Assembly: GCA_947626785.1 (NCBI GenBank)
Contig: CANQTO010000002.1
Span: 29,712-93,711, forward strand
Reading direction: 5' to 3'
Source of the DNA: an uncultured Oscillospiraceae bacterium
GTDB taxonomy: Bacteria; Bacillota; Clostridia; Oscillospirales; Oscillospiraceae
DNA length: 64,000 nucleotides
The position numbers and the translations under genes were made by a program. The notes beneath the pieces are model-generated. The model was not told the origin of the DNA. It saw nothing but the letters and a program-made list of their open reading frames with translations, and made no database searches. Positions 1 to 64,000 of this stretch are shown piece by piece (positions within the stretch are counted from its first letter, which is position 1; each line of letters begins with the position of its first letter).

Positions 1-844
1 AGCCCTCCTTGACCGCGGCATAGAAAGGATACCTGGGATCGAAGTAATCGCCGTCCCTATATGTGGGATACGTATACGCTTTCAACGGGTGCCCGGAGAC
101 ATATGCGATCTGCTCTGCATTTTCACCCAGTTTCAGTTGTACCCTCTTGATCAGGGTGACGGTCACCTGACCGTCTTGATCCCCGTCAACCAGAGCAAGT
201 TTCAGTCTGCCGGTGCCGTCAAGACCGAAACGGAATCCGTCCTTACCTGTGATCTCAATGTAGTAGGCATCGGGATCACCCTGCACTACTAAATACAGCT
301 CGTAGTTTCCGCTTGGCTGCATAGGGACCTTGTCGCCGCTTACGAAGGGCGTGCCGTCAGCCTGGGTAATAGAGATATTCTCCCCGGTGTTGTCCTTCAG
401 ATTCACGATCGCATATCGCGTTTCATCCGAAGCGACTGTCTGATCGGCAGCGGCCGCCACGACCCCCGTGGACTCCGCGTCCTCCGTCTCTTCGACGGGC
501 TCCTCGGGCTGGGCCGGCTCCTCGGTCTGGGCCGGCGTCTCCGTCGGGACCGGCTCCTCTGTCTGCACCGGTGTCTCCGTCTGGACCGGCTTCTCAGTCT
601 GGGCCGGCGTCTCTGTCGGGACCGGCTCCTCTGTCGGGGCTATCGTCTCCGTCGGGACCGGCTCCTCGGTCTGGGCCAGCGTCTCTGTCGGGGCCGGCGT
701 CTCCGTCGGGACCGGCTCCTCTGTCGGGGCTGTCGTCTCCGTCGGGGCCGGCGTCTCTGTCTGGGTCGCTTCCGCCCAAGCCGGGACGGCCAGGGAGTAC
801 AGCATCATCAGCGCCAGCAGAAGACTCAACATTTTCTTCGCCAT
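1..844 (-). CDS. Secreted protein with Pro-Thr-Glu repeats, 3' end outside window
   Basis: The frame is open from the ATG at 844 (complement) to the window edge, so the C-terminus is missing. AGGAGGAAAG lies just upstream of the start. The N-terminus is a classic signal peptide: two lysines, a Leu/Met-rich core and a cut site near AWAEA. It is followed by about 100 residues of low-complexity PTETPAPTEEPVPTE-type repeats, which look like a cell-wall-spanning linker, and then by a non-repetitive, probably beta-rich domain (NLKDNTGENISIT, YELYLVVQGDPDAYYIEITG). An exported or wall-associated protein is well supported; its role is unknown. Confidence 0.8.
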   Translation of the reverse strand, partial: MAKKMLSLLLALMMLYSLAVPAWAEATQTETPAPTETTAPTEEPVPTETPAPTETLAQTEEPVPTETIAPTEEPVPTETPAQTEKPVQTETPVQTEEPVPTETPAQTEEPAQPEEPVEETEDAESTGVVAAAADQTVASDETRYAIVNLKDNTGENISITQADGTPFVSGDKVPMQPSGNYELYLVVQGDPDAYYIEITGKDGFRFGLDGTGRLKLALVDGDQDGQVTVTLIKRVQLKLGENAEQIAYVSGHPLKAYTYPTYRDGDYFDPRYPFYAAVKEG

Positions 845-860
845 GCTTCTTTCCTCCTGC

Positions 861-906
861 AAAAAGATTGACCCGGAGCGGCCCCCTTCCGGGAGCGCTC
901 TGGGTC
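861..906 (-). terminator. Hairpin plus U-tract in the leader of the secreted-protein gene (possible attenuator)
   Basis: Arms at 896-906 and 870-880 pair over 11 bp with one G.U, and read on the minus strand the stem is followed by a run of U (complement of 861-865). It sits directly in front of the AGGAGG ribosome site of the gene starting at 844, so it is an intrinsic-terminator shape inside a 5' leader, as in attenuators. No ligand domain was recognised. Confidence 0.5.
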
Positions 907-1150
907 TTGTTTACATAATTTCAGTTTCGCGGGCGGAGTAATCCGCCGCGGGCTGCGCGGAGCGGCGCGGGTCACGCAGACATGCCAAACTTATATATAT
1001 ATATATATATATTGACGCATATCTCCGTTCGCCGCCCTTTCCGGTTTGATGTTACTTATTGTAACATCTGTTTCCGCAAAACGCAAGGGATTTTTCCGGT
1101 TTTTTAAGGAGTTTTCCCGGTTTTTTGATCGGGTCCAAAGGACTTTATAT

Positions 1151-1184
1151 AAAAACCGGGGCCGTGACGATGCACAGCCCCGGC
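1151..1184 (-). terminator. Intrinsic terminator of the sensor-kinase operon
   Basis: On the minus strand a CCGGGGC/GCCCCGG stem (arms 1177-1183 and 1156-1162, extendable) is followed by five U (complement of 1151-1155). It lies 17 bases past the stop of the gene at 1201-1425. Confidence 0.8.
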
Positions 1185-1200
1185 TTCATTCAAGATCTCT

Positions 1201-1425
1201 TCAGTATATGGTCCGGATGTCCTCCGCCCGGAGCCCGTAGCTCCGGCAGAACTCCTCCAGATCCGCCGGGCTCCGGATGAGCATCACTTCCCGCAGCTGG
1301 CCGTTGTCCCGCCGGCGCATGCAGGCGGTCTGCTCGCCGGTGCAGATGCTGCGCCGGATCACCGGCTCATACTCCTCCGGCGGAAAGACCGGCAGCGCTG
1401 AGGCATGCTTTTTAAAGAGCTTCAT
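1201..1425 (-). CDS. Small conserved protein downstream of sensor kinase
   Basis: 74 residues starting MKLFKKHASALPVF, with an acidic/aromatic core (PPEEYEPVIRRSICTGEQTACM) and a C-terminal segment DLEEFCRSYGLRAEDIRTIY. Two or three Cys are present but no clear metal motif. It begins 13 bases after the kinase stop, so the two are very probably co-transcribed, and a terminator follows directly. I do not recognise the family with confidence; the compact size and full conservation-like composition argue for a real soluble protein. Confidence 0.65.
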   Translation of the reverse strand: MKLFKKHASALPVFPPEEYEPVIRRSICTGEQTACMRRRDNGQLREVMLIRSPADLEEFCRSYGLRAEDIRTIY

Positions 1426-1438
1426 CCTTCTCCCTCTC

Positions 1439-3535
1439 TCAGCTGCTGAGCTTCTCCAGCAGGGCCCGGATATTCACGGGCTTGGACAGGAAATCGTCCA
1501 TGCCGCTGGCCTTGGCCTTCTCCCGGTCCTCCACCGTGCAGTTGGCGCTGCACGCCAGGATGCGCACGGTCTTGGCGTCGGGCCGGTCCAGGGCCCGGAT
1601 CGCGGCGGCGGCCGCGAAGCCGTCCATCCGGGGCATCAGCAGATCCATCAGGATCACGCCGAACTCCCCCACCTCCGAGTCGGAGAAGGACTCCAGCGCC
1701 GCCCGGCCGTCGGTCACCAGCTCCGCCGGGAAGTCGTTCTCCTCCAGCAGCTCCAGCATGATCTCGCCGTTGAGCTCGTTGTCCTCCGCCACCAGGACCT
1801 TGGGCTTGGCTCCGGTGCTCACCGGCGCCTCGTCCGGGCACTCCGCGGGCGGCAGCGCGGGCTCGGCGCTGAAGGAGAAGACGAACACGCTCCCCTTGCC
1901 CACTTCGCTGTGGAAGCTCACTTCCCCGCCCATGAGCTTTGCCAGGCGGTGGCAGATGGACAGGCCCAGGCCCACCCCCTCGTCGCCCTTGGAGACGGTG
2001 TCCCGCTCCTGGGCAAAGGCGTCGAAGATGTTCTCCTGGAAGGCCTTGCTCATCCCCCGGCCGGTGTCGGAGACCTCCATCCGGGTGTTGACCCGGCCGT
2101 TCTCCCCCGCCGTCTGCTCCACCAGGACGCCCACGGAGCCGCCCTCCGGCGTGAACTTCCGGGCGTTGTCCAGCAGGTTCAGCAAAATCTGCTGGATGCG
2201 CACGCCGTCGCCCAGGATGCAGGGCTGGATGAGCCGGGCTTCCATCTTAAAATTCAGCTGCTTATCGGCCATGGCACTCTGGATGATGGCCTCCACGGTG
2301 GACAGCAGCGCCTGCAGATTCACCGGCTTCAGCTCGATCTTCACATCCTCGTTGTGGAGCATGGACATATCCAGGATATCGCTCACCAGGGACAGCAGAT
2401 AGTTGGCCGTGGTGGTGGACTGCTCCAGATACCGGGCCAGCTGCTCCTGGTCGTGGAGCTTGTGGGACATGAGGTAGTTGAGCACGATGAGGCCGTTGAG
2501 GGGGGTGCGGATCTCATGGCTCATAGTGGACAGGAATTGGCTCCTGGCCCGGGCGTCGGCCTGGGCCTTCACGGACTGGAGCCGCTGCCGCATCAGCAGC
2601 ACCGCCATAGCCGAGATCAGCAGCACGGACACCACGAAGACCGCAATGGCGTAGCGGTAGCGGTAGGCGAAATCGGCGGCGTTGTAGGTGTAGCGGTTCT
2701 CCATGATGGCCTGGATGGTGTAGTTGTCCACCTCGTCAGGCCTCAGCTGTTCGATGGCCTTATCCAGAACGGAGATCAGGGCATAGCCCTCCGGGTCTGC
2801 CGGGTTCCCCTCCGCGTCGTAGGGGACCACGGCGGAGAAGCAGAGCTGTTCGTCCACTCCCAGGATGGGGATCACCTTCAGATTCTCATAGGCGGGCTTG
2901 TGCAGCCAGTACTCCACCACGTACTGGCTCAGGATCATCATGTCCGCCTCGCCTTTGTCCACAGCATGAAAGCAGGCCCCGATGCTGTCATAATCCACCA
3001 CGGTGTAGTTGGGGTAGGTCTCCGCCAGGACCTTTTTGATGGTCTGGGAGCCGCTGCACAGGGCCACCGACAGGGCCGAGTCCAGAGAGGAATTGAAATC
3101 CCGCCGGGCTACGACCACCTTCCGGCTGGTAAAATAGGGCTGGCTCATCAGGATGCCCCGGGCCCCCAGATTCGCCTTGTTGAATTCCACGCTGGTGACC
3201 AGGTCAAAGCCCTGCTCCATCAGGTAGGCGTAGGTCACGTCCCCGGCGGGCAGCGGCACATATTCAAAGTCCAGCCCGCTGATCTGCTCCATCCGGTCGA
3301 AGATATAGCGGGAGATACCGGCCAGCTCCCCGCTGCCGTCACTGAAGGAGACGGGGATGCGGTCCTGTACGTAGCCCACCTGGAGGGTCCGGCCGGAGTC
3401 CACCAGGGCCTGCTCCTCCGGAGTCAGGGACAGGGTCCCCTCGGCGCTGGCCTCCGGGCGGAGGGGCGCGCAGCACAGGAGCAGGACCAGGATCAGAAGC
3501 GCGGACAGAAATCTAAAAACACGCAGTTTTTTCAT
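1439..3535 (-). CDS. Hybrid sensor histidine kinase with periplasmic-binding-type sensor
   Basis: 698 residues. Order: signal/anchor segment 4-22; extracytoplasmic solute-binding-protein family 3 domain about 40-285 (QVGYVQDRIPVSF onward); membrane helix about 295-315; HisKA with phospho-accepting His340 in SHEIRTPLNGL; HATPase with N457 (NLLDNARK), DTGRGM at 490-495 and GLGLS at 522-526; C-terminal receiver domain with acidic pair near 584-585, phospho-acceptor Asp631 and Lys685. It should bind an amino-acid-like or other small ligand outside the cell and pass phosphate His to Asp internally; no separate response regulator is next door. It is driven by the promoter at 3683-3711. Confidence 0.93.
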   Translation of the reverse strand: MKKLRVFRFLSALLILVLLLCCAPLRPEASAEGTLSLTPEEQALVDSGRTLQVGYVQDRIPVSFSDGSGELAGISRYIFDRMEQISGLDFEYVPLPAGDVTYAYLMEQGFDLVTSVEFNKANLGARGILMSQPYFTSRKVVVARRDFNSSLDSALSVALCSGSQTIKKVLAETYPNYTVVDYDSIGACFHAVDKGEADMMILSQYVVEYWLHKPAYENLKVIPILGVDEQLCFSAVVPYDAEGNPADPEGYALISVLDKAIEQLRPDEVDNYTIQAIMENRYTYNAADFAYRYRYAIAVFVVSVLLISAMAVLLMRQRLQSVKAQADARARSQFLSTMSHEIRTPLNGLIVLNYLMSHKLHDQEQLARYLEQSTTTANYLLSLVSDILDMSMLHNEDVKIELKPVNLQALLSTVEAIIQSAMADKQLNFKMEARLIQPCILGDGVRIQQILLNLLDNARKFTPEGGSVGVLVEQTAGENGRVNTRMEVSDTGRGMSKAFQENIFDAFAQERDTVSKGDEGVGLGLSICHRLAKLMGGEVSFHSEVGKGSVFVFSFSAEPALPPAECPDEAPVSTGAKPKVLVAEDNELNGEIMLELLEENDFPAELVTDGRAALESFSDSEVGEFGVILMDLLMPRMDGFAAAAAIRALDRPDAKTVRILACSANCTVEDREKAKASGMDDFLSKPVNIRALLEKLSS

Positions 3536-3682
3536 CTTATCACTTCATTCTGTCATGCAGCCGGCCACTGGGCGGACAGCTGCAAAATGCGGAGAGCCCT
3601 GCCTGAGCAGGGCGCGGCGGAGCTCGCTATTTCCGGCGAGCGCAGGTCCGGCCCGCCTCACCCAGGAGCACTCTTCATATTC

Positions 3683-3711
3683 ATTATACGTATTGATAAA
3701 ATCGTTGTCAA
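3683..3711 (-). promoter_or_regulatory. Consensus sigma-70 promoter for the sensor kinase
   Basis: On the minus strand TTGACA (complement of 3706-3711) and TATAAT (complement of 3683-3688) are separated by exactly 17 bases: a perfect housekeeping promoter. The roughly 140-base leader to the start at 3535 contains a GCCCTG/CAGGGC hairpin at 3597-3614 and a second near 3618-3640, so post-transcriptional control is possible. Confidence 0.85.
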
Positions 3712-3758
3712 TCTTTTTCAGCCCGACCCGTGGAAAAGTTCCGCCCGGGCAGGCTTCC

Positions 3759-4862
3759 TCAGCCCTGCCGCGGGCTGAATCTGTATTTTCCTTTTCCGGA
3801 TCCGGCGACCCGTTCTATGAAGCCCTTCTCTTCCAGCTCATGGAGCAGCTCGGTGCTTCTGGTCGGTCTCAGGTCAAGGACTCTCTGCACATCCGATCTG
3901 CCGAAGATCGTTTGAAAGCCAAATTCCTCCAGCAATTTGCCAGCATGGGAAGCGGTCTTTGCCGTAAACAAGCCCTCAATGTTCGCTTTTGCGCTTTCAA
4001 TGTTCGCTTTTTCCGCCTCAATGTTCGCTTTTTCTGCCGTTTGAAAGGCGCCGCTGATGTGTAATGTCCGGTTATGGAGCGGATGATCCTCATTCAGCAG
4101 AAGGTTTCTCAGAAACAGCTCCAGGAACTCCGTCGTCTCATGGATGCCGTTTTTCAGGTCGTTATAGTTTGCGCGAACAAGGGAATTGCGAAAATACCAC
4201 GCGTTTTCAGCGAAAATATCATTTGTCACATCAAAGCCGAGCGTCCGCAGATACTTGATAAAAAACACCGCCGTTGTCCGGGTATTGCCCTCTCCAAACA
4301 CGTGGATCTGCCACAGTCTTGAGACGAATACTGCCAGGTGATGGATGATCTCATCCATGGAAAGACCGCGATAGGAAAAATTTTTCTCTTCAGAAAAATC
4401 GTAGTCAAGCGTCGCTCTGAGCTCCGAGGCGCTGCCGTAGAGCACGGTCGCGCCATCGAGCACCCATTCCTTTTTCACAATGTTGTAATCCCGGATCCGC
4501 CCTGCATGAGAATAGATACCGGTGAACAGCTTTCGGTGAATAGAGAGATATTCATTGGGCGTAAAGCTGAACGCCCGCTCAGAGAGCAGAGCCGCGATCC
4601 TGGCCGAGACCTTGTCAGCCTCTTCTGTGCGATCTTCAGCCGTGTGGGAAGGGTTCTCCTCATAATAAGTCTGAAGAAGCGCGTTTGCCTCTTCAAAGGA
4701 TATCTCGCCCTCAATATTGCGGACCGCTGTGCGCGCCAAATATTCGGATGTCTTCAGCCCGTCCACGGCCTGTAGTCCAATAGCCGTATGCCAGGCATAC
4801 CCCTTATCCCGCTTATCCGGTTCACATTCTCTGATGTATTCCTTAAAAGGATCTTGGTTCAC
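3759..4862 (-). CDS. Fic-domain protein (probable AMP-transferase) with winged-helix C-terminus
   Basis: 367 residues. The Fic core carries HVFGEGNTR at 187-195 in place of the usual HPFxxGNGR: the catalytic His, Phe, Glu-Gly-Asn and Arg are kept but the second Gly is Thr. RNIEGEI at 48-54 lies where N-terminal inhibitory (S/T)xxxEG helices sit, though the Ser/Thr is not in place. Residues about 275-300 are three short repeats (EKANIEAEKANIES), then a winged-helix-like end (RPTRSTELLHELEEKGFIERV). Such Fic proteins modify host proteins or nucleic-acid-associated targets; AMPylation is inferred. AAAGGTGA precedes the start. It is transcribed away from the prophage. Confidence 0.85.
   Translation of the reverse strand: MNQDPFKEYIRECEPDKRDKGYAWHTAIGLQAVDGLKTSEYLARTAVRNIEGEISFEEANALLQTYYEENPSHTAEDRTEEADKVSARIAALLSERAFSFTPNEYLSIHRKLFTGIYSHAGRIRDYNIVKKEWVLDGATVLYGSASELRATLDYDFSEEKNFSYRGLSMDEIIHHLAVFVSRLWQIHVFGEGNTRTTAVFFIKYLRTLGFDVTNDIFAENAWYFRNSLVRANYNDLKNGIHETTEFLELFLRNLLLNEDHPLHNRTLHISGAFQTAEKANIEAEKANIESAKANIEGLFTAKTASHAGKLLEEFGFQTIFGRSDVQRVLDLRPTRSTELLHELEEKGFIERVAGSGKGKYRFSPRQG
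3977..4039 (-). repeat. Three 21-bp tandem repeats inside the Fic gene
   Basis: Units begin at 3977, 3998 and 4019, each opening with CAATGTTCGCTTTT on the plus strand. They encode the seven-residue EKANIEA-type repeat between the Fic fold and the winged helix. Number of units could vary by slippage without a frameshift. Confidence 0.85.
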
Positions 4863-4964
4863 TTCACATCACCTTTCTTACCAGTCTGTTCGATCTTCGG
4901 GAAAGCATACATGCCAGTCAGAGAGATCTTGCGGTCATATTCATTCTCCGGCGTTGACGGTTAG

Positions 4965-5300
4965 GTGTCACGTTTGGACAGCAAGCAAATCGTCTCGACG
5001 TGTGATTGGTTGTCCAAACTAAAATCGAGTCGTTTTATTAGCATAGATCTGGATTTGACAGAGCTGGACATCACAAAAGCTGAGAAAAAGGCCAGCTATG
5101 ATGAGATCCGAACTTATATTTTTGAGCACTATGGAATGAACGTGAGCAATCTGTATGTGGCGCAGGTGAAACACAAATTTGGGATCATTGAGCGGGCCAA
5201 CTACAACAAGCCGAAGTCGGCCACGCCAAAAGTTCCAAAGTGTCCAACCGAGAAAGAAATAGCCATCACCGAGACGCTCAGACATTTCATGATGATATAA
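4965..5300 (+). pseudogene. 3'-end fragment of a 23S rRNA (uracil-C5) methyltransferase gene (rlmD/rumA-like tail)
   Basis: The 111-residue frame (IDLDLTELDITKAEKKASYDEIRTYIFEHYGMNVSNLYVAQVKHKFGI..., cut here for length in pieces) matches the C-terminal extension seen on clostridial RlmD-type methyltransferases, ending CPTEKEIAITETLRHFMMI. The catalytic domain is absent, the first 15 codons look like a scrambled version of the HVETVVLLSKL segment, and no ribosome site precedes the GTG. Orphan copies of this tail are typical at integration boundaries of elements that insert in rlmD. It marks the likely left edge of the mobile DNA. Identification rests on recalled family sequence. Confidence 0.65.
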
Positions 5301-5340
5301 CTATACCATCAGGCTCAGCAAAACACAAGAACGTATAAGA

Positions 5341-5373
5341 CACTGTCACCGATTGGTGGCGGTGTTTTTTTTT
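5341..5373 (+). terminator. Intrinsic terminator after the methyltransferase fragment
   Basis: CACCG (5347-5351) pairs with CGGTG (5360-5364), followed by nine T. It separates the fragment from the prophage genes. Confidence 0.75.
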
Positions 5374-5428
5374 GCCTATTTTTGCGGAATGACCAAAGCG
5401 CCGTGAGGCACGACGTTTTCGTGATTGC

Positions 5429-5455
5429 GCGGAATAAGCAACTCCTATTATGGAA
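5429..5455 (+). promoter_or_regulatory. Early-region box, copy 1
   Basis: 27-base intergenic box aligned without gaps to eleven others in this window: G1, G3, C11-A12 and TATG at 21-24 are invariant. It lies 31 bases before the start of the peptide at 5487. Probably a phage promoter. Confidence 0.6.
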
Positions 5456-5486
5456 ATCTGAAAACAACTGAAATGGAGGAATGCTG

Positions 5487-5558
5487 ATGTTAGGGATTAT
5501 TGGACTGATTCTGATAGCCTGCGGGGCAATTCTGATAGCCGAGTGGTTTCAGAAGTAG
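5487..5558 (+). CDS. 23-residue single-pass membrane peptide
   Basis: MLGIIGLILIACGAILIAEW then FQK: a single hydrophobic helix with a positively charged end. It has its own GGAGGA site six bases upstream, a box (5429-5455) before it and a terminator (5566-5600) after it, so it is an independently punctuated gene despite its size. Similar isolated helices occur at 17404-17496 and 30333-30422. Function unknown; small holin-like, superinfection or membrane-modulating roles are possible. Confidence 0.65.
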   Translation: MLGIIGLILIACGAILIAEWFQK

Positions 5559-5565
5559 AAGAGAC

Positions 5566-5600
5566 GGGTCTGTGCTTGATGCGCAGGCCCTCTTTTTTTT
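5566..5600 (+). terminator. Intrinsic terminator after the 23-residue peptide
   Basis: GGGTCTGTGC (5566-5575) pairs with GCGCAGGCCC (5581-5590) using G.U pairs, followed by an eight-T tract. Confidence 0.8.
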
Positions 5601-5723
5601 ATATTTTCTCTTGGCATGATACCATTGTCTATTCTAAGATAGCTTAACTAAAATAGATTTGAGGTTGTTTGCCGTTGACAGCAGAGGAGCAGTGAGTCTC
5701 CCCATAGAGCGGGCCAGGAATCC

Positions 5724-5766
5724 TCCGTTGAATCTAAGTTTTCTGAATTTACTTAGATTACGGAGG
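5724..5766 (+). promoter_or_regulatory. Inverted repeat abutting the ribosome site of the next gene
   Basis: AATCTAAG (5731-5738) and CTTAGATT (5752-5759) are exact inverted repeats; flanking CCGT and ACGG extend the stem to 12 bp with a two-base bulge. The downstream arm ends in ACGG, overlapping the ACGGAGG ribosome site of the gene at 5775. It could be an operator or an RNA hairpin limiting translation. The stretch 5601-5723 holds nothing else I can name. Confidence 0.5.
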
Positions 5767-5774
5767 AAAGATAA

Positions 5775-6194
5775 ATGGGTACGGTCATACGCCCTGAAAT
5801 TTCAAAGAAAAGCCCTTATTACATAAGCAAACACCGGTACTATGAGCTTCGGCATTTCTGTCTTCAGTACCCGGAATGGAAGAGAGCCTATCACGCCGTC
5901 GACGGTTTTTCAAGCAAGTCGTCAGAAGGCCACGAGCATGTGAGCGGCGGAGGGACGGCAGACCCGACGGCTGTGTATGCGGAAAAGAGGCTCTACTGGC
6001 TGGACCGGATGAAGATGGTGGAGAGGACTGCAAGGGAGACTGACGAGATCATCGCCCGGTTCCTCCTGCGGTGTGTCACAGAAGGAATCTCCTATGAGCA
6101 GATGCGGGCCAGAGAGCCGATCCCCTGCGGCAAGGACTATTTTTACGACGCATACAGAAGATTTTTCTGGCTGCTGGACAAAGCGCGAAAATAA
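5775..6194 (+). CDS. Phage regulatory-type protein (RinA/ArpU-like shape), uncertain
   Basis: 139 residues, start supported by GGAGG. Basic, aromatic N-terminus (YYISKHRYYELRHFCLQYPEWKRAY), a central Asp-rich linker with repeated Ala/Glu, and a helical C-terminus ending in GKDYFYDAYRRFFWLLDKAR. This layout recurs in Firmicute prophages near regulatory genes and resembles small late-transcription activators, where the C-terminal helices act like a sigma region 4 helix-turn-helix. That role is inference. A terminator follows immediately. Confidence 0.55.
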   Translation: MGTVIRPEISKKSPYYISKHRYYELRHFCLQYPEWKRAYHAVDGFSSKSSEGHEHVSGGGTADPTAVYAEKRLYWLDRMKMVERTARETDEIIARFLLRCVTEGISYEQMRAREPIPCGKDYFYDAYRRFFWLLDKARK

Positions 6195-6241
6195 CAAGGA
6201 CCATTATGGAAGGAGTGGTCATTTTGTAGATGAAGTGAACA

Positions 6242-6278
6242 CGGGGCTGTGCCATACGGCATGGCCTCTTTCTTTTTG
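6242..6278 (+). terminator. Intrinsic terminator
   Basis: GGCTGTGCC ATAC GGCATGGCC stem-loop followed by TCTTTCTTTTT, directly after the gene ending at 6194. Confidence 0.75.
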
Positions 6279-6336
6279 CCGTACACAGGTGACCAAAATC
6301 CATGTTAGATTTGTAAAACGGAAAGGAGGTACATGA

Positions 6337-6570
6337 ATGGAATGGCTCTGGCCGGCCGCACTCTTAGCGGCTGTTCTGATCGAGTTTTTACTGTTCCGAT
6401 GGTGGCTCTCTGGAGTGTGCGTAGGTACGCTTAGGCAGGACCAGTCGGATCCGGACGAGCCGCCCTATCTGTTTCTCGAAATGGAGAAGGACGGATTTGC
6501 TAAGATCCAGAAACGGAAGAAAGTTGTGATGCGTGTACAGATAGAAAACTATCTTTCACGAAACGAATAA
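6337..6570 (+). CDS. Small membrane protein
   Basis: 77 residues; one N-terminal membrane helix (WPAALLAAVLIEFLLFRWW) and a charged cytoplasmic tail ending in KKVVMRVQIENYLSRNE. AAAGGAGG precedes the ATG. No family recognised. It belongs to the series of small early genes. Confidence 0.65.
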   Translation: MEWLWPAALLAAVLIEFLLFRWWLSGVCVGTLRQDQSDPDEPPYLFLEMEKDGFAKIQKRKKVVMRVQIENYLSRNE

Positions 6571-6586
6571 GGTCTGATGGGCTTGC

Positions 6587-6613
6587 GCGGAAAGAACAGC
6601 TCCTGTTATGGAA
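6587..6613 (+). promoter_or_regulatory. Early-region box, copy 2
   Basis: Gapless match to the 27-base box family; 25 bases before the start at 6639. Like copy 1 it is preceded by TTGC. Confidence 0.6.
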
Positions 6614-6638
6614 ATCTTTTATGAAAGGAGCATTGCGA

Positions 6639-6962
6639 ATGACAGATGCGAAAAAGCTGATCGATGCCGAGTATGAAAAGTCCATGAAAGAACTTTCCGA
6701 GGCAATGACAGACGAAGAAACAAACCGGGCGTTGAAGAAGGTGGAGCTTCTGCATAAGCAGATGATGAGCGAAGCGGATGCCAAGAACGGCAGGACCGAG
6801 CGCATATTCAAGACTGTTTATGACTGGGCAGCTCTGCTGATCCCCCTGGGTGTTTCCTCGTTCTGGATGGGCGCTGGGATGAGGTTCGAGGAGACTGGCT
6901 CATTCACTTCGAGAGCATTTTCGTGGGTCGCAAACAACATGCGGCTTTTCAGAAAAGGCTGA
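6639..6962 (+). CDS. Small coiled-coil membrane-anchored protein
   Basis: 107 residues from the ATG at 6639, chosen because AAAGGAG overlaps the ATG at 6621 and gives correct spacing to 6639. Charged helical N-terminal two thirds (LIDAEYEKSMKELSEAMTDE) and one membrane helix (WAALLIPLGVSSFWMGAGM). No family recognised. Confidence 0.6.
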   Translation: MTDAKKLIDAEYEKSMKELSEAMTDEETNRALKKVELLHKQMMSEADAKNGRTERIFKTVYDWAALLIPLGVSSFWMGAGMRFEETGSFTSRAFSWVANNMRLFRKG

Positions 6963-6970
6963 ACCGGGAA

Positions 6971-7005
6971 AGGGTCCGTGTACGATACACGGGCTCTTTC
7001 TTTTT
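6971..7005 (+). terminator. Intrinsic terminator
   Basis: GTCCGTGTACGATACACGGGC forms a stem-loop followed by TCTTTCTTTTT, just past the stop at 6962. Confidence 0.8.
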
Positions 7006-7012
7006 GCCGACC

Positions 7013-7039
7013 GCGGGATGTGCAGGCCCCTTTATGGAA
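7013..7039 (+). promoter_or_regulatory. Early-region box, copy 3
   Basis: Gapless member of the box family, eight bases after a terminator and 36 bases before the start at 7076. Confidence 0.65.
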
Positions 7040-7075
7040 GAAATTACCTAATTTAAGATAAAGGAGATACTAATT

Positions 7076-7354
7076 ATGCTGAAGAAAAGAGTTTACCTCT
7101 ACGCATTTAACAAGCTCTGCAAAATCGAAGGATTCTACTACTTCGAGGGCGATAACATCTCGATCCGGAACATTCGGGAGCAGGCGCTGTGGATGCTGAA
7201 CCGTCTTGGTTCGACGTCCATCGTGTATGCTGTCGATAACCGGCCCGGGCTGTATTTCGACTACCTGGAAGCCGTGAAGTCCAACAGCTTTGAGAAGCAT
7301 GTGATGTTCGAGGACCTGATCAGCCGAGAAGGAATTCTTGTTGCGAAAAGGTAA
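7076..7354 (+). CDS. Conserved small phage protein
   Basis: 92 residues, AAAGGAG upstream. Mixed alpha/beta composition with a central YAVDNRPGLYFDYLEAVKS segment; no membrane helix. It sits between a box and a hairpin, as a one-gene unit. Family and function not recognised. Confidence 0.6.
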   Translation: MLKKRVYLYAFNKLCKIEGFYYFEGDNISIRNIREQALWMLNRLGSTSIVYAVDNRPGLYFDYLEAVKSNSFEKHVMFEDLISREGILVAKR

Positions 7355-7404
7355 AGAAAACAAAGAGGAAAGGTTTACATGGCCTTTTCTCTTTTGGAGG
7401 GAGT

Positions 7405-7764
7405 ATGCGGTATCACTTTGAAAAGCCGGCTGTTTACCAGAACCAGTACGGAGAGACTTATATTTGCAGCCACCCTGTCTATGACCGGTGTACCCTGTAC
7501 AAGATCCGGGATCGAGGGCTGGCGGTGATCCAACAGAGATTCGACCCGGTCTGCAAAAGGACCTGGTGGAGCGAGATCGACCCATGGCTCACAGACGTCA
7601 TCTATTTGAACATCGGATTTAAGCCATATTTTAACGAGCGGGCAGAGCTTCCAAAAGACGGGCTTTATCCGACTGTCACGGTCCGGCAGCTTATGTGGTC
7701 ATTGAAGATGAAGCCGATCCCAAAGGCTGTGTGGGAGACTGTCTTTGACCGGCGGGATATTTAA
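7405..7764 (+). CDS. Conserved phage protein, unknown function
   Basis: 119 residues, GGAGGG upstream of the ATG. Tyr/Trp-rich, likely a compact beta fold (RYHFEKPAVYQNQYGETYICSH early; WWSEIDPWLTDVIYLNIGFKP centrally). A hairpin with a T-tract lies at about 7365-7396 just before it. Its stop overlaps nothing, and box copy 4 begins two bases later. No function assigned. Confidence 0.6.
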   Translation: MRYHFEKPAVYQNQYGETYICSHPVYDRCTLYKIRDRGLAVIQQRFDPVCKRTWWSEIDPWLTDVIYLNIGFKPYFNERAELPKDGLYPTVTVRQLMWSLKMKPIPKAVWETVFDRRDI

Positions 7765-7765
7765 C

Positions 7766-7792
7766 GCGAGATCTGCAAGTCTTATTATGAAG
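7766..7792 (+). promoter_or_regulatory. Early-region box, copy 4
   Basis: Gapless member of the box family, beginning two bases after a stop codon and ending 27 bases before the start at 7820. This is the only copy without an obvious terminator before it, apart from copy 6. Confidence 0.5.
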
Positions 7793-7819
7793 AAAACTAT
7801 TTTTGAAGGGAGAAAACTT

Positions 7820-7990
7820 ATGAAATTCTTTTATTATCTCTGCACCAATGAGACACCTGAGTCGATACTTATGTCGTTCTGCGTCGGGTTCCTCCGCGGC
7901 ATTCTGCTCGCGGTAGGGCTCTGGCAGCTCGGCCTGTATGTATCCGACCTGTTCAAGCTCTTTGGGACCGGGTTCAAGAAGAAGTCGTAA
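7820..7990 (+). CDS. Small membrane protein
   Basis: 56 residues from the ATG at 7820, set by GAAGGGAG nine bases upstream. MKFFYYLCTNETPESILMSF followed by one or two membrane helices (GFLRGILLAVGLWQLGLYVSDLF) and a basic KKKS end. A terminator follows at 8019-8047. Confidence 0.65.
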   Translation: MKFFYYLCTNETPESILMSFCVGFLRGILLAVGLWQLGLYVSDLFKLFGTGFKKKS

Positions 7991-8018
7991 AAACCGGCAA
8001 GGATACATTCTTCTGGGA

Positions 8019-8047
8019 GAAAGGCTCTAACAGGGCCTTTTCTCTTT
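8019..8047 (+). terminator. Intrinsic terminator
   Basis: AGAAAGGCTC TAACA GGGCCTTTTCT stem-loop with trailing T-rich tract, followed six bases later by box copy 5. Confidence 0.75.
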
Positions 8048-8052
8048 CCTCC

Positions 8053-8079
8053 GCGAATTATGCAAGGCCCTTTATGGAA
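8053..8079 (+). promoter_or_regulatory. Early-region box, copy 5
   Basis: Gapless member of the box family, 38 bases before the start at 8118. Confidence 0.6.
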
Positions 8080-8117
8080 GGTCAAGTAAAATTATACTAT
8101 ATCAAGGAGGACGAAAA

Positions 8118-8249
8118 ATGAGCGTACTTTGCTTCATATTCTTTGCGACCCTGAGCGCAGTGGCACTGATCTGCTGCTTCCGGGCTATCAAGATCATGGT
8201 GAAGGCCGTCAACCATCTGTTCGACAAGATCGAGGATAAATTTCAGTGA
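8118..8249 (+). CDS. 43-residue membrane protein
   Basis: MSVLCFIFFATLSAVALICC is a single hydrophobic helix; the tail FRAIKIMVKAVNHLFDKIED is amphipathic. AAGGAGG lies nine bases upstream. A hairpin with poly-T (about 8256-8292) follows. Function unknown. Confidence 0.65.
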   Translation: MSVLCFIFFATLSAVALICCFRAIKIMVKAVNHLFDKIEDKFQ

Positions 8250-8313
8250 CTGAGAAAGAACGGGAGCTATACAAGGGCTTCTGTTCTTTCTTCTATGAAA
8301 AGGAGGAATTTGT

Positions 8314-8676
8314 TTGAAAAAGTTTTTAGAGACCATGCTGGAGGGAGCTGCCGGACTGCTTGTTATATACGTTGTGGGTAAGGCGGCTTATGAGGCCGGG
8401 AAAGAGACAGGCCGGGAAGAGGCCCGCTACGAAGAGCTGAAGAGAAAGAACCGGGAGACGGAGTCAGCAGAAACGGTTTCCGCAGAAGAACAGGCCGGGA
8501 TCTCGCTGGTACCGGACAAGAAACCCGGAAAGCTCTCGATCCTGACGGCGCTGCCTTTCGTTGCTGCCGGAAAGCGGAGGTCAGTTCTCCGAAACATCGT
8601 TCAGAATCCGGAGGACCACCGGTTTGAGGCGTTTGTGGAGGGAAACGAGCTGCATGTGAGAGTAGGTCCGAGATAA
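8314..8676 (+). CDS. Membrane-anchored small phage protein
   Basis: 120 residues starting at TTG 8314, supported by AAAGGAGGA at correct spacing. One N-terminal membrane helix (LLVIYVVGKAAYEAG), an acidic helical linker, and a basic C-terminal segment (SVLRNIVQNPEDHRFEAFVE). The small gene cluster context is its only clue to function. Confidence 0.6.
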   Translation: MKKFLETMLEGAAGLLVIYVVGKAAYEAGKETGREEARYEELKRKNRETESAETVSAEEQAGISLVPDKKPGKLSILTALPFVAAGKRRSVLRNIVQNPEDHRFEAFVEGNELHVRVGPR

Positions 8677-8703
8677 GCGGGATGTGCAGATGCTTCTATG
8701 GAA
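8677..8703 (+). promoter_or_regulatory. Early-region box, copy 6
   Basis: Gapless member of the box family starting immediately after the stop codon of the previous gene; 28 bases before the start at 8732. Confidence 0.55.
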
Positions 8704-8731
8704 AAGCACATTTTGAAAGGAGATGCTGAAC

Positions 8732-9088
8732 ATGTACGTTTACGAGAATCCCGAACCTAACGAGACAACAGCGGAAAAACTTGTGAGAAAAGCGAGGGAG
8801 CTGGCCAATAACGGCCGGGCGTGGTACTACAGAAACAGAGAGGATATTCTCCTGTTCGGGCCGATCGTATTCAGCCTGTCCGGGACTCTTGTTAGGGTCG
8901 TCGGCAAGCGGATCAATCTGCACAAGCAGGAAGACATCAAGAATCTGTACTGCTATGACCGCTCGCTCGGCCACTATTGGGCACTTCGGAGAGAGCTCAC
9001 CAACAAGGAGTGGCTGATGATCGATCAGAGGAAGAAAAACGGGGAGCGTTTGAGCGACATTTTGGCGGAGCTGAAAGTGCTTAAATGA
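8732..9088 (+). CDS. Conserved phage protein, unknown function
   Basis: 118 residues from the ATG at 8732; AAAGGAG is too close to the upstream ATG at 8723. Helical, basic, with AWYYRNREDILLFGPIVFSL in the middle (a weak membrane segment) and a C-terminus ending DILAELKVLK. A hairpin with poly-T at about 9101-9127 follows. No family function known to me. Confidence 0.6.
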   Translation: MYVYENPEPNETTAEKLVRKARELANNGRAWYYRNREDILLFGPIVFSLSGTLVRVVGKRINLHKQEDIKNLYCYDRSLGHYWALRRELTNKEWLMIDQRKKNGERLSDILAELKVLK

Positions 9089-9154
9089 ACTATGGGCGAG
9101 GAGACTGTTTACACGGTCTTTTCGCTTTTATATTTGCCGGAGGAGGCGGTAAAA

Positions 9155-9367
9155 ATGATCAAGTTAGATGTAAATGAGCATTGTCACGACTGTCCATATT
9201 TTCAGCCAGAAGCGACTACCAAGCATGCTGAGATCACTGCTGATTGTGTAATCTATGTCGGCGCGACAGAGACAGTTGTGCAATGCCGGGATAGGAAAAG
9301 ATGTGATTTTCTGCTCGGATATTTTAGAGCGGCAGACAAGGAAAAACATAAGGAGGAACAAAAATGA
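9155..9367 (+). CDS. Small Cys-rich, probably zinc-binding protein
   Basis: 70 residues from the ATG at 9155, chosen for GGAGG upstream. Cys are spaced HCHDCPYF, DCVIYV, VVQCRDRKRC, giving four to five potential metal ligands. Overlaps the next gene by four bases (ATGA), implying translational coupling. Role unknown. Confidence 0.6.
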   Translation: MIKLDVNEHCHDCPYFQPEATTKHAEITADCVIYVGATETVVQCRDRKRCDFLLGYFRAADKEKHKEEQK

Positions 9368-10092
9368 TCATCATCGAAGAACCCAAAGTGTACGGACTCG
9401 AAGCGACGGTCCGGGGTATGCGCAACCCGATGAACAGCTGGGACAAGAGCGACAGTTCATTTTGCAAAGTCCCTGATGAATTGTGCAGCGTGTGCGAGGA
9501 CCGCCATACAGACAGATGCTATGAGGGTTTTGTGCTCGGTCAGAAAGACCATGATCTCATGCTGAGGCTGGCCAAGGCCGGCCCTGTCGACGGGAAATTC
9601 CGCCGAATGATAACCATCACGGTCGACATCACCGCTCCGCTGTACTGGTGGAAAGAGTTTGACACCTATAAGGTGGGAACTGTAGCCAATAGCTGCTCGA
9701 CCATGCACAAGATCCACGCTAAGGAGTTTGGGCTGGATGACTTCAGCCATGAACACCTTATTGACTATGACTTCTATCTTTGTGCTGAGGTTGACGGCCC
9801 TGTGCTTAATGAAGCGCCTCATGTTTTCTGCGGCGGTGTTCAGCATCTCAACCTGACCATCAATGTTCTCAACTATTACAGGAAGAAGTTCCTTGAGACT
9901 AAAGACAAGAAATATTGGTGGCAGATGATCCAGCTTCTTCCCTCTTCGTACAACCAGAAACGCACGATCCTGCTCAACTATGAGGTGCTGTCCAACATCT
10001 ATAAGCACCGGAAGAACCATAAGCTGGACGAGTGGCGTCACTTCTGCGAGTGGATCGAGACTCTGCCGTACAGTGATGTGATCCTGGCGTAA
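9364..10092 (+). CDS. ThyX-like (flavin-dependent thymidylate synthase-related) phage protein
   Basis: 242 residues. A central segment, WWKEFDTYKVGTVANSCSTMHKI, has the spacing of the ThyX signature (RHRxxSxNxxSxR) but with Tyr-Lys and Gly-Thr replacing key positions; the C-terminal half (LLPSSYNQKRTILLNYEVL, WRHFCEWIETLPY) resembles the ThyX helical end. Such proteins would help make dTMP for phage DNA. Because the signature is degenerate, catalytic activity is uncertain. Co-translated with the Cys-rich protein before it. Confidence 0.5.
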   Translation: MIIIEEPKVYGLEATVRGMRNPMNSWDKSDSSFCKVPDELCSVCEDRHTDRCYEGFVLGQKDHDLMLRLAKAGPVDGKFRRMITITVDITAPLYWWKEFDTYKVGTVANSCSTMHKIHAKEFGLDDFSHEHLIDYDFYLCAEVDGPVLNEAPHVFCGGVQHLNLTINVLNYYRKKFLETKDKKYWWQMIQLLPSSYNQKRTILLNYEVLSNIYKHRKNHKLDEWRHFCEWIETLPYSDVILA

Positions 10093-10109
10093 TATTTGGA
10101 GGAAAAGTG

Positions 10110-10343
10110 ATGGCTAAGCGTGGAAGACCGCCTAAGTCAGACGGTAAAGTTTATCAATTTCGTCTTCGATTAACTAAAGAAGAAAATGATCTTCTTGATA
10201 CTATAGCGAAAGAAGCCGGAACGACTAAATCAGCAGTTCTACTTGAAGGGTTAAAGTATGTTTCAGAAATTTCGTTGGCTCAAGCGGATATCCGCACTAT
10301 CGGCCTGCGGGCGTGCCTCTTAGCGTTCGCCCTGCGATCCTGA
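10110..10343 (+). CDS. Ribbon-helix-helix DNA-binding protein with chimeric C-terminus
   Basis: 77 residues from ATG 10110 (GGAGGAAAAG upstream). MAKRGRPPKSDGKVYQFRLR and LTKEENDLLDTIAKEAGTTKSAVLLEGL form a typical RHH (CopG/Arc-like) repressor fold with a basic N-terminal arm. After residue about 55 the frame runs out of phase through DNA that, in the other frame, encodes a lectin-type tail (see 10264-10350). The natural RHH C-terminus therefore seems to have been replaced. Likely a transcriptional regulator of nearby phage genes; targets unknown. Confidence 0.7.
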   Translation: MAKRGRPPKSDGKVYQFRLRLTKEENDLLDTIAKEAGTTKSAVLLEGLKYVSEISLAQADIRTIGLRACLLAFALRS

Positions 10344-10350
10344 TCAAATA
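10320..10350 (+). repeat. Remnant of a lectin-gene 3' end (copy of 10900-10931)
   Basis: About 31 bases nearly identical to the end of the lectin gene at 10900-10931, differing by one missing G and one C/T. Read in the lectin frame the upstream DNA from about 10264 gives FRNFVGSSGYPHYRPAG then SVRPAILIK and a stop, i.e. the end of a second lectin-type gene whose 5' part is gone. Confidence 0.65.
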
Positions 10351-10371
10351 GCTTTAGGAGGCGATTAGCAA

Positions 10372-10932
10372 ATGAAAAAGTGCGTGCTCGGGCCGTCGCA
10401 TATAAACACCATTGAATTCGCGGTCGGCGATAGCGTGATCCTGCCTATAGAGAAAATCGGGTGCTGCTCCGCAACAGTTCACAAAGTTACATATGGAGAG
10501 ATCCTCTTTATATTTGACGAATGTGTGGCTGTTCGTAATATGAATGAGGATTACAGCAATCAAGGCGGATATGAGGCTTCGGATCTTCACAAGTGGATGA
10601 ATGAAGTCCTCCTGCCGTCTTTTGAGCCGGGTATTAGAGATCAGATCAAAGAGATAACGATCCCGACATACGGAATGATATTTGGACACGATGCGTTGTA
10701 CGAGGCCATTGTAGAGCCTGATAGGGACGAACAACTTCCGCTGATGAAAGAGAAAGAGTATCAGCGAGTCTTTTACAGAGATGGAGAGCTCGGGTCTTAT
10801 TGGCTAAGAAATGCCTCTAAACAGTCGTGGTCTCGCGCCGGTTTCGCTTACGCCAATGTGTCTAAATTCCGTGGGTATGTTTCGAGCAGCCAAAGTTATT
10901 TAGGCGTTCGTCCTGCGATCCTGATCAAATAA
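10372..10932 (+). CDS. C-type-lectin-fold protein (DUF6273-like), possible second DGR target
   Basis: 186 residues, AGGAGG upstream. The C-terminus (YWLRNASKQSWSRAGFAYAN ... YLGVRPAILIK) has the same plan as the retroelement target at 57773-58591 (FWLRDVVSG...FAYV...GVRP), which is the ligand-binding, diversifiable end of this fold. It lies in the early region, far from the tail genes, next to a duplicated fragment of its own 3' end. A surface-recognition or anti-host role is possible. No template-like copy with the same third-base pattern was found, so diversification is unproven. Confidence 0.65.
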   Translation: MKKCVLGPSHINTIEFAVGDSVILPIEKIGCCSATVHKVTYGEILFIFDECVAVRNMNEDYSNQGGYEASDLHKWMNEVLLPSFEPGIRDQIKEITIPTYGMIFGHDALYEAIVEPDRDEQLPLMKEKEYQRVFYRDGELGSYWLRNASKQSWSRAGFAYANVSKFRGYVSSSQSYLGVRPAILIK

Positions 10933-10991
10933 TTTATTGGAAGGTGATTAAAACGAAGATTACAAAACTTTAGAGAGGCCGGACGGCGACC

Positions 10992-11687
10992 GTGATGGCG
11001 CTTGTCGGGGCCTGGGGCGTTGCCGCTACGGCTATACTGGCGGCAAAGGGAGTCAAAAAAGCGGAAGAGGCCCGGAAAGAGGCCCAGGAGGCCAATGGGC
11101 AGGAGCCGCTGACCGAAGCGGAGACCGTAATGGCCGAGGCGCCGGCATATCTCCCGGCTGTGCTGTCTGGAGCAGCTACGATCGCCTGTATATTTGGGGC
11201 CAACATCTGCAACAAGCGGCAGCAGGCCATGCTCATAAGCGCGTATGCGGCGCTGGAGAGCAATTTCATCAAGTACAGAAAGCAGGTGGACAGCCTGTGC
11301 GGACCGGGTACGGACGAGCTTATCCGGGAGACCCTGCGGAGGCGGGACGAGGACGACGATGATCCGCCCTGGGACCGCATCGAGACCTTTTACATAGACG
11401 GCCTTGACAGGCCGGTCTTCTTCGAGCGGACCACCGAGGAGGTCATGCGGGCCATCTATAATCTCAACCGGAATTTTATCCTGAAAGGCTACAGTACGCT
11501 GAATGAGTTTCTGGAATATCTGCGTCTGGAACCGGAGAACAACGGCAATATCGGCTGGGACCAATGCGACGGCGAGATGTTCTACGGTTATCGCTGGATC
11601 GATGTAAACCGAGTGTGGCGGACGATGGACGACGGCCTGCGGGTCTGTTCGCTGGAGTTTCCGTTCATGCCTCATGTGATCCGGTAG
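10992..11687 (+). CDS. DUF6353-family phage protein, apparently missing its N-terminus
   Basis: 231 residues by the GTG at 10992. It shares the family plan with 12876-13673 and 15553-16485: two hydrophobic segments (VGAWGVAATAILAAKG; LPAVLSGAATIACIFGANI), a charged middle and a conserved C-terminal domain. Unlike its paralogues it lacks the basic lead-in ending HSPEIL. Upstream, GGAAGGTGATTAAA is followed by ACG AAG ATT ACA AAA CTT TAG, as if an original ATG start and leader had decayed. No good ribosome site serves the GTG. Membrane-associated; function unknown. Confidence 0.6.
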   Translation: MMALVGAWGVAATAILAAKGVKKAEEARKEAQEANGQEPLTEAETVMAEAPAYLPAVLSGAATIACIFGANICNKRQQAMLISAYAALESNFIKYRKQVDSLCGPGTDELIRETLRRRDEDDDDPPWDRIETFYIDGLDRPVFFERTTEEVMRAIYNLNRNFILKGYSTLNEFLEYLRLEPENNGNIGWDQCDGEMFYGYRWIDVNRVWRTMDDGLRVCSLEFPFMPHVIR

Positions 11688-11740
11688 ACCGCGGCATCGA
11701 CAGCTTCTCTTGTGAAGAAATATCAAATTAGGAGGAGCCT

Positions 11741-11956
11741 ATGGATATTACAAAGAAGGTAGCAAAACTGCGGTTCGAGTACCATACGACCATGCTGGAC
11801 ATCTGCAATGTATTGAATCAGCTTCATATATTGTCAGACGAGAAAGCGAATGCCGTAATGAAGGACCATTGTTTTCAGTCCTTTGACTGTCTGGAAAGGA
11901 TGGGCTACGACGTAAAAGGATATTTTGAGAAGGAATCGGAAAGATTGAGCCGCTAA
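11741..11956 (+). CDS. Small helical phage protein
   Basis: 71 residues, AGGAGG upstream. All-helical and charged (VAKLRFEYHTTMLDICNVLN; CFQSFDCLERMGYDVKGYFE). Its 3' end is part of the terminator hairpin at 11947-11974. Family unknown. Confidence 0.6.
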   Translation: MDITKKVAKLRFEYHTTMLDICNVLNQLHILSDEKANAVMKDHCFQSFDCLERMGYDVKGYFEKESERLSR

Positions 11957-11974
11957 CAACGGCTCTTTCTTTTC
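11947..11974 (+). terminator. Intrinsic terminator overlapping a stop codon
   Basis: GAGCCG (11947-11952) pairs with CGGCTC (11960-11965), then TTTCTTTTCT. The stem uses the last codons of the preceding gene. Box copy 7 begins four bases later. Confidence 0.85.
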
Positions 11975-11977
11975 TCC

Positions 11978-12004
11978 GCGGAATGAGCAGTTGCTATTAT
12001 GAAA
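11978..12004 (+). promoter_or_regulatory. Early-region box, copy 7
   Basis: Gapless member of the box family directly after a terminator, 28 bases before the start at 12033. Confidence 0.65.
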
Positions 12005-12032
12005 ACCTGGAATAAATTTTAAGGAGGTCACT

Positions 12033-12215
12033 ATGAAGCATTTCAAAACCGGTTTCAATTTTACCATCGGAGCGTTTGCCGCATCCGCTGTGGTCGGACT
12101 GATCACGTTCGCGGCGATGTGCATCGGCCTGTGGTTCAAGAAGATCTTCGGGAGCGAGAAAGATGAGTTCGACGATCTGTACAAAGAGTTCCAGCATAAC
12201 GAAGTGGAAGAATGA
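12033..12215 (+). CDS. 60-residue membrane protein
   Basis: AAGGAGG upstream. One long membrane helix (FAASAVVGLITFAAMCIGLW) between a basic start and an acidic tail (EKDEFDDLYKEFQ). A hairpin with T-rich end at about 12213-12240 overlaps its stop. Function unknown. Confidence 0.65.
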   Translation: MKHFKTGFNFTIGAFAASAVVGLITFAAMCIGLWFKKIFGSEKDEFDDLYKEFQHNEVEE

Positions 12216-12242
12216 GCCCAACAATGGCTCTTCTTCTTTCCG

Positions 12243-12269
12243 TGAAATTTACAACTGCTGTTATGGAAA
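12243..12269 (+). promoter_or_regulatory. Early-region box, copy 8
   Basis: Gapless member of the box family with T for C at position 2; 28 bases before the TTG start at 12298. Confidence 0.55.
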
Positions 12270-12297
12270 ATCTAACTTTTGTGAAGGAGGAGTAACT

Positions 12298-12483
12298 TTG
12301 AATTTGAAGAGGAAAGGATTCGATCTGAAAAGCTGCGGTCTGATCGTGACGCTGTTGGGAGCTCTGCTGAGCTGTGTCAGCGGCGTGATCGACGACAAGC
12401 TGATGGAGACCAGGATCAAGGACGAAGTCGACAGAGTTCTGGCCGAAAAACAGGAGGAAGAAGAACCGGAGGAGGAGCCGTAA
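12298..12483 (+). CDS. Small membrane protein with acidic tail
   Basis: 61 residues beginning at TTG 12298, eight bases after AAGGAGGAG. A single hydrophobic helix (SCGLIVTLLGALLSCVSGVI) then a charged helix ending in EEEEPEEEP. Followed by a T-rich tract (12487-12510). Function unknown. Confidence 0.6.
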   Translation: MNLKRKGFDLKSCGLIVTLLGALLSCVSGVIDDKLMETRIKDEVDRVLAEKQEEEEPEEEP

Positions 12484-12538
12484 CACGGCCTCTTCCTCTT
12501 TCTTTTTCACGACAAGAAAGGAGGCGTGCATACCGGGC

Positions 12539-13213
12539 ATGACCAGAGAAGAGACCGTGTCCTGGCTGAGACGGTGCTGCCGGGATAACCAATACTTGCA
12601 GCAGCGATATTTGAGACACCATTGGCTCTGTGAGAGGGATTCCGTTCGGTGTGCGTACCGGGATGTGCTTCTCCGGGAGTTGATACGGCGGATCCGGGCA
12701 TCCGAAAGAGACCCGGAAAAAGTCATTTATGACTTTTATAGCTGGCTGGAGTTTATGTTGGGCGAATCTGACGATGCCAACTTCAATTCACATCAATTCC
12801 TGCGTGTGATGGTGTATGAGACCGGCGAGCTGCTGAGGGCTTACCGGAGAAAAGACAATGAAAGGAGCAATGAGCATGACATTTCCCAAACTTCCCAAAG
12901 GGCTGAGAAGGGCCGCATTGAAAGGAATGCTGGCCGTAAAGAAGAAAAGCCCGGAGATCCTTACCTGCCTGGGCATATCCGGCATGATCACGACCACGGT
13001 GCTGGCCGTGAAAGCTACTCCGGAAGCGGTGCGGCGTATCGAAGCGAAGAAAGACGAGGTGGGCTGCGAAAAGCTCACTACCGTACAGACCGTACAGGCG
13101 GCCGGGAACTGCTATATTCCGGCGGCCATGACAGGCGCCGCGTCTATTGCCTGCCTGATCGGAGCGAAGACCGTGACCGGACGGAGAAACGCCGCTTTGG
13201 CTACGGCGTATAG
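12539..13213 (+). CDS. Phage protein whose frame overruns the next gene by 338 bases
   Basis: The first about 107 residues (MTREETVSWLRRCCRDNQYL, DPEKVIYDFYSWLEFMLGES, VMVYETGELLRAYRRKDNE) look like a genuine helical phage protein preceded by AAAGGAGG. The frame then continues, out of phase, through the DUF6353 gene to 13213, giving an Arg/His/Gly-rich stretch typical of a shadow translation. Most likely the original stop near 12870 was lost. Function unknown. Confidence 0.55.
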   Translation: MTREETVSWLRRCCRDNQYLQQRYLRHHWLCERDSVRCAYRDVLLRELIRRIRASERDPEKVIYDFYSWLEFMLGESDDANFNSHQFLRVMVYETGELLRAYRRKDNERSNEHDISQTSQRAEKGRIERNAGRKEEKPGDPYLPGHIRHDHDHGAGRESYSGSGAAYRSEERRGGLRKAHYRTDRTGGRELLYSGGHDRRRVYCLPDRSEDRDRTEKRRFGYGV

Positions 13214-13673
13214 CCTGGCGGAAAATTCTCTGCGGGAGTACAAGGCCAAGGTCATCGAGACCGTCGGCGAGGAGCAGGAGGCCGAGATCCAGAAAAAGGT
13301 CTGGCGCGAACGGGCCGAGAAGAGCACGCCTCCTGAGACGCAGGACGCGGTGTGCGCGGACGGCTTCCATCACGAGCTGTGCTACGACGCCATGTTCGGA
13401 CGATATTTTTACTCGGACCGGGCAGAGATCGAGCGGGCGGCCAACAACAAGAACCGGGACATGACCTACGGGAGCGAGCCGTATGTGTCGTTGAACGATT
13501 TCTACGGCGATCTGAACGTATCGCCGGTAGAGATCGGGGATATGGTGGGCTGGAACATCGCCCGCGGATTCATCAAGCCGGTGTTTGACTCAATGCTCAT
13601 GGACGGCCATAAGCCGATCCTGGTACTGAGCTATGAGAAGCCGCCGGTGTATGACTTCGAGTATATAGACTGA
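12876..13673 (+). CDS. DUF6353-family phage membrane-associated protein
   Basis: 265 residues from ATG 12876, eight bases after GAAAGGAG. Basic lead-in (KGLRRAALKGMLAVKKKSPEIL), a hydrophobic segment (CLGISGMITTTVLAVKATPEAV), a second one (AAMTGAASIACLIGAKTV), and a conserved C-terminal domain with DRAEIERAANNKNRDM and LNDFYGDLNVSP. Second of three paralogues in 5 kb. The family is common in gut Firmicute phages; no function is established. Confidence 0.8.
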   Translation: MTFPKLPKGLRRAALKGMLAVKKKSPEILTCLGISGMITTTVLAVKATPEAVRRIEAKKDEVGCEKLTTVQTVQAAGNCYIPAAMTGAASIACLIGAKTVTGRRNAALATAYSLAENSLREYKAKVIETVGEEQEAEIQKKVWRERAEKSTPPETQDAVCADGFHHELCYDAMFGRYFYSDRAEIERAANNKNRDMTYGSEPYVSLNDFYGDLNVSPVEIGDMVGWNIARGFIKPVFDSMLMDGHKPILVLSYEKPPVYDFEYID

Positions 13674-13702
13674 CAAAATAATAAAGAAAGAGGGTCTTTG
13701 AA

Positions 13703-13963
13703 ATGATCAGGGGTAAGGCTTTGTTGGTAACGTCGGTGATCATGGTCCTGTTCGCCGGTATCATGTACTGCTGCCGCACGCTGAATGCGGGGATCTACGA
13801 CGCTGTGCTGGCGATATTTGCTTTTTATGGCTTCATCGTGGCCGGGGTGCGGTTCGACAAGTGGCTGGAGAAGGAGATCATCCCGAACAGGGACGAAAAC
13901 TACAGCTACGAGAACATGTTCGGCGGCAATCCGCCTGAGTCCGGAAGCTGGGAAGAGGAGTAA
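13703..13963 (+). CDS. Two-helix membrane protein
   Basis: 86 residues; two membrane helices (LLVTSVIMVLFAGIMYCC and AVLAIFAFYGFIVAGVRF) and an acidic tail. A GAGGG-type site precedes the ATG. Small membrane proteins of this shape recur through the early region. Function unknown. Confidence 0.65.
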   Translation: MIRGKALLVTSVIMVLFAGIMYCCRTLNAGIYDAVLAIFAFYGFIVAGVRFDKWLEKEIIPNRDENYSYENMFGGNPPESGSWEEE

Positions 13964-13968
13964 GGTCC

Positions 13969-13995
13969 GCGAAAAATACAAGGGATTTTATGAGG
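13969..13995 (+). promoter_or_regulatory. Early-region box, copy 9
   Basis: Gapless but more diverged member of the box family, six bases after a stop and 32 bases before the start at 14028. Confidence 0.5.
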
Positions 13996-14027
13996 AACAA
14001 ACCCAAAATTTGAAAGGAGATTTGACT

Positions 14028-14315
14028 ATGGAAGACATGGAAAACAAAGAGGTTCTGGAGGCGACTGTTCCTGCTGAGGAGACTTCTGTTTCTGATAACG
14101 ATGAAGGTTCTGCCGCCGGCGAGCTGCTGGCGACCGGTCTGGTCATGACTGCCGGAGCTGTGCTCTGGGAGTTGGCGATCAAGCCGGCCGGCAAGTGGAT
14201 CGGCGACAAGTCCGCCAAAGTGATCGAGAAGCTGAAGGCCAAGCGGCAGGAGAAGGCTGCCATGGAGCCTGTGAGCGAGGATTCCACCGTCGATACCGAC
14301 GAGAAGGCGGGTTGA
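14028..14315 (+). CDS. Acidic protein with one hydrophobic segment
   Basis: 95 residues from ATG 14028, chosen because GAAAGGAG lies seven bases upstream. Acidic N-terminus, a central hydrophobic stretch (AGELLATGLVMTAGAVLWEL) and a basic helix (SAKVIEKLKAKRQEKA). A hairpin with poly-T (about 14325-14362) follows. Function unknown. Confidence 0.6.
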   Translation: MEDMENKEVLEATVPAEETSVSDNDEGSAAGELLATGLVMTAGAVLWELAIKPAGKWIGDKSAKVIEKLKAKRQEKAAMEPVSEDSTVDTDEKAG

Positions 14316-14393
14316 CCGTGAAAGGGCACGGCGTCTGTTATACAGGCGCTTTGCCTTTTTCTTTTGAATTTGTGAATGAAGGGAGAGCTACGA

Positions 14394-14978
14394 TTGGACG
14401 AAAACAGACCGAATGTCAGCAGTGGAAAGCAGCGGGATAAGGTGGAGAAGGTGGTGACCGGAGGCGTCAGGCAGAAGAAGAAAAGCGGCGTCAGCCGTCT
14501 TGGAGGCATGATCGTCCCGGGCGACCTGGACAGCGCGGCCAGTTATATTTTGCAGGATGTGCTGATCCCCACCATCCAGCGCGCCCTGTATGAGATGGTG
14601 TGCAATGGCCTCGGGATGCTGCTTGGACAGGCCCCAAGGACCTCCAAGAGTTCGCCCAACGGGGCGAGAGTATCCTACCGGGCCTACTATGACCAGAAGA
14701 ATGACCGAAGAGACTACAACAGCAGTAAGACCAGGACCGCCTACAGCTACGACGACGTGATATTTGACAGGGTCGCCGACGCGGAAGAGGTCCTCTGGCG
14801 GATGGAGGAGCTGCTGGAGCGGTTTGACTCGGTCAGCGTGGCCGACCTGCTGGATATGGCGGGTCTGCCCGCAAACTACACGGACAACAAGTACGGCTGG
14901 ACGGATCTGTCCATGGCACGGGTGGAGTCCGTTATGGGCGGGTACCGCATTCGCCTGCCGAGAGCCACGACTTTGTAA
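14394..14978 (+). CDS. Conserved phage protein, unknown function
   Basis: 194 residues beginning at TTG 14394, eight bases after AAGGGAG. Basic N-terminal tail, a helical hydrophobic stretch (VLIPTIQRALYEMVCNGLGM), a Tyr/Ser/Arg-rich linker (ARVSYRAYYDQKNDRRDYNS) and a conserved C-terminal region (WTDLSMARVESVMGGYRIRL). Similar proteins recur in Clostridia prophages close to HicB/DUF3310 genes. No function assigned. Confidence 0.6.
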   Translation: MDENRPNVSSGKQRDKVEKVVTGGVRQKKKSGVSRLGGMIVPGDLDSAASYILQDVLIPTIQRALYEMVCNGLGMLLGQAPRTSKSSPNGARVSYRAYYDQKNDRRDYNSSKTRTAYSYDDVIFDRVADAEEVLWRMEELLERFDSVSVADLLDMAGLPANYTDNKYGWTDLSMARVESVMGGYRIRLPRATTL

Positions 14979-14995
14979 GGGCCTGAGGAAGGCAT

Positions 14996-15541
14996 ATGGG
15001 GTATCCGATTCAATCCAACAACCCAATTTGGGAGTATCGGGGTTACCAAGCGGTCGTCAACTATGACCGGGAAAGCGCCATCTTGGTTGGCAAAGTCGCT
15101 GAGATCGACGATTACCTCATTTTTGAAGGCCAAACAGTTGAGGAACTGACTGAAATGTTTCAAGAAACGATAGACGATTATCTGGAAAGGAGAAATATGG
15201 ATTCCTTACACGCTGAAAGCGCCAAGAGCGGGCCGGACATCATCAACCATCCCGCTCACTACATGTCCAGGACCGGCCTGGAGACCATCGACGTGATCGA
15301 GAGCTTCACGGACCCGGTTGGCTGGAACATGGGCAATGTCATCAAGTATATCTGCCGGTGGCAGAAGAAAAACGGTCTGGAGGACCTGAAGAAAGCGGAA
15401 TTCTATCTGAAGCGGCTGATCCGGATGATGGAGAGAGAGGAGATCTCCAAACAGGCCCAACAGGCCCATGAGGCGGCCCAGGCCGCTTGCAGCTCCGCCG
15501 ACTACGCAATCAAAGAAGCGGTCACGACCGCTGCCAATTAA
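14996..15541 (+). CDS. HicB-like domain fused in frame to a DUF3310 protein
   Basis: 181 residues. Residues 12-66 (YRGYQAVVNYDRESAILVGK ... TVEELTEMFQETIDDYLE) have the HicB antitoxin-like fold; residues about 80-145 (DIINHPAHYMSRTGLETIDV, YICRWQKKNGLEDLKKAEFY) are DUF3310, a phage protein family of unknown biochemical role. A second ribosome site (GGAAAGGAG) and in-frame ATG at 15197 sit exactly at the domain boundary, so DUF3310 can also be made alone. No HicA toxin is adjacent, so toxin-antitoxin function is doubtful. Confidence 0.75.
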   Translation: MGYPIQSNNPIWEYRGYQAVVNYDRESAILVGKVAEIDDYLIFEGQTVEELTEMFQETIDDYLERRNMDSLHAESAKSGPDIINHPAHYMSRTGLETIDVIESFTDPVGWNMGNVIKYICRWQKKNGLEDLKKAEFYLKRLIRMMEREEISKQAQQAHEAAQAACSSADYAIKEAVTTAAN

Positions 15542-15552
15542 GGAGGTACACC

Positions 15553-16485
15553 ATGAAAACGAAACTGGACATCAAAGGACTGGCCAATAAGCTGGCCCTG
15601 TCCGTAAGACGGCACAGCCCTGAGATCCTCACGGTCGGGGGCATTCTGGCCGGCGTGGGCGGGGCTGTTCTGGCCTGCGCCGCAACGGTGAAGGCCGTAC
15701 CTGTGGTCGAGGGCCACAAGGAGGCGGCGGAGAAGATCCGGCGCGAATATTCTGAAGATGAAGACAAGCAGGTTATGGGCAAGGCTCTGACCAAAGAGTG
15801 GGTCCGGACGGGCGCGGATATCGTGGTCCTCTATGGGCCCGCGATGGCGCTGGGCGTCCTGTCAGCCACCAGCATCATGGCCGGAAACCGCATCCTGCGG
15901 CAGAGGAACGTGGCGCTGGCGGCCGCGTACACGGCGCTGGACCAGAGCTTCCGGGGCTATCGGAACCGGGTGATCGACCGGTACGGCGAGGATGTGGACA
16001 CGGAGCTGTACTACGACCTGCACAGAGAGGTCATCGAGGAGACGGTCACGGACGAGAACGGAAACACCACCACGGTCAAGACCGAGGCCCTGACCTCCGG
16101 CAACGGCCTGCCTTCGCCTTACGCCAGATGGTTTGCCTACGGAGAAGCGAAGGGGGCGGAACAGAATCTCGACTACAACGAGTTCTTCCTCCAGGGGCAG
16201 GAGCAGGCGGTGAACGTCATGTTCCGGGCCAAAGAATTCATGTTCGTGAATGATATTCTCAAGAAGCTCGGCTACCCGCTGACGGTGGACGGCCAGTCGA
16301 ATGGCTGGATCTACGACCGGAAGGGCGACGGCACCGGCTCACGGTACATCAGCTTCAACAAGAAGAAAGTCTGGAGAAAGGACGAGCTGAACCCCCAGGG
16401 CGGCGAATGGGTCTGGATGATCGACCTCCAGCCTGATGGTCCGATCCTGGAGAGAGCTGTGAAGAAAGGACTGTTGACCGCATGA
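15553..16485 (+). CDS. DUF6353-family phage membrane-associated protein
   Basis: 310 residues from ATG 15553, six bases after AAGGAGG. Same architecture as the copies at 10992 and 12876: SVRRHSPEILTVGGILAGVG, hydrophobic segment, second segment (VLYGPAMALGVLSATSIMAG), then NRILRQRNVALAAAYTALDQ and a long C-terminal domain. It is the longest paralogue. Its stop overlaps the endolysin start by four bases, so they are translationally coupled. Unknown function; a membrane role near lysis is conceivable. Confidence 0.8.
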   Translation: MKTKLDIKGLANKLALSVRRHSPEILTVGGILAGVGGAVLACAATVKAVPVVEGHKEAAEKIRREYSEDEDKQVMGKALTKEWVRTGADIVVLYGPAMALGVLSATSIMAGNRILRQRNVALAAAYTALDQSFRGYRNRVIDRYGEDVDTELYYDLHREVIEETVTDENGNTTTVKTEALTSGNGLPSPYARWFAYGEAKGAEQNLDYNEFFLQGQEQAVNVMFRAKEFMFVNDILKKLGYPLTVDGQSNGWIYDRKGDGTGSRYISFNKKKVWRKDELNPQGGEWVWMIDLQPDGPILERAVKKGLLTA

Positions 16486-17387
16486 GCACCATGAATTTCA
16501 TTGACATCAGCGGCTGGCAGAAGGGGCTGAACCTGGAGACAGTGTTCAGCAAGAACCCGGCTCTGGACGGTGTGATCGTCAAGGCCACCGGCGGCTCCTC
16601 CTATGTGCAGGCCACCTGCGACCCCTGGGTGCAGGAGCTTATCCGCCTTGGCAAGCCCTGGGGCTTTTATCACTTCCTGGACGACGACAGGCGGGACGCC
16701 GGAGGAAAGACCGAGGCGGAGTTCTTTGTGAAGAACTGCCAGAATTACTTCGGAGCGGGCGTCCCCGTGGCGGACTACGAGGGCCGGGCCAAGGACGCGA
16801 TGGGCGTCAGGTCCTATCTGCTGCCTTTCCTGGAGACGGTATATTCTCTGACGGGCATCCGCTGCATGGTCTACACGTCCCTGAGCACTATCCAAGAGCA
16901 GGACCTGTCCGAAGTGGCCGCAAAGGGCTATCCCCTGTGGCTGGCCCAGTACGGGAGCATGAACCAGACCGGCATACAGGAGAGCCCTTGGCAGAAAGGC
17001 TCGGTGGCTCCGTTCAGCAAGTTCTGGATGCACCAGTACAGCAGCAATGGGCGTCTGAGCGGCTATGACGGGGCGCTGGACCTGGACAAGTTCTACGGGA
17101 ACCGGGTGGACTGGGACCGGCTGGTGGCCGGGGTCCAGGAGACGGTCTCTGCTGGGACAGAGACACCCACGTTCAAAGACGTGACCCCGCAGATCGTCCG
17201 GGATATTTTGAACGGCCTGTACGGGACCGGGACGGAGCGCCACCAGAGGCTTGAAGCGGAGGGCTGGGACTACGACCAGGTGCAGAGCAAGATCAACGAG
17301 CTTTACCGGCAGGCGGAGACCATCAAGAAGCTGAAGAACGAGACGGGCGGATATTTTGATCTGCTCCTGAAGATCGCTGAAATTTGA
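16482..17387 (+). CDS. Endolysin: GH25 lysozyme with Cpl-7-type wall-binding motif
   Basis: 301 residues. GH25 muramidase domain about 1-210, with catalytic Asp8 in FIDISGWQ and Glu100 in VADYEG; it should cleave the N-acetylmuramic acid to N-acetylglucosamine bond. A CW_7 repeat (VTPQIVRDILNGLYG ... GWDYDQVQSKINELY, about 233-275) binds wall sugar. There is no signal peptide, so release needs a holin. Unusually, it lies in the early region, 45 kb from the holin-type genes at 61 kb. Confidence 0.92.
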   Translation: MSTMNFIDISGWQKGLNLETVFSKNPALDGVIVKATGGSSYVQATCDPWVQELIRLGKPWGFYHFLDDDRRDAGGKTEAEFFVKNCQNYFGAGVPVADYEGRAKDAMGVRSYLLPFLETVYSLTGIRCMVYTSLSTIQEQDLSEVAAKGYPLWLAQYGSMNQTGIQESPWQKGSVAPFSKFWMHQYSSNGRLSGYDGALDLDKFYGNRVDWDRLVAGVQETVSAGTETPTFKDVTPQIVRDILNGLYGTGTERHQRLEAEGWDYDQVQSKINELYRQAETIKKLKNETGGYFDLLLKIAEI

Positions 17388-17403
17388 AAAAGGAGGGTTC
17401 GTT

Positions 17404-17496
17404 ATGACGTTCGGACAGAAACTGACTGCCTGGATGTTTACGGCTATGGCCGGAATTTGTCTGATTGGCGGGATGGCGGTACTGAGCCGCGGATGA
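17404..17496 (+). CDS. 30-residue membrane peptide
   Basis: MTFGQKLTAWMFTAMAGICL then IGGMAVLSRG: one hydrophobic helix. AAGGAGGG lies six bases upstream. Directly follows the endolysin, so it may be a small holin or spanin-like partner, but size alone cannot show this. Confidence 0.6.
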   Translation: MTFGQKLTAWMFTAMAGICLIGGMAVLSRG

Positions 17497-17533
17497 CCCG
17501 CCCTTTAATTTACTTTTGAAAGGGTTGATATTT

Positions 17534-17698
17534 TTGGATCTTTTGAACGCTCTTGTATATTCTATCGACACCGCGCTCTCTACGAGGCGGAAACGGCATA
17601 TCGTGGGAGGGGTGCTGCTGAGCGCCTCTCTTCTTTTCGGCGGATTGGCCATGACGGCCTTTACCATCCGGCTGGAGTCAGGAGGTGTCTATGACTAA
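17534..17698 (+). CDS. Small membrane protein downstream of endolysin
   Basis: 54 residues beginning at TTG 17534 with GAAAGGG upstream. Amphipathic start (LLNALVYSIDTALSTRRKRH) then one membrane helix (GGVLLSASLLFGGLAMTAF). Overlaps the next gene by eight bases. Confidence 0.55.
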   Translation: MDLLNALVYSIDTALSTRRKRHIVGGVLLSASLLFGGLAMTAFTIRLESGGVYD

Positions 17699-18275
17699 AG
17701 GAGCAGTCGGCTTTCTCGCCTTTTGTGTCGGGGCCGTGGCCGGGTATGCCATCGGGGTCCGTCTGGTGAAGGAGACCTACGAGCAGAAATACCTGATGGA
17801 CGTGAGGGCCGTCAAGGAGCGCCTGAGAAGCTGCCAGACCGGCGAGGGCACAGCGGAAGAGCCTGAGGAAGAACCGGCCCAGCCGGAGGAGACCGAGGGA
17901 AAGGCGGTTGAGCGGATGGACTACCGGGCGAGAGTCCGGGACATGGGCTATGACACGATCGAGAGCAAGCCGGACCCGGACGAGGACCTCAGACCCCGGG
18001 TGATCTCCCCAGACGAGTTCGGAGAGATGGAGGGTTATGAGGTGATCTCCCTGACCTACTACGACGACGGCGTGCTCACAGACACGAAGGATCTGCCTAT
18101 GGGCGACGATGACATCGAGGAGCAGATCGGGAAAGAGAGTTTGAACCACTTCGGCGAGTACGAGGATGACTCGGTATTCGTCCGGAACGACCGGCTCAAA
18201 ACGGACTTTGAGATCCTGAAGGACATGCGAAGCTATGCGGACGTGTTGCAGGACATGCCCTATCTGCGCCAGTAA
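17691..18275 (+). CDS. Membrane-anchored acidic phage protein
   Basis: 194 residues from ATG 17691, six bases after AGGAGG. N-terminal membrane helix (VGFLAFCVGAVAGYAIGVRL), a low-complexity Glu/Pro linker, and a C-terminal domain with VISPDEFGEMEGYEVISLTY and DDDIEEQIGKESLNHFGEYE, common in Clostridia phages. No function known; the tail domain likely faces the cytoplasm. Confidence 0.65.
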   Translation: MTKGAVGFLAFCVGAVAGYAIGVRLVKETYEQKYLMDVRAVKERLRSCQTGEGTAEEPEEEPAQPEETEGKAVERMDYRARVRDMGYDTIESKPDPDEDLRPRVISPDEFGEMEGYEVISLTYYDDGVLTDTKDLPMGDDDIEEQIGKESLNHFGEYEDDSVFVRNDRLKTDFEILKDMRSYADVLQDMPYLRQ

Positions 18276-18290
18276 AAAGGAGGGACAGAC

Positions 18291-18842
18291 TTGGACCCGA
18301 TGGGCAAAATGCAGGAGCGGTACATCGACTGGATGCTGGGTCTTATCGGGTCCAGCCTCCGTGAAACGGAGTACAGCCAACTGATCTGGCTGCTCTATGG
18401 GACTGATTTTCGGTGCAGCATGGGCCAGGACGTGTACCGAATAGAGGACGGCTTCGAGCTTCGGCGGCAGTTCAGCGAGTGGTACCCGGCGGCCAGGAGG
18501 ATCAGGAGCTTTTGGAAAAAGCGGTGCAGCGTGCTGGAGCTGATGATCGCCCTGGCGAAGCGGTGCGAGGAGAATATCATGGAGGATCCGGTCTACGGAG
18601 ACCGGACCGGACAGTGGTTCTTCGAGATGCTGAAAAGCCTGGGCCTCGACGGTATGACGGACGACGCCTTCGATGGAGAGGAGGCCGCGGATATTTTGGA
18701 GCGGTTTCTGGACCGGGAGTACGGCTCCAATGGAGCGGGCGGGCTGTTTACGGTCCGTTCCGGACGGTGGGACATGCGGCGGACGGATATTTGGTACCAG
18801 ATGATGCACTGGCTGACAGAATACATCTACAAATACGACTAA
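18291..18842 (+). CDS. Conserved phage protein, unknown function
   Basis: 183 residues starting at TTG 18291 with AAAGGAGGG upstream. Helical, rich in aromatic and charged residues (WLLYGTDFRCSMGQDVYRIE; SFWKKRCSVLELMIALAKRC; WYQMMHWLTEYIYKYD). No membrane segment. It precedes the replication genes. Confidence 0.65.
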   Translation: MDPMGKMQERYIDWMLGLIGSSLRETEYSQLIWLLYGTDFRCSMGQDVYRIEDGFELRRQFSEWYPAARRIRSFWKKRCSVLELMIALAKRCEENIMEDPVYGDRTGQWFFEMLKSLGLDGMTDDAFDGEEAADILERFLDREYGSNGAGGLFTVRSGRWDMRRTDIWYQMMHWLTEYIYKYD

Positions 18843-18860
18843 AGAAAGGCGGGATCTACC

Positions 18861-19043
18861 ATGAAACCGAATGACGGCAAAAGGCAACTCTCCGTACCCA
18901 CGCTGATCCGTGCGGCCTCCAAGCTGGACGGAAGAAGCGAGGAGGAGCTGACGGAGCTCTGGAACAGGATCGAGGCGGAGCAGGAAAATGAGAACGCGGT
19001 GCTTCGGGAGTTTCTGGTCCAGATGAAGTTCCCTGATGCCTGA
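18861..19043 (+). CDS. Small helical protein before the replication gene
   Basis: 60 residues, AAAGGCGGG upstream. Charged helix-loop-helix pattern (VPTLIRAASKLDGRSEEELT; LWNRIEAEQENENAVLREFL). A GC-rich hairpin at about 19056-19082 lies between it and the polymerase gene. Function unknown. Confidence 0.55.
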   Translation: MKPNDGKRQLSVPTLIRAASKLDGRSEEELTELWNRIEAEQENENAVLREFLVQMKFPDA

Positions 19044-19115
19044 AAAGAAAATAAACGGGAGCTTCCCGGCCTGAGCCGGGGACTTTCAAAACCGTAAGAA
19101 CAGGAAAACGGAAAA

Positions 19116-22100
19116 ATGATCGATTTTCTGATGATCTCTACACGGGCGACCAAACGCGGGGTCATCGAGATCTACCCGAAATTCATCATCCGCAACCCCA
19201 GCGAACACCTGATGATACGGGGCGGGGATTTTTACGCGATATGGATGGAGGACAGAGGGCTTTGGTCGACCAACGAGCAGGACGCGCTGGACCTGATCGA
19301 CCGGGAGCTTGACCGGTATGCAAAGGAGCACGGCCCGGAGATAGCCGGAGGCTACAAGGTGATGCACATGTGGGACGCCGAGAGCGGCATGATCGACGTG
19401 TGGCACAAGTATTGCCAGAGGCAGATGCGGGACTCCTTTCACATGCTGGACGAAAAGCTGAACTTCTCCAACTCGGAGACTTCCCGGAAGGACTATGCCA
19501 GCAAGCGCCTGCCCTATCCCCTGGAGGAAGGGGAGACAAAAGCCTGGGACCGGCTGTTGAGCGTTTTATATTCGGAGGAAGAGCGTCGGAAAATCGAATG
19601 GGCGATCGGGGCCATCGTGTCCGGCGAGAGCAAGCGGCTGCAAAAATTCATGGTGTTTTACGGGGCGCCCGGAACGGGCAAATCTACTATCCTGGACATC
19701 ATACAGCAGCTTTTTGACGGATATACGGGCACGTTCAACGCCAAGGACCTGGGCTCGGCAAGCAACAGCTTCGCGCTGGAGGCATTCAAAGCAAACCCGC
19801 TGGTGGCGATCCAGCATGACGGGGACCTGAGCCGGATCGAGGACAATTCAAGGCTCAATTCCCTGGTGAGCCACGAGATGATGACGGTGAACGAGAAGTT
19901 CAAATCCGCCTACGCCAGCCGGTTCAAATGCTTTCTGTTCATGGGCACTAACAAGCCGGTGCGGATCACCGACGCGAAGAGCGGCCTGATACGGCGAATG
20001 ATCGACGTGTCGCCGACAGGAGACCGGCTGGAGGCTTCGGAGTACAGGAGGCTGATGAAGCAGATCAGCTTCGAGCTGGGGGCCATCGCCTGGAAATGCC
20101 AGGAGGTCTTTCTGGACCAGCCGGATCTGTACGACGACTATATTCCGCTGAACATGCTTGGGGCCAGCAACGACTTCTACAACTTTGTGCTGGACTCCTG
20201 GGCGGTGTTCAAGAAGAACGACTCCGTCAGTCTGAAAGCGGCCTGGGCCATGTACAAGACCTACAACGAGGACGCGAACGTGGCCTATCCCTACTCCCAG
20301 AGACTGTTTAAGGAGGAGCTTAAGAGCTACTTCAAGGACTACAAGGAGCGGGAGACGCTGCCGGACGGGAGCCGGGTACGGAGCTGGTACACAGGCTTTC
20401 GGGCGGACAAGTTTGAGGAAAAGCCGCCGGAAAAGGAAGCGGAGAGCCGGTCCGGATGGCTGGAGCTGAAGGAGCAGCCGTCGCTTTTAGACGAGATGCT
20501 GAAGGACTGCCCGGCTCAGTACGCCAGCCAGAACGGAGCTCCTGTGAGAAAGTGGGCCAACGTCCACACCACCTTGAAGGAGCTGGACACGGGTAAGGTC
20601 CATTATGTGAGGCCCCAGGAAAACCACATCGTCATCGACTTCGACCGGCGTGGGAAGGACGGGAGCAAGAGCTATGAAAGGAACGCGGAGGAGGCCGAAA
20701 AGCTGCCGCCCACCTACGCCGAAGTGAGCAAGAGCGGCGAGGGGCTGCACCTGCATTATATTTACACAGGCGACGTGAGCCGGCTGAGTTCCGTGTTCGG
20801 AGATCAGATCGAGGTAAAGGTGTTCACCGGGAACAGCAGCCTGAGACGGCGGCTGAGCAAATGCAACGCGCTCCCGGTGGCGGTACTGAGCCACGGTCTG
20901 CCGCTGAAGGAGGAAAAGAAGATTGTAAATTTCAAATCGGTACAGAGTGAAAAAGGGATCCGGGCAGGTATCGAGAAAAACCTGGCCAAAGAGGTCCACG
21001 CCTACACCAAGCCCAGCATCGATATGATTGCCAAGATCCTGGAGGACGCTTATGCGGACGAGAACCTGAGCTACGACGTGAGCGACATGAAGAACGCCGT
21101 GATTGGCTTCGCCAGCAAGAGCACCAACCAGGCCGCGACATGCTTAAAGGTCGTGTCCGGGATGCACTTCAAATCCCGCGACCGGGAGGAGCAGCGGCCC
21201 GCTGCCGGACCGGCTACGGACGAGGAGGCGCCCATCGTCTTTTACGACGTGGAGGTGTTCCCCAATCTGTTCCTGGTGAACTGGAAGTACGCAGGCGAAG
21301 GCAAGCCGGTGGTGCGGATGGTGAACCCGGAGCCGGCGGAGATCGAAAAGCTCATGGCCTTTCGGCTGATCGGCTTCAACTGCCGCCGGTACGACAACCA
21401 TATTTTGTACGCCAGGATGATGGGCTGGGACAACGAAAAGCTCTACAACCTGAGCCAGCGGATCGTGTCCGGAGACAGAAAGAGCTTCTTCGGGGAAGCC
21501 TACGACGTGAGCTACACGGATGTGTACGACTTCGCCTCGGCCGCCAACAAGAAGAGCCTCAAGAAGTTCGAGATCGAGCTGGGCATCCACCACCAGGAGC
21601 TGGGCCTGCCCTGGGACAAGCCGGTGCCGGAGGAGCTTTGGCCGAAGGTGGCCGAATACTGCGACAACGATGTGCTGGCGACGGAGGCGGTGTTCAAGCA
21701 CCTGTCCGCCGACTGGACGGCGCGGCAGATCCTGGCGTCCTTGGCGGGAATGACCGTAAATGACACCACCAACACCCTGACCACCAAAATCATATTTGGC
21801 GGGGAGCGCCAGCCGCAGAAGGAGTTCCACTACAGGAACCTGGCGGAGCCGGTGATGGAGCTGGACGAGCCCACATTGGAGTTTCTGCGGAAGGCCAAGC
21901 CCGACATGATGGCCCAGAGGCACGGCGAGGCCGGGTCCCTGCTGCCATATTTTCCGGGCTATGTGTACGACAAGGGCGTGTCCACCTACCGGGGCTATGA
22001 GATCGGCGAGGGCGGACGGGTCTACGCGGAGCCGGGTATGTACGGAAACGTCCCGGTCATCGACATAAACTCTCAGCACCCCAACAGCACCATCTCGGAA

Positions 22101-23207
22101 TGCCTGTTCGGACCAAGGTTCACGACCCGATACAAGGAGATCGTGGACGGTCGGGTGAGCATCAAGCACCAGTCCTGGGACGAAGTGAACAACATGCTGG
22201 ACGGAAAGCTGACGCCGTTTATTCAGAAGGTGCTGGACGGCGAGATGACCTCTGGAGATCTGGCGAACGCTCTGAAAACCGCCATCAACTCGGTCTACGG
22301 CCTGACCTCGGCGTCCTTTGAAAATGCGTTCAGGGACCAGCGGAACCGGGACAACATCGTGGCCAAGCGTGGCGCCCTGTTTATGACCGACCTGCAATTT
22401 GAGGTGGAGAAACGGGGCTTTACCGTGGCCCACATCAAGACGGACTCCATCAAGATCCCCGACGCCACCGACGAGATCATCCAATTTGTCATGGACTTCG
22501 GCAAGAAGTACGGCTACAACTTCGAGATCGAGGACGTGTACGACAAGATGTGCCTGGTGAACAAAGCCGTGTACATCGCAAGGTACAAGGAGCCGCACAT
22601 CGACAAGAAGACCGGCAAGGAGGTCTGGTGGACGGCTACCGGGGAGCAGTTCGCGGTGCCCTATGTGTTCAAGAGGCTATTCAGCCGGGAGCCGGTGGTC
22701 TTTGAGGACCTGTGCGAGACCATGTCGGTCAGCAGCGCTTTATATTTGGACATGAACGAGGATCTGCCTGATGTGAGCGCCTATGAAGCCGAGCTTGACA
22801 AACGGGACTACAACAGCCGAAACCCGGACAAGCAGAAACGGCTCAACAAGGACTTTGCCTCTATGAGCGATGCCGAGCTGCAAGCGGAGATCGCCAAGGG
22901 GCACGACTATCACTTTGTCGGCCGGGTAGGGCAATTCTGCCCGATGAAGCCCGGTACCGGCGGAGGACTGCTGCTGCGGGAGGCCAAGACCAAGATGGTC
23001 TCTGCCGGCGGCGGAAAAGGCTACCGGTGGATGGAGTCGGAGATGGTGCGGGAGCTGCACAAGGAGGACGACATCGACCGGAGCTATTATGACCGTCTGG
23101 CTGACGAGGCCAGAGACACGATCAGCAAATACGGGGACTTCGAGTGGTTCACCTCGGAGGACCGGTATGATATCCCGCCAGAGGGCGACGCCCACGACGG
23201 AGCATGA
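19116..23207 (+). CDS. Fused replication protein: SF3 helicase + AEP primase + family B DNA polymerase
   Basis: 1363 residues in one frame. Helicase: Walker A GAPGTGKS 183-190, acidic HDGD 234-237, sensor FMGTN 275-279, arginines 293-294. Primase (archaeo-eukaryotic type): IDFD 507-510 and SGEGLHLHY 540-548. Polymerase: exonuclease residues Asp711/Glu713 (FYDVEVF), Asp760 and Asp850/852 (YCDND); motif A DINSQHP from 983; motif B KTAINSVYG 1054-1062; motif C with TDS 1109-1111, where the usual first Asp is Lys. It could unwind, prime and extend DNA alone. The ribosome site is weak (AGGAAAACGG). The SSB-like gene follows. Confidence 0.88.
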   Translation: MIDFLMISTRATKRGVIEIYPKFIIRNPSEHLMIRGGDFYAIWMEDRGLWSTNEQDALDLIDRELDRYAKEHGPEIAGGYKVMHMWDAESGMIDVWHKYCQRQMRDSFHMLDEKLNFSNSETSRKDYASKRLPYPLEEGETKAWDRLLSVLYSEEERRKIEWAIGAIVSGESKRLQKFMVFYGAPGTGKSTILDIIQQLFDGYTGTFNAKDLGSASNSFALEAFKANPLVAIQHDGDLSRIEDNSRLNSLVSHEMMTVNEKFKSAYASRFKCFLFMGTNKPVRITDAKSGLIRRMIDVSPTGDRLEASEYRRLMKQISFELGAIAWKCQEVFLDQPDLYDDYIPLNMLGASNDFYNFVLDSWAVFKKNDSVSLKAAWAMYKTYNEDANVAYPYSQRLFKEELKSYFKDYKERETLPDGSRVRSWYTGFRADKFEEKPPEKEAESRSGWLELKEQPSLLDEMLKDCPAQYASQNGAPVRKWANVHTTLKELDTGKVHYVRPQENHIVIDFDRRGKDGSKSYERNAEEAEKLPPTYAEVSKSGEGLHLHYIYTGDVSRLSSVFGDQIEVKVFTGNSSLRRRLSKCNALPVAVLSHGLPLKEEKKIVNFKSVQSEKGIRAGIEKNLAKEVHAYTKPSIDMIAKILEDAYADENLSYDVSDMKNAVIGFASKSTNQAATCLKVVSGMHFKSRDREEQRPAAGPATDEEAPIVFYDVEVFPNLFLVNWKYAGEGKPVVRMVNPEPAEIEKLMAFRLIGFNCRRYDNHILYARMMGWDNEKLYNLSQRIVSGDRKSFFGEAYDVSYTDVYDFASAANKKSLKKFEIELGIHHQELGLPWDKPVPEELWPKVAEYCDNDVLATEAVFKHLSADWTARQILASLAGMTVNDTTNTLTTKIIFGGERQPQKEFHYRNLAEPVMELDEPTLEFLRKAKPDMMAQRHGEAGSLLPYFPGYVYDKGVSTYRGYEIGEGGRVYAEPGMYGNVPVIDINSQHPNSTISECLFGPRFTTRYKEIVDGRVSIKHQSWDEVNNMLDGKLTPFIQKVLDGEMTSGDLANALKTAINSVYGLTSASFENAFRDQRNRDNIVAKRGALFMTDLQFEVEKRGFTVAHIKTDSIKIPDATDEIIQFVMDFGKKYGYNFEIEDVYDKMCLVNKAVYIARYKEPHIDKKTGKEVWWTATGEQFAVPYVFKRLFSREPVVFEDLCETMSVSSALYLDMNEDLPDVSAYEAELDKRDYNSRNPDKQKRLNKDFASMSDAELQAEIAKGHDYHFVGRVGQFCPMKPGTGGGLLLREAKTKMVSAGGGKGYRWMESEMVRELHKEDDIDRSYYDRLADEARDTISKYGDFEWFTSEDRYDIPPEGDAHDGA

Positions 23208-23246
23208 CAACGACCAAAAACAAATTTTGAAAAGGAGTAAACTATC

Positions 23247-23744
23247 ATGGTCAACAGCAACATCATCTGCATCGACGACACCCGTTTCATCTACGAGACG
23301 AATTTCTCCGGCAACTCGGACAACGACCGGTTCGGAGACACCCGCCGCAAGGCCAACATCGTCATCCCCAACCCGGACCAGGCCAAGGAGATGATCAAGA
23401 ACGGCTTCAAGGTGCGCAACACCAAGCCGCGCCCGGACGACGACCCGGACGAGTTCGAGCCGGAGTTCTTCGTGACGGCCATCCTGAAGTTCCGGGACAA
23501 GAGGGGCAATCTGGTGAAGTATCCGCCCCATGTATATCTGGTGTCCGGCGACTCTGAGCCGGTGCTGCTGGACGAGGACACGGTGGGCCGCCTCGACGAC
23601 ATCCGGGTGAAGAACGTGAATGTGGTGCTGAACCCCTATGTGTTCGACGCAGAGAACGACGGCAAGAACCTGTACATCCGCACCATGTATGTGGAGCAGG
23701 ATCTGGACGACGATCCCTACGCGGCCCGCTATCGCCGGGTCTGA
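23247..23744 (+). CDS. Phage single-stranded DNA-binding-like protein
   Basis: 165 residues, AAAAGGAG upstream. Beta-rich middle (PEFFVTAILKFRDKRGNLVK, YPPHVYLVSGDSEPVLLDED), and an acidic C-terminal tail (YVEQDLDDDPYAARY), the layout of OB-fold phage SSBs. Position between the polymerase fusion and the helicase supports a role in coating single strands during replication. No family signature is decisive. Confidence 0.6.
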   Translation: MVNSNIICIDDTRFIYETNFSGNSDNDRFGDTRRKANIVIPNPDQAKEMIKNGFKVRNTKPRPDDDPDEFEPEFFVTAILKFRDKRGNLVKYPPHVYLVSGDSEPVLLDEDTVGRLDDIRVKNVNVVLNPYVFDAENDGKNLYIRTMYVEQDLDDDPYAARYRRV

Positions 23745-23816
23745 ACGGCGGCGCGCAGAAAGCCCGGCTTCGGCTCTGTTCCGGGGCCGGGCAAGCCTGA
23801 AACGAGGTGACATGCA

Positions 23817-25133
23817 TTGGCGATACCGCCCCTTTACGAGCATCAGCTTGAGGCTCTGAAAAAATGCGGCAGTGGAAAGGTCCTGTGCGGCAGCGTGGGC
23901 AGCGGGAAAAGCCTGACGGCTCTGGCCTGGTACTACCTGCTGGCCGAGGGCGACATAAGCTCGCTCATGGGAGAGGAGTATATTCCCATGGACGACGACC
24001 TGCCGGACCTGTATATCATCACCACGGCTCTGAAACGGGACAGGTTCGAGTGGGAGAGAGAAATGGCGCCCTTTCTGCTGTTCACGGAGGGCGATGACCT
24101 CCTCTACCGCAACACGGTAAAGGTGGATAGCTGGAACAACATCGCCAAATATACGGGCGTGGAAAACGCCGTGTTTATATTTGACGAGCAGCGGGTCATA
24201 GGCACCGGAGCCTGGGTGCGGAGCTTTCTGAAGATAGTGAAGCACAACCAGTGGATCCTGCTGTCGGCTACGCCTGGGGATAGCTGGAGGGATTATATTC
24301 CCCTCTTCATCGCCAACGGCTTTTACCGGAGCCGGTACCAGTTCGAGAAAGAGCATGTGGTCTATTCCAAGTATGCCAAGTTCCCAAAGATCGAGCGATA
24401 TTTGGACGAGGAAAAGCTGGAGCGGCTGCGGGACAGCATTCTGATCGATATGGACTTTGAGCGGGGCGTCCGGCATGTCCACGAGGATATCTTGGTGGAC
24501 TATGACCGGGAGGCTTATAAAATGATCGAAAAGCGGCGCTGGGACGTGTATAAGAACGAGCCGATCCAGAATTACGGGGCTTTCAGCTATGCTCTGAAAC
24601 GGGCCGCCAACGACCATGAGAGCCGGCAAAGGGCCGCTCTGGACATCGCCGGACAAACGCCGAAGCTGATCCTGTTCTACAACTTTGACTACGAGCTGGA
24701 GACCCTGCGGGAGCTTCCGTGGCCGGAGGGAACGGTGTTGGCCGAGTGGAACGGACACCGGCACCAGGAGATCCCGAAAGCGGAGCGATGGGTCTATCTG
24801 GTGAATTACGCCGCGGGAGCGGAGGGTTGGAACTGTGTTGAGACAGACACAGTTCTTTTTTATTCCCAAAATTACAGCTACAGGACCATGATCCAGGCGG
24901 CGGGACGGATAGACCGGCTGAATACCCCCTTTAAGGTGCTGCACTACTGGCACCTGAAAAGCCGGAGCCAGATCGACCTGGACATGGACCGGGCATACCG
25001 CGAGAAAAAGGACTTTAACGACCGCCGGAATATCCAGAAACGGTATCCGGATTTTGAGGAGGTTGACGAGAATGAGCGAACCGAAACCGAACAGGCTGAC
25101 GGGCCTGACCACAAACACGCCGGTGCTGCCTAA
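23817..25133 (+). CDS. SF2 (DEAD/SNF2-type) helicase
   Basis: 438 residues beginning at TTG 23817 (GAGGTGA upstream). Q-like YEHQLEALKKC, Walker A GSVGSGKS 25-32, Walker B DEQR 123-126 (in place of DEAH/DECH), motif III LLSATPG 148-154, motif VI QAAGRIDRL near residue 365. An ATP-driven DNA or DNA-protein translocase, probably for replication or recombination-linked replication restart. Its last 60 bases overlap the next gene in another frame. Confidence 0.87.
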   Translation: MAIPPLYEHQLEALKKCGSGKVLCGSVGSGKSLTALAWYYLLAEGDISSLMGEEYIPMDDDLPDLYIITTALKRDRFEWEREMAPFLLFTEGDDLLYRNTVKVDSWNNIAKYTGVENAVFIFDEQRVIGTGAWVRSFLKIVKHNQWILLSATPGDSWRDYIPLFIANGFYRSRYQFEKEHVVYSKYAKFPKIERYLDEEKLERLRDSILIDMDFERGVRHVHEDILVDYDREAYKMIEKRRWDVYKNEPIQNYGAFSYALKRAANDHESRQRAALDIAGQTPKLILFYNFDYELETLRELPWPEGTVLAEWNGHRHQEIPKAERWVYLVNYAAGAEGWNCVETDTVLFYSQNYSYRTMIQAAGRIDRLNTPFKVLHYWHLKSRSQIDLDMDRAYREKKDFNDRRNIQKRYPDFEEVDENERTETEQADGPDHKHAGAA

Positions 25134-25308
25134 CGGAACGCTGTTGGTGGGCTATGACTTCACCCACGGGGACGATCTGAACCTGCTGACCGTGGGCAAA
25201 CAGGACGCCAGCGGACGGCTGGTGATCGTGAACGCCTTTCAGGGCGAGGACGCGAAGGCCCTGTTTGAGATGCTGACGACGGTACACAAGAAGGACGAGA
25301 GCAAATGA
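25072..25308 (+). CDS. Small conserved phage protein
   Basis: 78 residues from ATG 25072, supported by GAGGAGG nine bases upstream inside the helicase gene. Composition suggests one beta-alpha unit (GTLLVGYDFTHGDDLNLLTV, GEDAKALFEMLTTV). It overlaps the next gene by four bases (ATGA). Function unknown. Confidence 0.65.
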   Translation: MSEPKPNRLTGLTTNTPVLPNGTLLVGYDFTHGDDLNLLTVGKQDASGRLVIVNAFQGEDAKALFEMLTTVHKKDESK

Positions 25309-25814
25309 TGATTGACTCATGGTTTGAATTTATAGTGCTCAGCCTGCTCGTGATCGCCTTTGGCATCATCATGTGGAACGACCAGAATGATATTCTGTTC
25401 TTCAAAATTGCTGCTGTTGCGACCATTGTTGCCGGTATTGGTCTTGCTTTGGTCGGAGTGGCATATAGCCAGATGGAGTATGACAAAGACGAGTCTTACA
25501 CACTGACAGAAAGGAAGGAACCTGAAACCGACATTAACTTTGAGCTTGGAGCGTTGACGGCTACCAGAGGTGTGGCCGATAAGATGGAGGATCCGGATTT
25601 TGCCGCGTATGTGCTGCGGTGCCTGGGCCGTTATATTTCCTGCGACTGGGGCGAGGTCAGCAAGGCTGATTTCCAGCGAAACGACCTGGCCTTGAAAGAG
25701 GGCGACAGGATATTTGCGGTGTACGAGGACAAGGAGCACCAGGACTGGAGGATCTACATCATCACCGAATGGGACAGGAGCGCCACCACCGTTCTATTCC
25801 CGGATGAATACTGA
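25305..25814 (+). CDS. Two-helix membrane segment fused to a small soluble domain
   Basis: 169 residues. Two N-terminal membrane helices (WFEFIVLSLLVIAFGIIMWN; FKIAAVATIVAGIGLALVGV), then a soluble domain of about 90 residues (LGALTATRGVADKM ... YISCDWGEVSKADFQRND ... IITEWDRSATTVLFPDEY). That domain is common as a stand-alone plasmid or phage protein in Clostridia; here it appears tethered to the membrane. Unknown function. Confidence 0.65.
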   Translation: MMIDSWFEFIVLSLLVIAFGIIMWNDQNDILFFKIAAVATIVAGIGLALVGVAYSQMEYDKDESYTLTERKEPETDINFELGALTATRGVADKMEDPDFAAYVLRCLGRYISCDWGEVSKADFQRNDLALKEGDRIFAVYEDKEHQDWRIYIITEWDRSATTVLFPDEY

Positions 25815-25857
25815 AAAAGGAGAAAATGGCAAATCTGAATAAAAGAGGCATGTAAGA

Positions 25858-27699
25858 ATGAACAGCGAAAAGCTGGAAATGAACGAGACCCTGTTCGGGC
25901 GCAAAGTCAAAAAGATATTTGACGACATCACCTTTTCGGACTCGGAGGACTGCGATCTGAAACGGGACAACGCCAACATCAACGGCAACACCGCCATGGG
26001 GGCGATGCTCCAGTACGGCTCCAACACGGCCAAGGAGTATTACCTGAGCAGCGGCATGGTGAGCCATATGGCGGCCTTTCTCCACACGCACGGCTGGATC
26101 CATATCCATGACCTGGACTTCTACGGCTGGACCACCACCTGCACCCAGATCGAGCTGCGAAAGCTGTTCAAGGGCGGCTTCAACACCGGGCACGGGCATT
26201 TGAGAGAGCCCAGGAGCATCGGCAGCTACGCCGCCCTGGCGGCCATCGCCATCCAGAGCAACCAGAACGATCAGCACGGCGGGCAGAGCATCATCGACTT
26301 CGACTACGCCATGGGCGACGGCGTGAAGCTGACCTATGAGCGATATTTGAAGGAGGCCGGAGAACTGGGTCTGGAGCCGGAGCGGCAAAAGGAATGGGCC
26401 ATGCAGAAGACCACCAGGGACACCTATCAGGCCATGGAGGGGCTGATCCACAATCTGAACACCATGCACTCACGGGCCGGCGCGCAGGTGCCGTTCAGCT
26501 CACTGAATTACGGCATGGACAAGAGCTGGAGCGGGCGGCTGGCAGTCCAGCAGCTCTTGCTGGCGACCGAGGCCGGGCTGGGCAACGGTGAGACGCCGAT
26601 ATTTCCCATCCAGATCTACCGGGTTAAAGAGGGCGTCAACTTTGACCCCGGCGACCCCAACTATGACCTGTTCCAGTTGGCTATGCGCGTCAGCGCCAAA
26701 AGGCTGTTTCCCAATTTCTCGTTCTTGGACGCGCCCTTTAACCTGGCCTACTACAAGCCGGGACATCCGGAGACGGAGGTGGGCTACATGGGCTGCCGGA
26801 CACGGGTGATGGGGAACATATGCGGCGATGAAGTCGCGCCCGGACGGGGCAACCTGTCCTTTACCTCCATCAACCTGCCGAGGCTGGCTATCGAGTCCGA
26901 CGGGGACACGGAGCGGTTCTTCTACCTGCTTGGAGAGCTTCTCAAAGAGGTGATGGAGCAGCTTCTCGGCCGGTACAAGATCCAATGCGGAAGAAAAGTA
27001 AAGAATTTCCCGTTCCTCATGGGAGAGGGAGTCTGGATGGGCTCTGAAAGCCTGGGGCCGGAGGACACGTTGGAGAGTGTGCTGAAAAACGGTACGCTCT
27101 CCATCGGTTTTATAGGGCTGGCGGAGACCTTGAAATGCCTGACGGGCAAGCACCACGGGGAGAGCGAGGAATCCCAAAAGCTGGGCCTGGCTATCGTCAG
27201 CTTTATTCGGGAGTTCTGCGATCATGCGAGCGAGGAGCTGGGTCTGAACGTGACCTGCCTGGCAACGCCCGCAGAGAGCTTGTCCGGACGCTTTGTGAAA
27301 ATGGACCGGGAGCAGTACGGCGTGATCGAGGGCGTGACAGACCGGGACTACTACACCAACAGCTTCCATGTGCCCGTATATTTCCCCATCACGGCGGCCA
27401 GAAAGATCGACCTGGAGGCCCCGTACCACGCGCTGACCAACGCCGGGCACATCTCCTATGTGGAGCTGGACGGGGACACGGCACGGAACCCGGAGGCTTT
27501 TGAGGCTGTGATCCGCTATATGAAGGAGCGGGGTATCGGCTACGGCAGCATCAACCATCCTGTGGACCGGGACCCGGAGTGTGGCTTTAACGGCATTATC
27601 GGGGACGTGTGCCCATGCTGCGGCCGGAGAGAGCACAGGACTGTGACCGAACGGATCCCCAGGATCAAATTTGAAGAGAAAGGGACGGCAAGCGAATGA
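25858..27699 (+). CDS. nrdD: Anaerobic ribonucleoside-triphosphate reductase body (NrdD without glycyl-radical end)
   Basis: 613 residues. Class III reductase catalytic body: HIHDLDFYGWTTTC, NDQHGGQSIIDFDYAMGDGV, SRAGAQVPFSSLNYG, and the C-terminal zinc-type CPCCGRRE. It then ends VTERIPRIKFEEKGTASE, with no RxxGY glycyl-radical site. That site is on a separate gene at 28227. The enzyme would make dNTPs for phage replication without oxygen. Its stop overlaps the start of the gene at 27696. Activator NrdG is at 28657. Confidence 0.92.
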   Translation: MNSEKLEMNETLFGRKVKKIFDDITFSDSEDCDLKRDNANINGNTAMGAMLQYGSNTAKEYYLSSGMVSHMAAFLHTHGWIHIHDLDFYGWTTTCTQIELRKLFKGGFNTGHGHLREPRSIGSYAALAAIAIQSNQNDQHGGQSIIDFDYAMGDGVKLTYERYLKEAGELGLEPERQKEWAMQKTTRDTYQAMEGLIHNLNTMHSRAGAQVPFSSLNYGMDKSWSGRLAVQQLLLATEAGLGNGETPIFPIQIYRVKEGVNFDPGDPNYDLFQLAMRVSAKRLFPNFSFLDAPFNLAYYKPGHPETEVGYMGCRTRVMGNICGDEVAPGRGNLSFTSINLPRLAIESDGDTERFFYLLGELLKEVMEQLLGRYKIQCGRKVKNFPFLMGEGVWMGSESLGPEDTLESVLKNGTLSIGFIGLAETLKCLTGKHHGESEESQKLGLAIVSFIREFCDHASEELGLNVTCLATPAESLSGRFVKMDREQYGVIEGVTDRDYYTNSFHVPVYFPITAARKIDLEAPYHALTNAGHISYVELDGDTARNPEAFEAVIRYMKERGIGYGSINHPVDRDPECGFNGIIGDVCPCCGRREHRTVTERIPRIKFEEKGTASE

Positions 27700-28223
27700 A
27701 TCTGAGCGACACAGTCGGCCTGATGATGTCCGACAACTATGAGGACCAATTCCTGGCGGAGTATGTGCAGGTAAATATTCGGTTGAACAACCTGCTTTCC
27801 TTTATCAAAGACGGGCTATCTTATCCTGATATGAACATTATTGCCGACCAGGCAAGATATTTGACCTGGTATGAGCAAGTTCTTAAAGAGCGGGCTAAGA
27901 AAGAGGGCATCGATTTGAGTGAGGAGCACATCGAACAGGCGATCAGGTTTGTCGATTGCAGGCTGAAAGTTCCAGACCCAGCTCAGGACGTCAATGTACT
28001 TCATACGTCAGAGGGCCGTGTCACGATGACGGTCGATGCTGAGGTCCTCAACAAGCTGCTTGCAGCGGCAACTGACCTGATGGCCAATACATCGGACTAC
28101 ATGAAGTACACCGCATCGAAGATCATGCCTTTCAAGGACCGCAGAAGCAAACTGACAAAGGAGTATCTGGAAAAGGAGCTCCAGAGATTAAATGACGAAG
28201 AAAACAAGGACAAGGAGGACTGA
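27696..28223 (+). CDS. Protein with crAss001_48-like N-terminus, inserted between nrdD pieces
   Basis: 175 residues, start overlaps nrdD stop (ATGA). N-terminal region (NYEDQFLAEYVQVNIRLNNL) resembles the small crAss001_48-related phage family. The middle is helical and the C-terminus is a charged coiled coil (RRSKLTKEYLEKELQRLNDE). It sits in the break between the reductase body and its radical-bearing piece. It is not a homing endonuclease by motif. Function unknown. Confidence 0.6.
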   Translation: MNLSDTVGLMMSDNYEDQFLAEYVQVNIRLNNLLSFIKDGLSYPDMNIIADQARYLTWYEQVLKERAKKEGIDLSEEHIEQAIRFVDCRLKVPDPAQDVNVLHTSEGRVTMTVDAEVLNKLLAAATDLMANTSDYMKYTASKIMPFKDRRSKLTKEYLEKELQRLNDEENKDKED

Positions 28224-28226
28224 GCC

Positions 28227-28487
28227 ATGTTTGTATCGGTAAACGGGCATATTTCCCAGGAAGAGAAGCAGGCGTACATCCAACGGGGGCAGGAGCAGTT
28301 CGGCTCCAATCTGGACGGGATCATCATCGATGTGGACGGCGACGAGGTGGAGCTCCATTATCAGGTGCGCTCGACCCGCTTTGAGCGGATCCGCCGTATC
28401 ACCGGATATTTGGTAGGCGACATGGGCAAGTGGAACAACGCCAAGAGAGCGGAAGAGCGGGACCGTGTGCGGCACGGGATCGGCTGA
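28227..28487 (+). CDS. Separate glycyl-radical subunit of NrdD
   Basis: 86 residues. The C-terminal half, RFERIRRITGYLVGDMG then KWNNAKRAEERDRVRHG, is the canonical end of class III ribonucleotide reductases, with Gly60 in RITGY as the radical site. Residues 1-50 (MFVSVNGHISQEEKQAYI, IIIDVDGDEVELHYQV) are a small alpha/beta lead-in. It should dock on the 25858-27699 body so that NrdG can generate the radical, comparable in logic to GrcA rescuing pyruvate formate-lyase. The pairing is inferred from sequence and neighbourhood. Confidence 0.88.
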   Translation: MFVSVNGHISQEEKQAYIQRGQEQFGSNLDGIIIDVDGDEVELHYQVRSTRFERIRRITGYLVGDMGKWNNAKRAEERDRVRHGIG

Positions 28488-28504
28488 TGGGAAAGGAGCA
28501 GACC

Positions 28505-28657
28505 ATGGAGATCAAGAGAAGCAGCAAGGGTCCCTACTGGACGCTGACCGTGGACGGCGTGTTCGAGGGCAACTTCGACACCTTTGGGGAGGCCCTGAGA
28601 GAGTATGAGGAGCGGTTCGAGAACCAGGCCGCCTCGCCGAAAGGGGCTCTGGAGTAA
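28505..28657 (+). CDS. 50-residue phage protein
   Basis: From ATG 28505 with AAAGGAG upstream: MEIKRSSKGPYWTLTVDGVF then EGNFDTFGEALREYEERF. A small beta-hairpin plus helix, with overall shape like AbrB-free HicB halves, but no family is claimed. Its stop overlaps the nrdG start (TAATG). Confidence 0.6.
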   Translation: MEIKRSSKGPYWTLTVDGVFEGNFDTFGEALREYEERFENQAASPKGALE

Positions 28658-29157
28658 TGAATTTCCGCCTTGCGGGACTTTGCCCCAACTCTATAACGGA
28701 CGGTCCCGGCCTCCGGCTGACGGTGTTCTTCCAGGGCTGTATCCGGCACTGCGAGGGCTGTCAGAATCCTCAGACCTGGCCCATTAACGGCGGGGACAAA
28801 GCGGACACCAGCGAACTTTTGAAAAGTCTGGCAGCCGACCCGATGCTGAAGGGACTGAGCCTGAGCGGTGGGGAGCCGTTTTTGCAGGCGGGCGCGGCGT
28901 TGGAGTTGGCGAGAGGCGCCCACAGGCTGGGTAAGGACGTCTGGTGCTGGAGCGGGTACAGCTTTGAGGAGATGCTGCCCTGGGAGGATGTCCGGGCGGA
29001 GCTGCTGAAGGAACTGGATGTTCTGGTGGACGGGCCGTTCATTCTGGCCCAGAGGTCCCTGGAGCTCCCCTGGCGGGGCAGCAAAAACCAGCGGGTGCTG
29101 GACGTGAAGGCCAGTCTGAAAAAGGGAGAGGCCGTGCTTCTTCCGGGACAGAACTGA
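28657..29157 (+). CDS. nrdG: Anaerobic ribonucleotide reductase activating enzyme (radical SAM)
   Basis: 166 residues. Radical SAM cluster motif CIRHCEGC with Cys28, Cys32 and Cys35, SAM-binding LSLSGGEPFL, and the NrdG-typical WCWSGYSFEEML and DVLVDGPF. It reduces S-adenosylmethionine to create the glycyl radical on the reductase, here expected on Gly60 of the separate piece at 28227. Translationally coupled to the preceding gene. Confidence 0.93.
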   Translation: MNFRLAGLCPNSITDGPGLRLTVFFQGCIRHCEGCQNPQTWPINGGDKADTSELLKSLAADPMLKGLSLSGGEPFLQAGAALELARGAHRLGKDVWCWSGYSFEEMLPWEDVRAELLKELDVLVDGPFILAQRSLELPWRGSKNQRVLDVKASLKKGEAVLLPGQN

Positions 29158-29499
29158 CCGGATAAATATGGGTTCTGCCCACTTTTATTTGGGCGAGGGG
29201 CCGGAAAAGAGCGGAAACGGCCGGAAATTGCCCGAAAAAAGTGGGCTTTTGCCCATTTTTACGAGACAAAAGTGGGCAGAAAAATGGGCTGAAAACGGGC
29301 AAAAATGGCCTAAAAACGGCCTTTTTGGGCTGATTTTGAGGGAAAAATGACTGTTTTCGGCCTTTCTGCCCATTTGCCCACTTTTTTTTCTTATTAATCG
29401 CGAAAAAAAAAAATAAAAATTATATAGTAATAGGAAAAATTTTTGGGCTTTTGGCCACAAGCACTATTTTTATCAAAAAAAAAAAACGAAAAGGAGAAA
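29158..29499 (+). other. Repeat-rich, AT-rich non-coding region: candidate phage replication origin
   Basis: No gene fits here. From 29176 to 29389 there are at least eight direct and inverted copies of a GTGGGC/TGCCCAC-type word next to A or T runs (for example 29176-29186, 29235-29246, 29250-29260, 29267-29277, 29280-29289, 29367-29389). A strongly A+T-rich stretch follows (29390-29500), including long A runs. Iteron-like repeats beside an easily melted stretch, directly after the replication genes, is the usual origin layout. Nested hairpins could also terminate transcription. Confidence 0.55.
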
Positions 29500-29724
29500 A
29501 TGACAATGAAGAGAGCAGCACATACCGAGTCCTGGGAGAAGCTGCACCGGCACAGCTCCGGCCAGCCCGCCGTCCATCCACGCGCCCTGGGTCGTTCCGT
29601 GGCCCACCACCGGCTCAAGGGTGGGAGCGTGAACAAGACACGCTGGTTTCGCAACGACATGGGCCGCCTGGAAAAGACCCGCTCTTTCTTCGCCACTAAC
29701 TGGCGGAAGTACGCGGTGAAGTAG
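29500..29724 (+). CDS. Small basic protein
   Basis: 74 residues from ATG 29500 or 29506 (AAAAGGAG upstream). Very basic and His/Arg-rich (HTESWEKLHRHSSGQPAVHP, RALGRSVAHHRLKGGSVNKT), ending RSFFATNWRKYAVK. It could bind nucleic acid. It is the first gene after the candidate origin. Family unknown. Confidence 0.6.
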   Translation: MTMKRAAHTESWEKLHRHSSGQPAVHPRALGRSVAHHRLKGGSVNKTRWFRNDMGRLEKTRSFFATNWRKYAVK

Positions 29725-29740
29725 GGAGGGTCCATAAACC

Positions 29741-30010
29741 TTTGAGCTTGATTGTTACGACGGCTGGGTAAACGGCGCTTATGACGAGGATGGAGAGCAG
29801 GTCTTTTGCGAGGTCTGCGGCGGAGAGATCCGGTTCCTCGCCGAAGAAAATGCCTGGGTTTGCCTGAGCTGCGGTTTGGTGACGGAGAGGGAGGATTGGT
29901 TTCGGTATATCGGCGCCTGTCCTCCCGCTCTGTTTTGTGTGAAGGAATGCCGGGAGAATTATCCCTTTTGCAGAGAGGGGTGCTCGCGGGATGTACAGAC
30001 CTCTTTATGA
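29741..30010 (+). CDS. Zinc-ribbon-type protein lacking a clear start codon
   Basis: The frame is open from 29738 and reads FELDCYDGWVNGAYDEDGEQ then VFCEVCGGEIRFLAEENAW and VCLSCGLVTE; two CxxC pairs and further Cys near the end mark a zinc ribbon. GGGAGGG at 29724-29730 is correctly placed, but no ATG, GTG or TTG is in frame; a TAA sits just upstream, and TTG at 29742 is one base out of phase. One inserted base at about 29735 would explain this. Either a recent frameshift or non-standard initiation. The 3' end overlaps box copy 10. Confidence 0.5.
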   Translation, partial: FELDCYDGWVNGAYDEDGEQVFCEVCGGEIRFLAEENAWVCLSCGLVTEREDWFRYIGACPPALFCVKECRENYPFCREGCSRDVQTSL

Positions 30011-30022
30011 AGAGAAATCAGA
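29996..30022 (+). promoter_or_regulatory. Early-region box, copy 10
   Basis: Gapless member of the box family lying over the end of the zinc-ribbon frame; 25 bases before the start at 30048. Confidence 0.6.
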
Positions 30023-30047
30023 TTTTATTTATAGGAGGTTTATTATT

Positions 30048-30233
30048 ATGTCTCTGCATTATCTTCTTTGTGCGGCATCTCTGGCTATGCCCTTTGTCTG
30101 GACCGTCTTGGTTATATGGTCCGTGATATTTGTGGCGTTGTCCATCAGCCTTATCAAAGACACGATCGATGACTGGAAAGCATATAAAAACAACGGGTAT
30201 GAAGAGATCAATTCTCAGGAGGAAGAGGCGTAA
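30048..30233 (+). CDS. 61-residue membrane protein
   Basis: ATAGGAGG upstream of ATG 30048. Two adjoining hydrophobic stretches (YLLCAASLAMPFVWTVLVIW; VIFVALSISLIKDTI) and an acidic tail. A hairpin with TTTCTTTTT (30223-30250) overlaps its stop. Function unknown. Confidence 0.65.
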   Translation: MSLHYLLCAASLAMPFVWTVLVIWSVIFVALSISLIKDTIDDWKAYKNNGYEEINSQEEEA

Positions 30234-30251
30234 ACACGTCCTCTTTCTTTT
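30223..30251 (+). terminator. Intrinsic terminator overlapping a stop codon
   Basis: AAGAGGCG TAAACA CGTCCTCTT stem-loop followed by TCTTTTT; box copy 11 follows eight bases later. Confidence 0.7.
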
Positions 30252-30258
30252 TGTTTCC

Positions 30259-30285
30259 GCGGGATGCGCAGGCCCCTTTATGAAA
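30259..30285 (+). promoter_or_regulatory. Early-region box, copy 11
   Basis: Gapless member of the box family, 47 bases before the start at 30333; nearly identical to copy 3 although 23 kb away. Confidence 0.65.
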
Positions 30286-30332
30286 AGAAAACCAACAAAA
30301 CAACACTTACTATCATAAAGGAGGCACTATTT

Positions 30333-30422
30333 ATGTTACTGTCCGGAATTATCGGTACAACAATGGCGCTGGGCCTTGGTATGGGCATTATTGCGTTTCT
30401 GTTTGGTGAACCGATCGAATGA
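30333..30422 (+). CDS. 29-residue membrane peptide
   Basis: MLLSGIIGTTMALGLGMGII then AFLFGEPIE: a single Gly-rich hydrophobic helix. AAAGGAGG upstream; box before and terminator after, so a one-gene unit like 5487-5558. Function unknown. Confidence 0.6.
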   Translation: MLLSGIIGTTMALGLGMGIIAFLFGEPIE

Positions 30423-30457
30423 GAAAGGGCCTTGATGAACAAGGTCTCTTTCTTTTT
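30421..30457 (+). terminator. Intrinsic terminator
   Basis: AAAGGGCCTTGATGAACAAG then GTCTCTTTCTTTTT: an imperfect stem-loop with a T-rich end, starting at the stop of the 29-residue peptide. Confidence 0.65.
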
Positions 30458-30476
30458 CTTTATTCCGCGGAGAATA

Positions 30477-30503
30477 CATGCCCTTTTATGAAGAGAAAGA
30501 GAA
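30477..30503 (+). promoter_or_regulatory. Early-region box, copy 12
   Basis: Gapless member of the box family, 46 bases before the nuclease start at 30550. This is the last copy seen; none was found in the structural region. Confidence 0.55.
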
Positions 30504-30549
30504 TATCATCCGCTTTCCCTTTTACTTTTTGACAGAAAGGAGGCTCCCC

Positions 30550-30846
30550 ATGCAGGAACGGGACTTTCAGGCCAAGCTCATCAAGGAATTGAAGAGACGC
30601 TTTCCTGGCTGCTTCGTGATGAAGCTGGACCCCGGCTATATTCAGGGGATCCCCGATCTGCTGATCCTATGGGGAAAACGCTGGGCGGTACTGGAGTGCA
30701 AGAAAAACAAGAAGGCGATCCGGCAGCCCAATCAGGAATTGTATGTAGAGCTTTTGAACGGGATGTCCTTTTCCCGTTTTATCTATCCGGAAAACAAGGA
30801 GGAGGTACTGCATGATCTGGAACAGACATTCCGAGCTGGAAGGTAA
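30550..30846 (+). CDS. VRR-NUC family nuclease
   Basis: 98 residues from ATG 30550 (GGAGG upstream). Compact VRR-NUC fold: ERDFQAKLIKELKRR helix, GYIQGIPDLLIL with the metal-binding Asp, then WAVLECKKNKKAIRQPNQEL with the Glu-x-Lys and Gln. These stand-alone nucleases act on branched or flapped phage DNA, often in replication or packaging clean-up. Overlaps the next gene by 35 bases. Confidence 0.85.
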   Translation: MQERDFQAKLIKELKRRFPGCFVMKLDPGYIQGIPDLLILWGKRWAVLECKKNKKAIRQPNQELYVELLNGMSFSRFIYPENKEEVLHDLEQTFRAGR

Positions 30847-31444
30847 ACACGCGATCCTGTCTCCCAGCCAGTCGGCGTGGCTGCGGTACAACAAGGAAAA
30901 ATTCTACAAGTCTTTGACCGCCTCTTACGCACCGGAGGTGGGCACCCTGCTGCACGAGTTCGCGGCAGACCACATCCGCCACCTGATCACACTCACCGAG
31001 GACGTGAAGCAGGAGGCGCTTTTATTTTTGCTGAAAAACGGCATCCCCTACGCGGCCGTGGACATCGACGCGCTGTACCCGAACCTGATGAACTATGTGA
31101 ACGACGCGGTGAGCTATCACATGACGCCGGAGGTGGCGCTCTGGTACTCGGACAACTGCTACGGCCACACGGACGCCATCGCCTTTCGCAACAACATGCT
31201 GCGCATCCACGACCTGAAAACCGGGAAGCACGCGGTCATGGAGCAGCTCACCGTCTACGCCGCCCTGTTCTGCCTGGAGTACAAGGTGAAGCCGGAAAAC
31301 ATCGAGACAGAGCTGCGGATCTATCAGGACGGGGAGATCCTCTATCACAAGCCTGAGGCGGAGGAGCTGAAGGAGGTCATGAAGACCATCCGGGCCGCCG
31401 ACAAGACCATCAACAAAATCAAGGAAGGAGAGGACTGGACATGA
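30812..31444 (+). CDS. PD-(D/E)XK nuclease (Cas4/RecB-like)
   Basis: 210 residues. Motifs in order: His48 in GTLLHEFAADH, Asp121 in YGHTDAI, Asp134-x-Lys136 in IHDLKTG, and Gln145...Tyr149 in EQLTVYA: the classic RecB/Cas4 exonuclease set. No four-Cys iron-sulphur motif is seen, so it is closer to phage exonucleases than to CRISPR Cas4. Likely supplies recombination ends during replication. Start overlaps the VRR-NUC gene and its stop overlaps the next. Confidence 0.8.
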   Translation: MIWNRHSELEGKHAILSPSQSAWLRYNKEKFYKSLTASYAPEVGTLLHEFAADHIRHLITLTEDVKQEALLFLLKNGIPYAAVDIDALYPNLMNYVNDAVSYHMTPEVALWYSDNCYGHTDAIAFRNNMLRIHDLKTGKHAVMEQLTVYAALFCLEYKVKPENIETELRIYQDGEILYHKPEAEELKEVMKTIRAADKTINKIKEGEDWT

Positions 31445-34215
31445 GCCTGCCTGAATTCGACGAGATCATGCATTACGGTATGCCCCGCCGCTCCGGGCGG
31501 TATCCCTGGGGCTCCGGCGACGACCCCTATCAGCATGAGGGGGACTTTGCCAGCCGTGTGCAGGAGCTGCGGAAAAGCGGAATGGCGGAGAAGGACATCG
31601 CCAAGGCGGTGGGCCTGGAGAATACCAGCCAGCTTCGCATCCAGTATTCCAGAGCCATTAGCGCCAGGCGCGCGGACATGATCGCCGCGGCCCGGTCCAT
31701 GCTGGACGACGGGCACAGCCAGGCGGAGGTGGCGCGGGCTATGGACATCAACGAGTCCACTCTCCGCTCCCTGCTCAATGAGCGCTCCGCGGCCAGGACC
31801 AACGCCGCTAAAAACACCGCTGATTTCCTGCGACAGCAGATCAACGAGAAGGGCATGATCGACGTGGGCGCCGGGATCGAGGCAGAGCTTGGGATCAGCC
31901 GGGAAAAGCTGAACCAGGCTTTGACCATTCTCCAGGAGGAGGGCTATCCGGTCTACGGCGGAGGCGTGCCCCAGGTGACGAACCCCGGCAAGCAGACCAA
32001 TATCAAGGTCATCTGCCCGCCTGGGACAGAGCACAAGGAGATCTACGAGTTCGACAAGGTACATACCATCACGGACTACAAGCTCCGCACCGACGAGGAC
32101 GGCACGGAACACTTTGATAAGGGCTTCGAGTACCCGGCCAGTATGGACTCCAGCCGGCTGATGATCCGTTACAGGGACGACAAGGCGGCCGACGGCCACA
32201 CAGGCGTCGAGCGGGACGGCGTGGTGGAGCTGCGCCGGGGCGTGCCGGATCTGAGCCTTGGCGACAGCCATTATGCCCAGGTGCGTATCCTGGTGGACGG
32301 AGACAAGTACATCAAGGGAATGGCCGTGTACTCCGACGACATGCCCGACGGCGTGGATGTGGTGTTCAACACCAACAAGACCAGAGACGAGGCCGGCAAG
32401 GTGCTGAAGGAGATCAAGGCAGATCCTGCCAACCCCTTTGGCGCGCTCATCAAGGAGAACGGGGGCCAGTACCACTACACCGACGAAAACGGCGAGCGGA
32501 AGCTGGGCCTCATCAACAAAAAGAGCGACGAGGGCGACTGGGGCGAATGGGCCGACTCCCTGCCCAGCCAGTTCCTGTCCAAGCAGAGCATGCAGCTCAT
32601 TCAGAAGCAGCTCAATCTGGCCATCGCGGACAAGCGGGCCGAGTACGACGAGATCTGCTCCCTGACCAATCCCACGGTGAAGAAGCAGCTTTTGGACTCC
32701 TTTGCCAGCGACTGCGACGCGGCGGCTGTGTATCTCCAGGCGGCGGCTCTGCCCAGGCAGAAGTATCAGGTGATCCTGCCGGTGGCGTCCATGAAGGACA
32801 ACGAGGTGTTCGCGCCCAACTACAAGGACGGCGAGACCGTGGCGCTGATCCGCTATCCCCACGGCGGAACCTTTGAGATCCCGATCCTGAAGGTGAACAA
32901 CAAGCAGGCCGAGGCTCTGAACATGCTGGGCTCCATGCCGGCAGACGCTATCGGGATCAACAAATCGGTTGCGGACCGGCTATCCGGCGCGGACTTCGAC
33001 GGGGACACGGTGATGGTGATCCCATGCAACTCGCCTCACAGCAAGGTGAAGATCCAGAGCCAGGCCGAGCTACCGGGACTCAAGGACTTCGATCCGAAGA
33101 TGACCTACGGCTACTCCCGTGTGGAGACCGACGCCAACGGGGACAAGCATTACTTCCGGGACGGGCATGAGTTCCGGGTGATGAACAACACCCAGATCGA
33201 GATGGGAAAGATCTCGAACCTGATTACCGACATGACGCTGAAAGGCGCTGGTCCCGATGAATTGGCCAGGGCTGTCCGGCACTCCATGGTGGTCATCGAC
33301 GCCGAGAAGCACAAGCTGGACTGGAAGCAGAGCGAGGTGGACAACGGTATCGCCGCGCTGAAAAAGGAATGGCAGGAGCGGATCGACGACGACGGCACCG
33401 TGCATTACGGCGCGTCCACGCTGATCTCCCGTGCCAAGTCGCCGGTGGCGGTGCTGAAGCGGCAGGGCTCGCCCCACATCAACGAGGAGACCGGGGAGCT
33501 GGAGTACAAGCAGGTGACGGAGGAGTATGTGGACAAGAAGGGTAAGACCCGTGTGCGGACCCAGGACTCCACCCGCATGGCCGAGACGAAGGACGCCTTT
33601 GATCTGTCGTCCGGGACCGTGCAGGAGGAGGCTTATGCCCACTACGCCAACCACATGAAGGCCATGGCCAACGCCGCCCGGCTGGAGATCCTGCGCATCC
33701 GGCGGGAGGAGAAGATCCCCTATAGCGCCGAGGCCAAGGAGAAGTACCGGGAGGAGGTACAGGACCTGACTGACCAGCTCACCCTGGCCAAGTCCAACGC
33801 GCCCAGGGAACGGCAGGCCCAGCTCGCGGCCAACAGTGAGATCCGGGCCCTGAAGCGGGACAATCCTGAGATGACGAAGAAGGAGCTTCAGAAGAAAGGT
33901 CAGCAGGCGCTGAGCAAGAACCGGGTGCTGTTCGGGGCCAAGAGGAACCCCGTTGACATCACTCCCAAGGGTTGGGAGGCCATCCAGGCCGGCGCACTGT
34001 CGGAGAATGTGCTGAGCCAGATCCTGCGCTATGCCGACATCGACCAGGTGCGCGCCTACGCTACGCCGCGGACGACTACAACGCTGTCCGAAGGCAAGCA
34101 GGCCCGTATCCAGGCCATGCGCGCGTCCGGTTACACTACGTCGGAGATCGCCGAGGCCGTCGGAGTTTCGTCTTCGACCGTACAGAAATACGTTAAGGAA
34201 AGGAGTGCTGCCTGA
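31441..34215 (+). CDS. Putative phage RNA polymerase of the double-psi-barrel type (DFDGD protein) with helix-turn-helix ends
   Basis: 924 residues. The key motif is SGADFDGDTVMVIP, with DFDGD at 518-522, the metal-binding loop of multi-subunit RNA polymerase beta-prime and of single-chain YonO/QDE-1-type polymerases. Upstream, ALIRYPHGGTFEIPILKVNN (469-488) fits the preceding barrel strand. Residues 40-115 hold two helix-turn-helix units (EKDIAKAVGLENTSQLRIQY; SQAEVARAMDINESTLRSLL) and the end has a third (TTSEIAEAVGVSSSTVQKYV). The N-terminus MPRRSGRYPWGSGDDPYQ is a recurrent phage lead-in. It lies just before the late genes, as a late-transcription polymerase would. Activity is inferred, not shown. 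Confidence 0.7.
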   Translation: MSLPEFDEIMHYGMPRRSGRYPWGSGDDPYQHEGDFASRVQELRKSGMAEKDIAKAVGLENTSQLRIQYSRAISARRADMIAAARSMLDDGHSQAEVARAMDINESTLRSLLNERSAARTNAAKNTADFLRQQINEKGMIDVGAGIEAELGISREKLNQALTILQEEGYPVYGGGVPQVTNPGKQTNIKVICPPGTEHKEIYEFDKVHTITDYKLRTDEDGTEHFDKGFEYPASMDSSRLMIRYRDDKAADGHTGVERDGVVELRRGVPDLSLGDSHYAQVRILVDGDKYIKGMAVYSDDMPDGVDVVFNTNKTRDEAGKVLKEIKADPANPFGALIKENGGQYHYTDENGERKLGLINKKSDEGDWGEWADSLPSQFLSKQSMQLIQKQLNLAIADKRAEYDEICSLTNPTVKKQLLDSFASDCDAAAVYLQAAALPRQKYQVILPVASMKDNEVFAPNYKDGETVALIRYPHGGTFEIPILKVNNKQAEALNMLGSMPADAIGINKSVADRLSGADFDGDTVMVIPCNSPHSKVKIQSQAELPGLKDFDPKMTYGYSRVETDANGDKHYFRDGHEFRVMNNTQIEMGKISNLITDMTLKGAGPDELARAVRHSMVVIDAEKHKLDWKQSEVDNGIAALKKEWQERIDDDGTVHYGASTLISRAKSPVAVLKRQGSPHINEETGELEYKQVTEEYVDKKGKTRVRTQDSTRMAETKDAFDLSSGTVQEEAYAHYANHMKAMANAARLEILRIRREEKIPYSAEAKEKYREEVQDLTDQLTLAKSNAPRERQAQLAANSEIRALKRDNPEMTKKELQKKGQQALSKNRVLFGAKRNPVDITPKGWEAIQAGALSENVLSQILRYADIDQVRAYATPRTTTTLSEGKQARIQAMRASGYTTSEIAEAVGVSSSTVQKYVKERSAA

Positions 34216-34460
34216 TGAGCAGAGTTTGCGCGCTGACGACTGCCGATAATCCCTACGATCCGTTCAAGCAGTTCAGCAAATGGATGCTGTTCGACACGGA
34301 AAAGGGCTATAATTCTGCCGGATTGCTGGCAAGGATCGCCAAAACGTCTGAAGAATTCAGCGAAGACGAGTACAATCAGGCAGTTGAGTCGGCGATCGAC
34401 GAGATCATTCGGTACGATTTCACGAACATGCGCCGAAAAGTGATAAAACCTGCAATATAG
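34215..34460 (+). CDS. Small conserved phage protein
   Basis: 81 residues; ATG overlaps the polymerase-like gene stop and AAGGAG lies upstream. VCALTTADNPYDPFKQFSKW then MLFDTEKGYNSAGLLARIAK is a pattern repeated in many Firmicute phages at this position. Helical; function unknown. Confidence 0.7.
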   Translation: MSRVCALTTADNPYDPFKQFSKWMLFDTEKGYNSAGLLARIAKTSEEFSEDEYNQAVESAIDEIIRYDFTNMRRKVIKPAI

Positions 34461-34468
34461 TATCGAAT

Positions 34469-34514
34469 ATGAGGGTATAGGGGGCCTCGCCGAAAAGGCA
34501 CCCCCTCCCCTCAT
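34469..34514 (+). terminator. Nested GC-rich hairpin ending the early transcription unit
   Basis: ATGAGGG/CCCTCAT, GGGGG/CCCCC and GCC/GGC pairs nest around a GAAAA loop (34469-34514). It has no strong T-tract, so it may be an RNA-processing or pausing element rather than a classic terminator. Confidence 0.5.
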
Positions 34515-34592
34515 CGCCGGCCTCCTTGAAAATTCTCCGGGGGTTATATTTTTGAAAACTTTTTAGGGCCCTGGGTGGCCGGATTTGTAGTT

Positions 34593-34707
34593 GTGGCATT
34601 TAGAGGAGCTTATGGAGCACGCCCACGCTTGAGTGACCTCCTTCTTTGTCATTTTCTCCTGTTTTCTCTCTTCTACAAACTGCTCCATAAGTTCTTCTAA
34701 GTGCCAC
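34593..34707 (+). ncRNA. Long hairpin RNA element (27-bp fully paired stem) before the terminase genes
   Basis: Arms at 34593-34619 and 34681-34707 pair over all 27 positions; the three sites that differ from perfect complementarity are G.U wobbles, which keeps pairing in RNA but not in DNA. The 61-base loop is pyrimidine-rich. The unit ends 28 bases before the small-terminase-like gene. It could be a structured leader or processed RNA, or (as DNA) part of the packaging site. No known family recognised. Confidence 0.55.
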
Positions 34708-34735
34708 AAATGACTATGAAAAGGAGTGTTACGTC

Positions 34736-35086
34736 ATGGGTAGACGACCAAAAGTGGCGGAACCTCCAATGGTTTCGTCCAGACAGATGCGTCCGGCTCT
34801 TACACCGGAAGCCGATGAAGGCCAGATGGTTTCTCTGGCCATGGATCTTGTGCGGCAGCGGATCATGAACGGTACCGCAACGTCGCAGGAGACTACACAC
34901 TTTCTGAAATTGGCTACCGGTAAGGAGAGACTGGAGCTGGAGATGATGCGGAAGCAGATAGAGCTCATGGACGCGAGGATCAAATCCTACGAGGCCCAGG
35001 ACAGAATGGAGGAACTGCTGGAGCGGGCCCTCAGCGCGTTCAAGAGATACAGCGGGAATGACGAAGAGGAATTCTATGAGGATTAG
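34736..35086 (+). CDS. Small-terminase-like phage protein
   Basis: 116 residues, AAAAGGAG upstream. Basic start MGRRPKVAEPPMVSSRQMRP, then a helical core (ISLAMDLVRQRIMNGTATSQ-type segment, here starting VSLAMDLV) and a long coiled coil (LELEMMRKQIELMDARIKSY). Position at the head of the packaging genes, before an HNH protein, suggests the DNA-recognition subunit of terminase. Sequence similarity alone is not decisive. Confidence 0.55.
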   Translation: MGRRPKVAEPPMVSSRQMRPALTPEADEGQMVSLAMDLVRQRIMNGTATSQETTHFLKLATGKERLELEMMRKQIELMDARIKSYEAQDRMEELLERALSAFKRYSGNDEEEFYED

Positions 35087-35525
35087 ACGCTACTCCGAGC
35101 TTATCGAGCTCCGGACCTTTCGAGAAAGATTTGAGTATCTGCGGCTGGATGGGACTGTAGGAAAGGAAACCTTTGGCATAGAGCGGTATCTGAATCAGGC
35201 GTTCTACCATTCGGTTGGATGGGGGCAGGTAAGAAATTATGTGATCTCCAGAGATCTCGGCTGCGATCTTGCTCTTCCGGGAAATGAGATCTACGGAAGC
35301 ATCTATGTTCATCACATGAATCCTCTTGAAGTTCGGGACATCACTGAAGCAACAGACTTTCTGATGGATCCGGAATTTCTGGTATGCACATCACTGAACA
35401 CACACAACGCAATTCACTACGGGGACGAAAGGCTGCTGATATGCGAGCCGATCATTCGCACACCGTATGACACCTGCCCATGGAAAAGGAGGGACGCGCT
35501 TGGAAAGCATACTCACGAGCATTAA
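35076..35525 (+). CDS. HNH-like endonuclease-type phage protein
   Basis: 149 residues from ATG 35076. The C-terminal half, YGSIYVHHMNPLEVRDITEA then FLVCTSLNTHNAIHYGDERL, matches the degenerate HNH fold of packaging-associated phage nucleases: paired His, Asn and a final His. Such HNH proteins assist terminase in cutting DNA in HK97-type phages. Overlaps the previous gene by 11 bases. Confidence 0.7.
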   Translation: MRIRRYSELIELRTFRERFEYLRLDGTVGKETFGIERYLNQAFYHSVGWGQVRNYVISRDLGCDLALPGNEIYGSIYVHHMNPLEVRDITEATDFLMDPEFLVCTSLNTHNAIHYGDERLLICEPIIRTPYDTCPWKRRDALGKHTHEH

Positions 35526-35850
35526 AGAAATGCTGGGGATCAAGGAGGAGTACACTCACTTTGACACCAGCGTCATCACGCATATCAACACTGTGCTGCA
35601 AACGCTCAAGGAATTGGGCGTCGGTCCGGAGAAGGGCTTCTCTATCAAGGATAAGAGCGCCTCCTGGGCAGATTTTCTTGGAGACAGAACAGATCTGGAG
35701 GCGGTTAAAAGCTACGTCTATCTGAAGGTGCGGCTTTTGTTCGATCCTCCGGCATCTTCTGTCATTGTGAAGAGCATAGAAGAGCTTGCGCTGGAATATG
35801 AATGGCGTATCAACGTGGATGCGGAGCATGTTCCGGCTGAAAGCGACTGA
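35500..35850 (+). CDS. Head-tail connector (gp6-like) protein
   Basis: 116 residues beginning at TTG 35500 (AAAGGAGG upstream). ILTSIKEMLGIKEEYTHFDT, INTVLQTLKELGVGPEKGFS and SYVYLKVRLLFDPPASSVIV form the all-helical pattern of the gp6/connector family. It would form the ring below the portal. Placement ahead of terminase and portal is unusual but seen in gut phages. Confidence 0.75.
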   Translation: MESILTSIKEMLGIKEEYTHFDTSVITHINTVLQTLKELGVGPEKGFSIKDKSASWADFLGDRTDLEAVKSYVYLKVRLLFDPPASSVIVKSIEELALEYEWRINVDAEHVPAESD

Positions 35851-35866
35851 AAAAGTTTACAAAAAA

Positions 35867-35896
35867 TTAACGATTGGGGGGGGTAAATGGTATAAT
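35867..35896 (+). promoter_or_regulatory. Host-type promoter for the lipoprotein gene
   Basis: TTAACG at 35867-35872 and a perfect TATAAT at 35891-35896, separated by 18 bases that include an eight-G run. It lies 64 bases before the lipoprotein start inside the structural operon, marking an independently expressed accessory (moron) unit. Confidence 0.7.
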
Positions 35897-35959
35897 GGTC
35901 TGAAAAAGTGTGCCATGAACCAGCTCCTCAAGACATTATGTGAAAGCGAGTTGATAGTA

Positions 35960-36421
35960 TTGAAAAAGATTTTAGCGTTTTTGTTTGCGCTGTGCTTTAT
36001 CGTCATGGCTGGGTGCTCTTCCAGCTCCGGTCAGAGTTCAACTGATCCGGCCAGTATGGATACGGAGTCACTCAAAGAACTTTACCAGTCCGTAAGGAAT
36101 GAGATGGTAAAGCGCGGAGAGATCTCTGATGAAGAGAACAGGATCGGGCGTGGAACTTATGAAGTTGGGCGGGACATCAAAGCCGGAAGTTATGACTTTC
36201 TGTGTGATGACACGGATTACTTTGATGACGAATCACCGGATAACGACATCTACATCTTTATGACCGGAGAAGACGGCGGCGACCGTGACAATCGAATTTT
36301 CTGGGAGCAGCGTTTTCAGATAGGAAGTCATGTGACTTTTAATCTTGAAGAAGGAATGACTTTGACAATAACCGGGTGCTCCGGAATCTTGAAAGAGAAT
36401 AGTCCGTCCTGGGCTCCCTGA
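35960..36421 (+). CDS. Lipoprotein, probable lysogeny-expressed accessory gene (moron)
   Basis: 153 residues from TTG 35960. MKKILAFLFALCFIVMAGCS is a lipoprotein signal with lipobox VMAGC. The mature part has a Ser/acidic linker and a beta-rich domain (RGTYEVGRDIKAGSYDFLCD, RFQIGSHVTFNLEEGMTLTI). It has its own promoter and interrupts the head genes, so it is likely expressed in the lysogen and surface-anchored. Superinfection exclusion or host-fitness roles are possible; none is shown. Confidence 0.75.
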   Translation: MKKILAFLFALCFIVMAGCSSSSGQSSTDPASMDTESLKELYQSVRNEMVKRGEISDEENRIGRGTYEVGRDIKAGSYDFLCDDTDYFDDESPDNDIYIFMTGEDGGDRDNRIFWEQRFQIGSHVTFNLEEGMTLTITGCSGILKENSPSWAP

Positions 36422-36476
36422 AATCGGCGATTAAAATTATATGAATGTACCTGAGATAGAAAGAGGGTATCCGTTG

Positions 36477-37169
36477 ATGAAGCTGGCGGAACGTGAACCA
36501 GTTGTAAAGCGAGAGAAAGTCGTTTATGTGGAGAAAAGTCACGGACATTTTGGTATTTTGGTAGCTGTTCTGGTCACCATAGTTCTTGTTGCGGCATTGG
36601 TCTTTGCCGGATTCAAGCTGAAAGAGAGCTATGAGATGATCGAGACTCTGACAAAAGAGATCGAAATGGCTCCGCAGCTATCCAACATCACCATCGAGCA
36701 GGCTTTAGAGCCTCTTGCTGATCTGACTACGCAGGAGTATGTATACAGAAACGCGGACAGGAAGGACAGCAGCGAGACCTGGATCTTCGGATGGGAGCGG
36801 CCGTTCAGCAGCAAAAGTATCCTGATCTCTTATGACGGAGTTATCAAAGCCGGCATCGACTTTTCGGAGATCGATGTCTCCGTAAACGATGTGACAAAGA
36901 TCGTGACAGTCGATCTGCCAGAAAGCAGAATCACGGATAACAGTATTCCGCAGGAGAGCATTACGGTGCTTGAGGTCAAGAACGGGCTGTTTAACGAGGT
37001 CACATTCGACGACTACAACGAGTTTATCGCTGAACAAAAAGAAGTGATGGAGGCGAAGGCAATCGAGCAGGGGTTGCTTGAAAAGGCCGATGAAGAGGCG
37101 AAGCTTCTGGTCAAGGCTTTCGTATCAGAGCTTCCGGGCATGGAAAACTACCAGCTTATCGTAAAGTAA
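36477..37169 (+). CDS. DUF4230-type membrane-anchored protein
   Basis: 230 residues from ATG 36477 (GAAAGAGGG upstream). Membrane helix (FGILVAVLVTIVLVAALVFA), a short coiled coil, then a DUF4230 domain (EYVYRNADRKDS; ILISYDGVIKAGIDFSEIDV; VTVDLPESRITDNSI), which is normally exported. Likely in the same accessory unit as the lipoprotein. A terminator follows at 37188. Function of the family is unknown. Confidence 0.75.
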   Translation: MKLAEREPVVKREKVVYVEKSHGHFGILVAVLVTIVLVAALVFAGFKLKESYEMIETLTKEIEMAPQLSNITIEQALEPLADLTTQEYVYRNADRKDSSETWIFGWERPFSSKSILISYDGVIKAGIDFSEIDVSVNDVTKIVTVDLPESRITDNSIPQESITVLEVKNGLFNEVTFDDYNEFIAEQKEVMEAKAIEQGLLEKADEEAKLLVKAFVSELPGMENYQLIVK

Positions 37170-37187
37170 ATTATACATTTCAGCGGG

Positions 37188-37222
37188 AAAGAGGCTTTCA
37201 TGACGAGGGCCTCTTTCTTTTT
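37188..37222 (+). terminator. Intrinsic terminator closing the accessory unit
   Basis: AGAGGC (37190s) and GCCTCT form a stem around TTTCATGACGAGG, followed by TTCTTTTT. Confidence 0.75.
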
Positions 37223-37253
37223 ATGCGCATTTATCAGAAAGGAGGGCAAAATC

Positions 37254-37808
37254 GTGAGCGATTCCCTTGAACATCATGGCATAAAGGGGCAAAAATGGGG
37301 CATTATCCGGACTCCCGAGCAGCTCGGACATGGGCCGAAGGGCAAATCCGGGAACGAAAAGGAATCTTCCGGTGAAAACGGAAGCTCTAAAGGCGGCGGT
37401 TCCAAAGGCGGCAAATCTGCCAAGGAAAAATCCGAGCAGGAAACTCCGAGCATCGCTTCTATGAGCGATGAGGAGCTCCGTGCAAGGATCAGCCGTTTGG
37501 ACATGGAGGTCCGGTATTCTGAGCTGATGGCCAGGAGAAACCCCAAGAAGACCAGCCTCACAAAGAAGCTGTTGAATGAAGCTGCCGAAAATCTCGGACG
37601 AAAGGCTCTCGGTATCGCTGTGGATTCCATCATAAGCGGCGCTTCCGGAAAGACCAAAAAGGAAGAGAAGTTCGACATCAATAAATACAAGGATGCTGAC
37701 GTGTCAAAGCTCGATCCGGACACGATCTCTAAAGTCGCCAAATGGTATCAGAATGCTACCTCCATTGAAAAATACAGAGAGTCTATGAAGAAGTCCGGCG
37801 GGACATAA
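37254..37808 (+). CDS. HHGIKGQKWG-motif phage structural-region protein
   Basis: 184 residues from GTG 37254 (AAAGGAGGG upstream). Starts MSDSLEHHGIKGQKWGIIRT then PEQLGHGPKGKSG. This HGxKGxKWG motif is widespread at the N-termini of unrelated phage head-region proteins. The rest is low-complexity Ser/Gly/Lys followed by helices (MSDEELRARISRLDMEVRYS; ALGIAVDSIISGASG). The same lead-in recurs at 39562. It may mark proteins for the prohead; unproven. Confidence 0.7.
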   Translation: MSDSLEHHGIKGQKWGIIRTPEQLGHGPKGKSGNEKESSGENGSSKGGGSKGGKSAKEKSEQETPSIASMSDEELRARISRLDMEVRYSELMARRNPKKTSLTKKLLNEAAENLGRKALGIAVDSIISGASGKTKKEEKFDINKYKDADVSKLDPDTISKVAKWYQNATSIEKYRESMKKSGGT

Positions 37809-37816
37809 GAAAAAGC

Positions 37817-39559
37817 ATGCTCTCCAATACGGCAGTACCGAGATACTATGGCGAATTCAGAGATGATGTAATAAATGGAAAGATCCCGGTTTGCCGGGAG
37901 ATCGAGATGGAAATGCACCGGATCGACGATCTGATCGCAAATCCAGGCGTGTATTACGACAGCAACGCGGTCGAGGGGTTCATCCAATACTGTGAAGAAG
38001 AACTCACGCTGACCGATGGCTCCGATCTCCATTTGCTGGACAGCTTTAAGCTGTGGGCAGAGCAAATTTTCGGATGGTATTACTATGTGGAGCGCACCGT
38101 TCCCGTGCCAAATGAGAATGGAGGCGGTGTCCACTATGTACGAAAAAAGGTAAAGAAGCGGCTGACAAACAAGCAGTATTTGATCGTGGCCAGAGGCGCT
38201 GCGAAGACTATGTATGCAAGCTGCATTCAAAGCTACTTCCTGAACATCGACACAAGCACCACCCACCAGATCGCAACGGCTTATACCATGCGGCAGGCTG
38301 ACGAGACACTGTCCCCTATACGAACTTCCATCACGAGAGCCAGGGGGCCGCTGTTTCAGTTTCTCACAGAGGGGAGCTTGCAAAACACTACCGGGAGCAG
38401 AGCAAACCGGGTAAAGCTTGCCTCCACGAAAAAGGGAATTGAAAACTTTCTGACCGGGAGCCGGCTGGAAACCGTGCCAATGAGCATAGACAAGCTGCAA
38501 AGTATGCGTACAAAGGTGGCATCCATCGACGAATGGCTCTCCTGTGACATCCGGGAAAACCCGATCGGCGCTATAGAACAGGGATCTTCCAAGATAGATA
38601 ACTATCTGATCCTGGCAATCAGCTCCGAGGGGACGATCAGAAACGCCATAGGAGATACCGTCAAAATGGATCTGATGAAGATCCTGCGAGGAGAGACTAT
38701 CGCGCCGTGGGTCAGCATTTGGTATTACAAGCTGGACTCCATCGACGAAGTCGGAATGCCTGAGATGTGGTTGAAGGCCAACCCCAATCTGGGAAAGACC
38801 GTGTCCTATGAGACGTATCAGCGTGAAGTAGACAAAATCGAGCAGAACACCAGTGAGCGGAACGACACATTGGCTAAAAGGTTCGGTATTCCTATGGAGG
38901 GGTACACCTACTACTTCTCTTATGAAGAGATACAGCCGCACAGGAAGAGAAACTATTGGCGAATGCCGTGCGCTCTCGGTGCAGACTTATCCCAGGGGGA
39001 CGACTTCTGTGCATTTACGTTTCTGTTTCCTCTCTCTGACGGGAGTTTTGGGATCAAGACGAGAAACTACATATCGTCGCTGACGTTTGACAAGCTGTCG
39101 GCGGCTATGCACACAAAGTACATGAGCTTCATTGAAGAAGGAAGCCTTGCCGTGCTGGATTGCACGGTTTTGGACATGATGGACGTATATGAAGATCTGG
39201 ACGGCTTCATCACCGAGATGGAGTATGACGTCCGGTGCTTCGGATACGATCCTTATAATGCGAAGGAATTCATTGAACGATGGCAGATCGACAACGGCGC
39301 CTACGGTATTGAAAAGGTCATACAGGGGGCAAAGACGGAATCCGTTCCTTTGGGAGAGCTGAAGAAGCTGTCTGAGGAGCGGATGCTTTTGTTTGACGAA
39401 GAGCTTATGAGCTTCGCCATGGGAAACTGCATTACCTTGGAGGATACCAATGGGAACCGAAAGTTGTTCAAGAAACGGTATGAGCAGAAGATCGACGCTG
39501 TTGCCGCGTTGATGGACGCTTATGTCGCATATAAAGCCAACAAGGGGGAGTTCGCTTAG
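37817..39559 (+). CDS. Terminase large subunit
   Basis: 580 residues. ATPase: Walker A VARGAAKT 124-131, Walker B ASIDEW with Asp238/Glu239. Nuclease: GADLSQGDDFCAFTF, FGYDPYNAKEFIE, and the closing KKRYEQKIDAVAALMDAYVA with its metal-binding Asp. HK97-type packaging motor that cuts and pumps DNA into the prohead. It begins eight bases after the HHGIKG gene. Confidence 0.93.
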   Translation: MLSNTAVPRYYGEFRDDVINGKIPVCREIEMEMHRIDDLIANPGVYYDSNAVEGFIQYCEEELTLTDGSDLHLLDSFKLWAEQIFGWYYYVERTVPVPNENGGGVHYVRKKVKKRLTNKQYLIVARGAAKTMYASCIQSYFLNIDTSTTHQIATAYTMRQADETLSPIRTSITRARGPLFQFLTEGSLQNTTGSRANRVKLASTKKGIENFLTGSRLETVPMSIDKLQSMRTKVASIDEWLSCDIRENPIGAIEQGSSKIDNYLILAISSEGTIRNAIGDTVKMDLMKILRGETIAPWVSIWYYKLDSIDEVGMPEMWLKANPNLGKTVSYETYQREVDKIEQNTSERNDTLAKRFGIPMEGYTYYFSYEEIQPHRKRNYWRMPCALGADLSQGDDFCAFTFLFPLSDGSFGIKTRNYISSLTFDKLSAAMHTKYMSFIEEGSLAVLDCTVLDMMDVYEDLDGFITEMEYDVRCFGYDPYNAKEFIERWQIDNGAYGIEKVIQGAKTESVPLGELKKLSEERMLLFDEELMSFAMGNCITLEDTNGNRKLFKKRYEQKIDAVAALMDAYVAYKANKGEFA

Positions 39560-39561
39560 AC

Positions 39562-40062
39562 ATGAATGACGACAGATACATGGGGAGCGTGCTCTGCCAC
39601 CACGGTGTAAAAGGGATGCGGTGGGGCGTTATCCGTTCTCCGGAGCAGCTTGGACATGGTCCAGGCGGAAGAGAAGCACTTGAAAAGGACGACAGCTCTG
39701 TTATAATGGACGGAGATTACTACAAGAGTTCTAAAGGCTTTATCGCATCAAAGAGCAAGATAAAAGGCTACTGTCTTAAAGAAGGCGGTAAGCATGCTGA
39801 TGAATTTTTCAAGGTCGGTTACACAAAGAACGATACGGAGAAGCTGGTCAAGGACATCCATAAAAGATACGACATTTCCAAGCAGAAAGAAGCCCAAAAG
39901 AACAAGAGAGGTTATGGGACCTATTCGTTCAACATGGAGCTTGGTGTCACTTCTAAGAAGAAGTTTACCACTGTCTGGATCGATGATGGGCCTGATAATG
40001 CTCCAAGATTTGTAACGGCTTATGTGGACCGCCGGGTTGAGAAGGAGAATGATGAAGAATGA
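39562..40062 (+). CDS. HHGVKGMRWG-motif protein with DUF6883-like domain
   Basis: 166 residues. Residues 13-36 (CHHGVKGMRWGVIRSPEQLG) repeat the lead-in of the gene at 37254. The C-terminal domain (ASKSKIKGYCLKEGGKHADE, FFKVGYTKNDTEKLVKDIHK, KKFTTVWIDDGPDNAPRFVT) resembles DUF6883, seen in toxin-like and phage minor-capsid proteins. A protein packaged with the head is a reasonable guess. Confidence 0.65.
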   Translation: MNDDRYMGSVLCHHGVKGMRWGVIRSPEQLGHGPGGREALEKDDSSVIMDGDYYKSSKGFIASKSKIKGYCLKEGGKHADEFFKVGYTKNDTEKLVKDIHKRYDISKQKEAQKNKRGYGTYSFNMELGVTSKKKFTTVWIDDGPDNAPRFVTAYVDRRVEKENDEE

Positions 40063-40262
40063 CTTTTGAATTGTACACGAAGGTTTTGATCGTGAGCAAG
40101 GGGATTTACGGAGAGGTGATCGACACAGTGACTGGGGATGACGGAACACTCTATTATTTGGTAGAGAGCGACACTCCGGCGGAGAAACCGGACCCGGATT
40201 CCGTGATCGACAGCTGCTGGCCGCTGTATGAGTGTCCGGCGGACGATCTGAAGAAAGTATAA
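40059..40262 (+). CDS. Small beta-rich phage protein
   Basis: 67 residues, overlapping the previous gene by four bases. YTKVLIVSKGIYGEVIDTVT then GDDGTLYYLVESDTP looks like a small SH3/KOW-like barrel. Function unknown. A terminator follows. Confidence 0.65.
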   Translation: MTFELYTKVLIVSKGIYGEVIDTVTGDDGTLYYLVESDTPAEKPDPDSVIDSCWPLYECPADDLKKV

Positions 40263-40282
40263 TCCACTTGCCACTATCCAAG

Positions 40283-40312
40283 GACTGCGGAAAGCCGCGG
40301 TCTTTTTTTTAT
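40283..40312 (+). terminator. Intrinsic terminator
   Basis: GACTGCGG AAAG CCGCGGTC-type stem followed by eight T, 20 bases past the previous stop. Confidence 0.8.
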
Positions 40313-40343
40313 GCAAAAATCAAGGACACAGGAGGGAGAGCCT

Positions 40344-41597
40344 ATGGCGATTACAGATGGGCTCCGAAGGGCCTGGAACGCTTTCAGGAATAAAGACCCC
40401 ACCACCCGGTATTACGATTACGGTTCCGGTTCGGGATACCGGCCGGACAGACCGAGACTGAGTCGGGGAAATGAGCGGTCGATCATCACATCCGTTATCA
40501 ACAGGATCTCTATGGATGTGGCGTCTGTCAGCATACGGCATGTCCGGCTTGATGAAAACGGCCGTTTCTTGGAAGAGATCCATTCCGGGCTGAACGAATG
40601 CCTGACAACGGAGGCCAACATTGACCAAACCGGCCGGGCCTTTATACAGGATCTGGCTATGAGCATGCTGGACGAAGGCTGTGTTGCCGGCGTGCCTATA
40701 GAGACGGACGACAACCCAGAGGATTCCGGCAGCTTCAAGATCTATACCATGAGAACGGGCAAAATTCTGGAATGGTTTCCGAAGTTTGTCCGTTTGCAGG
40801 TCTATAACGAGTTGACCGGAAAACGGGAGGAAATCACACTCCCCAAAGAAGCGGTAGCTATCATTGAAAATCCGATGTATGCCGTGATGAACGAGCCTAA
40901 CTCCACTATGCAGAGGCTTATCCGAAAGCTGAACCTCTTGGATGCAGTGGACGAGCAAATGAGCAGCGGAAAACTGGATCTGATCATTCAGCTTCCGTAT
41001 GTGATCAAGACTCCAGCGCGAGAGGAGCAGGCGGAAAAGAGAAGAAAGAGTATAGAAAAGCAGCTTTCGGAAGGAAAGTATGGTATCGCATACACAGACG
41101 GGACTGAGAAGATCACGCAGCTCAACCGCCCTGTGGAGAACAACCTGATGCGGCAGGTGGAATATCTGACGAGCATGCTATACGGCCAGTTGGGTATCAC
41201 TCAGTCTATTCTGGATGGCTCTGCGGACGACAAGACCATGCTGAACTATCAGAACCGGATGGTGGAGCCGGTACTGTCTGCCATTACAGACGAGCTGAAA
41301 AGGAAGTTCCTGTCTAAAACAGCCAGGTCCCAGAGGCAGACTATCATGTTCTTCCGAGAGCCGTTTAAGCTGGTCCCGATCAGCGAATTGGCTGAGATCA
41401 CGGACAAGATGACCAGAAATGAAGTAATGACACCTAATGAGATCAGGCAGGTTATCGGCATGCGCCCGGCCAAAGACCCCAACGCTGATATGCTGAAGAA
41501 CAGAAACATCAGCGCGGCCAATGACCAGAGCAGCCAGCCGCCAGGGTCTCCTGATGACACAATAAACCGAGAGGAGGAAAACAGTCAAAATGGTTAA
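40344..41597 (+). CDS. Portal protein (HK97 family)
   Basis: 417 residues from ATG 40344 (GGAGGGAGAG upstream). Hallmarks: NERSIITSVINRISMDVASV start of the wing, VENNLMRQVEYLTSMLYGQL, GITQSILDGSADDKTMLNY, and EITDKMTRNEVMTPNEIRQV followed by GMRP. It forms the dodecameric vertex for DNA entry. C-terminus overlaps the protease-capsid gene by eight bases. Confidence 0.92.
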   Translation: MAITDGLRRAWNAFRNKDPTTRYYDYGSGSGYRPDRPRLSRGNERSIITSVINRISMDVASVSIRHVRLDENGRFLEEIHSGLNECLTTEANIDQTGRAFIQDLAMSMLDEGCVAGVPIETDDNPEDSGSFKIYTMRTGKILEWFPKFVRLQVYNELTGKREEITLPKEAVAIIENPMYAVMNEPNSTMQRLIRKLNLLDAVDEQMSSGKLDLIIQLPYVIKTPAREEQAEKRRKSIEKQLSEGKYGIAYTDGTEKITQLNRPVENNLMRQVEYLTSMLYGQLGITQSILDGSADDKTMLNYQNRMVEPVLSAITDELKRKFLSKTARSQRQTIMFFREPFKLVPISELAEITDKMTRNEVMTPNEIRQVIGMRPAKDPNADMLKNRNISAANDQSSQPPGSPDDTINREEENSQNG

Positions 41598-43428
41598 AGG
41601 TTTTGATTTCAGCGGCTGGGCTACCCGCGCCAACATGCGGTGCAGCGACGGCCGCGTGATCATGAAGGATGCCTTTAAGGATTGCGATGGCGCCACGGTG
41701 CCTCTTGTGTGGGGGCATAAGCATGATTCAACCAGCACTGTTATTGGCCATGCTCTCCTGGAGAACCGGGAAGAGGGTGTTTATGCCTACGGTTTCCTGA
41801 ACTCCACCCAGAGCGGGAAAGAGGCCAAGATTCTGGTTGAGCATGGGGACGTGTCGGCCATGTCTATCTATGCCAACCACCTGAAAGAGCAGGCCGGTAA
41901 TGTGATCCACGGCATCATCCGCGAAGTGAGTCTTGTGCTGGCCGGGGCCAACCCCGGAGCTCTTATCGACTCTGTAATCGTCCACAGCGACGGCAGCGTC
42001 ACCGAGGACAGAGAGCAGGGCGTTCTTTATACCGGAGAGATCATCGAGCTTTGTCATGCTGATGAAGAGGACAAAGAGGAGGACAACTCCGGCGGCGAAA
42101 GCAAGGAAGAAAAGAAGGAAGACAAGGATGACGGCGAAGACGAGACCGCACAGGCGATCTACGACAGTCTCACCCCGAAGCAGAAGGTGGTCGTTGAAGG
42201 CATTTTCGAGGCCGCCATTGACGACCTTATGAAAGAGAAAGAAGACAATCCTGATAAAAATGAGGAGGACAAAAATTCCATGAAGCACAACATCTTTGAC
42301 CAGGAGACCAAGTCTCCCGAGACCTATCTGAGCCACGAGGAAGGCGTTCAGATCATCAATCAGGCCAAGAGCTTCGGCGGTCGGAGCCTGAAAGCGGAGC
42401 TTGCCGCTTATGTCGCCGAGAACAAGAAAGAGCTGGCCCATGCCGATCTGGGCTTCAACAACATCTCCACTCTGTTCCCTGAGTATGAGGACGTGAAGCC
42501 CGGCGCTCCCGACACGATCACCAGCGATCAGGGCTGGGTGACGGAGGTCATCAATGGGGTCCACAAGAGCCCCATGAGCCGCCTGCGTACCCGTCATGTG
42601 GACGCGAGAGACATCAGCAACCGCCGGGCCCAGGGTTATAAGAAGGGTACCCAGAAGACCGACGCCGGCAACCTGGATGTGACCTCCCGCACCACCGACC
42701 CCATCACCGTGTACATCCGTTCCAAGCTGGATCGTGACGACATTGTGGACATCACCGACTTTGATGTGGTGGCCTACATGTACGAGAACGACAAGCGGAA
42801 TCTGTACGAGGAGCTGGCCCGCCAGATCATGATCGGCGACGGCAGGAGCGGCGATAAGGCCATTGACCCGACCAAGATCCGCCCGATCTGGCTGGACGAG
42901 GAGACCTACACCATCCACAAGGATGTGGACATCGACAAGATGAAGACCACGCTGAACGGCAGCAACACCGCTGCCAATTTCGGCGAGAACTACATCTATG
43001 CCGAGGCCGTCATCGAGAGCCTGCTGTATGCCCGGGAGAACTACCGCGGCTCCGGCAACCCCGTATTCTTCTGCACGCCGCATCTGGTGAACGTGATGCT
43101 GCTGGCCCGCGACCTGAACGGACGCCGGGTCTATGACAACATCACCGAGCTGACCGCGGCGCTGAACGTGCGGAAGATCGTGACCGCCGAGCAGTTTGAG
43201 GGTCAGACCAGGACAGCCTCCGGCGAGAAGACCAAGAAGCTGCTGGGCATAATGGTCAACCTGAGCGACTACTACACCGGCTACACTAAGGGCGGTCAGC
43301 TCACTCACTTCACTGATTTCGACATCAACTTCAACCAGGAAGTGAGCCTGCTGGAGACCCGTCTGTCCGGCGCCAATACCCGCCTGTTCTCCGCCATCGC
43401 TCTGGAAGAGGACGTCACGGGAAAATAA
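41590..43428 (+). CDS. Prohead protease fused to major capsid protein
   Basis: 612 residues. Residues 1-165: HK97-type protease with His43/His45 (PLVWGHKHDS) and Ser92 (GDVSAMSIYA). About 165-230: acidic Glu/Asp/Lys linker like a scaffold domain. From 231: HK97-fold capsid protein (SRLRTRHVDARDIS, ITDFDVVAYMYENDKRNLYE, LLARDLNGRRVYDNITELTA). An in-frame ATG at 42280 (residue 231) follows GAGGAGGAC at 11 bases, so capsid can also be made without protease. The gene ends in a -1 frameshift signal (43419-43463). Confidence 0.92.
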   Translation: MVKGFDFSGWATRANMRCSDGRVIMKDAFKDCDGATVPLVWGHKHDSTSTVIGHALLENREEGVYAYGFLNSTQSGKEAKILVEHGDVSAMSIYANHLKEQAGNVIHGIIREVSLVLAGANPGALIDSVIVHSDGSVTEDREQGVLYTGEIIELCHADEEDKEEDNSGGESKEEKKEDKDDGEDETAQAIYDSLTPKQKVVVEGIFEAAIDDLMKEKEDNPDKNEEDKNSMKHNIFDQETKSPETYLSHEEGVQIINQAKSFGGRSLKAELAAYVAENKKELAHADLGFNNISTLFPEYEDVKPGAPDTITSDQGWVTEVINGVHKSPMSRLRTRHVDARDISNRRAQGYKKGTQKTDAGNLDVTSRTTDPITVYIRSKLDRDDIVDITDFDVVAYMYENDKRNLYEELARQIMIGDGRSGDKAIDPTKIRPIWLDEETYTIHKDVDIDKMKTTLNGSNTAANFGENYIYAEAVIESLLYARENYRGSGNPVFFCTPHLVNVMLLARDLNGRRVYDNITELTAALNVRKIVTAEQFEGQTRTASGEKTKKLLGIMVNLSDYYTGYTKGGQLTHFTDFDINFNQEVSLLETRLSGANTRLFSAIALEEDVTGK

Positions 43429-43463
43429 TAGGTCCCCGCGTTGAAGCCGTAACCACGGGGACC
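43419..43463 (+). promoter_or_regulatory. Programmed -1 ribosomal frameshift signal at the end of the capsid gene
   Basis: Slippery heptamer G-GGA-AAA occupies 43419-43425 in the correct phase (capsid codons GGA, AAA, then stop TAA). After a 5-base spacer, GGTCCCCG (43431-43438) pairs perfectly with CGGGGACC (43456-43463). Slipping back one base leads straight into the open frame of 43425-43808. All three parts of a bacterial -1 signal are present. Confidence 0.8.
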
Positions 43464-43808
43464 GATCTTTACGGGCTCAAAGCCGAAAACTTGCAGGAGG
43501 ATGTGACGGTGGGTGACGACGAGATCACCGGTACGTCCAAGCATGTGAGCAGTTACCCCGGTTTCAGCGGTTCGGAGGAGGAGCAGGAAGGAAACTTCCT
43601 GGCGCTGTCTCTGAAGGCCAATGAGGGCGTAACAATTTCGACGGAGCTTCTGAACGGCACGCATGGCGCCGTAGAGGTGACTGACGGGTTCTGCGTCTAC
43701 CGGATCACGGACAAGGACCAGCAGAGCGTGAAGGTCACATTCGAGACCGACGGCGCTAAGATCGTCAAGACTTACGGACTTTCCGGACTCGATTGTCAGA
43801 AAGCCTGA
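43425..43808 (+). CDS. -1 frame capsid extension (immunoglobulin-like decoration domain)
   Basis: Reading on from the slippery site gives IIGPRVEAVTTGTDLYGLKA then ENLQEDVTVGDDEITGTSKH and a beta-rich domain ending VKVTFETDGAKIVKTYGLSG. The frame has no ATG; the earliest good independent start would be GTG 43509 behind AGGAGG, which would discard coding-looking sequence. The fold pattern fits Ig-like/head-fibre domains that phages often add to a fraction of capsid subunits by frameshifting. Separate translation remains possible. Confidence 0.7.
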   Translation: MIGPRVEAVTTGTDLYGLKAENLQEDVTVGDDEITGTSKHVSSYPGFSGSEEEQEGNFLALSLKANEGVTISTELLNGTHGAVEVTDGFCVYRITDKDQQSVKVTFETDGAKIVKTYGLSGLDCQKA

Positions 43809-43821
43809 CAAGAGGGTCAAA

Positions 43822-44154
43822 ATGGGAAAGTATTACGGAATTGTCGGCTATGTAGAGGATGTTGAAACGCGCAAGAGCATATGGGAGTCTAAAGTCACGG
43901 AGAGAGAGTATTACGGCGATATCATCAAGAATAACCGCCGTCTCGAAACCGGAGACAGTGTGAACGACACGTTAAAGCTGAACAACATTGTCAGCATCGT
44001 GTCAGATCCTTATGCGCTGGAGCATGTGTTCGCTATCCGATACGTTGAGTGGATGGGGGTACTCTGGAAGGTGGAAAACGCCGAGATCCAGAGCCCCCGC
44101 ATTTTATTGTCGATCGGAGGTGTGTATCATGGACCGACGGCAAAAACTGGATGA
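43822..44154 (+). CDS. Head-tail joining protein
   Basis: 110 residues. MGKYYGIVGYVEDVETRKSI then EREYYGDIIKNNRRLETGDS and IRYVEWMGVLWKVENAEIQS are typical of the DUF7253-type head completion proteins of Firmicute phages, which are small beta barrels beneath the connector. Overlaps the next gene. Confidence 0.75.
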   Translation: MGKYYGIVGYVEDVETRKSIWESKVTEREYYGDIIKNNRRLETGDSVNDTLKLNNIVSIVSDPYALEHVFAIRYVEWMGVLWKVENAEIQSPRILLSIGGVYHGPTAKTG

Positions 44155-44428
44155 TTGGCTGCGGCAGATCGCGGAGCATGTCTATTTCCAGCCGCCTGGC
44201 GAACAGAGCATGAAGTACGACTGTATCGTGTATGAGCGGTCCGGACTTGGTTCTGACCATGCGGACAACGCCCCGTACCTGCATCGGGACCAGTATGAAG
44301 TCACTGCTATTTACAGAGATCCGGATAGTCAGATACCGAGGAAGATCGCAGATCTGCCCGCATGCCGTCATACCAGACATTTCACTTACGACAACCTGCA
44401 CCACGACGTTTTCACCATTACAATCTGA
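44129..44428 (+). CDS. Tail completion / minor head-tail protein
   Basis: 99 residues from ATG 44129, GGAGGTG upstream. MDRRQKLDDWLRQIAEHVYF then YEVTAIYRDPDSQIPRKIAD and a Cys/His-containing end. Found between the joining protein and the tail tube gene in related phages, the place of a tail terminator. Role inferred from position. Confidence 0.65.
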   Translation: MDRRQKLDDWLRQIAEHVYFQPPGEQSMKYDCIVYERSGLGSDHADNAPYLHRDQYEVTAIYRDPDSQIPRKIADLPACRHTRHFTYDNLHHDVFTITI

Positions 44429-44450
44429 TTTCCAAAAAGGAGGATACAAA

Positions 44451-45110
44451 ATGTATGCACTTACCTGGGGTGCCCCCAAAGACCGCCAGTACGAGTATGG
44501 CGTATCGAAGGGCGTTCACTACATGAAAGACGCGGAGGGCGTTTATAAGAACGCCGCTCCCTGGAACGGTCTGATCAACGTGACGGATTCCCCGTCCGGC
44601 GCGGACAACACCAAGCTCTTTGCCGACGGCATCGAGTATGCCGCTCTGCGGGCCAGCGAGACCTACGGGCTGAGCATTGAGGCGTACACCTATCCCGACC
44701 AGTTTGCTGAATGCGACGGCTATACGCAGCCTGTTCCCGGCCTCTTTGTGGGCCAGCAGACCCGTAAGCCTTTCGGCATGTGCTGGAGGACCGAGATCGG
44801 CAACGCCGACAACCCGGAGGATGGGTACTTCCTCCATATCGCCTACGGTATCACCGTTTCGCCCAGCGAGCAGTCTCATGACACAGTGAACGACAACCCC
44901 GACGCGGCCACCTTCTCTTGGGATGGGGAGGCTACGCCTGTTCCGTTCGCCAAGGGCAAGCCCACCGCCAAGCTGAAGATCGACAGCCGGAAGTTCAAGG
45001 ACAAGATGGCCGACCTGGAGAAGAAGCTCTACGGCGACGACTCCGGCGAGGCTACGCTGCCCACTCCGGACGAGATCATCAAGATCCTGAATCCCTCTGA
45101 GGCTGTGTGA
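44451..45110 (+). CDS. Major tail tube protein
   Basis: 219 residues from ATG 44451 (AAGGAGG upstream). ALTWGAPKDRQYEYGVSKGV, RASETYGLSIEAYTYPDQFA, PFGMCWRTEIGNADNPEDGY and the closing KLKIDSRKFKDKMADLEKKL are the phi13/HK97-type major tail protein pattern. It forms the tube around the tape measure. Confidence 0.85.
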   Translation: MYALTWGAPKDRQYEYGVSKGVHYMKDAEGVYKNAAPWNGLINVTDSPSGADNTKLFADGIEYAALRASETYGLSIEAYTYPDQFAECDGYTQPVPGLFVGQQTRKPFGMCWRTEIGNADNPEDGYFLHIAYGITVSPSEQSHDTVNDNPDAATFSWDGEATPVPFAKGKPTAKLKIDSRKFKDKMADLEKKLYGDDSGEATLPTPDEIIKILNPSEAV

Positions 45111-45164
45111 CGAGGCGCCGCTGCCATAAGAAATACCGCTCCCGTCAATAAGCGGTCGAAAACA

Positions 45165-45190
45165 GGAGAGCATGGACGGGCGTGCTCTCC
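45165..45190 (+). terminator. Hairpin after the tail tube gene
   Basis: GGAGAGCA (45165-45172) pairs exactly with TGCTCTCC (45183-45190). There is no T-tract, so it more likely stabilises the abundant tail-tube mRNA or attenuates downstream genes than stops transcription. Confidence 0.55.
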
Positions 45191-45217
45191 AAAATAATGA
45201 AAAGGAGAAAATGAACA

Positions 45218-45643
45218 ATGTACAAGAAAAGCATCACCTACACCGATTACAACGGTAACGAGAGGACTGAGGGCTTCTATTTCAACATGTCCAAGTCCGA
45301 GGCGGTCAAGCTGAACGCCAAGTATCCCGGCGGCATTACGGAGGCTATGACCGAGGCTGTCCAGTCTCAGGATGGGCAAAAGATCATCGACTTCTTTGAG
45401 GAGCTGGTGGCGGTCTCCTATGGCAAAAAGACACCGGACGGCCGGCGCTTCATCAAATCCCAGGAGGTCCTGGACGAATTCCGGCAGTGTCCTGCCTATG
45501 ACATCTTCTTCATGGAGCTGGTGACCAATACTGAAGAGGCCAGCAACTTCTTCAACGGGATCATTCCCCAGATCCAGGTAGACAACATGGCGGCGAGCGC
45601 GACGGAGCCGAATACCGCTCCGGTCCTTATGCCGGCCACATAA
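45218..45643 (+). CDS. Tail assembly chaperone (gpG-type)
   Basis: 141 residues, AAAAGGAG upstream. YKKSITYTDYNGNERTEGFY, FNMSKSEAVKLNAKYPGGIT and FIKSQEVLDEFRQCPAYDIF match the chaperone encoded before tape measure genes in Clostridia phages. Here the second chaperone has its own start 15 bases later rather than a frameshift. Confidence 0.8.
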   Translation: MYKKSITYTDYNGNERTEGFYFNMSKSEAVKLNAKYPGGITEAMTEAVQSQDGQKIIDFFEELVAVSYGKKTPDGRRFIKSQEVLDEFRQCPAYDIFFMELVTNTEEASNFFNGIIPQIQVDNMAASATEPNTAPVLMPAT

Positions 45644-45658
45644 AGGAACCGCGGAAGG

Positions 45659-46201
45659 ATGCTGCAAATAACGATAGAGCCCTATGAAGCATTTAACGAG
45701 AAGACAAATGAGTTTTTGTATTCAGACGGGGCGACTTTGCAGCTTGAGCACTCATTGATGTCTATCGCTAAATGGGAGTCAAAATGGAACAAACCTTTTC
45801 TGAATCAGCCACGAAAAACAAGGGAAGAATGCATCGACTATGTCCGGTGCATGACTATCACCCAAAATGTGGACCCGTTGGCGTACATGGGGCTGACCGA
45901 CGCCCAGATCGAGGAGATCAACCGGTATATTGAAGCCCCGATGACAGCGACCTGGTTCAGAGAAGACAACAATAAACGGTTTGACAGAAGACCCGTGACA
46001 GCGGAGATCATTTATTACTGGATGATCTCGCTTCACATACCGTTTGAGTGCCAGAAATGGCATTTGAACAGGCTTTTGACGCTGATCCGCGTCTGCAACG
46101 AAAAGAACGCTCCAAGAAAAAAGAGAAACAGGCAGGAGATCCAGGCAGAGCGATGGGCGTTGAACGAAGCCAGAAAGAAAAAGTACAACAGCACCGGATA
46201 A
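45659..46201 (+). CDS. Second tail assembly protein (gpT-position)
   Basis: 180 residues, GGAAGG upstream. YEAFNEKTNEFLYSDGATLQ, LEHSLMSIAKWESKWNKPFL and the region ITQNVDPLAYMGLTDAQIEE belong to a family that sits directly before tape measure genes and acts with the chaperone. Basic Lys-rich end (EARKKKYNSTG). Confidence 0.75.
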   Translation: MLQITIEPYEAFNEKTNEFLYSDGATLQLEHSLMSIAKWESKWNKPFLNQPRKTREECIDYVRCMTITQNVDPLAYMGLTDAQIEEINRYIEAPMTATWFREDNNKRFDRRPVTAEIIYYWMISLHIPFECQKWHLNRLLTLIRVCNEKNAPRKKRNRQEIQAERWALNEARKKKYNSTG

Positions 46202-46221
46202 AATGACGGGAGGTGAGAGCA

Positions 46222-46599
46222 TTGATCCGGTTCAGACATTCAGGGAATTTCAAGCATACGGAGGCTTTTTTCAGAAAGGCTTCCAATATGAACTACAGAG
46301 CCCTGCTGGAACAGTATGGGCAGGCCGGAGCAGAGGCTCTCGCCTCCGCAACGCCGGTGGACTCCGGCAAAACAGCCGCCTCCTGGGGGTACGAGATCGA
46401 GGAAACCCCCGGGGGCGTTTCTATTTACTGGACAAATTCCAACATTCAAGACGGGGTAAACATCGCGGTGATCCTACAATTCGGGCATGGCACCGGCACT
46501 GGAGGCTATGTTCGCGGCATTGACTATATAAACCCCGCCCTCCGACCAATCTTTGAACAGATCGCAGATAAAGCCTGGAAGGAGGTAACGTCAGCATGA
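46222..46599 (+). CDS. HK97 gp10-like minor tail/neck protein
   Basis: 125 residues beginning at TTG 46222 (GGGAGGTGA upstream). FRHSGNFKHTEAFFRKASNM, VDSGKTAASWGYEIEETPGG and VAVILQFGHGTGTGGYVRGI are the HK97 gp10/tail-completion signature. In most phages this gene lies near the connector; here it is just before the tape measure, overlapping it by four bases. Confidence 0.75.
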   Translation: MIRFRHSGNFKHTEAFFRKASNMNYRALLEQYGQAGAEALASATPVDSGKTAASWGYEIEETPGGVSIYWTNSNIQDGVNIAVILQFGHGTGTGGYVRGIDYINPALRPIFEQIADKAWKEVTSA

Positions 46600-49500
46600 G
46601 CGCAAACGTCGATAAGCGCGTTGTTGAAATGCAGTTCGACAACAAGCAGTTTGAACGGAATGTGCAGACAAGCTGCAAATCGCTGGACAAACTGAAAGAG
46701 TGCCTTAATCTGGATCAGTCTGCAAAGAATCTAAATAATTTTCAGAGAGCAGCTCATAATTTCAATCTCGGTTCCCTGTTTAAAGCAGCTGAGGCTATAA
46801 CCAATAAGTTTTCTGTTCTTGGTACTGTTGGGGATCAGGCGTTGCGCAAGATTACAAATGCTGCTATAAATGCTGGAAAACAGTTACAAAAAGTTGTAAA
46901 CGAATATACATTACAGCCTATTAAAACTGGTTTTGCTGAATATGAGACCCAGATCAACGCCATACAGACTATACTGGCCAATACTTCTGACAGCATGGAC
47001 AAGCTGGGATACAGCCAGCAGGAACGGCTTGACATCGTAAACGAGAAGCTGGACGAGCTGAACCATTATGCTGATAAGACTATTTACAACTTCACAGAGA
47101 TGACCCGCAATATAGGCACGTTCACCGCGGCAGGCGTTGAGTTGGACACCGCTGTGGCGTCTATTCAGGGTATCGCCAATCTGGCAGCCGTATCTGGTTC
47201 AACCAGTACACAGGCCAGCACAGCTATGTATCAACTCAGTCAGGCCATTTCCAGCGGTACTGTAAAGTTGCAAGATTGGAATAGCGTTGTAAATGCTGGT
47301 ATGGGCGGTGAAGTGTTCCAGAAGGCATTGACGAGAACCGCCAGAGCAATGGGAGTTGTTGGCGAGGAAGCCCAAGAAGCATTTAATAAGATGGCCAGCG
47401 GGCAGATGACTTTCAGAGACAGTCTATCCAGCGGTTGGCTTACTTCGGATATCCTGACAGCCACCTTGGAGCAGATCTCCTGGGATTTTGAGACCATGGC
47501 CAATTCTATGGGAATAACTGTAGAACAGGCCAAGGAGATGAAAAAGACGGATCTTCTGGCAGCGGGTTACACTCTGGACGAAGTCGATCAGATCATCGCT
47601 CTGGCTGAGACCGCTACGGATGCCGCCACAAAGGTAAAGACTCTTACACAGTTATTCGATACTCTGAAGGAGGCTATTCAAAGCGGATGGACCCAGACAT
47701 GGGAGTACATCATCGGCGACTTCGGTGAGGCAAAGGAATTTCTCACATCTATAAGCGATTATTTTGGAGATCTGATCAACAGCTCCTCTGAGGCGAGAAA
47801 CAAGGTCGTAAAAGAGTGGAAGGATCTGGGCGGCAGAAATTCTTTGATAAACAGTTTCTGGAACCTTATCCATGCTATACAGAATGTGGCCGGTTCGGTA
47901 AAAGAGGCTTTCAGAAAGGTCTTTCCGCCGACCACAGGAAAACAACTTTTGAATATTACACAACGCTTCGAGAGATTTACGGAGAGTTTGAGGCAGTTTA
48001 CGGAAAATGCCGATTACATGTCTATCATCGGCAGTGCTATCCAGGTCCTTGGGACTGGGTTGAAAGCGGTAATTTCTGCGCTGTCTGCGGTAGGAAATCT
48101 CTTTGCAGCGTCGTTTAAGATCATAAAGCCTTTCTTTGCCGGGATCTTGCAAATGGGTTCAGGCATTCAGACGTTTACAGACGGTATAAAACAGTCGATT
48201 GCTGTATCTGAGAATTTCCAGGAGATGCTGGAAAGCCTGTGCAAGTTCGGGCAAAGAATTAAAGAGGCGTTTAAGGCTCAAAACCTGACAGATTTTTGGA
48301 CACAGTTCAAAGAAGGTCTGCAAGAGCTCAACACGACAGATGAAGAAAGTAAGCTGAGTTTTACAGACCGGCTGAAAATCATGATCGATTCTCTGAAAAA
48401 TGCTCTGAAGCAGTGGCTCGCCGGGGTAAAAGATTCTGCGGCGGAAACTTTCGCAAAGGCAAAAGCCGCGTTCAGTTCCGGTATAAAAATGTTCGCGCAG
48501 GGCTTTTCAGAGTGGGTTTCAAAGATACGCGGTTCTGTGTCTGACGTGCTGAAGAAAATCAAGAGCTACCTCAAATCCAAGGTCGGAGATTTCGGAGACG
48601 CTTTCAGCGGATTTCTGAGCAATGTAAAGGAGTTCGTACAAAAGAGTTTTGCAAAGGTGAAGGCCATAGATTGGAGCCCGCTACTCAATGCGGCTGTCGG
48701 ACTCAGTTCCATCGTGAAGAACGCGGCCATCGTAAAGGGCATGGGCGCTTTCAGAGATCTGATGAAAAATATGAGCGGGACGATAACCGAGGTGACAAAG
48801 GGTCTCCAGCTCTCTACGCTGTTTACAGAGATCATCAAGAGCGTGACCGCTTTCAAGAACATGATGGAAACGCTCGGAAAGACACTGGGAGAGACCGGTA
48901 GCGCGCTGCAAAATTTGTCCAAGAACGGTCTAAAAGTAACGGAGATAAAGAAGGACAGCCTTGGAAATACTCTGCTGAAAATCGCGGCATCTATCGGTAT
49001 CCTGGTAGGTTCTATCTGGGTGCTTTCAAAAATGGACGACGCAGATGTGATGCGCGGGCTCGGTATTATCGGAACTCTGGCAGCAGGTCTGCTGGCAGCT
49101 TCTGTGCTGTTCAGCCTTGTAGGGGCAAAGAGCAAGGTGTTTCTTATGGCCGCCGGGGCCGTGTTCCTGCTGGCGCTGCCTATCAAGATGCTGGCCGCTA
49201 TGGATGTGTCACAGGCTCTGAAAGGTATGACCGGGATCGGCATTATACTCACGGAGCTGGCCACGTTTATGCGGTTGGCCGGAAAGGGATTTACCGGACA
49301 GACGGCCTTTGTCAGCCTGGGGGTAGCTATCAATCTGCTGGTACTGGCTATCAAGAGTCTCTCCAAGATGAATCCTGAAGGACTTGTGAAGGGTCTGGCC
49401 GGCCTTGGAGCGATGCTGACTGAGCTGGCACTGTTTAACTTCATTTCTAACGGAAAACAGGTAGAAGGCATGCTCGGTATGGCAGGCGCGATCATGCTGC

Positions 49501-52500
49501 TGACGCTCTCTTTCAAGAGTTTTGGCCGAATGAACGTGGAAAACATAGTCAAGGGCCTTATCGGAATGGGCGCTGCTCTCGCAGAGTTGGCGGCATTTAA
49601 TGTGCTTGTCAGTGGAAAGCAGGTAGAAGGCATGCTGAGCATGGCCGGGGCTGTCGCTTTACTGGCGCTGGCTATGAAGACTATCGGAAAACTCAACACG
49701 GGTACGATCGTAAAGGGTGTACTTGGGCTCGGCGGCGTTATGACCGCGTTTGGCGCAATGGTCAAAATGAGCGGAGATCTGAAGGTAGGAAATTCGCTCG
49801 TTTTGCTGCTGTCGCTCGGCGGTTCGATGTTGATGCTGGCGGCTCTGTTCAAACAGTTCGAGGAGTTTGACGGAGACAAGCTGCTGAAATCGGCATTGTC
49901 CATTTCCGGGGTGATGCTGGCTATCGGCGCCGTTATGAAGATCTTGAGCGGGATCCCGTTTTTAGGAGCATTGAAGGCTTCCGCCAATTTTGCTGTGTTT
50001 GCAACAGTCTTGACAGGAGTTGTGGCCGGGATCACCGGTGTATTGAACGCTATCGATGAAGAATGGGGCGGAATGGAGACCTCTTTGCAGACCGGCGGAG
50101 AGCTGCTTGGCTTAGTCGGCGAGGCTATCGGTCGATTCTTTGGAGGGATCGGCAGCGGTTTCATGACCGGGCTGAACCTCCCCGGGCTGGGAACAGCTCT
50201 GAGCGACTTTATGGCTAACGCAGAAGGGTTTATAACCGGCGTACAGGGCATTGACAGTTCCGCAAGCACAAAGGTGGGGTACCTGACAGACGCGATCGGT
50301 TCTATCACAAGCGCTGGATTTTGGGCCTCCATCAAGTCCGCTATTGCCGGAGAGGATACGGCCGAAAGGGCTATAACCGGGTTCGTGGCCATCGGACAGG
50401 GGCTAAACGCTTATGCGGCTCTCATTTCCGACATGCCAGGGGCCTCGTCTTTTGCAAGAGTAGTGACCTCCACGACCATGGCAAAGACACTGGCCGACAC
50501 TCTGAAGGTCCTGTCCAAGACCCCTTACGGGTCAGCGGCCAACTTCGCAGCGGAGCTTGAGTCCGTCGGAGCGGGGCTGGTGAATTTCTCCGGGCAGATC
50601 AAGGGCATCGGGTCCGGCGGAGATTTTGCGACAATGGACGACTTTAAGGCGGCTAAGATGGCCGCTGAAGGCCTGGCTGATCTGAACAATTCCCTGCCGT
50701 CTACCGGAGGCAAGCTGCAAGACTGGTTTGGTTCACCGGATCTTGGAAAATTTGCGGACAATATTTCTACCATCGGTTCCGCTTTGCAGGGCTATGCCAC
50801 GTCCATTACCGGCATCGGTCTTTTGGCCTCGTCTTCAGACTTGGACAAGGCCGAGGACATAGCCACAGCACTTGTTGGAATCCTGACTTCTTTGCCGGAG
50901 ACAGGAGGCAAGCTGCAAGAGTGGCTGGGCGAGAATGACATGGTGGCCTTTTCTGACGGAATAGCGGCGCTGGCCGGCGGGTTAATAAGCTACGCGGAGA
51001 ACATCAAAGGTATAGCCGGAGCGGCAGATGCCGCCGACTTTGACCGAGCCGGCGATATTGCCTCCAGCCTGTCTGATCTTGAGAATTCTCTGCCTCGTAC
51101 CGGAGGAAAGCTGCAAGAATGGATCGGCTGGCCGGATTTGGAAAAATTCTCTACGAATATTGTAACACTTGCCGAAGGGCTTGTAGCCTATTCCAAGACA
51201 ATTCAAGGAATCAACCAGCTTGCCGGAGAAGAGGACTTTACGAGAGCAGCCGAAACGGCGACAGGGCTTGCCGAATTGGAACGCTCTCTTTCCCTGACCG
51301 GCGGCAGCTTTTTGAAATGGCTCGTCGGCGAGCAGGAGCTGGACAAGTTTGCGGAAAACGTGAAGCTGCTTGGAGAAGGTCTGGAAGCCTATACAAACAG
51401 CATAAGCGGCGTGGACGCCTCCAAATCCCAGGAAGCCATAACGGTCATGCAGAGTATCCAGGAGCTTATCGGCAGCCTGGACAAGAGCGGAAGCGTCTGG
51501 GAGAACCTTGGAAACATGTTCGGAAAAGGAAGCTCAGTCAACACGCTTGTTACTTACATGACTGCCATGGAGCAGGCCGGAGGCAATCTGAGCGCATTCA
51601 GCACGTCTGTGGATACTGTGAACACCGACAAAGTGAGCACGGCCCTGGCCGCCATGCAAATGTTCATAGACTTCGTGAACGGCATAAGTACTACGTCTGT
51701 CGTTGAATCAGCATGGAACAAATACTTCGTTGACGGAGACCAGTTGAGCAGCCTTAACAAGATGGTGAGCTCTCTGGCCGGTATGGGCGCGGCGTTCAAG
51801 AGCTTCTCGGACGGCACGGCTAACATTGACGAGGACATGGCACGGCTCACGGCCATCGAGACGTTCTTCGTGAGCGTCAAGACGCTGAGCGAGTCCATCA
51901 AGGAAATGGGCAAGCTGGACATATCGCCGGTGCAGAAGCTGCTTGACAACTACTCGCAGCTTACGATCCCTGCATTCGACACTGAGGGCATGGCCGCGGC
52001 CAACGCCTATCTGAGCAGCCTGAACGAAGGAATTCAAAATGGAGGCGAAACGCTGACTATCGTGGTGGTGGCGCTCTCCAGCGCCGGCATCCAGGCGGCT
52101 GAAAGCACCTATTCCGAGTGGTTCAGCGCGGGCCAGTATTGGGGAATGGGCCTTGTAGACGGCTTATCCAATATGTCAGCCGCTGTGCAGGCGGAGGCCG
52201 GGCGTGTAGCCACTAACGCGGTCAGCAGAGTCAACTCCGCATGGGAGATCGGTTCGCCGTCCAAGGTGGCGGAGCGGCTCGCTATGTTCTTCGATCTGGG
52301 CTTGGCAAACGGTTTTACACGGTATGCAAATACGGTGAGCCAGTCCGCCGAGAACATGAGCGAAGGGGCTGTTGAGTCCGCCAAAACGATGATGCGGGGT
52401 ATCAACACCAGCATCTTTGACTACATCGATCCCAATCCGACGATCCGGCCGGTGCTGGACCTGACCAATGTGAGAAACGGCGCAAGCTCTATCAGCGGCA

Positions 52501-52784
52501 TGTTCAGCAACAATCAGATGCTGGGCACAGATATGTTCAGCGGGATGCGGTTTGCCAGAGGAGTCAATGACCTGAGCTTTGAGGGAGCGAGACTGTCCGG
52601 CAGCTTTGACAACAAGGATGTGGTGGCCGAGCTCCAGACCCTTTCGGACCGCTTTGACAATCTGAGCGAGGCCGTTACGAACATGAAGATGGTGCTGGAC
52701 ACCGGAGAGCTGGTGGGAAGAACGTCGGCAAAGATCGACAGCCAGCTTGGAACGCTGGACATGAGGCGAAGGAGGGGAAATTAA
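46596..52784 (+). CDS. Tape measure protein
   Basis: 2062 residues, which at the usual 0.15 nm per residue predicts a tail of about 300 nm. N-terminal TMP core (FNLGSLFKAAEAITNKFSVL; NAIQTILANTSD; IQGIANLAAVSGSTSTQAST; LQDWNSVVNAGMGGEVFQKA), central hydrophobic helices (about 800-1160) with 54-residue repeats (VEGMLGMAGA/VEGMLSMAGA), then 66-residue repeats, then a C-terminal helical end (IGSPSKVAERLAMFFDLGLA). It sets tail length and helps DNA cross the membrane. Confidence 0.93.
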   Translation: MSANVDKRVVEMQFDNKQFERNVQTSCKSLDKLKECLNLDQSAKNLNNFQRAAHNFNLGSLFKAAEAITNKFSVLGTVGDQALRKITNAAINAGKQLQKVVNEYTLQPIKTGFAEYETQINAIQTILANTSDSMDKLGYSQQERLDIVNEKLDELNHYADKTIYNFTEMTRNIGTFTAAGVELDTAVASIQGIANLAAVSGSTSTQASTAMYQLSQAISSGTVKLQDWNSVVNAGMGGEVFQKALTRTARAMGVVGEEAQEAFNKMASGQMTFRDSLSSGWLTSDILTATLEQISWDFETMANSMGITVEQAKEMKKTDLLAAGYTLDEVDQIIALAETATDAATKVKTLTQLFDTLKEAIQSGWTQTWEYIIGDFGEAKEFLTSISDYFGDLINSSSEARNKVVKEWKDLGGRNSLINSFWNLIHAIQNVAGSVKEAFRKVFPPTTGKQLLNITQRFERFTESLRQFTENADYMSIIGSAIQVLGTGLKAVISALSAVGNLFAASFKIIKPFFAGILQMGSGIQTFTDGIKQSIAVSENFQEMLESLCKFGQRIKEAFKAQNLTDFWTQFKEGLQELNTTDEESKLSFTDRLKIMIDSLKNALKQWLAGVKDSAAETFAKAKAAFSSGIKMFAQGFSEWVSKIRGSVSDVLKKIKSYLKSKVGDFGDAFSGFLSNVKEFVQKSFAKVKAIDWSPLLNAAVGLSSIVKNAAIVKGMGAFRDLMKNMSGTITEVTKGLQLSTLFTEIIKSVTAFKNMMETLGKTLGETGSALQNLSKNGLKVTEIKKDSLGNTLLKIAASIGILVGSIWVLSKMDDADVMRGLGIIGTLAAGLLAASVLFSLVGAKSKVFLMAAGAVFLLALPIKMLAAMDVSQALKGMTGIGIILTELATFMRLAGKGFTGQTAFVSLGVAINLLVLAIKSLSKMNPEGLVKGLAGLGAMLTELALFNFISNGKQVEGMLGMAGAIMLLTLSFKSFGRMNVENIVKGLIGMGAALAELAAFNVLVSGKQVEGMLSMAGAVALLALAMKTIGKLNTGTIVKGVLGLGGVMTAFGAMVKMSGDLKVGNSLVLLLSLGGSMLMLAALFKQFEEFDGDKLLKSALSISGVMLAIGAVMKILSGIPFLGALKASANFAVFATVLTGVVAGITGVLNAIDEEWGGMETSLQTGGELLGLVGEAIGRFFGGIGSGFMTGLNLPGLGTALSDFMANAEGFITGVQGIDSSASTKVGYLTDAIGSITSAGFWASIKSAIAGEDTAERAITGFVAIGQGLNAYAALISDMPGASSFARVVTSTTMAKTLADTLKVLSKTPYGSAANFAAELESVGAGLVNFSGQIKGIGSGGDFATMDDFKAAKMAAEGLADLNNSLPSTGGKLQDWFGSPDLGKFADNISTIGSALQGYATSITGIGLLASSSDLDKAEDIATALVGILTSLPETGGKLQEWLGENDMVAFSDGIAALAGGLISYAENIKGIAGAADAADFDRAGDIASSLSDLENSLPRTGGKLQEWIGWPDLEKFSTNIVTLAEGLVAYSKTIQGINQLAGEEDFTRAAETATGLAELERSLSLTGGSFLKWLVGEQELDKFAENVKLLGEGLEAYTNSISGVDASKSQEAITVMQSIQELIGSLDKSGSVWENLGNMFGKGSSVNTLVTYMTAMEQAGGNLSAFSTSVDTVNTDKVSTALAAMQMFIDFVNGISTTSVVESAWNKYFVDGDQLSSLNKMVSSLAGMGAAFKSFSDGTANIDEDMARLTAIETFFVSVKTLSESIKEMGKLDISPVQKLLDNYSQLTIPAFDTEGMAAANAYLSSLNEGIQNGGETLTIVVVALSSAGIQAAESTYSEWFSAGQYWGMGLVDGLSNMSAAVQAEAGRVATNAVSRVNSAWEIGSPSKVAERLAMFFDLGLANGFTRYANTVSQSAENMSEGAVESAKTMMRGINTSIFDYIDPNPTIRPVLDLTNVRNGASSISGMFSNNQMLGTDMFSGMRFARGVNDLSFEGARLSGSFDNKDVVAELQTLSDRFDNLSEAVTNMKMVLDTGELVGRTSAKIDSQLGTLDMRRRRGN
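50640..51420 (+). repeat. Four 198-bp (66-residue) repeats in the tape measure gene
   Basis: TGGKLQDW/TGGKLQEW-type landmarks start at 50703, 50901, 51099 and 51297, an exact 198-base spacing four times. Each unit is a helical module ending in a Leu-rich segment and an SITGIG/NIKGIA-like turn. Adding or losing a unit would change tail length by a fixed step. Confidence 0.85.
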
Positions 52785-53492
52785 ATGTATCATTCCATTA
52801 CGATCGGTGAAAAGAACACATGGGACGATTGGCATTTGATCCCGTCCTCCCGCCCGCTGTTCAACCCGCCGCCGGTAAAGACCAATTATATAGAGATCCC
52901 TGGTGGGGACGGCATCATAGACCTGACTACCGCCCTCACCGGGAGACCAGTTTACGGAAACAGGACAGGTTCCTGGGACTTCTATGTAGAAAACGGATGG
53001 ATGGACTGGCACGTTCTATACAGTGAGATCATGGTGTATCTCCATGGACAGAAATTCCAGGCCATTTTGGAGGACGACCCGGATTACTACTATGAAGGGC
53101 GGTTCGATGTGAACGCCTGGAAGTCTGATCCGCAGTTTTCCAGGATCGTTATAGATTATAATGTGGGGCCCTATAAGCTGAACATCTCCGGGAGCGGAGA
53201 CCGTTGGCTGTGGGACCCCTTTAATTTTGAGACGGGCGTTATCAGGTCCTATAAGAATCTCATTGTTGCCGGAACACTGACCATTGACTTCATCGGCGAC
53301 ATGGTGGAGACAACGCCTATCATCATCTCCACAGTAAGCGGCATGAAGGTGACCTTTGAGGGAAAGACCTATACGCTGAACCGGGGCAACAATGACATGA
53401 AGAGCATCGTTATCAAGAACGGCGTAAACAAGCTCACATTCACCGGAAACGGCCAGGTGACCATTGAGATCCAGGGAGGAGGCAGGCTGTAG
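52785..53492 (+). CDS. Distal tail protein (Dit)
   Basis: 235 residues. MYHSITIGEKNTWDDWHLIP, then a phage tail-family domain (ALTGRPVYGNRTGSWDFYVE; KFQAILEDDPDYYYEGRFDV) and a C-terminal galectin-like beta domain (GMKVTFEGKTYTLNRGNNDM). Forms the hub joining tube to the tail tip. Confidence 0.88.
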   Translation: MYHSITIGEKNTWDDWHLIPSSRPLFNPPPVKTNYIEIPGGDGIIDLTTALTGRPVYGNRTGSWDFYVENGWMDWHVLYSEIMVYLHGQKFQAILEDDPDYYYEGRFDVNAWKSDPQFSRIVIDYNVGPYKLNISGSGDRWLWDPFNFETGVIRSYKNLIVAGTLTIDFIGDMVETTPIIISTVSGMKVTFEGKTYTLNRGNNDMKSIVIKNGVNKLTFTGNGQVTIEIQGGGRL

Positions 53493-55654
53493 TGTTCCAT
53501 ATTTACGCAAACGGCACGTCCATTTACAACCCGTTGGACGAGAGCATGCAGCTTATCTCCCCAAAGCTGGTGCTGGAGATGGGGAAGGCGGGCTCGCTGG
53601 AATTCAGTGTCCCGCCCACCAACAGCTATTATGACCAGTTCCGGCAGTTGGTGACGAACATCACCGTGGAGATAGACGATACTGAGATCTTCCGGGGAAG
53701 GGTGCTGACGAACAACAAGGACTTCAGCAACATCCGGCACCTCTACATCGAGGGCGACCTGGCCTATCTGGTGGACAGCGTCCAGAAGGGCGAACGCTAT
53801 GTAGGCGGAACGCACGCTCTGTTCAGAAAGATCATCGAAGAGCATAACCGCCGGGTGGATTCTTGGAAGAGATTTACCCCGGGCATCATCAACATCGAGG
53901 ACCGGGAGGTCATTATAGCAGGGTCCTCCGACGACACGGAAAACCTGGAGACGGGAGAGATCGACTACAAGCAGATCATTCTCAATTCCACGGCCGACGA
54001 GTGGGCCAACAGCTTTGACCACATCGAGAACTGCCTGATCGACACCTGCGGCGGATATTTGCAGACGCGGCGTGTTGACGAGACGGTCTATGTGGACCTG
54101 GTGACGGACTACGGGAACCAGGCAGCCCAGGAGATCGAGTTTGGGAAGAATATCCTGGACCTGACGGAAGAGATCTCGGCTGAGGACCTGTTTACGGTGC
54201 TGATCCCGCTGGGAGATGACAACCTGACGATAGCATCCGTAAACGGCGGGAGCGACGAGCTGATAAATGAGGAGGCCGCAAGAACCTACGGGCGGATCAT
54301 CCGGACCAAGGTATTCAGCGGCGTCAATCAGGCGTCCACACTTCTGGAGAACGGGCGACGGTATCTGGAGAACAACGGAACGATTCCGACCACGTTCCAG
54401 GTGAAGGCCGTGGACATGCACTTTGTCGATCCGAAGATGAAATTCATCCAGGTCGGCGAGCGGGTGCATGTAAATTCGCTGCCCCATGACGTGCTGGATT
54501 ACTTCACCTGCACCAAGATCGAGTATGACATGGGAGACGCCTCCAACACGGTGTACACATTCGGAAATCCGAAGCAGGCTCTGACCGAACGCTACCGCAA
54601 GGACAAGCGGCAGGAAAAGGAGAGCGACCGGACACGGGGCGGAAGCGGCGGAGCAGCGGCCAAGAAAGCGGAAGAGCGGGCTGACGATGGCTTGCAGGAC
54701 TTCTTTGACGCATGGATCAACGTGGACCCGGAGGCCGGGCATGTAAGCCTGGGCGCGCTGTATAAGGACTATGAAAAGACAAAGCTGGTGCTGGAAAATC
54801 AAGTCGGCATCGACATGGACGCCCAGACAGGCAACGTCAACATCAAGTCTCTGCGGCAGGAGTTTGACGAGACCGGAAAGGTGGTAGCCGAGCAGGGAGC
54901 ACAGATCAATCTGCTGCAAAAGGATACCGAATCTCGGATCGAGATGCTGGTGGCGAGAGATGCCGACCTGGAGAAGAAAGAGGATGAGCACCACGCGGAA
55001 TTCGTGATGTTCGCCAATGATACGGAATCGGCCATCGAGATGAAAGCCGACCGGGTGACCGTGGAGGCTATACAGGTCCAACTGCAAGCAGTCGATAAGA
55101 CTATTACAAAGACGAATGATGTACTGACAAAACAATGTGGGATTGATCTCGACGCCAAATCCGGGAACATCAACATCACGACGCTCAACAGCCGGGTTGA
55201 TAAGGCGGAGAAAAACATACAGAGCAATTCCACCAGCATCACTTCTCTGTCGGACAGTGTGCATGCGGAGATAGATTTGGTTGCAAAATCTGTGAGCGCC
55301 AACAGCACAAAGATCGCCGCGATCGAGGTAAAGGCAAATAAAAATGAATCGTCCATCAACTTAAAAGCAGATAAAGTCAATGTGGATGCCAGCATCATCA
55401 GTCTTAGAGGCCGAATTGAATCCTTGGAGGCTACCTGTGCCAAAATTGGACAAATTGCGGCCAATTACATCAAATCGGCAAGACTTGAGTGTTCGAGTCT
55501 CGTTGTAAACAATACGGCATCTGTTGGCGGCTCAAGCATTATGACATCCCGAGATGTGGAGAACCGTATATCGGGTATGGCAACGCAATACTGGGTCAAT
55601 AACAAGGGCTATGCTACCCAGACTTGGGTCACCAACAATTTCAGAAAGAAGTGA
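53492..55654 (+). CDS. Tail-associated (gp27/Tal-like) tip protein with coiled-coil end
   Basis: 720 residues from GTG 53492, overlapping the Dit stop by one base. Residues 1-370 are the phage tail-protein fold (FHIYANGTSIYNPLDESMQL; EFSVPPTNSYYDQFRQLVTN; DYFTCTKIEYDMGDASNTVY). Residues 390-690 are low-complexity helices with repeated Ile/Asn heptads (GIDMDAQTGNVNIKSLRQEF; GIDLDAKSGNINITTLNSRV). No peptidase motif was seen. It caps the tail and links to fibres. Confidence 0.85.
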   Translation: MFHIYANGTSIYNPLDESMQLISPKLVLEMGKAGSLEFSVPPTNSYYDQFRQLVTNITVEIDDTEIFRGRVLTNNKDFSNIRHLYIEGDLAYLVDSVQKGERYVGGTHALFRKIIEEHNRRVDSWKRFTPGIINIEDREVIIAGSSDDTENLETGEIDYKQIILNSTADEWANSFDHIENCLIDTCGGYLQTRRVDETVYVDLVTDYGNQAAQEIEFGKNILDLTEEISAEDLFTVLIPLGDDNLTIASVNGGSDELINEEAARTYGRIIRTKVFSGVNQASTLLENGRRYLENNGTIPTTFQVKAVDMHFVDPKMKFIQVGERVHVNSLPHDVLDYFTCTKIEYDMGDASNTVYTFGNPKQALTERYRKDKRQEKESDRTRGGSGGAAAKKAEERADDGLQDFFDAWINVDPEAGHVSLGALYKDYEKTKLVLENQVGIDMDAQTGNVNIKSLRQEFDETGKVVAEQGAQINLLQKDTESRIEMLVARDADLEKKEDEHHAEFVMFANDTESAIEMKADRVTVEAIQVQLQAVDKTITKTNDVLTKQCGIDLDAKSGNINITTLNSRVDKAEKNIQSNSTSITSLSDSVHAEIDLVAKSVSANSTKIAAIEVKANKNESSINLKADKVNVDASIISLRGRIESLEATCAKIGQIAANYIKSARLECSSLVVNNTASVGGSSIMTSRDVENRISGMATQYWVNNKGYATQTWVTNNFRKK

Positions 55655-55664
55655 TGGGTGCCTT

Positions 55665-55904
55665 ATGACTACTCTTTATGAATTTGGGACTGAGATCATG
55701 AAGATCCGCGAAGCGATCGACAACATCACAGTCAAAGGAAGAGACAACGCCTCCTATGTGGTTTATGCCCATGACAGGTGCTCGGCGCTTATCAAGGAGA
55801 TAAACCGGATCACGGAGAGTCAACGCCAGCTCCAGGACGGTCAAAATGGAGCTGAAAAGGAGCGTGAAAACAATGGCGAGCCGGATACAGGAATGGCTGA
55901 ATGA
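55665..55904 (+). CDS. Small tail-region protein
   Basis: 79 residues from ATG 55665. MTTLYEFGTEIMKIREAIDN then VKGRDNASYVVYAHDRCSAL is a short helical protein commonly found between tip and fibre genes. Overlaps the fibre gene start by 32 bases. Confidence 0.65.
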   Translation: MTTLYEFGTEIMKIREAIDNITVKGRDNASYVVYAHDRCSALIKEINRITESQRQLQDGQNGAEKERENNGEPDTGMAE

Positions 55905-57750
55905 CATTCAGAACGCCATCTATGGCGCTGATGTCCGTGACGCGATACACGACAGTATCGAGGAATGCTACAACAACGTGACAGCCGGGCAGACTTTGGC
56001 AGACCAGGCCGCCAGTACCGCCAATGCCGCAGCGGCAGCAGCCAACAAAGCCAAAACCGACGCCGACACGGCCACTTCCAATGCGAACAAGGCAGCCGGA
56101 ACAGCCAATACCGCGGCCGAATCAGCGAACCAGGCTAAGGCAGACGCTGACGCGGCGGCGAAAAAGGCACTTGAAGCGGCGGACGCCGCAACTGCGGCCA
56201 AGGGCGAAACCGAGAAGGCGACGGAGGCGGCCAAGGAAGCCACGGAGAACACCAACACGGCCATCTCCAACGCGGAGACCGCGACCTCCAGGGCCAATGA
56301 CGCCACAAGCGCCGCCAATCTCGCGGCCGGGAACGCGACGAACGCTGTGGCCAATGCCAACACCGCCACCAGCTCCGCGAACGCGGCGGCATCGAACGCT
56401 ACGACCGCGGCGAGCAACGCAAACAGCAAGGCGGATCTGGCGAACACGGCGGCGACCAATGCCAATGAGAAAGCCTCCGCCGCAGACCTGGCAGCGACGA
56501 GAGCTACGACAGCGGCGACCAGCGCTAACGACGCGGCAAAGACGGCCAATGACGCGGCGGCAAATGCCAACGACAAAGCCTCGGCCGCGAATCTGGCGAC
56601 CACCAGGGCGAACAGCGCAACGACCTCGGCCAACAATGCGGCGGATCTGGCGAACGCGGCCGCCACTAACGCCAACAATGCGGCGGCAGACGCGGTGCTG
56701 AAAACCAACGACTGCAACACCGCCATATACAACGCCAATGTGGCCACCTCGGCGGCCAACACCGCGGCCGGCAGGGCGAACACCGCCGCAGAGACCATCG
56801 AGAACATGACGGTGACCTCGGAGAGCGTAGGACCGGACAGTCTGGCAGAAGCGATCCTATCCGAAGTGAGCGGGCATAAGAACATCCACTTCAAGCTGAA
56901 GCAGGGCGCCAACGGCGCGCCTTACATCATCAAGGGCAACGCTTACGCTTCCGTGGACGCGCTGGAAGAGGCCATCACTTCACCGGCGATCGGCGACCAG
57001 TACAACGTGGGCACGTCGGCCCCGTACAATGTGTACCGCTGGACCGGAACCACCTGGGAGGATCAGGGCAAGATCGGCATCTCTGTACTCAGCATGAGCA
57101 CGGAGGAGATCGACAGTATCTGGAACGGCACCGCGATCGAGAGCGCGGACAGAAAGTTCCTGGACCACACGGGACTATTCCACCTGATCAAGAACAAGAT
57201 CAAAGCGGCGTTCGACAAAAAGGTGGACAAGGTCGATGGCAAGGGACTGAGCTCCAAGGACTTCACCCAGGACTACATCGACCAGATCGAGAGCCATGAG
57301 TCCAGCATCAGCGCCCTGGTCAACACGAAGGTGGACAAGGTCGGGGACAAGATGCTGAGCACCAACGACTTCACCAACGCCTATAAGAACCAGGTGGACC
57401 AGAACAAGACGGATATCGCCTCTCTGAAGGACGGCAAGGTGGACAAGGTCGAGGGCAAGGGACTCAGTACCAATGATTTCACCGATGATTACAAGGATCA
57501 GGTGGATCAGAACAAATCCGATATTTCGGAGCTTCGGGAGTCCAAGGTGGATAAGATCCCGGGGAAGGTCCTGAGCACCAATGACTTTACGGACGCCTAT
57601 AAGAACAAGATCGACGAGCTGATGGAGATCATCGACGTGCTTGCCCGCACAAGGACCATCTGGAGAGAGATGGAGGATTCCTCGTCCGACAGCCTGACGG
57701 ATTCCGACGGCAACCCGATCTCCGGGCGGGTCATCTTCGCGCAGCTTTGA
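55873..57750 (+). CDS. Tail fibre protein, Ala/Asn-rich with KVDKVEGKGLS repeats
   Basis: 625 residues from ATG 55873 (AAAAGGAG upstream). N-terminal adaptor MASRIQEWLNDIQNAIYGAD VR-type start as in BppU-like baseplate proteins; about 35-310 an extreme TANAAADAANKA heptad array, a trimeric coiled-coil shaft; a small domain (APYIIKGNAYASVDALEEAI; YNVYRWTGTTWEDQGKIGIS); then four about 37-residue repeats with KVDKVEGKGLSTNDFTDDYK. It carries the host-recognition assembly, next to the diversified lectin gene. Confidence 0.85.
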   Translation: MASRIQEWLNDIQNAIYGADVRDAIHDSIEECYNNVTAGQTLADQAASTANAAAAAANKAKTDADTATSNANKAAGTANTAAESANQAKADADAAAKKALEAADAATAAKGETEKATEAAKEATENTNTAISNAETATSRANDATSAANLAAGNATNAVANANTATSSANAAASNATTAASNANSKADLANTAATNANEKASAADLAATRATTAATSANDAAKTANDAAANANDKASAANLATTRANSATTSANNAADLANAAATNANNAAADAVLKTNDCNTAIYNANVATSAANTAAGRANTAAETIENMTVTSESVGPDSLAEAILSEVSGHKNIHFKLKQGANGAPYIIKGNAYASVDALEEAITSPAIGDQYNVGTSAPYNVYRWTGTTWEDQGKIGISVLSMSTEEIDSIWNGTAIESADRKFLDHTGLFHLIKNKIKAAFDKKVDKVDGKGLSSKDFTQDYIDQIESHESSISALVNTKVDKVGDKMLSTNDFTNAYKNQVDQNKTDIASLKDGKVDKVEGKGLSTNDFTDDYKDQVDQNKSDISELRESKVDKIPGKVLSTNDFTDAYKNKIDELMEIIDVLARTRTIWREMEDSSSDSLTDSDGNPISGRVIFAQL

Positions 57751-57772
57751 AAACGATGAAAGGAGAATTTCT

Positions 57773-58591
57773 GTGAAAATCAACGAATACACCAAGGTCA
57801 CAAAGCTGGACGCCAGCCATATTTTGCTGGTGGACGGTTCTACCGGCACCAAGACGATTCTGGCTCAAGACGCGCTGCTGTCCATGCTGAGCCTGATCTC
57901 GCCGGATACCCACCGCATGATCTTCCGGGGTAAGAACCTGGGCGGGTCCTTTACGGAGGAGCAGAAAGCGGCAGTGAAGGCCGGGACCTTTGACGGGCTC
58001 TTCTTGGGGGACTATTGGGTCATCAGCGGCGTGACCTACCGGATCGCCGACTTCGACTACTACCTGCGCTGCGGCGACACGGACTTCACGGCTCATCACC
58101 TGGTCATCGTGCCGGACGTGCCGATGTACAGCCATGTGATGAACGACGAGGCCAAGACCGAAGGCGGGTACTATCTGTCCAAGATGCACACGGAGGGGCT
58201 GACGGAGGCCAAGACCAAGATCAACGCCGCGTTCCCCAGCTCGGTGCTGACCCACAAGGAATATCTCGTGAACGCGGTCAAGGACGGCCGGCCCTCCGGA
58301 GGCGGCTGGTTCGAGTCCACGGTGGAGCTGATGAACGAGAACATGGTCTACGGCGGCAAGATCTTTTCTCCGGTCTCAGACGGGACCAACGTGCCTACGA
58401 ACTACACGGTATGCAAGTCCCAACTGGCGCTGTTCCAGGCCAAGCCGAGTTTCATCCACAACCGGCAGACTTTCTGGCTGCGTGACGTCGTGTCGGGGAC
58501 TACCTTCGCCTATGTGAGCGGCAATGGCACTGCGAACTACAACGGCGCCTCCGCCTCTGATGGCGTTCGCCCGGTCTTCATAATCGGCTAA
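57773..58591 (+). CDS. DGR target: variable C-type-lectin-fold receptor-binding protein
   Basis: 272 residues, AAAGGAG upstream. N-terminal virion-attachment region (MKINEYTKVTKLDASHILLV), a middle typical of this phage family (LFLGDYWVISGVTYRIADFD; MNDEAKTEGGYYLSKMHTEG; FPSSVLTHKEYLVNAVKDGR), and a lectin-type C-terminus FWLRDVVSGTTFAYVSGNGT ... GVRPVFIIG that holds the variable repeat. The retroelement rewrites this end, so the protein should contact the changing host receptor. A GC hairpin follows the stop. Confidence 0.9.
   Translation: MKINEYTKVTKLDASHILLVDGSTGTKTILAQDALLSMLSLISPDTHRMIFRGKNLGGSFTEEQKAAVKAGTFDGLFLGDYWVISGVTYRIADFDYYLRCGDTDFTAHHLVIVPDVPMYSHVMNDEAKTEGGYYLSKMHTEGLTEAKTKINAAFPSSVLTHKEYLVNAVKDGRPSGGGWFESTVELMNENMVYGGKIFSPVSDGTNVPTNYTVCKSQLALFQAKPSFIHNRQTFWLRDVVSGTTFAYVSGNGTANYNGASASDGVRPVFIIG
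58486..58573 (+). repeat. Variable repeat (VR) of the diversity-generating retroelement
   Basis: 88 bases at the 3' end of the target gene. Aligned without gaps to 59605-59692 it differs at 18 sites in 11 codons, all at codon positions 1 or 2; the third base of every differing codon is the same pyrimidine. Ends share GGCGTTCGCCCG, the homing-homology end. Confidence 0.88.
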
Positions 58592-58594
58592 TCC

Positions 58595-58620
58595 GGGGGC
58601 CCTGTGCCCCCTCGCGTTTT
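58595..58620 (+). promoter_or_regulatory. GC hairpin after the variable repeat (DGR cruciform-type element)
   Basis: GGGGGC CCTGT GCCCCC then TCGCGTTTTT, starting four bases past the stop. GC-rich hairpins at this spot promote retrohoming in known DGRs; the T-run shows it can also terminate transcription. Confidence 0.65.
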
Positions 58621-58652
58621 TAATCTAAAAAAAAAGCAAAGGAGGACAAAGT

Positions 58653-58958
58653 ATGTCCGAAGAATTCAAACTCATTTTGTCTGACGGGTCGGAGATCGAG
58701 CATCTGCGGCTGAACGGGAACAACTTCATCTCGGACACGAAGCTGACCGAGGATATGTTTGCCGGGAAGCTGTCGCCGGTCACGATCTGCGACGAGAAAG
58801 GCCAGGAAGAGCACGAGCACATGGAGCTGGTGCAGCTTGTGAAGATGGGCCAGGAATACTGGTTCGTGCTCCGGGACATCACGGAGAAGGAGCTGGCCGA
58901 CATCCAGACGCGGGCCGACATCGACTTCATCGCCATGATGACCGGCGTGGATCTGTAA
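58653..58958 (+). CDS. Small DGR/tail-region protein
   Basis: 101 residues, AAAGGAGG upstream. MSEEFKLILSDGSEIEHLRL then NGNNFISDTKLTEDMFAGKL is a beta-sandwich-like small protein found beside tail-fibre genes in Clostridia phages. Acidic; may assist folding of the variable protein. Function unknown. Confidence 0.6.
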   Translation: MSEEFKLILSDGSEIEHLRLNGNNFISDTKLTEDMFAGKLSPVTICDEKGQEEHEHMELVQLVKMGQEYWFVLRDITEKELADIQTRADIDFIAMMTGVDL

Positions 58959-58971
58959 GAAAGGAGACGCT

Positions 58972-59112
58972 ATGAGCTCGAAATTTGAACTGGTAAAGAA
59001 ATACTTCGACCTGAAGGTCTGGAGTGTGGAAAGGGTCAAAATGGCCGTGGAAAAGAACTGGATCACCAGGGAAGAGTTCCAGGTCATCACGGGAGAGGCG
59101 TACAGCGAATGA
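58972..59112 (+). CDS. XkdX-family phage protein
   Basis: 46 residues: MSSKFELVKKYFDLKVWSVE then RVKMAVEKNWITREEFQVIT. This is the short XkdX family that follows tail-fibre genes in Firmicute phages (as in PBSX). AAAGGAG upstream. Its stop overlaps the Avd-like start by four bases. Role unknown. Confidence 0.82.
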   Translation: MSSKFELVKKYFDLKVWSVERVKMAVEKNWITREEFQVITGEAYSE

Positions 59113-59600
59113 GCGTTTTGGCTGCTAACCGGCGGGAAAGCCGCTTTGAGCCCATTGTCCGGGCGGAGGAGATCCATCAAATGCTGGTAGAGCTCGGCCA
59201 GCACCGGTTCAGCGTGAGAGATCTGAAGCAGTCTCTCCGAAGGAAATACAGAGCCGGAAAATGCGGAGAAAACGAGTACATCCAGAGCAGCTATCTGGCG
59301 GACAACGCCCGTAAACGGCTGGATACGCTGGGAGCCACGCTGACAAGCTATGTGCGGGCTGCCAACACGATATACCCCACCAACATGGAGGAGTATAACG
59401 AACGCCGGAGCAACCAAAATCTCGCCATCAACACCTGTGAGCAGATCATCAAGGAGATCCAGCATATCGTGGAGGTTTTTGACGTGGACCTGAATGTCTA
59501 TGACAGGTACGTCAAGGCCCTTTACCGGGAGATCGAACTTCTCAAGAAGTGGCGTCAGAGAGACAACCGTTTGAAATCATACTTTGAGGGCGACGACTAA
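59109..59600 (+). CDS. avd: DGR accessory protein (Avd-like four-helix bundle)
   Basis: 163 residues. After a basic lead-in, a helical bundle (YIQSSYLADNARKRLDTLGA; RRSNQNLAINTCEQIIKEIQ; YVKALYREIELLKKWRQRDN) with several surface Arg/Lys for nucleic acid. In known DGRs Avd is a pentamer that partners the reverse transcriptase. Its stop is followed within four bases by the template-position repeat, the canonical avd-TR order. Confidence 0.78.
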   Translation: MSVLAANRRESRFEPIVRAEEIHQMLVELGQHRFSVRDLKQSLRRKYRAGKCGENEYIQSSYLADNARKRLDTLGATLTSYVRAANTIYPTNMEEYNERRSNQNLAINTCEQIIKEIQHIVEVFDVDLNVYDRYVKALYREIELLKKWRQRDNRLKSYFEGDD

Positions 59601-59604
59601 AGCG

Positions 59605-59692
59605 CGTCGTGTCGGGGCCTCGCTTCGCCCTTGTGAGCGGCTGTGGCATTGCGGCCTCCTACCTCGCCTCCTTCTCTCTTGGCGTTCGCCCG
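59605..59692 (+). repeat. Repeat in the template (TR) position, depleted of adenines
   Basis: 88 bases lying between avd and the reverse transcriptase, where a DGR template belongs, and ending GGCGTTCGCCCG then GATTC, differing from the VR just past the shared end as real TRs do. However, at the diversifiable codons it has few A (for example CCT, CGC, CTT, TGT where the VR has ACT, ACC, TAT, AAT). Both copies fit a common AAY-codon ancestor, so this one appears mutated itself. Confidence 0.8.
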
Positions 59693-59806
59693 GATTCTTT
59701 ATAGCAGATTATGAAGAAGGAGTTGTCGTCCGTTCCGAGAGGATAAATCACATAAAGCCTGATGCGATTTACTACGGTAAGTATCGCTGGAACGGTGAAT
59801 AGTTCT

Positions 59807-61018
59807 ATGAAGTATGAGGAAATCATCTGTGACGCCAACAACCTGTACAAAGCATACAAGGCGTCTATAAAAGGCAGCAAGTGGAAAGAGACTACTCAAA
59901 AATTCATGCTGAGTTTTCTCAAGTACATTTTCGAGATCCAAGGCGACCTGGAGAACAGGACCCTGACCAATGACCCGACCCACGAGTTCACCCTTATGGA
60001 GCGGGGAAGGATACGGCCCATTTCAAGCATCCCGATCAAGGACAGGATCGTGCGGCATGTGCTGTGCGACGAGGTGCTGCTGCCTAAAGTAAAAGACCAT
60101 ATCATCTATGACAACGGAGCCTCTGTAAAGGGGCGTGGAATCTCCTTTCAGCGGAAAAGGTTTGAGGTCCATCTGCATCAGTTCTACGAGCAATACGGGA
60201 CTGACGGGTGGATCTTATTCGGCGATTTTTCAAAGTTTTACGACAACGTGATCCACGAGATCGCCAAGAAGATGCTGTTGGAGCTGGTAGATGACGACGA
60301 GTTTGTGGAATGGCTGCTGGATCTCATTTTCAAGGGATTTGAGATCGACGTGTCCTACATGTCCGACAAGGAATACGCCGGGTGCATGGACGCGCTGTTC
60401 AACAAGCTGGAGTACCGGAAGATCCCAAAAGAGATGCGTACCGGCGAGAAGTGGATGCCTAAATCCATCAACATCGGTGACCAGCTATCCCAAGTCATCG
60501 GGATCTACTATCCGAACCGCATCGACACATACGTCAAGTACGTCCGCAGTCAGAAGTTTTACGGGAGATACATGGATGATTGGTACATCATGAGTCATGA
60601 CCGGGAGGAGTTGCTGGATCTGCTCGGCAACATCCGGTCTATCGCGGAAGAACTCGGTATTCATCTGAACGAACATAAAACAAGAATCGTGCCGTTTAAG
60701 AGCCAGTTTACGTTTCTTCAAATCAAATACAGAGTCCGGCCTGACGGAAGGATCTCAAAGCGAATGACCTCCGCAAGAATTACGGCCATGCGAAGAAAGC
60801 TGAAGAAGCTGAGCGAAAAGGTCAAAATGGGTGAAATACCCTATGAGGGCGTGGAGGACATGTTCAAAAGCTGGATGGGCAGCTATTACAAGCTGCTGAC
60901 CAGAGAGCAGAGGCTGGGCCTTATGCGGCTGTATGAGGACCTGTTCGGCAAGAAGATCACCGTCGTAAAGAAAAAGCTGATTATTACGAACGCGGTTAGC
61001 ACACAAAACAACACATAG
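59807..61018 (+). CDS. DGR reverse transcriptase
   Basis: 403 residues from ATG 59807. Reverse-transcriptase fingers and palm: RGRIRPISSIPIKDRIVRHV, motif A LFGDFSKFYDN with Asp140, the DGR-type GDQLSQ at 224-229 (other families have QGxxxSP), catalytic YMDD 255-258, and a basic thumb (LKKLSEKVKMGEIPYEGVED). It copies template RNA with errors opposite adenine and replaces the VR. All catalytic residues are intact. Confidence 0.93.
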   Translation: MKYEEIICDANNLYKAYKASIKGSKWKETTQKFMLSFLKYIFEIQGDLENRTLTNDPTHEFTLMERGRIRPISSIPIKDRIVRHVLCDEVLLPKVKDHIIYDNGASVKGRGISFQRKRFEVHLHQFYEQYGTDGWILFGDFSKFYDNVIHEIAKKMLLELVDDDEFVEWLLDLIFKGFEIDVSYMSDKEYAGCMDALFNKLEYRKIPKEMRTGEKWMPKSINIGDQLSQVIGIYYPNRIDTYVKYVRSQKFYGRYMDDWYIMSHDREELLDLLGNIRSIAEELGIHLNEHKTRIVPFKSQFTFLQIKYRVRPDGRISKRMTSARITAMRRKLKKLSEKVKMGEIPYEGVEDMFKSWMGSYYKLLTREQRLGLMRLYEDLFGKKITVVKKKLIITNAVSTQNNT

Positions 61019-61036
61019 AAACGGAGGACAACCGTT

Positions 61037-61381
61037 ATGGACCACTATATTGAGTTGTTTTTCACTGTTGTCTGCGCCGTTCTGGCTTCGTCCGGATTCT
61101 GGGCCTATCTCCAGAAGAAACACGACGCCAAAGACGCCAAGACAAAGGTTCTCCTTGGGCTCGGACACGACAGGATCGTGTACCTGGGGATGAAGTACAT
61201 CGAAAGGGGCTACATCTACCAGGATGAGTTTGAGAATCTGAATGACTATCTCTACAAGCCTTATGAGGAATTGGGAGGCAACGGATCAGCCAAACGAATT
61301 ATGGAAGAGGTCAGAAAGCTGAAAATCCTGCCGCCCAACTATGTTCCGTATGAATGCGCTGAAAAAGCGTCTTTAACATAG
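61037..61381 (+). CDS. Membrane-anchored lysis-region protein (holin-associated type)
   Basis: 114 residues, GGAGG upstream. One N-terminal helix (YIELFFTVVCAVLASSGFWA) and a soluble tail (LGLGHDRIVYLGMKYIERGY; YKPYEELGGNGSAKRIMEEV). Found next to holins in many Clostridia prophages. It probably acts with the holin that follows. Confidence 0.65.
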   Translation: MDHYIELFFTVVCAVLASSGFWAYLQKKHDAKDAKTKVLLGLGHDRIVYLGMKYIERGYIYQDEFENLNDYLYKPYEELGGNGSAKRIMEEVRKLKILPPNYVPYECAEKASLT

Positions 61382-61418
61382 AGAAGAAGAAAAACCATCC
61401 AAGAAGGGAGGAAAAGTC

Positions 61419-61682
61419 ATGTCTTTCGGTATCGCTTCTGTGGCCGGGATCACTGTCATCTGCTATCTGCTGGGCCTCGGGATCAAGGCATCCCCGCTCG
61501 ACAATAAGTGGATTCCTCTGTGTGTCGGTGTGTGCGGCGGCGTCCTGGGTGTTGTCGGTTTTGTGACCGGCATGCCGGACTTTCCCGCGACAGACATCGT
61601 CACCGCAGCGGCAGTCGGCATTGTCTCGGGACTCTCCGCTACAGGCGCAGATCAGGTCGGCAGGCAGCTCAGCGGCAATTAA
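61419..61682 (+). CDS. Phage holin
   Basis: 87 residues, AAGGGAGG upstream. Three hydrophobic segments (ASVAGITVICYLLGLGI; WIPLCVGVCGGVLGVVGFVT; IVTAAAVGIVSGLSATGADQ) with short loops: a small multi-pass holin of the phi29/Phage_holin type. It would release the GH25 endolysin encoded at 16482, far upstream. Confidence 0.78.
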   Translation: MSFGIASVAGITVICYLLGLGIKASPLDNKWIPLCVGVCGGVLGVVGFVTGMPDFPATDIVTAAAVGIVSGLSATGADQVGRQLSGN

Positions 61683-61761
61683 ATAATTATGACCACGCGA
61701 CAACCGCGTGACCTGCAAACCCCGACCATTCATCAAATCTAAATTAGGAGGAAACTTCAAA

Positions 61762-61998
61762 ATGGAGAAAAAGAAATCCGACATGAGCGTGGAAGAGCTG
61801 TTCCAGCAGCATTGCGCGTCCAAGTCCGCGGCCACCGGTGCCGTTCGGACTCTGAAAAAGGCCCTCGGGTGCGAGGAGCTGACGCCTGAGAAGCTGCTGC
61901 ATCTCTCTTTCTGCGAGCTGTGCTCTGCCAAGGGCGTGGGCCGTAAGACGGTCCTGCTGGCCGCTGAGGTGGCCTGCGACCTGGCGAAGATGAAGTAA
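61762..61998 (+). CDS. Small helix-hairpin-helix protein
   Basis: 78 residues from ATG 61762 (AGGAGG upstream). KSAATGAVRTLKKALGCEEL then LSFCELCSAKGVGRKTVLLA; the GVGRKT turn suggests a helix-hairpin-helix DNA-contact motif. Followed by a strong terminator. Function unknown; a recombination or integration accessory is possible because the recombinase follows. Confidence 0.55.
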   Translation: MEKKKSDMSVEELFQQHCASKSAATGAVRTLKKALGCEELTPEKLLHLSFCELCSAKGVGRKTVLLAAEVACDLAKMK

Positions 61999-62020
61999 GC
62001 AGCAACAATATAAATCAAAA

Positions 62021-62060
62021 GAGGGTGTGTCCGCGTATTGGGCATACCCTCTTGATTTTT
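62021..62060 (+). terminator. Strong intrinsic terminator
   Basis: GAGGGTGTGTCC (62021-62032) pairs with GGGCATACCCTC (62040-62051) through G.U pairs, then a T-rich tail. It insulates the recombinase unit from the late operon. Confidence 0.85.
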
Positions 62061-62081
62061 CATAGGGAGGTCAGACATTCC

Positions 62082-62225
62082 ATGTATGTTAGAGACGAAT
62101 GGAGCGGTTTAGCCGATCTGCTTATGAATTTGATTGAAAAGTACGCTATGGAGCTTGAGAACGGTTCTGACGAAGAGCCAGAAACAGATTTGAAAACTAC
62201 TGTTGAAAAACAAGCCGTAGCATGA
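62082..62225 (+). CDS. 47-residue acidic protein before the recombinase
   Basis: MYVRDEWSGLADLLMNLIEK then YAMELENGSDEEPETDLKTT: an amphipathic helix and an acidic tail. GGGAGG upstream. Its position between a terminator and the serine recombinase makes a regulator or directionality partner possible, without direct evidence. Confidence 0.55.
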   Translation: MYVRDEWSGLADLLMNLIEKYAMELENGSDEEPETDLKTTVEKQAVA

Positions 62226-62270
62226 TATCCTATAACGTGCAAAGGGTGTCCAAACTCTACAGGAGGCGTT

Positions 62271-63950
62271 ATGATGAAAGAGGCTAAGAAAAAGGTCTAT
62301 CTTTATACGAGAGTATCGACGACCATGCAGATCGACGGGTATTCTCTTGAAGCCCAGAAGAATAGAATGAAAGCCTATGCGGAGTTCAACAATTACGATA
62401 TCGTCGGAGAGTACGAAGATGCCGGAAAGTCTGGAAAATCCATCGAGGGGCGGAACAGCTTCAATCAAATGATGGATGACATCAAGACCGGAAAAGATGG
62501 TGTCTCCTACGTCCTGGTGTTCAAGCTGTCTCGATTTGGACGAAATGCGGCGGACGTTCTGTCGAGTCTCCAGGTCATGCAGGATTTTGGCGTCAATCTC
62601 GTCTGTGTAGAGGACGGGATCGATTCTTCCAAAGATGCAGGCAAGCTGATGATCTCCGTTCTATCGGCCGTTGCCGAAATTGAGAGGGAGAACATCCGTA
62701 TCCAGACGATGGAGGGCCGTATACAAAAGGCCAGAGAGGGTAAATGGAACGGCGGTTTTGCTCCATATGGGTATAAGCTGGTGAACGGCGCCCTTGAGAT
62801 CAATGAGGACGAGGCCGAAGCTATTCGGATCATATTTGACCGCTATGTGAATACAGACATCGGCTCTACCGGCCTGTCAAAGTATTTGGAGAATCATGGG
62901 ATCCAGAAGATCCAGCGTCAAAATGGGAAAAATACCATGTTCGAGGCCGGGCTTATCCGAAAGATACTGAAGAACCCCGTTTACTGCGGTAAGATCGCTT
63001 ACGGACGGAGAAAGACAGAAAAGGTCCATGGGACACGAAACGAGTATCATCTTGTGGAGCAGGATCACTATGTCTTGGTTGACGGGAAGCACGAGCCGAT
63101 CGTGTCGGAGGAGCTCTGGCATGACGCTCAGGTCAAGCTGCTTGCACAGTCAAAGAAGTATGAAAAAGTCAATTCTCCAAAGAACGAAAAGATACATCTT
63201 CTTTCTGGAATTTTGAAATGCCCTATTTGCGGAGCCGGCATGTATGGAAACAAGAGCATAAAGCATAAAAGCGACGGCACAAAATACAAGGACTTTTTCT
63301 ATTACGGCTGTAAGCATCGGACTATGACCAGAGGGCATAAATGTACTTACAGAAAGCAGATAAATGAAGAGCTTCTTGATGATGCTGTGGCAGAAGTGAT
63401 CGTCAAACTTGTCAGCAATCCTAACTTTGCAGACTCGATGAAAGAAAAGATCAACACCAAGGTAGACACTGCTGCTATAGACATGGAGATCGCGAACTAT
63501 GAAAAGCAGCTTAGACAGGCATACTCAGTGAAAAGCAAGATCATAGAAGAGATCGACTCGCTTGATCCTGACGACAGGCATTACATAAAGCGAAAAGCCG
63601 ATCTCGATGACCGGCTGTATCGCATGTATGATAAGATCGAAGATGTGGAGTCTCAGTTGATCGAAGCCAGAGCAAAGAAAGACACAATAGAGGCGGAAAA
63701 GATAACTGTCGATAACGTCTATAAAATTCTGATCGATTTTAAGAGGCTGTATAAGTTAATGAATGCGGCTGAACGTCGCCAGTTAATGGAGATTTTGGTT
63801 GATGAAGTTCATATTTTTGAGGAACGACAGCCCGACGGGAGATGGCTGAAATTCATCAAACTGAAGCTCCCTTTGGTAGATGGTCAAGTGGACATTGGTT
63901 TGGACAATAGTGCTACCGTCTCAATTGGGTCTATCCCGAATTTTGTGTAA
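62271..63950 (+). CDS. Large serine recombinase (prophage integrase)
   Basis: 559 residues. Resolvase domain with Ser16 in YTRVST, LSRFGRNAADVLSSLQVMQD and ENIRIQTMEGRIQKAREGKW; recombinase domain about 165-290 (GGFAPYGYKL onward); zinc ribbon CPICGAGMYGNKSI and later Cys; a C-terminal coiled coil (ANYEKQLRQAYSVKSKIIEE ... LYRMYDKIEDVESQ). It would integrate the phage at a specific site. AGGAGGCG upstream. The attachment sites are not resolved; the window ends 50 bases after the stop, with nothing recognisable there. Confidence 0.93.
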   Translation: MMKEAKKKVYLYTRVSTTMQIDGYSLEAQKNRMKAYAEFNNYDIVGEYEDAGKSGKSIEGRNSFNQMMDDIKTGKDGVSYVLVFKLSRFGRNAADVLSSLQVMQDFGVNLVCVEDGIDSSKDAGKLMISVLSAVAEIERENIRIQTMEGRIQKAREGKWNGGFAPYGYKLVNGALEINEDEAEAIRIIFDRYVNTDIGSTGLSKYLENHGIQKIQRQNGKNTMFEAGLIRKILKNPVYCGKIAYGRRKTEKVHGTRNEYHLVEQDHYVLVDGKHEPIVSEELWHDAQVKLLAQSKKYEKVNSPKNEKIHLLSGILKCPICGAGMYGNKSIKHKSDGTKYKDFFYYGCKHRTMTRGHKCTYRKQINEELLDDAVAEVIVKLVSNPNFADSMKEKINTKVDTAAIDMEIANYEKQLRQAYSVKSKIIEEIDSLDPDDRHYIKRKADLDDRLYRMYDKIEDVESQLIEARAKKDTIEAEKITVDNVYKILIDFKRLYKLMNAAERRQLMEILVDEVHIFEERQPDGRWLKFIKLKLPLVDGQVDIGLDNSATVSIGSIPNFV

Positions 63951-64000
63951 AGTCCGAAACATGGCATAAAATAGAGCGAAGATATATGGTCAGGGAGGGC

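What the first reader, a model, noticed from the sequence alone, without database searches (positions are those of the whole stretch)
59605..59692. The DGR template appears to have been overwritten by a mutagenised copy
VR (58486-58573) and this template-position copy differ at 18 of 88 bases, in 11 codons. Every change is at codon position 1 or 2, and the third base (T or C) is the same in both copies each time. Normally the template has A at all changing sites and only the VR varies. Here neither copy does, but both fit an ancestor with AAT or AAC in those 11 codons. So the template itself seems to have received a randomised cDNA (self-homing), which would largely silence further adenine mutagenesis; or reads from VR and TR were mixed in assembly.
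Basis: partly seen in the sequence, partly recalled or inferred. Interest (0 to 1): 0.8.

Follow-up and report, generated by a model that had tools for sequence, protein, structure and literature searches.

The report
DGR template erased by self-mutagenesis
In this prophage the master copy of a mutation-generating retroelement has lost nearly all the adenines that related elements keep, likely because the element wrote one of its own scrambled copies back onto the master, which would leave it almost unable to make new variants.

Summary
In detail: VR 58486-58574 and the template-position copy 59605-59693 differ at 18 sites, and at none is the template base A. In 73 of 75 relatives the same 87-nt block has 19-30 adenines; here it has 3. 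Seventeen of the 18 differences fall on the 24 family adenine columns (P=1e-11). RT motifs, spacer RNA and VR hairpin look intact; no second template or DGR RT was found in the assembly. Two other lineages of the family have eroded templates (L015, L027). In 31 disjoint sister pairs, template differences hit A sites 43/853 against 15/2170 elsewhere (P=3e-13), unevenly. Best explanation: self-homing, mutagenised cDNA landing on the template instead of VR. VR keeps adenine at 10 sites the template lost, so VR was not written from the present template. In 26 less eroded templates the VR carries the eroded base at 43 of 50 sites, so eroded templates seem to keep donating, or transfer ran the other way. 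An assembly chimera is unlikely (longest shared word 14 nt). Homing was not observed; VR-to-TR conversion between phages is not excluded.

The parts
57773..58591 (+). DGR target gene with the variable repeat at its C-terminus (DUF6273-like end, sub-threshold match)
   Evidence: ORF; PF19789 at 21.1 bits, below its cut-off of 23.5; 3977 proteins at E<=0.001, 120 listed
58486..58574 (+). VR (variable repeat)
   Evidence: repeat D3; retains A at 10 sites lost in the template
58595..58611 (+). GC hairpin after VR (6-bp stem, loop CCTGT), likely homing target element
   Evidence: such a hairpin follows 73 of 74 VRs and 2 of 74 TRs of the family
59109..59600 (+). Avd-like accessory gene (tentative)
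   Evidence: position; 26% identity over 76 aa to the annotated Avd of Roseburia phage Shimadzu, E=2e-5 for that one comparison; no Pfam, NCBIfam or PHROG match
59605..59693 (+). Template repeat with eroded adenines (3 A left in the 87-nt block 59606-59692)
59695..59718 (+). First predicted RNA stem of the spacer (arms 59695-59701 and 59712-59718)
   Evidence: covarying pairs over 29 sequences
59764..59787 (+). Second predicted RNA stem of the spacer, with a compensatory pair in this window
   Evidence: columns 97-120
59807..61018 (+). DGR reverse transcriptase (IGDQLSQ and YMDD present; ORF open from 59762, start inferred from sister protein P0121)
   Evidence: P0121

Best explanation
The template repeat of this prophage's diversity-generating retroelement has 3 adenines where 73 of 75 related templates have 19-30, and it was likely overwritten by adenine-mutagenised cDNA that its own reverse transcriptase made from it (self-homing). 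In a known DGR the RT copies TR-RNA into cDNA with random bases opposite A, and the cDNA replaces VR, helped by the IMH region and a hairpin beside VR. The template locus matches that cDNA at least as well as VR does and would be protected mainly by lacking these signals. I infer that cDNA sometimes lands on TR all the same. Each event turns some A into C, G or T, and the RT would not put A back, so loss would accumulate as a ratchet. Shown: loss confined almost to A of one strand, recurrence in several lineages, RT motifs and spacer RNA conserved, and a VR that was not written from the present template. Inferred: the cDNA route, the number of rounds, and that the element would now write a nearly fixed sequence into VR.
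For: 1) A-count outlier: 3 against 19-30 in 73 of 75 relatives. 2) A-specific: 20 A losses and 3 other changes on the window's branch (Fisher P=7e-13), L015 14 and 0, L027 18 and 1; only 1 of the window's 3 other changes is at a T site, which argues against a two-strand DNA mutator. 3) Bases gained over the three eroded TRs, G23 T19 C12, fit the VR spectrum of 63 normal pairs, G482 T260 C200 (P=0.38). 4) Sister pairs: 43/853 A sites against 15/2170 other sites differ (P=3e-13); without two pairs with truncated TR and without L015, 29/762 against 15/2047 (P=7e-8). Eighteen of 29 pairs have no A difference, the other 11 have 1 to 14. 5) L015 differs from L056 at 14 A sites and 0 others while 5.6 kb around is 98.4% identical (nearest 1.8 kb 2.7% divergent). 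6) RT motifs and covarying spacer stems kept. 7) Passages: editing in E. coli did not use RecA and the hairpin is not strictly required (PMC12875486); 8 bp of identity is enough to complete homing (PMC3240598).
Against: TR lacks the VR hairpin in the three eroded loci and in 72 of 74 pairs, so self-targeting should be rare. No consistent 3'-to-5' polarity: L073 and L085 are eroded near the 3' end, L063 and L208 in the 5' half. The last AAY codon becomes CTT in several lineages, more uniform than random mutagenesis predicts, which suggests recombination or selection. The window's own spectrum (T8 C7 G6) is less G-rich than VRs, not significantly (P=0.11). Loss of 21/24 is above the VR median of 0.64 (P=0.01; 0.11 at a rate of 0.75), so more than one round or an unusual event is suggested. 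L061/L063 and L027 each include a change at a non-A site. Of five pairs tested against flank divergence, L018/L073 is not clearly in excess (P=0.06). Homing was not observed.
Confidence: 0.72

Rival explanations
1. VR-to-TR gene conversion: ordinary homologous recombination copied a VR allele, probably of another phage, onto the template.
For: An eroded TR looks like a typical VR. In 26 partly eroded TRs the VR carries the eroded base at 43 of 50 sites, which transfer in either direction would give. Target genes differ more than RTs between sister phages (P0002 81% against P0121 97%), as if exchanged.
Against: The window's own present VR cannot be the donor: of 20 eroded consensus sites it shares 3, has A at 9 and another base at 8; L085 (0 of 3) and L071 (0 of 2) likewise. 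Identity at the repeat ends is 13 and 14 nt, short for RecA-type exchange (own knowledge), while DGR editing did not use RecA (passage).
Confidence: 0.17
2. Assembly or PCR chimera between VR reads and the TR locus.
For: The source is a draft in 98 contigs; L015 and L027 come from metagenome-derived viral contigs.
Against: Longest exact word shared by the TR locus and the rest of the window is 14 nt; the TR sequence is not the assembled VR; a smaller erosion (3 A sites, 0 others) is seen in a record titled as a named strain, L085, [Ruminococcus] torques ATCC 27756.
Confidence: 0.06
3. Ordinary mutational decay of a dead DGR.
For: A template without function could drift.
Against: Losses are almost only at A of one strand, with many transversions; the RT is open with both motifs; relatives whose RT frame stops early (L031, L051, L052, L056 and near-identical loci) keep A-rich templates, although those stops could be assembly errors.
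Confidence: 0.02
4. The template was eroded in another phage and then imported by recombination.
For: Phages of this family seem to exchange modules.
Against: A 24-nt piece of the eroded sequence has 0 exact matches in viral contigs (records near the window's genome may be left out there). It would still need self-homing elsewhere.
Confidence: 0.03

Closest known systems
BPP-1 type diversity-generating retroelement (Bordetella phage)
   Same: Avd-like gene, TR, RT order; VR at the 3' end of a target gene; hairpin after VR; RT with IGxxxSQ and YMDD
   Different: TR/VR mismatches do not face TR adenines; the hairpin loop is CCTGT, not the GRNA reported for phage DGRs
The 7 clusters of DGRs with <75% A-facing mismatches in Roux et al. 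2021 (PMC8144416, passages)
   Same: seemingly genuine DGRs without the usual A bias
   Different: their cause is treated in a supplementary note that I did not see, so whether any is an eroded template is unknown to me
DGRs with inactivated RT in the DiGReF paper (PMC3521204, passages)
   Same: a DGR that is no longer a full diversifier
   Different: there the RT is broken and TR/VR are intact; here the RT frame is open and the TR is worn

Membership tests
Diversity-generating retroelement | RT of the DGR lineage with (I/V/L)GxxxSQ and YMDD | tested here: met
   (IGDQLSQ, YMDD); one of 70 tips of an RT tree, 67 of which come with templates of 19-27 A and 3 (window, L015, L027) with eroded ones
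Diversity-generating retroelement | Template repeat beside the RT and a near-identical VR at the 3' end of a target gene | tested here: met
Diversity-generating retroelement | TR/VR mismatches face adenines of the TR | tested here: not met
   0 sites with TR=A and VR not A; so it is a DGR by descent with an eroded template, not filed as a working diversifier
Diversity-generating retroelement | Hairpin after VR | tested here: met
   58595-58611; loop differs from the GRNA consensus
Diversity-generating retroelement | Avd accessory protein | tested here: inconclusive
   26% identity over 76 aa to an annotated Avd; no profile match and none in the PDB
Diversity-generating retroelement | Structured TR-RNA spacer | tested here: met
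   8 of 27 predicted pairs with two-sided changes over 29 sequences; equivalence to the BPP-1 spacer not tested
Diversity-generating retroelement | Mutagenic retrohoming activity | not testable with these tools
   no reads or cultures

The most novel reading that the evidence does not exclude
DGR templates are not immutable. The element recurrently writes its own mutagenised cDNA onto its template, so adenines are lost by a one-way ratchet; partly eroded templates go on donating, freezing codons of the target one by one, until the DGR ends as a fixed-sequence cassette like the one in this window. A-rich templates in nature would then be kept by selection or by replacement from other phages.
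Probability: 0.5. Interest if true: 0.82.

Novelty: new variant of a known kind. Interest (0 to 1): 0.72.

Why it matters
[quoted passage not shown] If templates erode by self-homing, DGRs have a built-in lifetime, the directionality signals (IMH, hairpin) leak, and part of the variation among DGR templates records past self-targeting. Detectors that demand A-facing mismatches (for example DiGReF, passages) would miss such elements. It would also matter for engineered DGR mutagenesis, where template erosion would quietly narrow a library.

Tried and rejected
A second template elsewhere in the genome: not found; besides the two known copies only matches of 14-21 nt, and one RT match. Close relatives with DNA in the genus: none; best of 101 other genomes 39% identity over part of the RT; one 47% match among 399 other genomes of the family at E<=1e-100. 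An exact 24-nt piece of the eroded template gave 0 matches in viral contigs. 3' polarity of erosion: 18 of 37 losses outside the three eroded branches lie in the last two AAY codons, but L063 and L208 do not fit, so it is not used as support. Two codons eroded alike in TR and VR as proof of two rounds: rejected, since 3 identical of 11 both-lost sites is within chance and the sister VR differs there. L209 has 5 VR adenines facing non-A in TR but no sister, so it was not counted; L224, L228 and L253 have one such site each.

Limits of the counts: sister pairs are disjoint in loci but not fully independent in events (L025/L029 and L043/L072 share a change), and direction was not polarised; two pairs had truncated templates (recounted). 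The 76 templates include near-identical loci (44 distinct sequences). The A sites of the window rest on an assumed ancestor that agrees with the window at non-A sites by construction; the counts do not. One search replaced my hand-picked list: all 26 partly eroded templates with a VR (18 distinct sequences); L056 has no VR, L088 and L097 were left out, 44 are not eroded.

Papers with passages seen but no use: PMC10053308, PMC10743442. Searches behind the statement that natural template self-mutagenesis was not found in print: (listings only, held library only; no preprints, no supplements).

Full report
Check of the observation. The repeat pair is as described: VR 58486-58574 and a copy at 59605-59693, 89 nt, 80% identical, 1119 nt apart. 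There are 18 differences in 11 codons, all at codon positions 1 or 2. The copy at 59605 lies between an Avd-like gene (59109-59600) and the RT (59807-61018), where templates lie in relatives.

The template of the family. With the RT I collected 53 viral loci and 40 genome loci. In 92 of these 93 (L058 was left out) I looked for the template by its conserved 3' motif. It was found in 75; 17 gave none, among them contigs that start inside or just before the RT and loci of other DGR families. Seventy-three of the 75 have 19-30 A in the 87-nt block; L015 has 10, L027 has 6 and the window has 3. On an RT tree of 70 tips the three lie in separate clades. Parsimony puts 20 A losses and 3 other changes on the window's branch, 14 and 0 on L015's, 18 and 1 on L027's; the rest of the tree has 37 A losses and 80 other changes in codons 6-25. 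Independently of any ancestor, 17 of the 18 TR/VR differences fall on the 24 consensus A columns.

Machinery. One DGR RT was found in the 2.75 Mb assembly and no third repeat copy. The RT is open and has IGDQLSQ and YMDD. The spacer RNA between TR and RT is predicted to fold into conserved stems; 8 of 27 pairs have two-sided changes, and the window itself has a compensatory pair. A GC hairpin follows VR in 73 of 74 pairs and TR in 2 of 74; it is present after the window's VR and absent after its TR. The protein resembles the RT chain of PDB entry 8ub7 (E=1.5e-11); that this is the BPP-1 DGR complex is recalled.

Recurrence in close sisters. Among 162 loci with a usable template I formed 31 disjoint nearest pairs (flank divergence up to 8.5%). 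A sites differ in 43 of 853 and other sites in 15 of 2170 (P=3e-13). Leaving out two pairs with truncated template gives 43/787 against 15/2111; leaving out L015 as well gives 29/762 against 15/2047, P=7e-8. Losses are uneven: 18 of 29 pairs have none and 11 have 1 to 14, the largest being 14 (L015/L056), 7 (L061/L063, 99.2% identical over 7.1 kb), 5 (L018/L073), 4 (L207/L208) and 3 (L034/L085 and L025/L029). I compared five pairs with their flank divergence: 14, 7, 4 and 3 (L034/L085) are above expectation, 5 is not clearly so (P=0.06). Of 100 loci scanned, mostly other DGR families (91 with a repeat), L063 (2 sites) and L209 (5 sites) stood out with VR adenines facing non-A in the template; L224, L228 and L253 have one each.

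History in the window. VR keeps A at 10 of the 21 sites the template has lost, and the template keeps A at no site that VR has lost. As DGR RTs are described as promiscuous at template adenines (passage), the present VR was not written from the present template. In 26 less eroded templates with a VR (18 distinct sequences) the VR carries the eroded base at 43 of 50 sites, A at 1 and another base at 6: most of those templates went on donating, or the transfer ran from VR to TR. Many of these are single-site changes and may be old. The window shares 3 of 20, so it looks like a fresh and deep case, unless its target gene was exchanged later. Its loss of 21 of 24 exceeds the median VR (0.64; maximum 0.87 in 63 pairs), which suggests more than one round (P=0.01) without proving it.

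Mechanism. Passages I saw in PMC12875486 (abstract and outline) report that DGR editing in E. coli does not use RecA, that deleting the hairpin impairs it severely but not completely, and that replication direction matters. PMC3240598 (passages) reports that a 21-bp IMH element sets direction and that 8 bp of identity is enough to complete homing. The template locus is fully homologous to the cDNA apart from mutated sites, so leaky targeting of TR is expected at a low rate. This is inference; no experiment was run.

Literature. [quoted passage not shown] PMC10907252 (passages) says the TR DNA sequence remains unaltered. PMC3521204 (passages) describes DGRs with broken RTs and intact repeats, and a detector that requires A substitutions. 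The listings showed no paper that I recognised as describing natural template erosion.

Verdict. Real, adenine-specific erosion of a DGR template, recurrent in the family; self-homing is the best single mechanism (0.72), and VR-to-TR conversion, probably between phages, is the main rival (0.17).

Noticed in passing
L031, L032, L054, L051, L052, L053, L056: The RT frame stops early in these relatives (codons 141-341 of the matched part) although their templates are A-rich; several are near-identical to each other.
   Followed up: partly
L105 around 3875-4489: Only RT residues 250-412 match, directly downstream of an A-rich template, as if the front of the RT gene were missing.
   Followed up: no
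L030 8728-8809: A second VR-like copy of the template far downstream, so this DGR may have two targets.
   Followed up: no
window 57220-57651: Four tandem 108-nt repeats (63-70% to the reference copy) in the tail-fibre-like ORF 55846-57750.
   Followed up: no
window 58595-58611 and family: The hairpin loop after VR is CTTGT, CTCGT or CCTGT in 70 of the 73 family hairpins found, unlike the GRNA loop reported for other phage DGRs.
   Followed up: partly
L207 and L208: Two contigs 99% identical over 3.7 kb differ at 4 template adenines (and 1 other site), and the VR of L208 carries all four eroded bases.
   Followed up: yes
L209 1602-1689 and 2287-2374: Another DGR with 5 VR adenines facing non-A in the template; no close sister to test.
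   Followed up: partly
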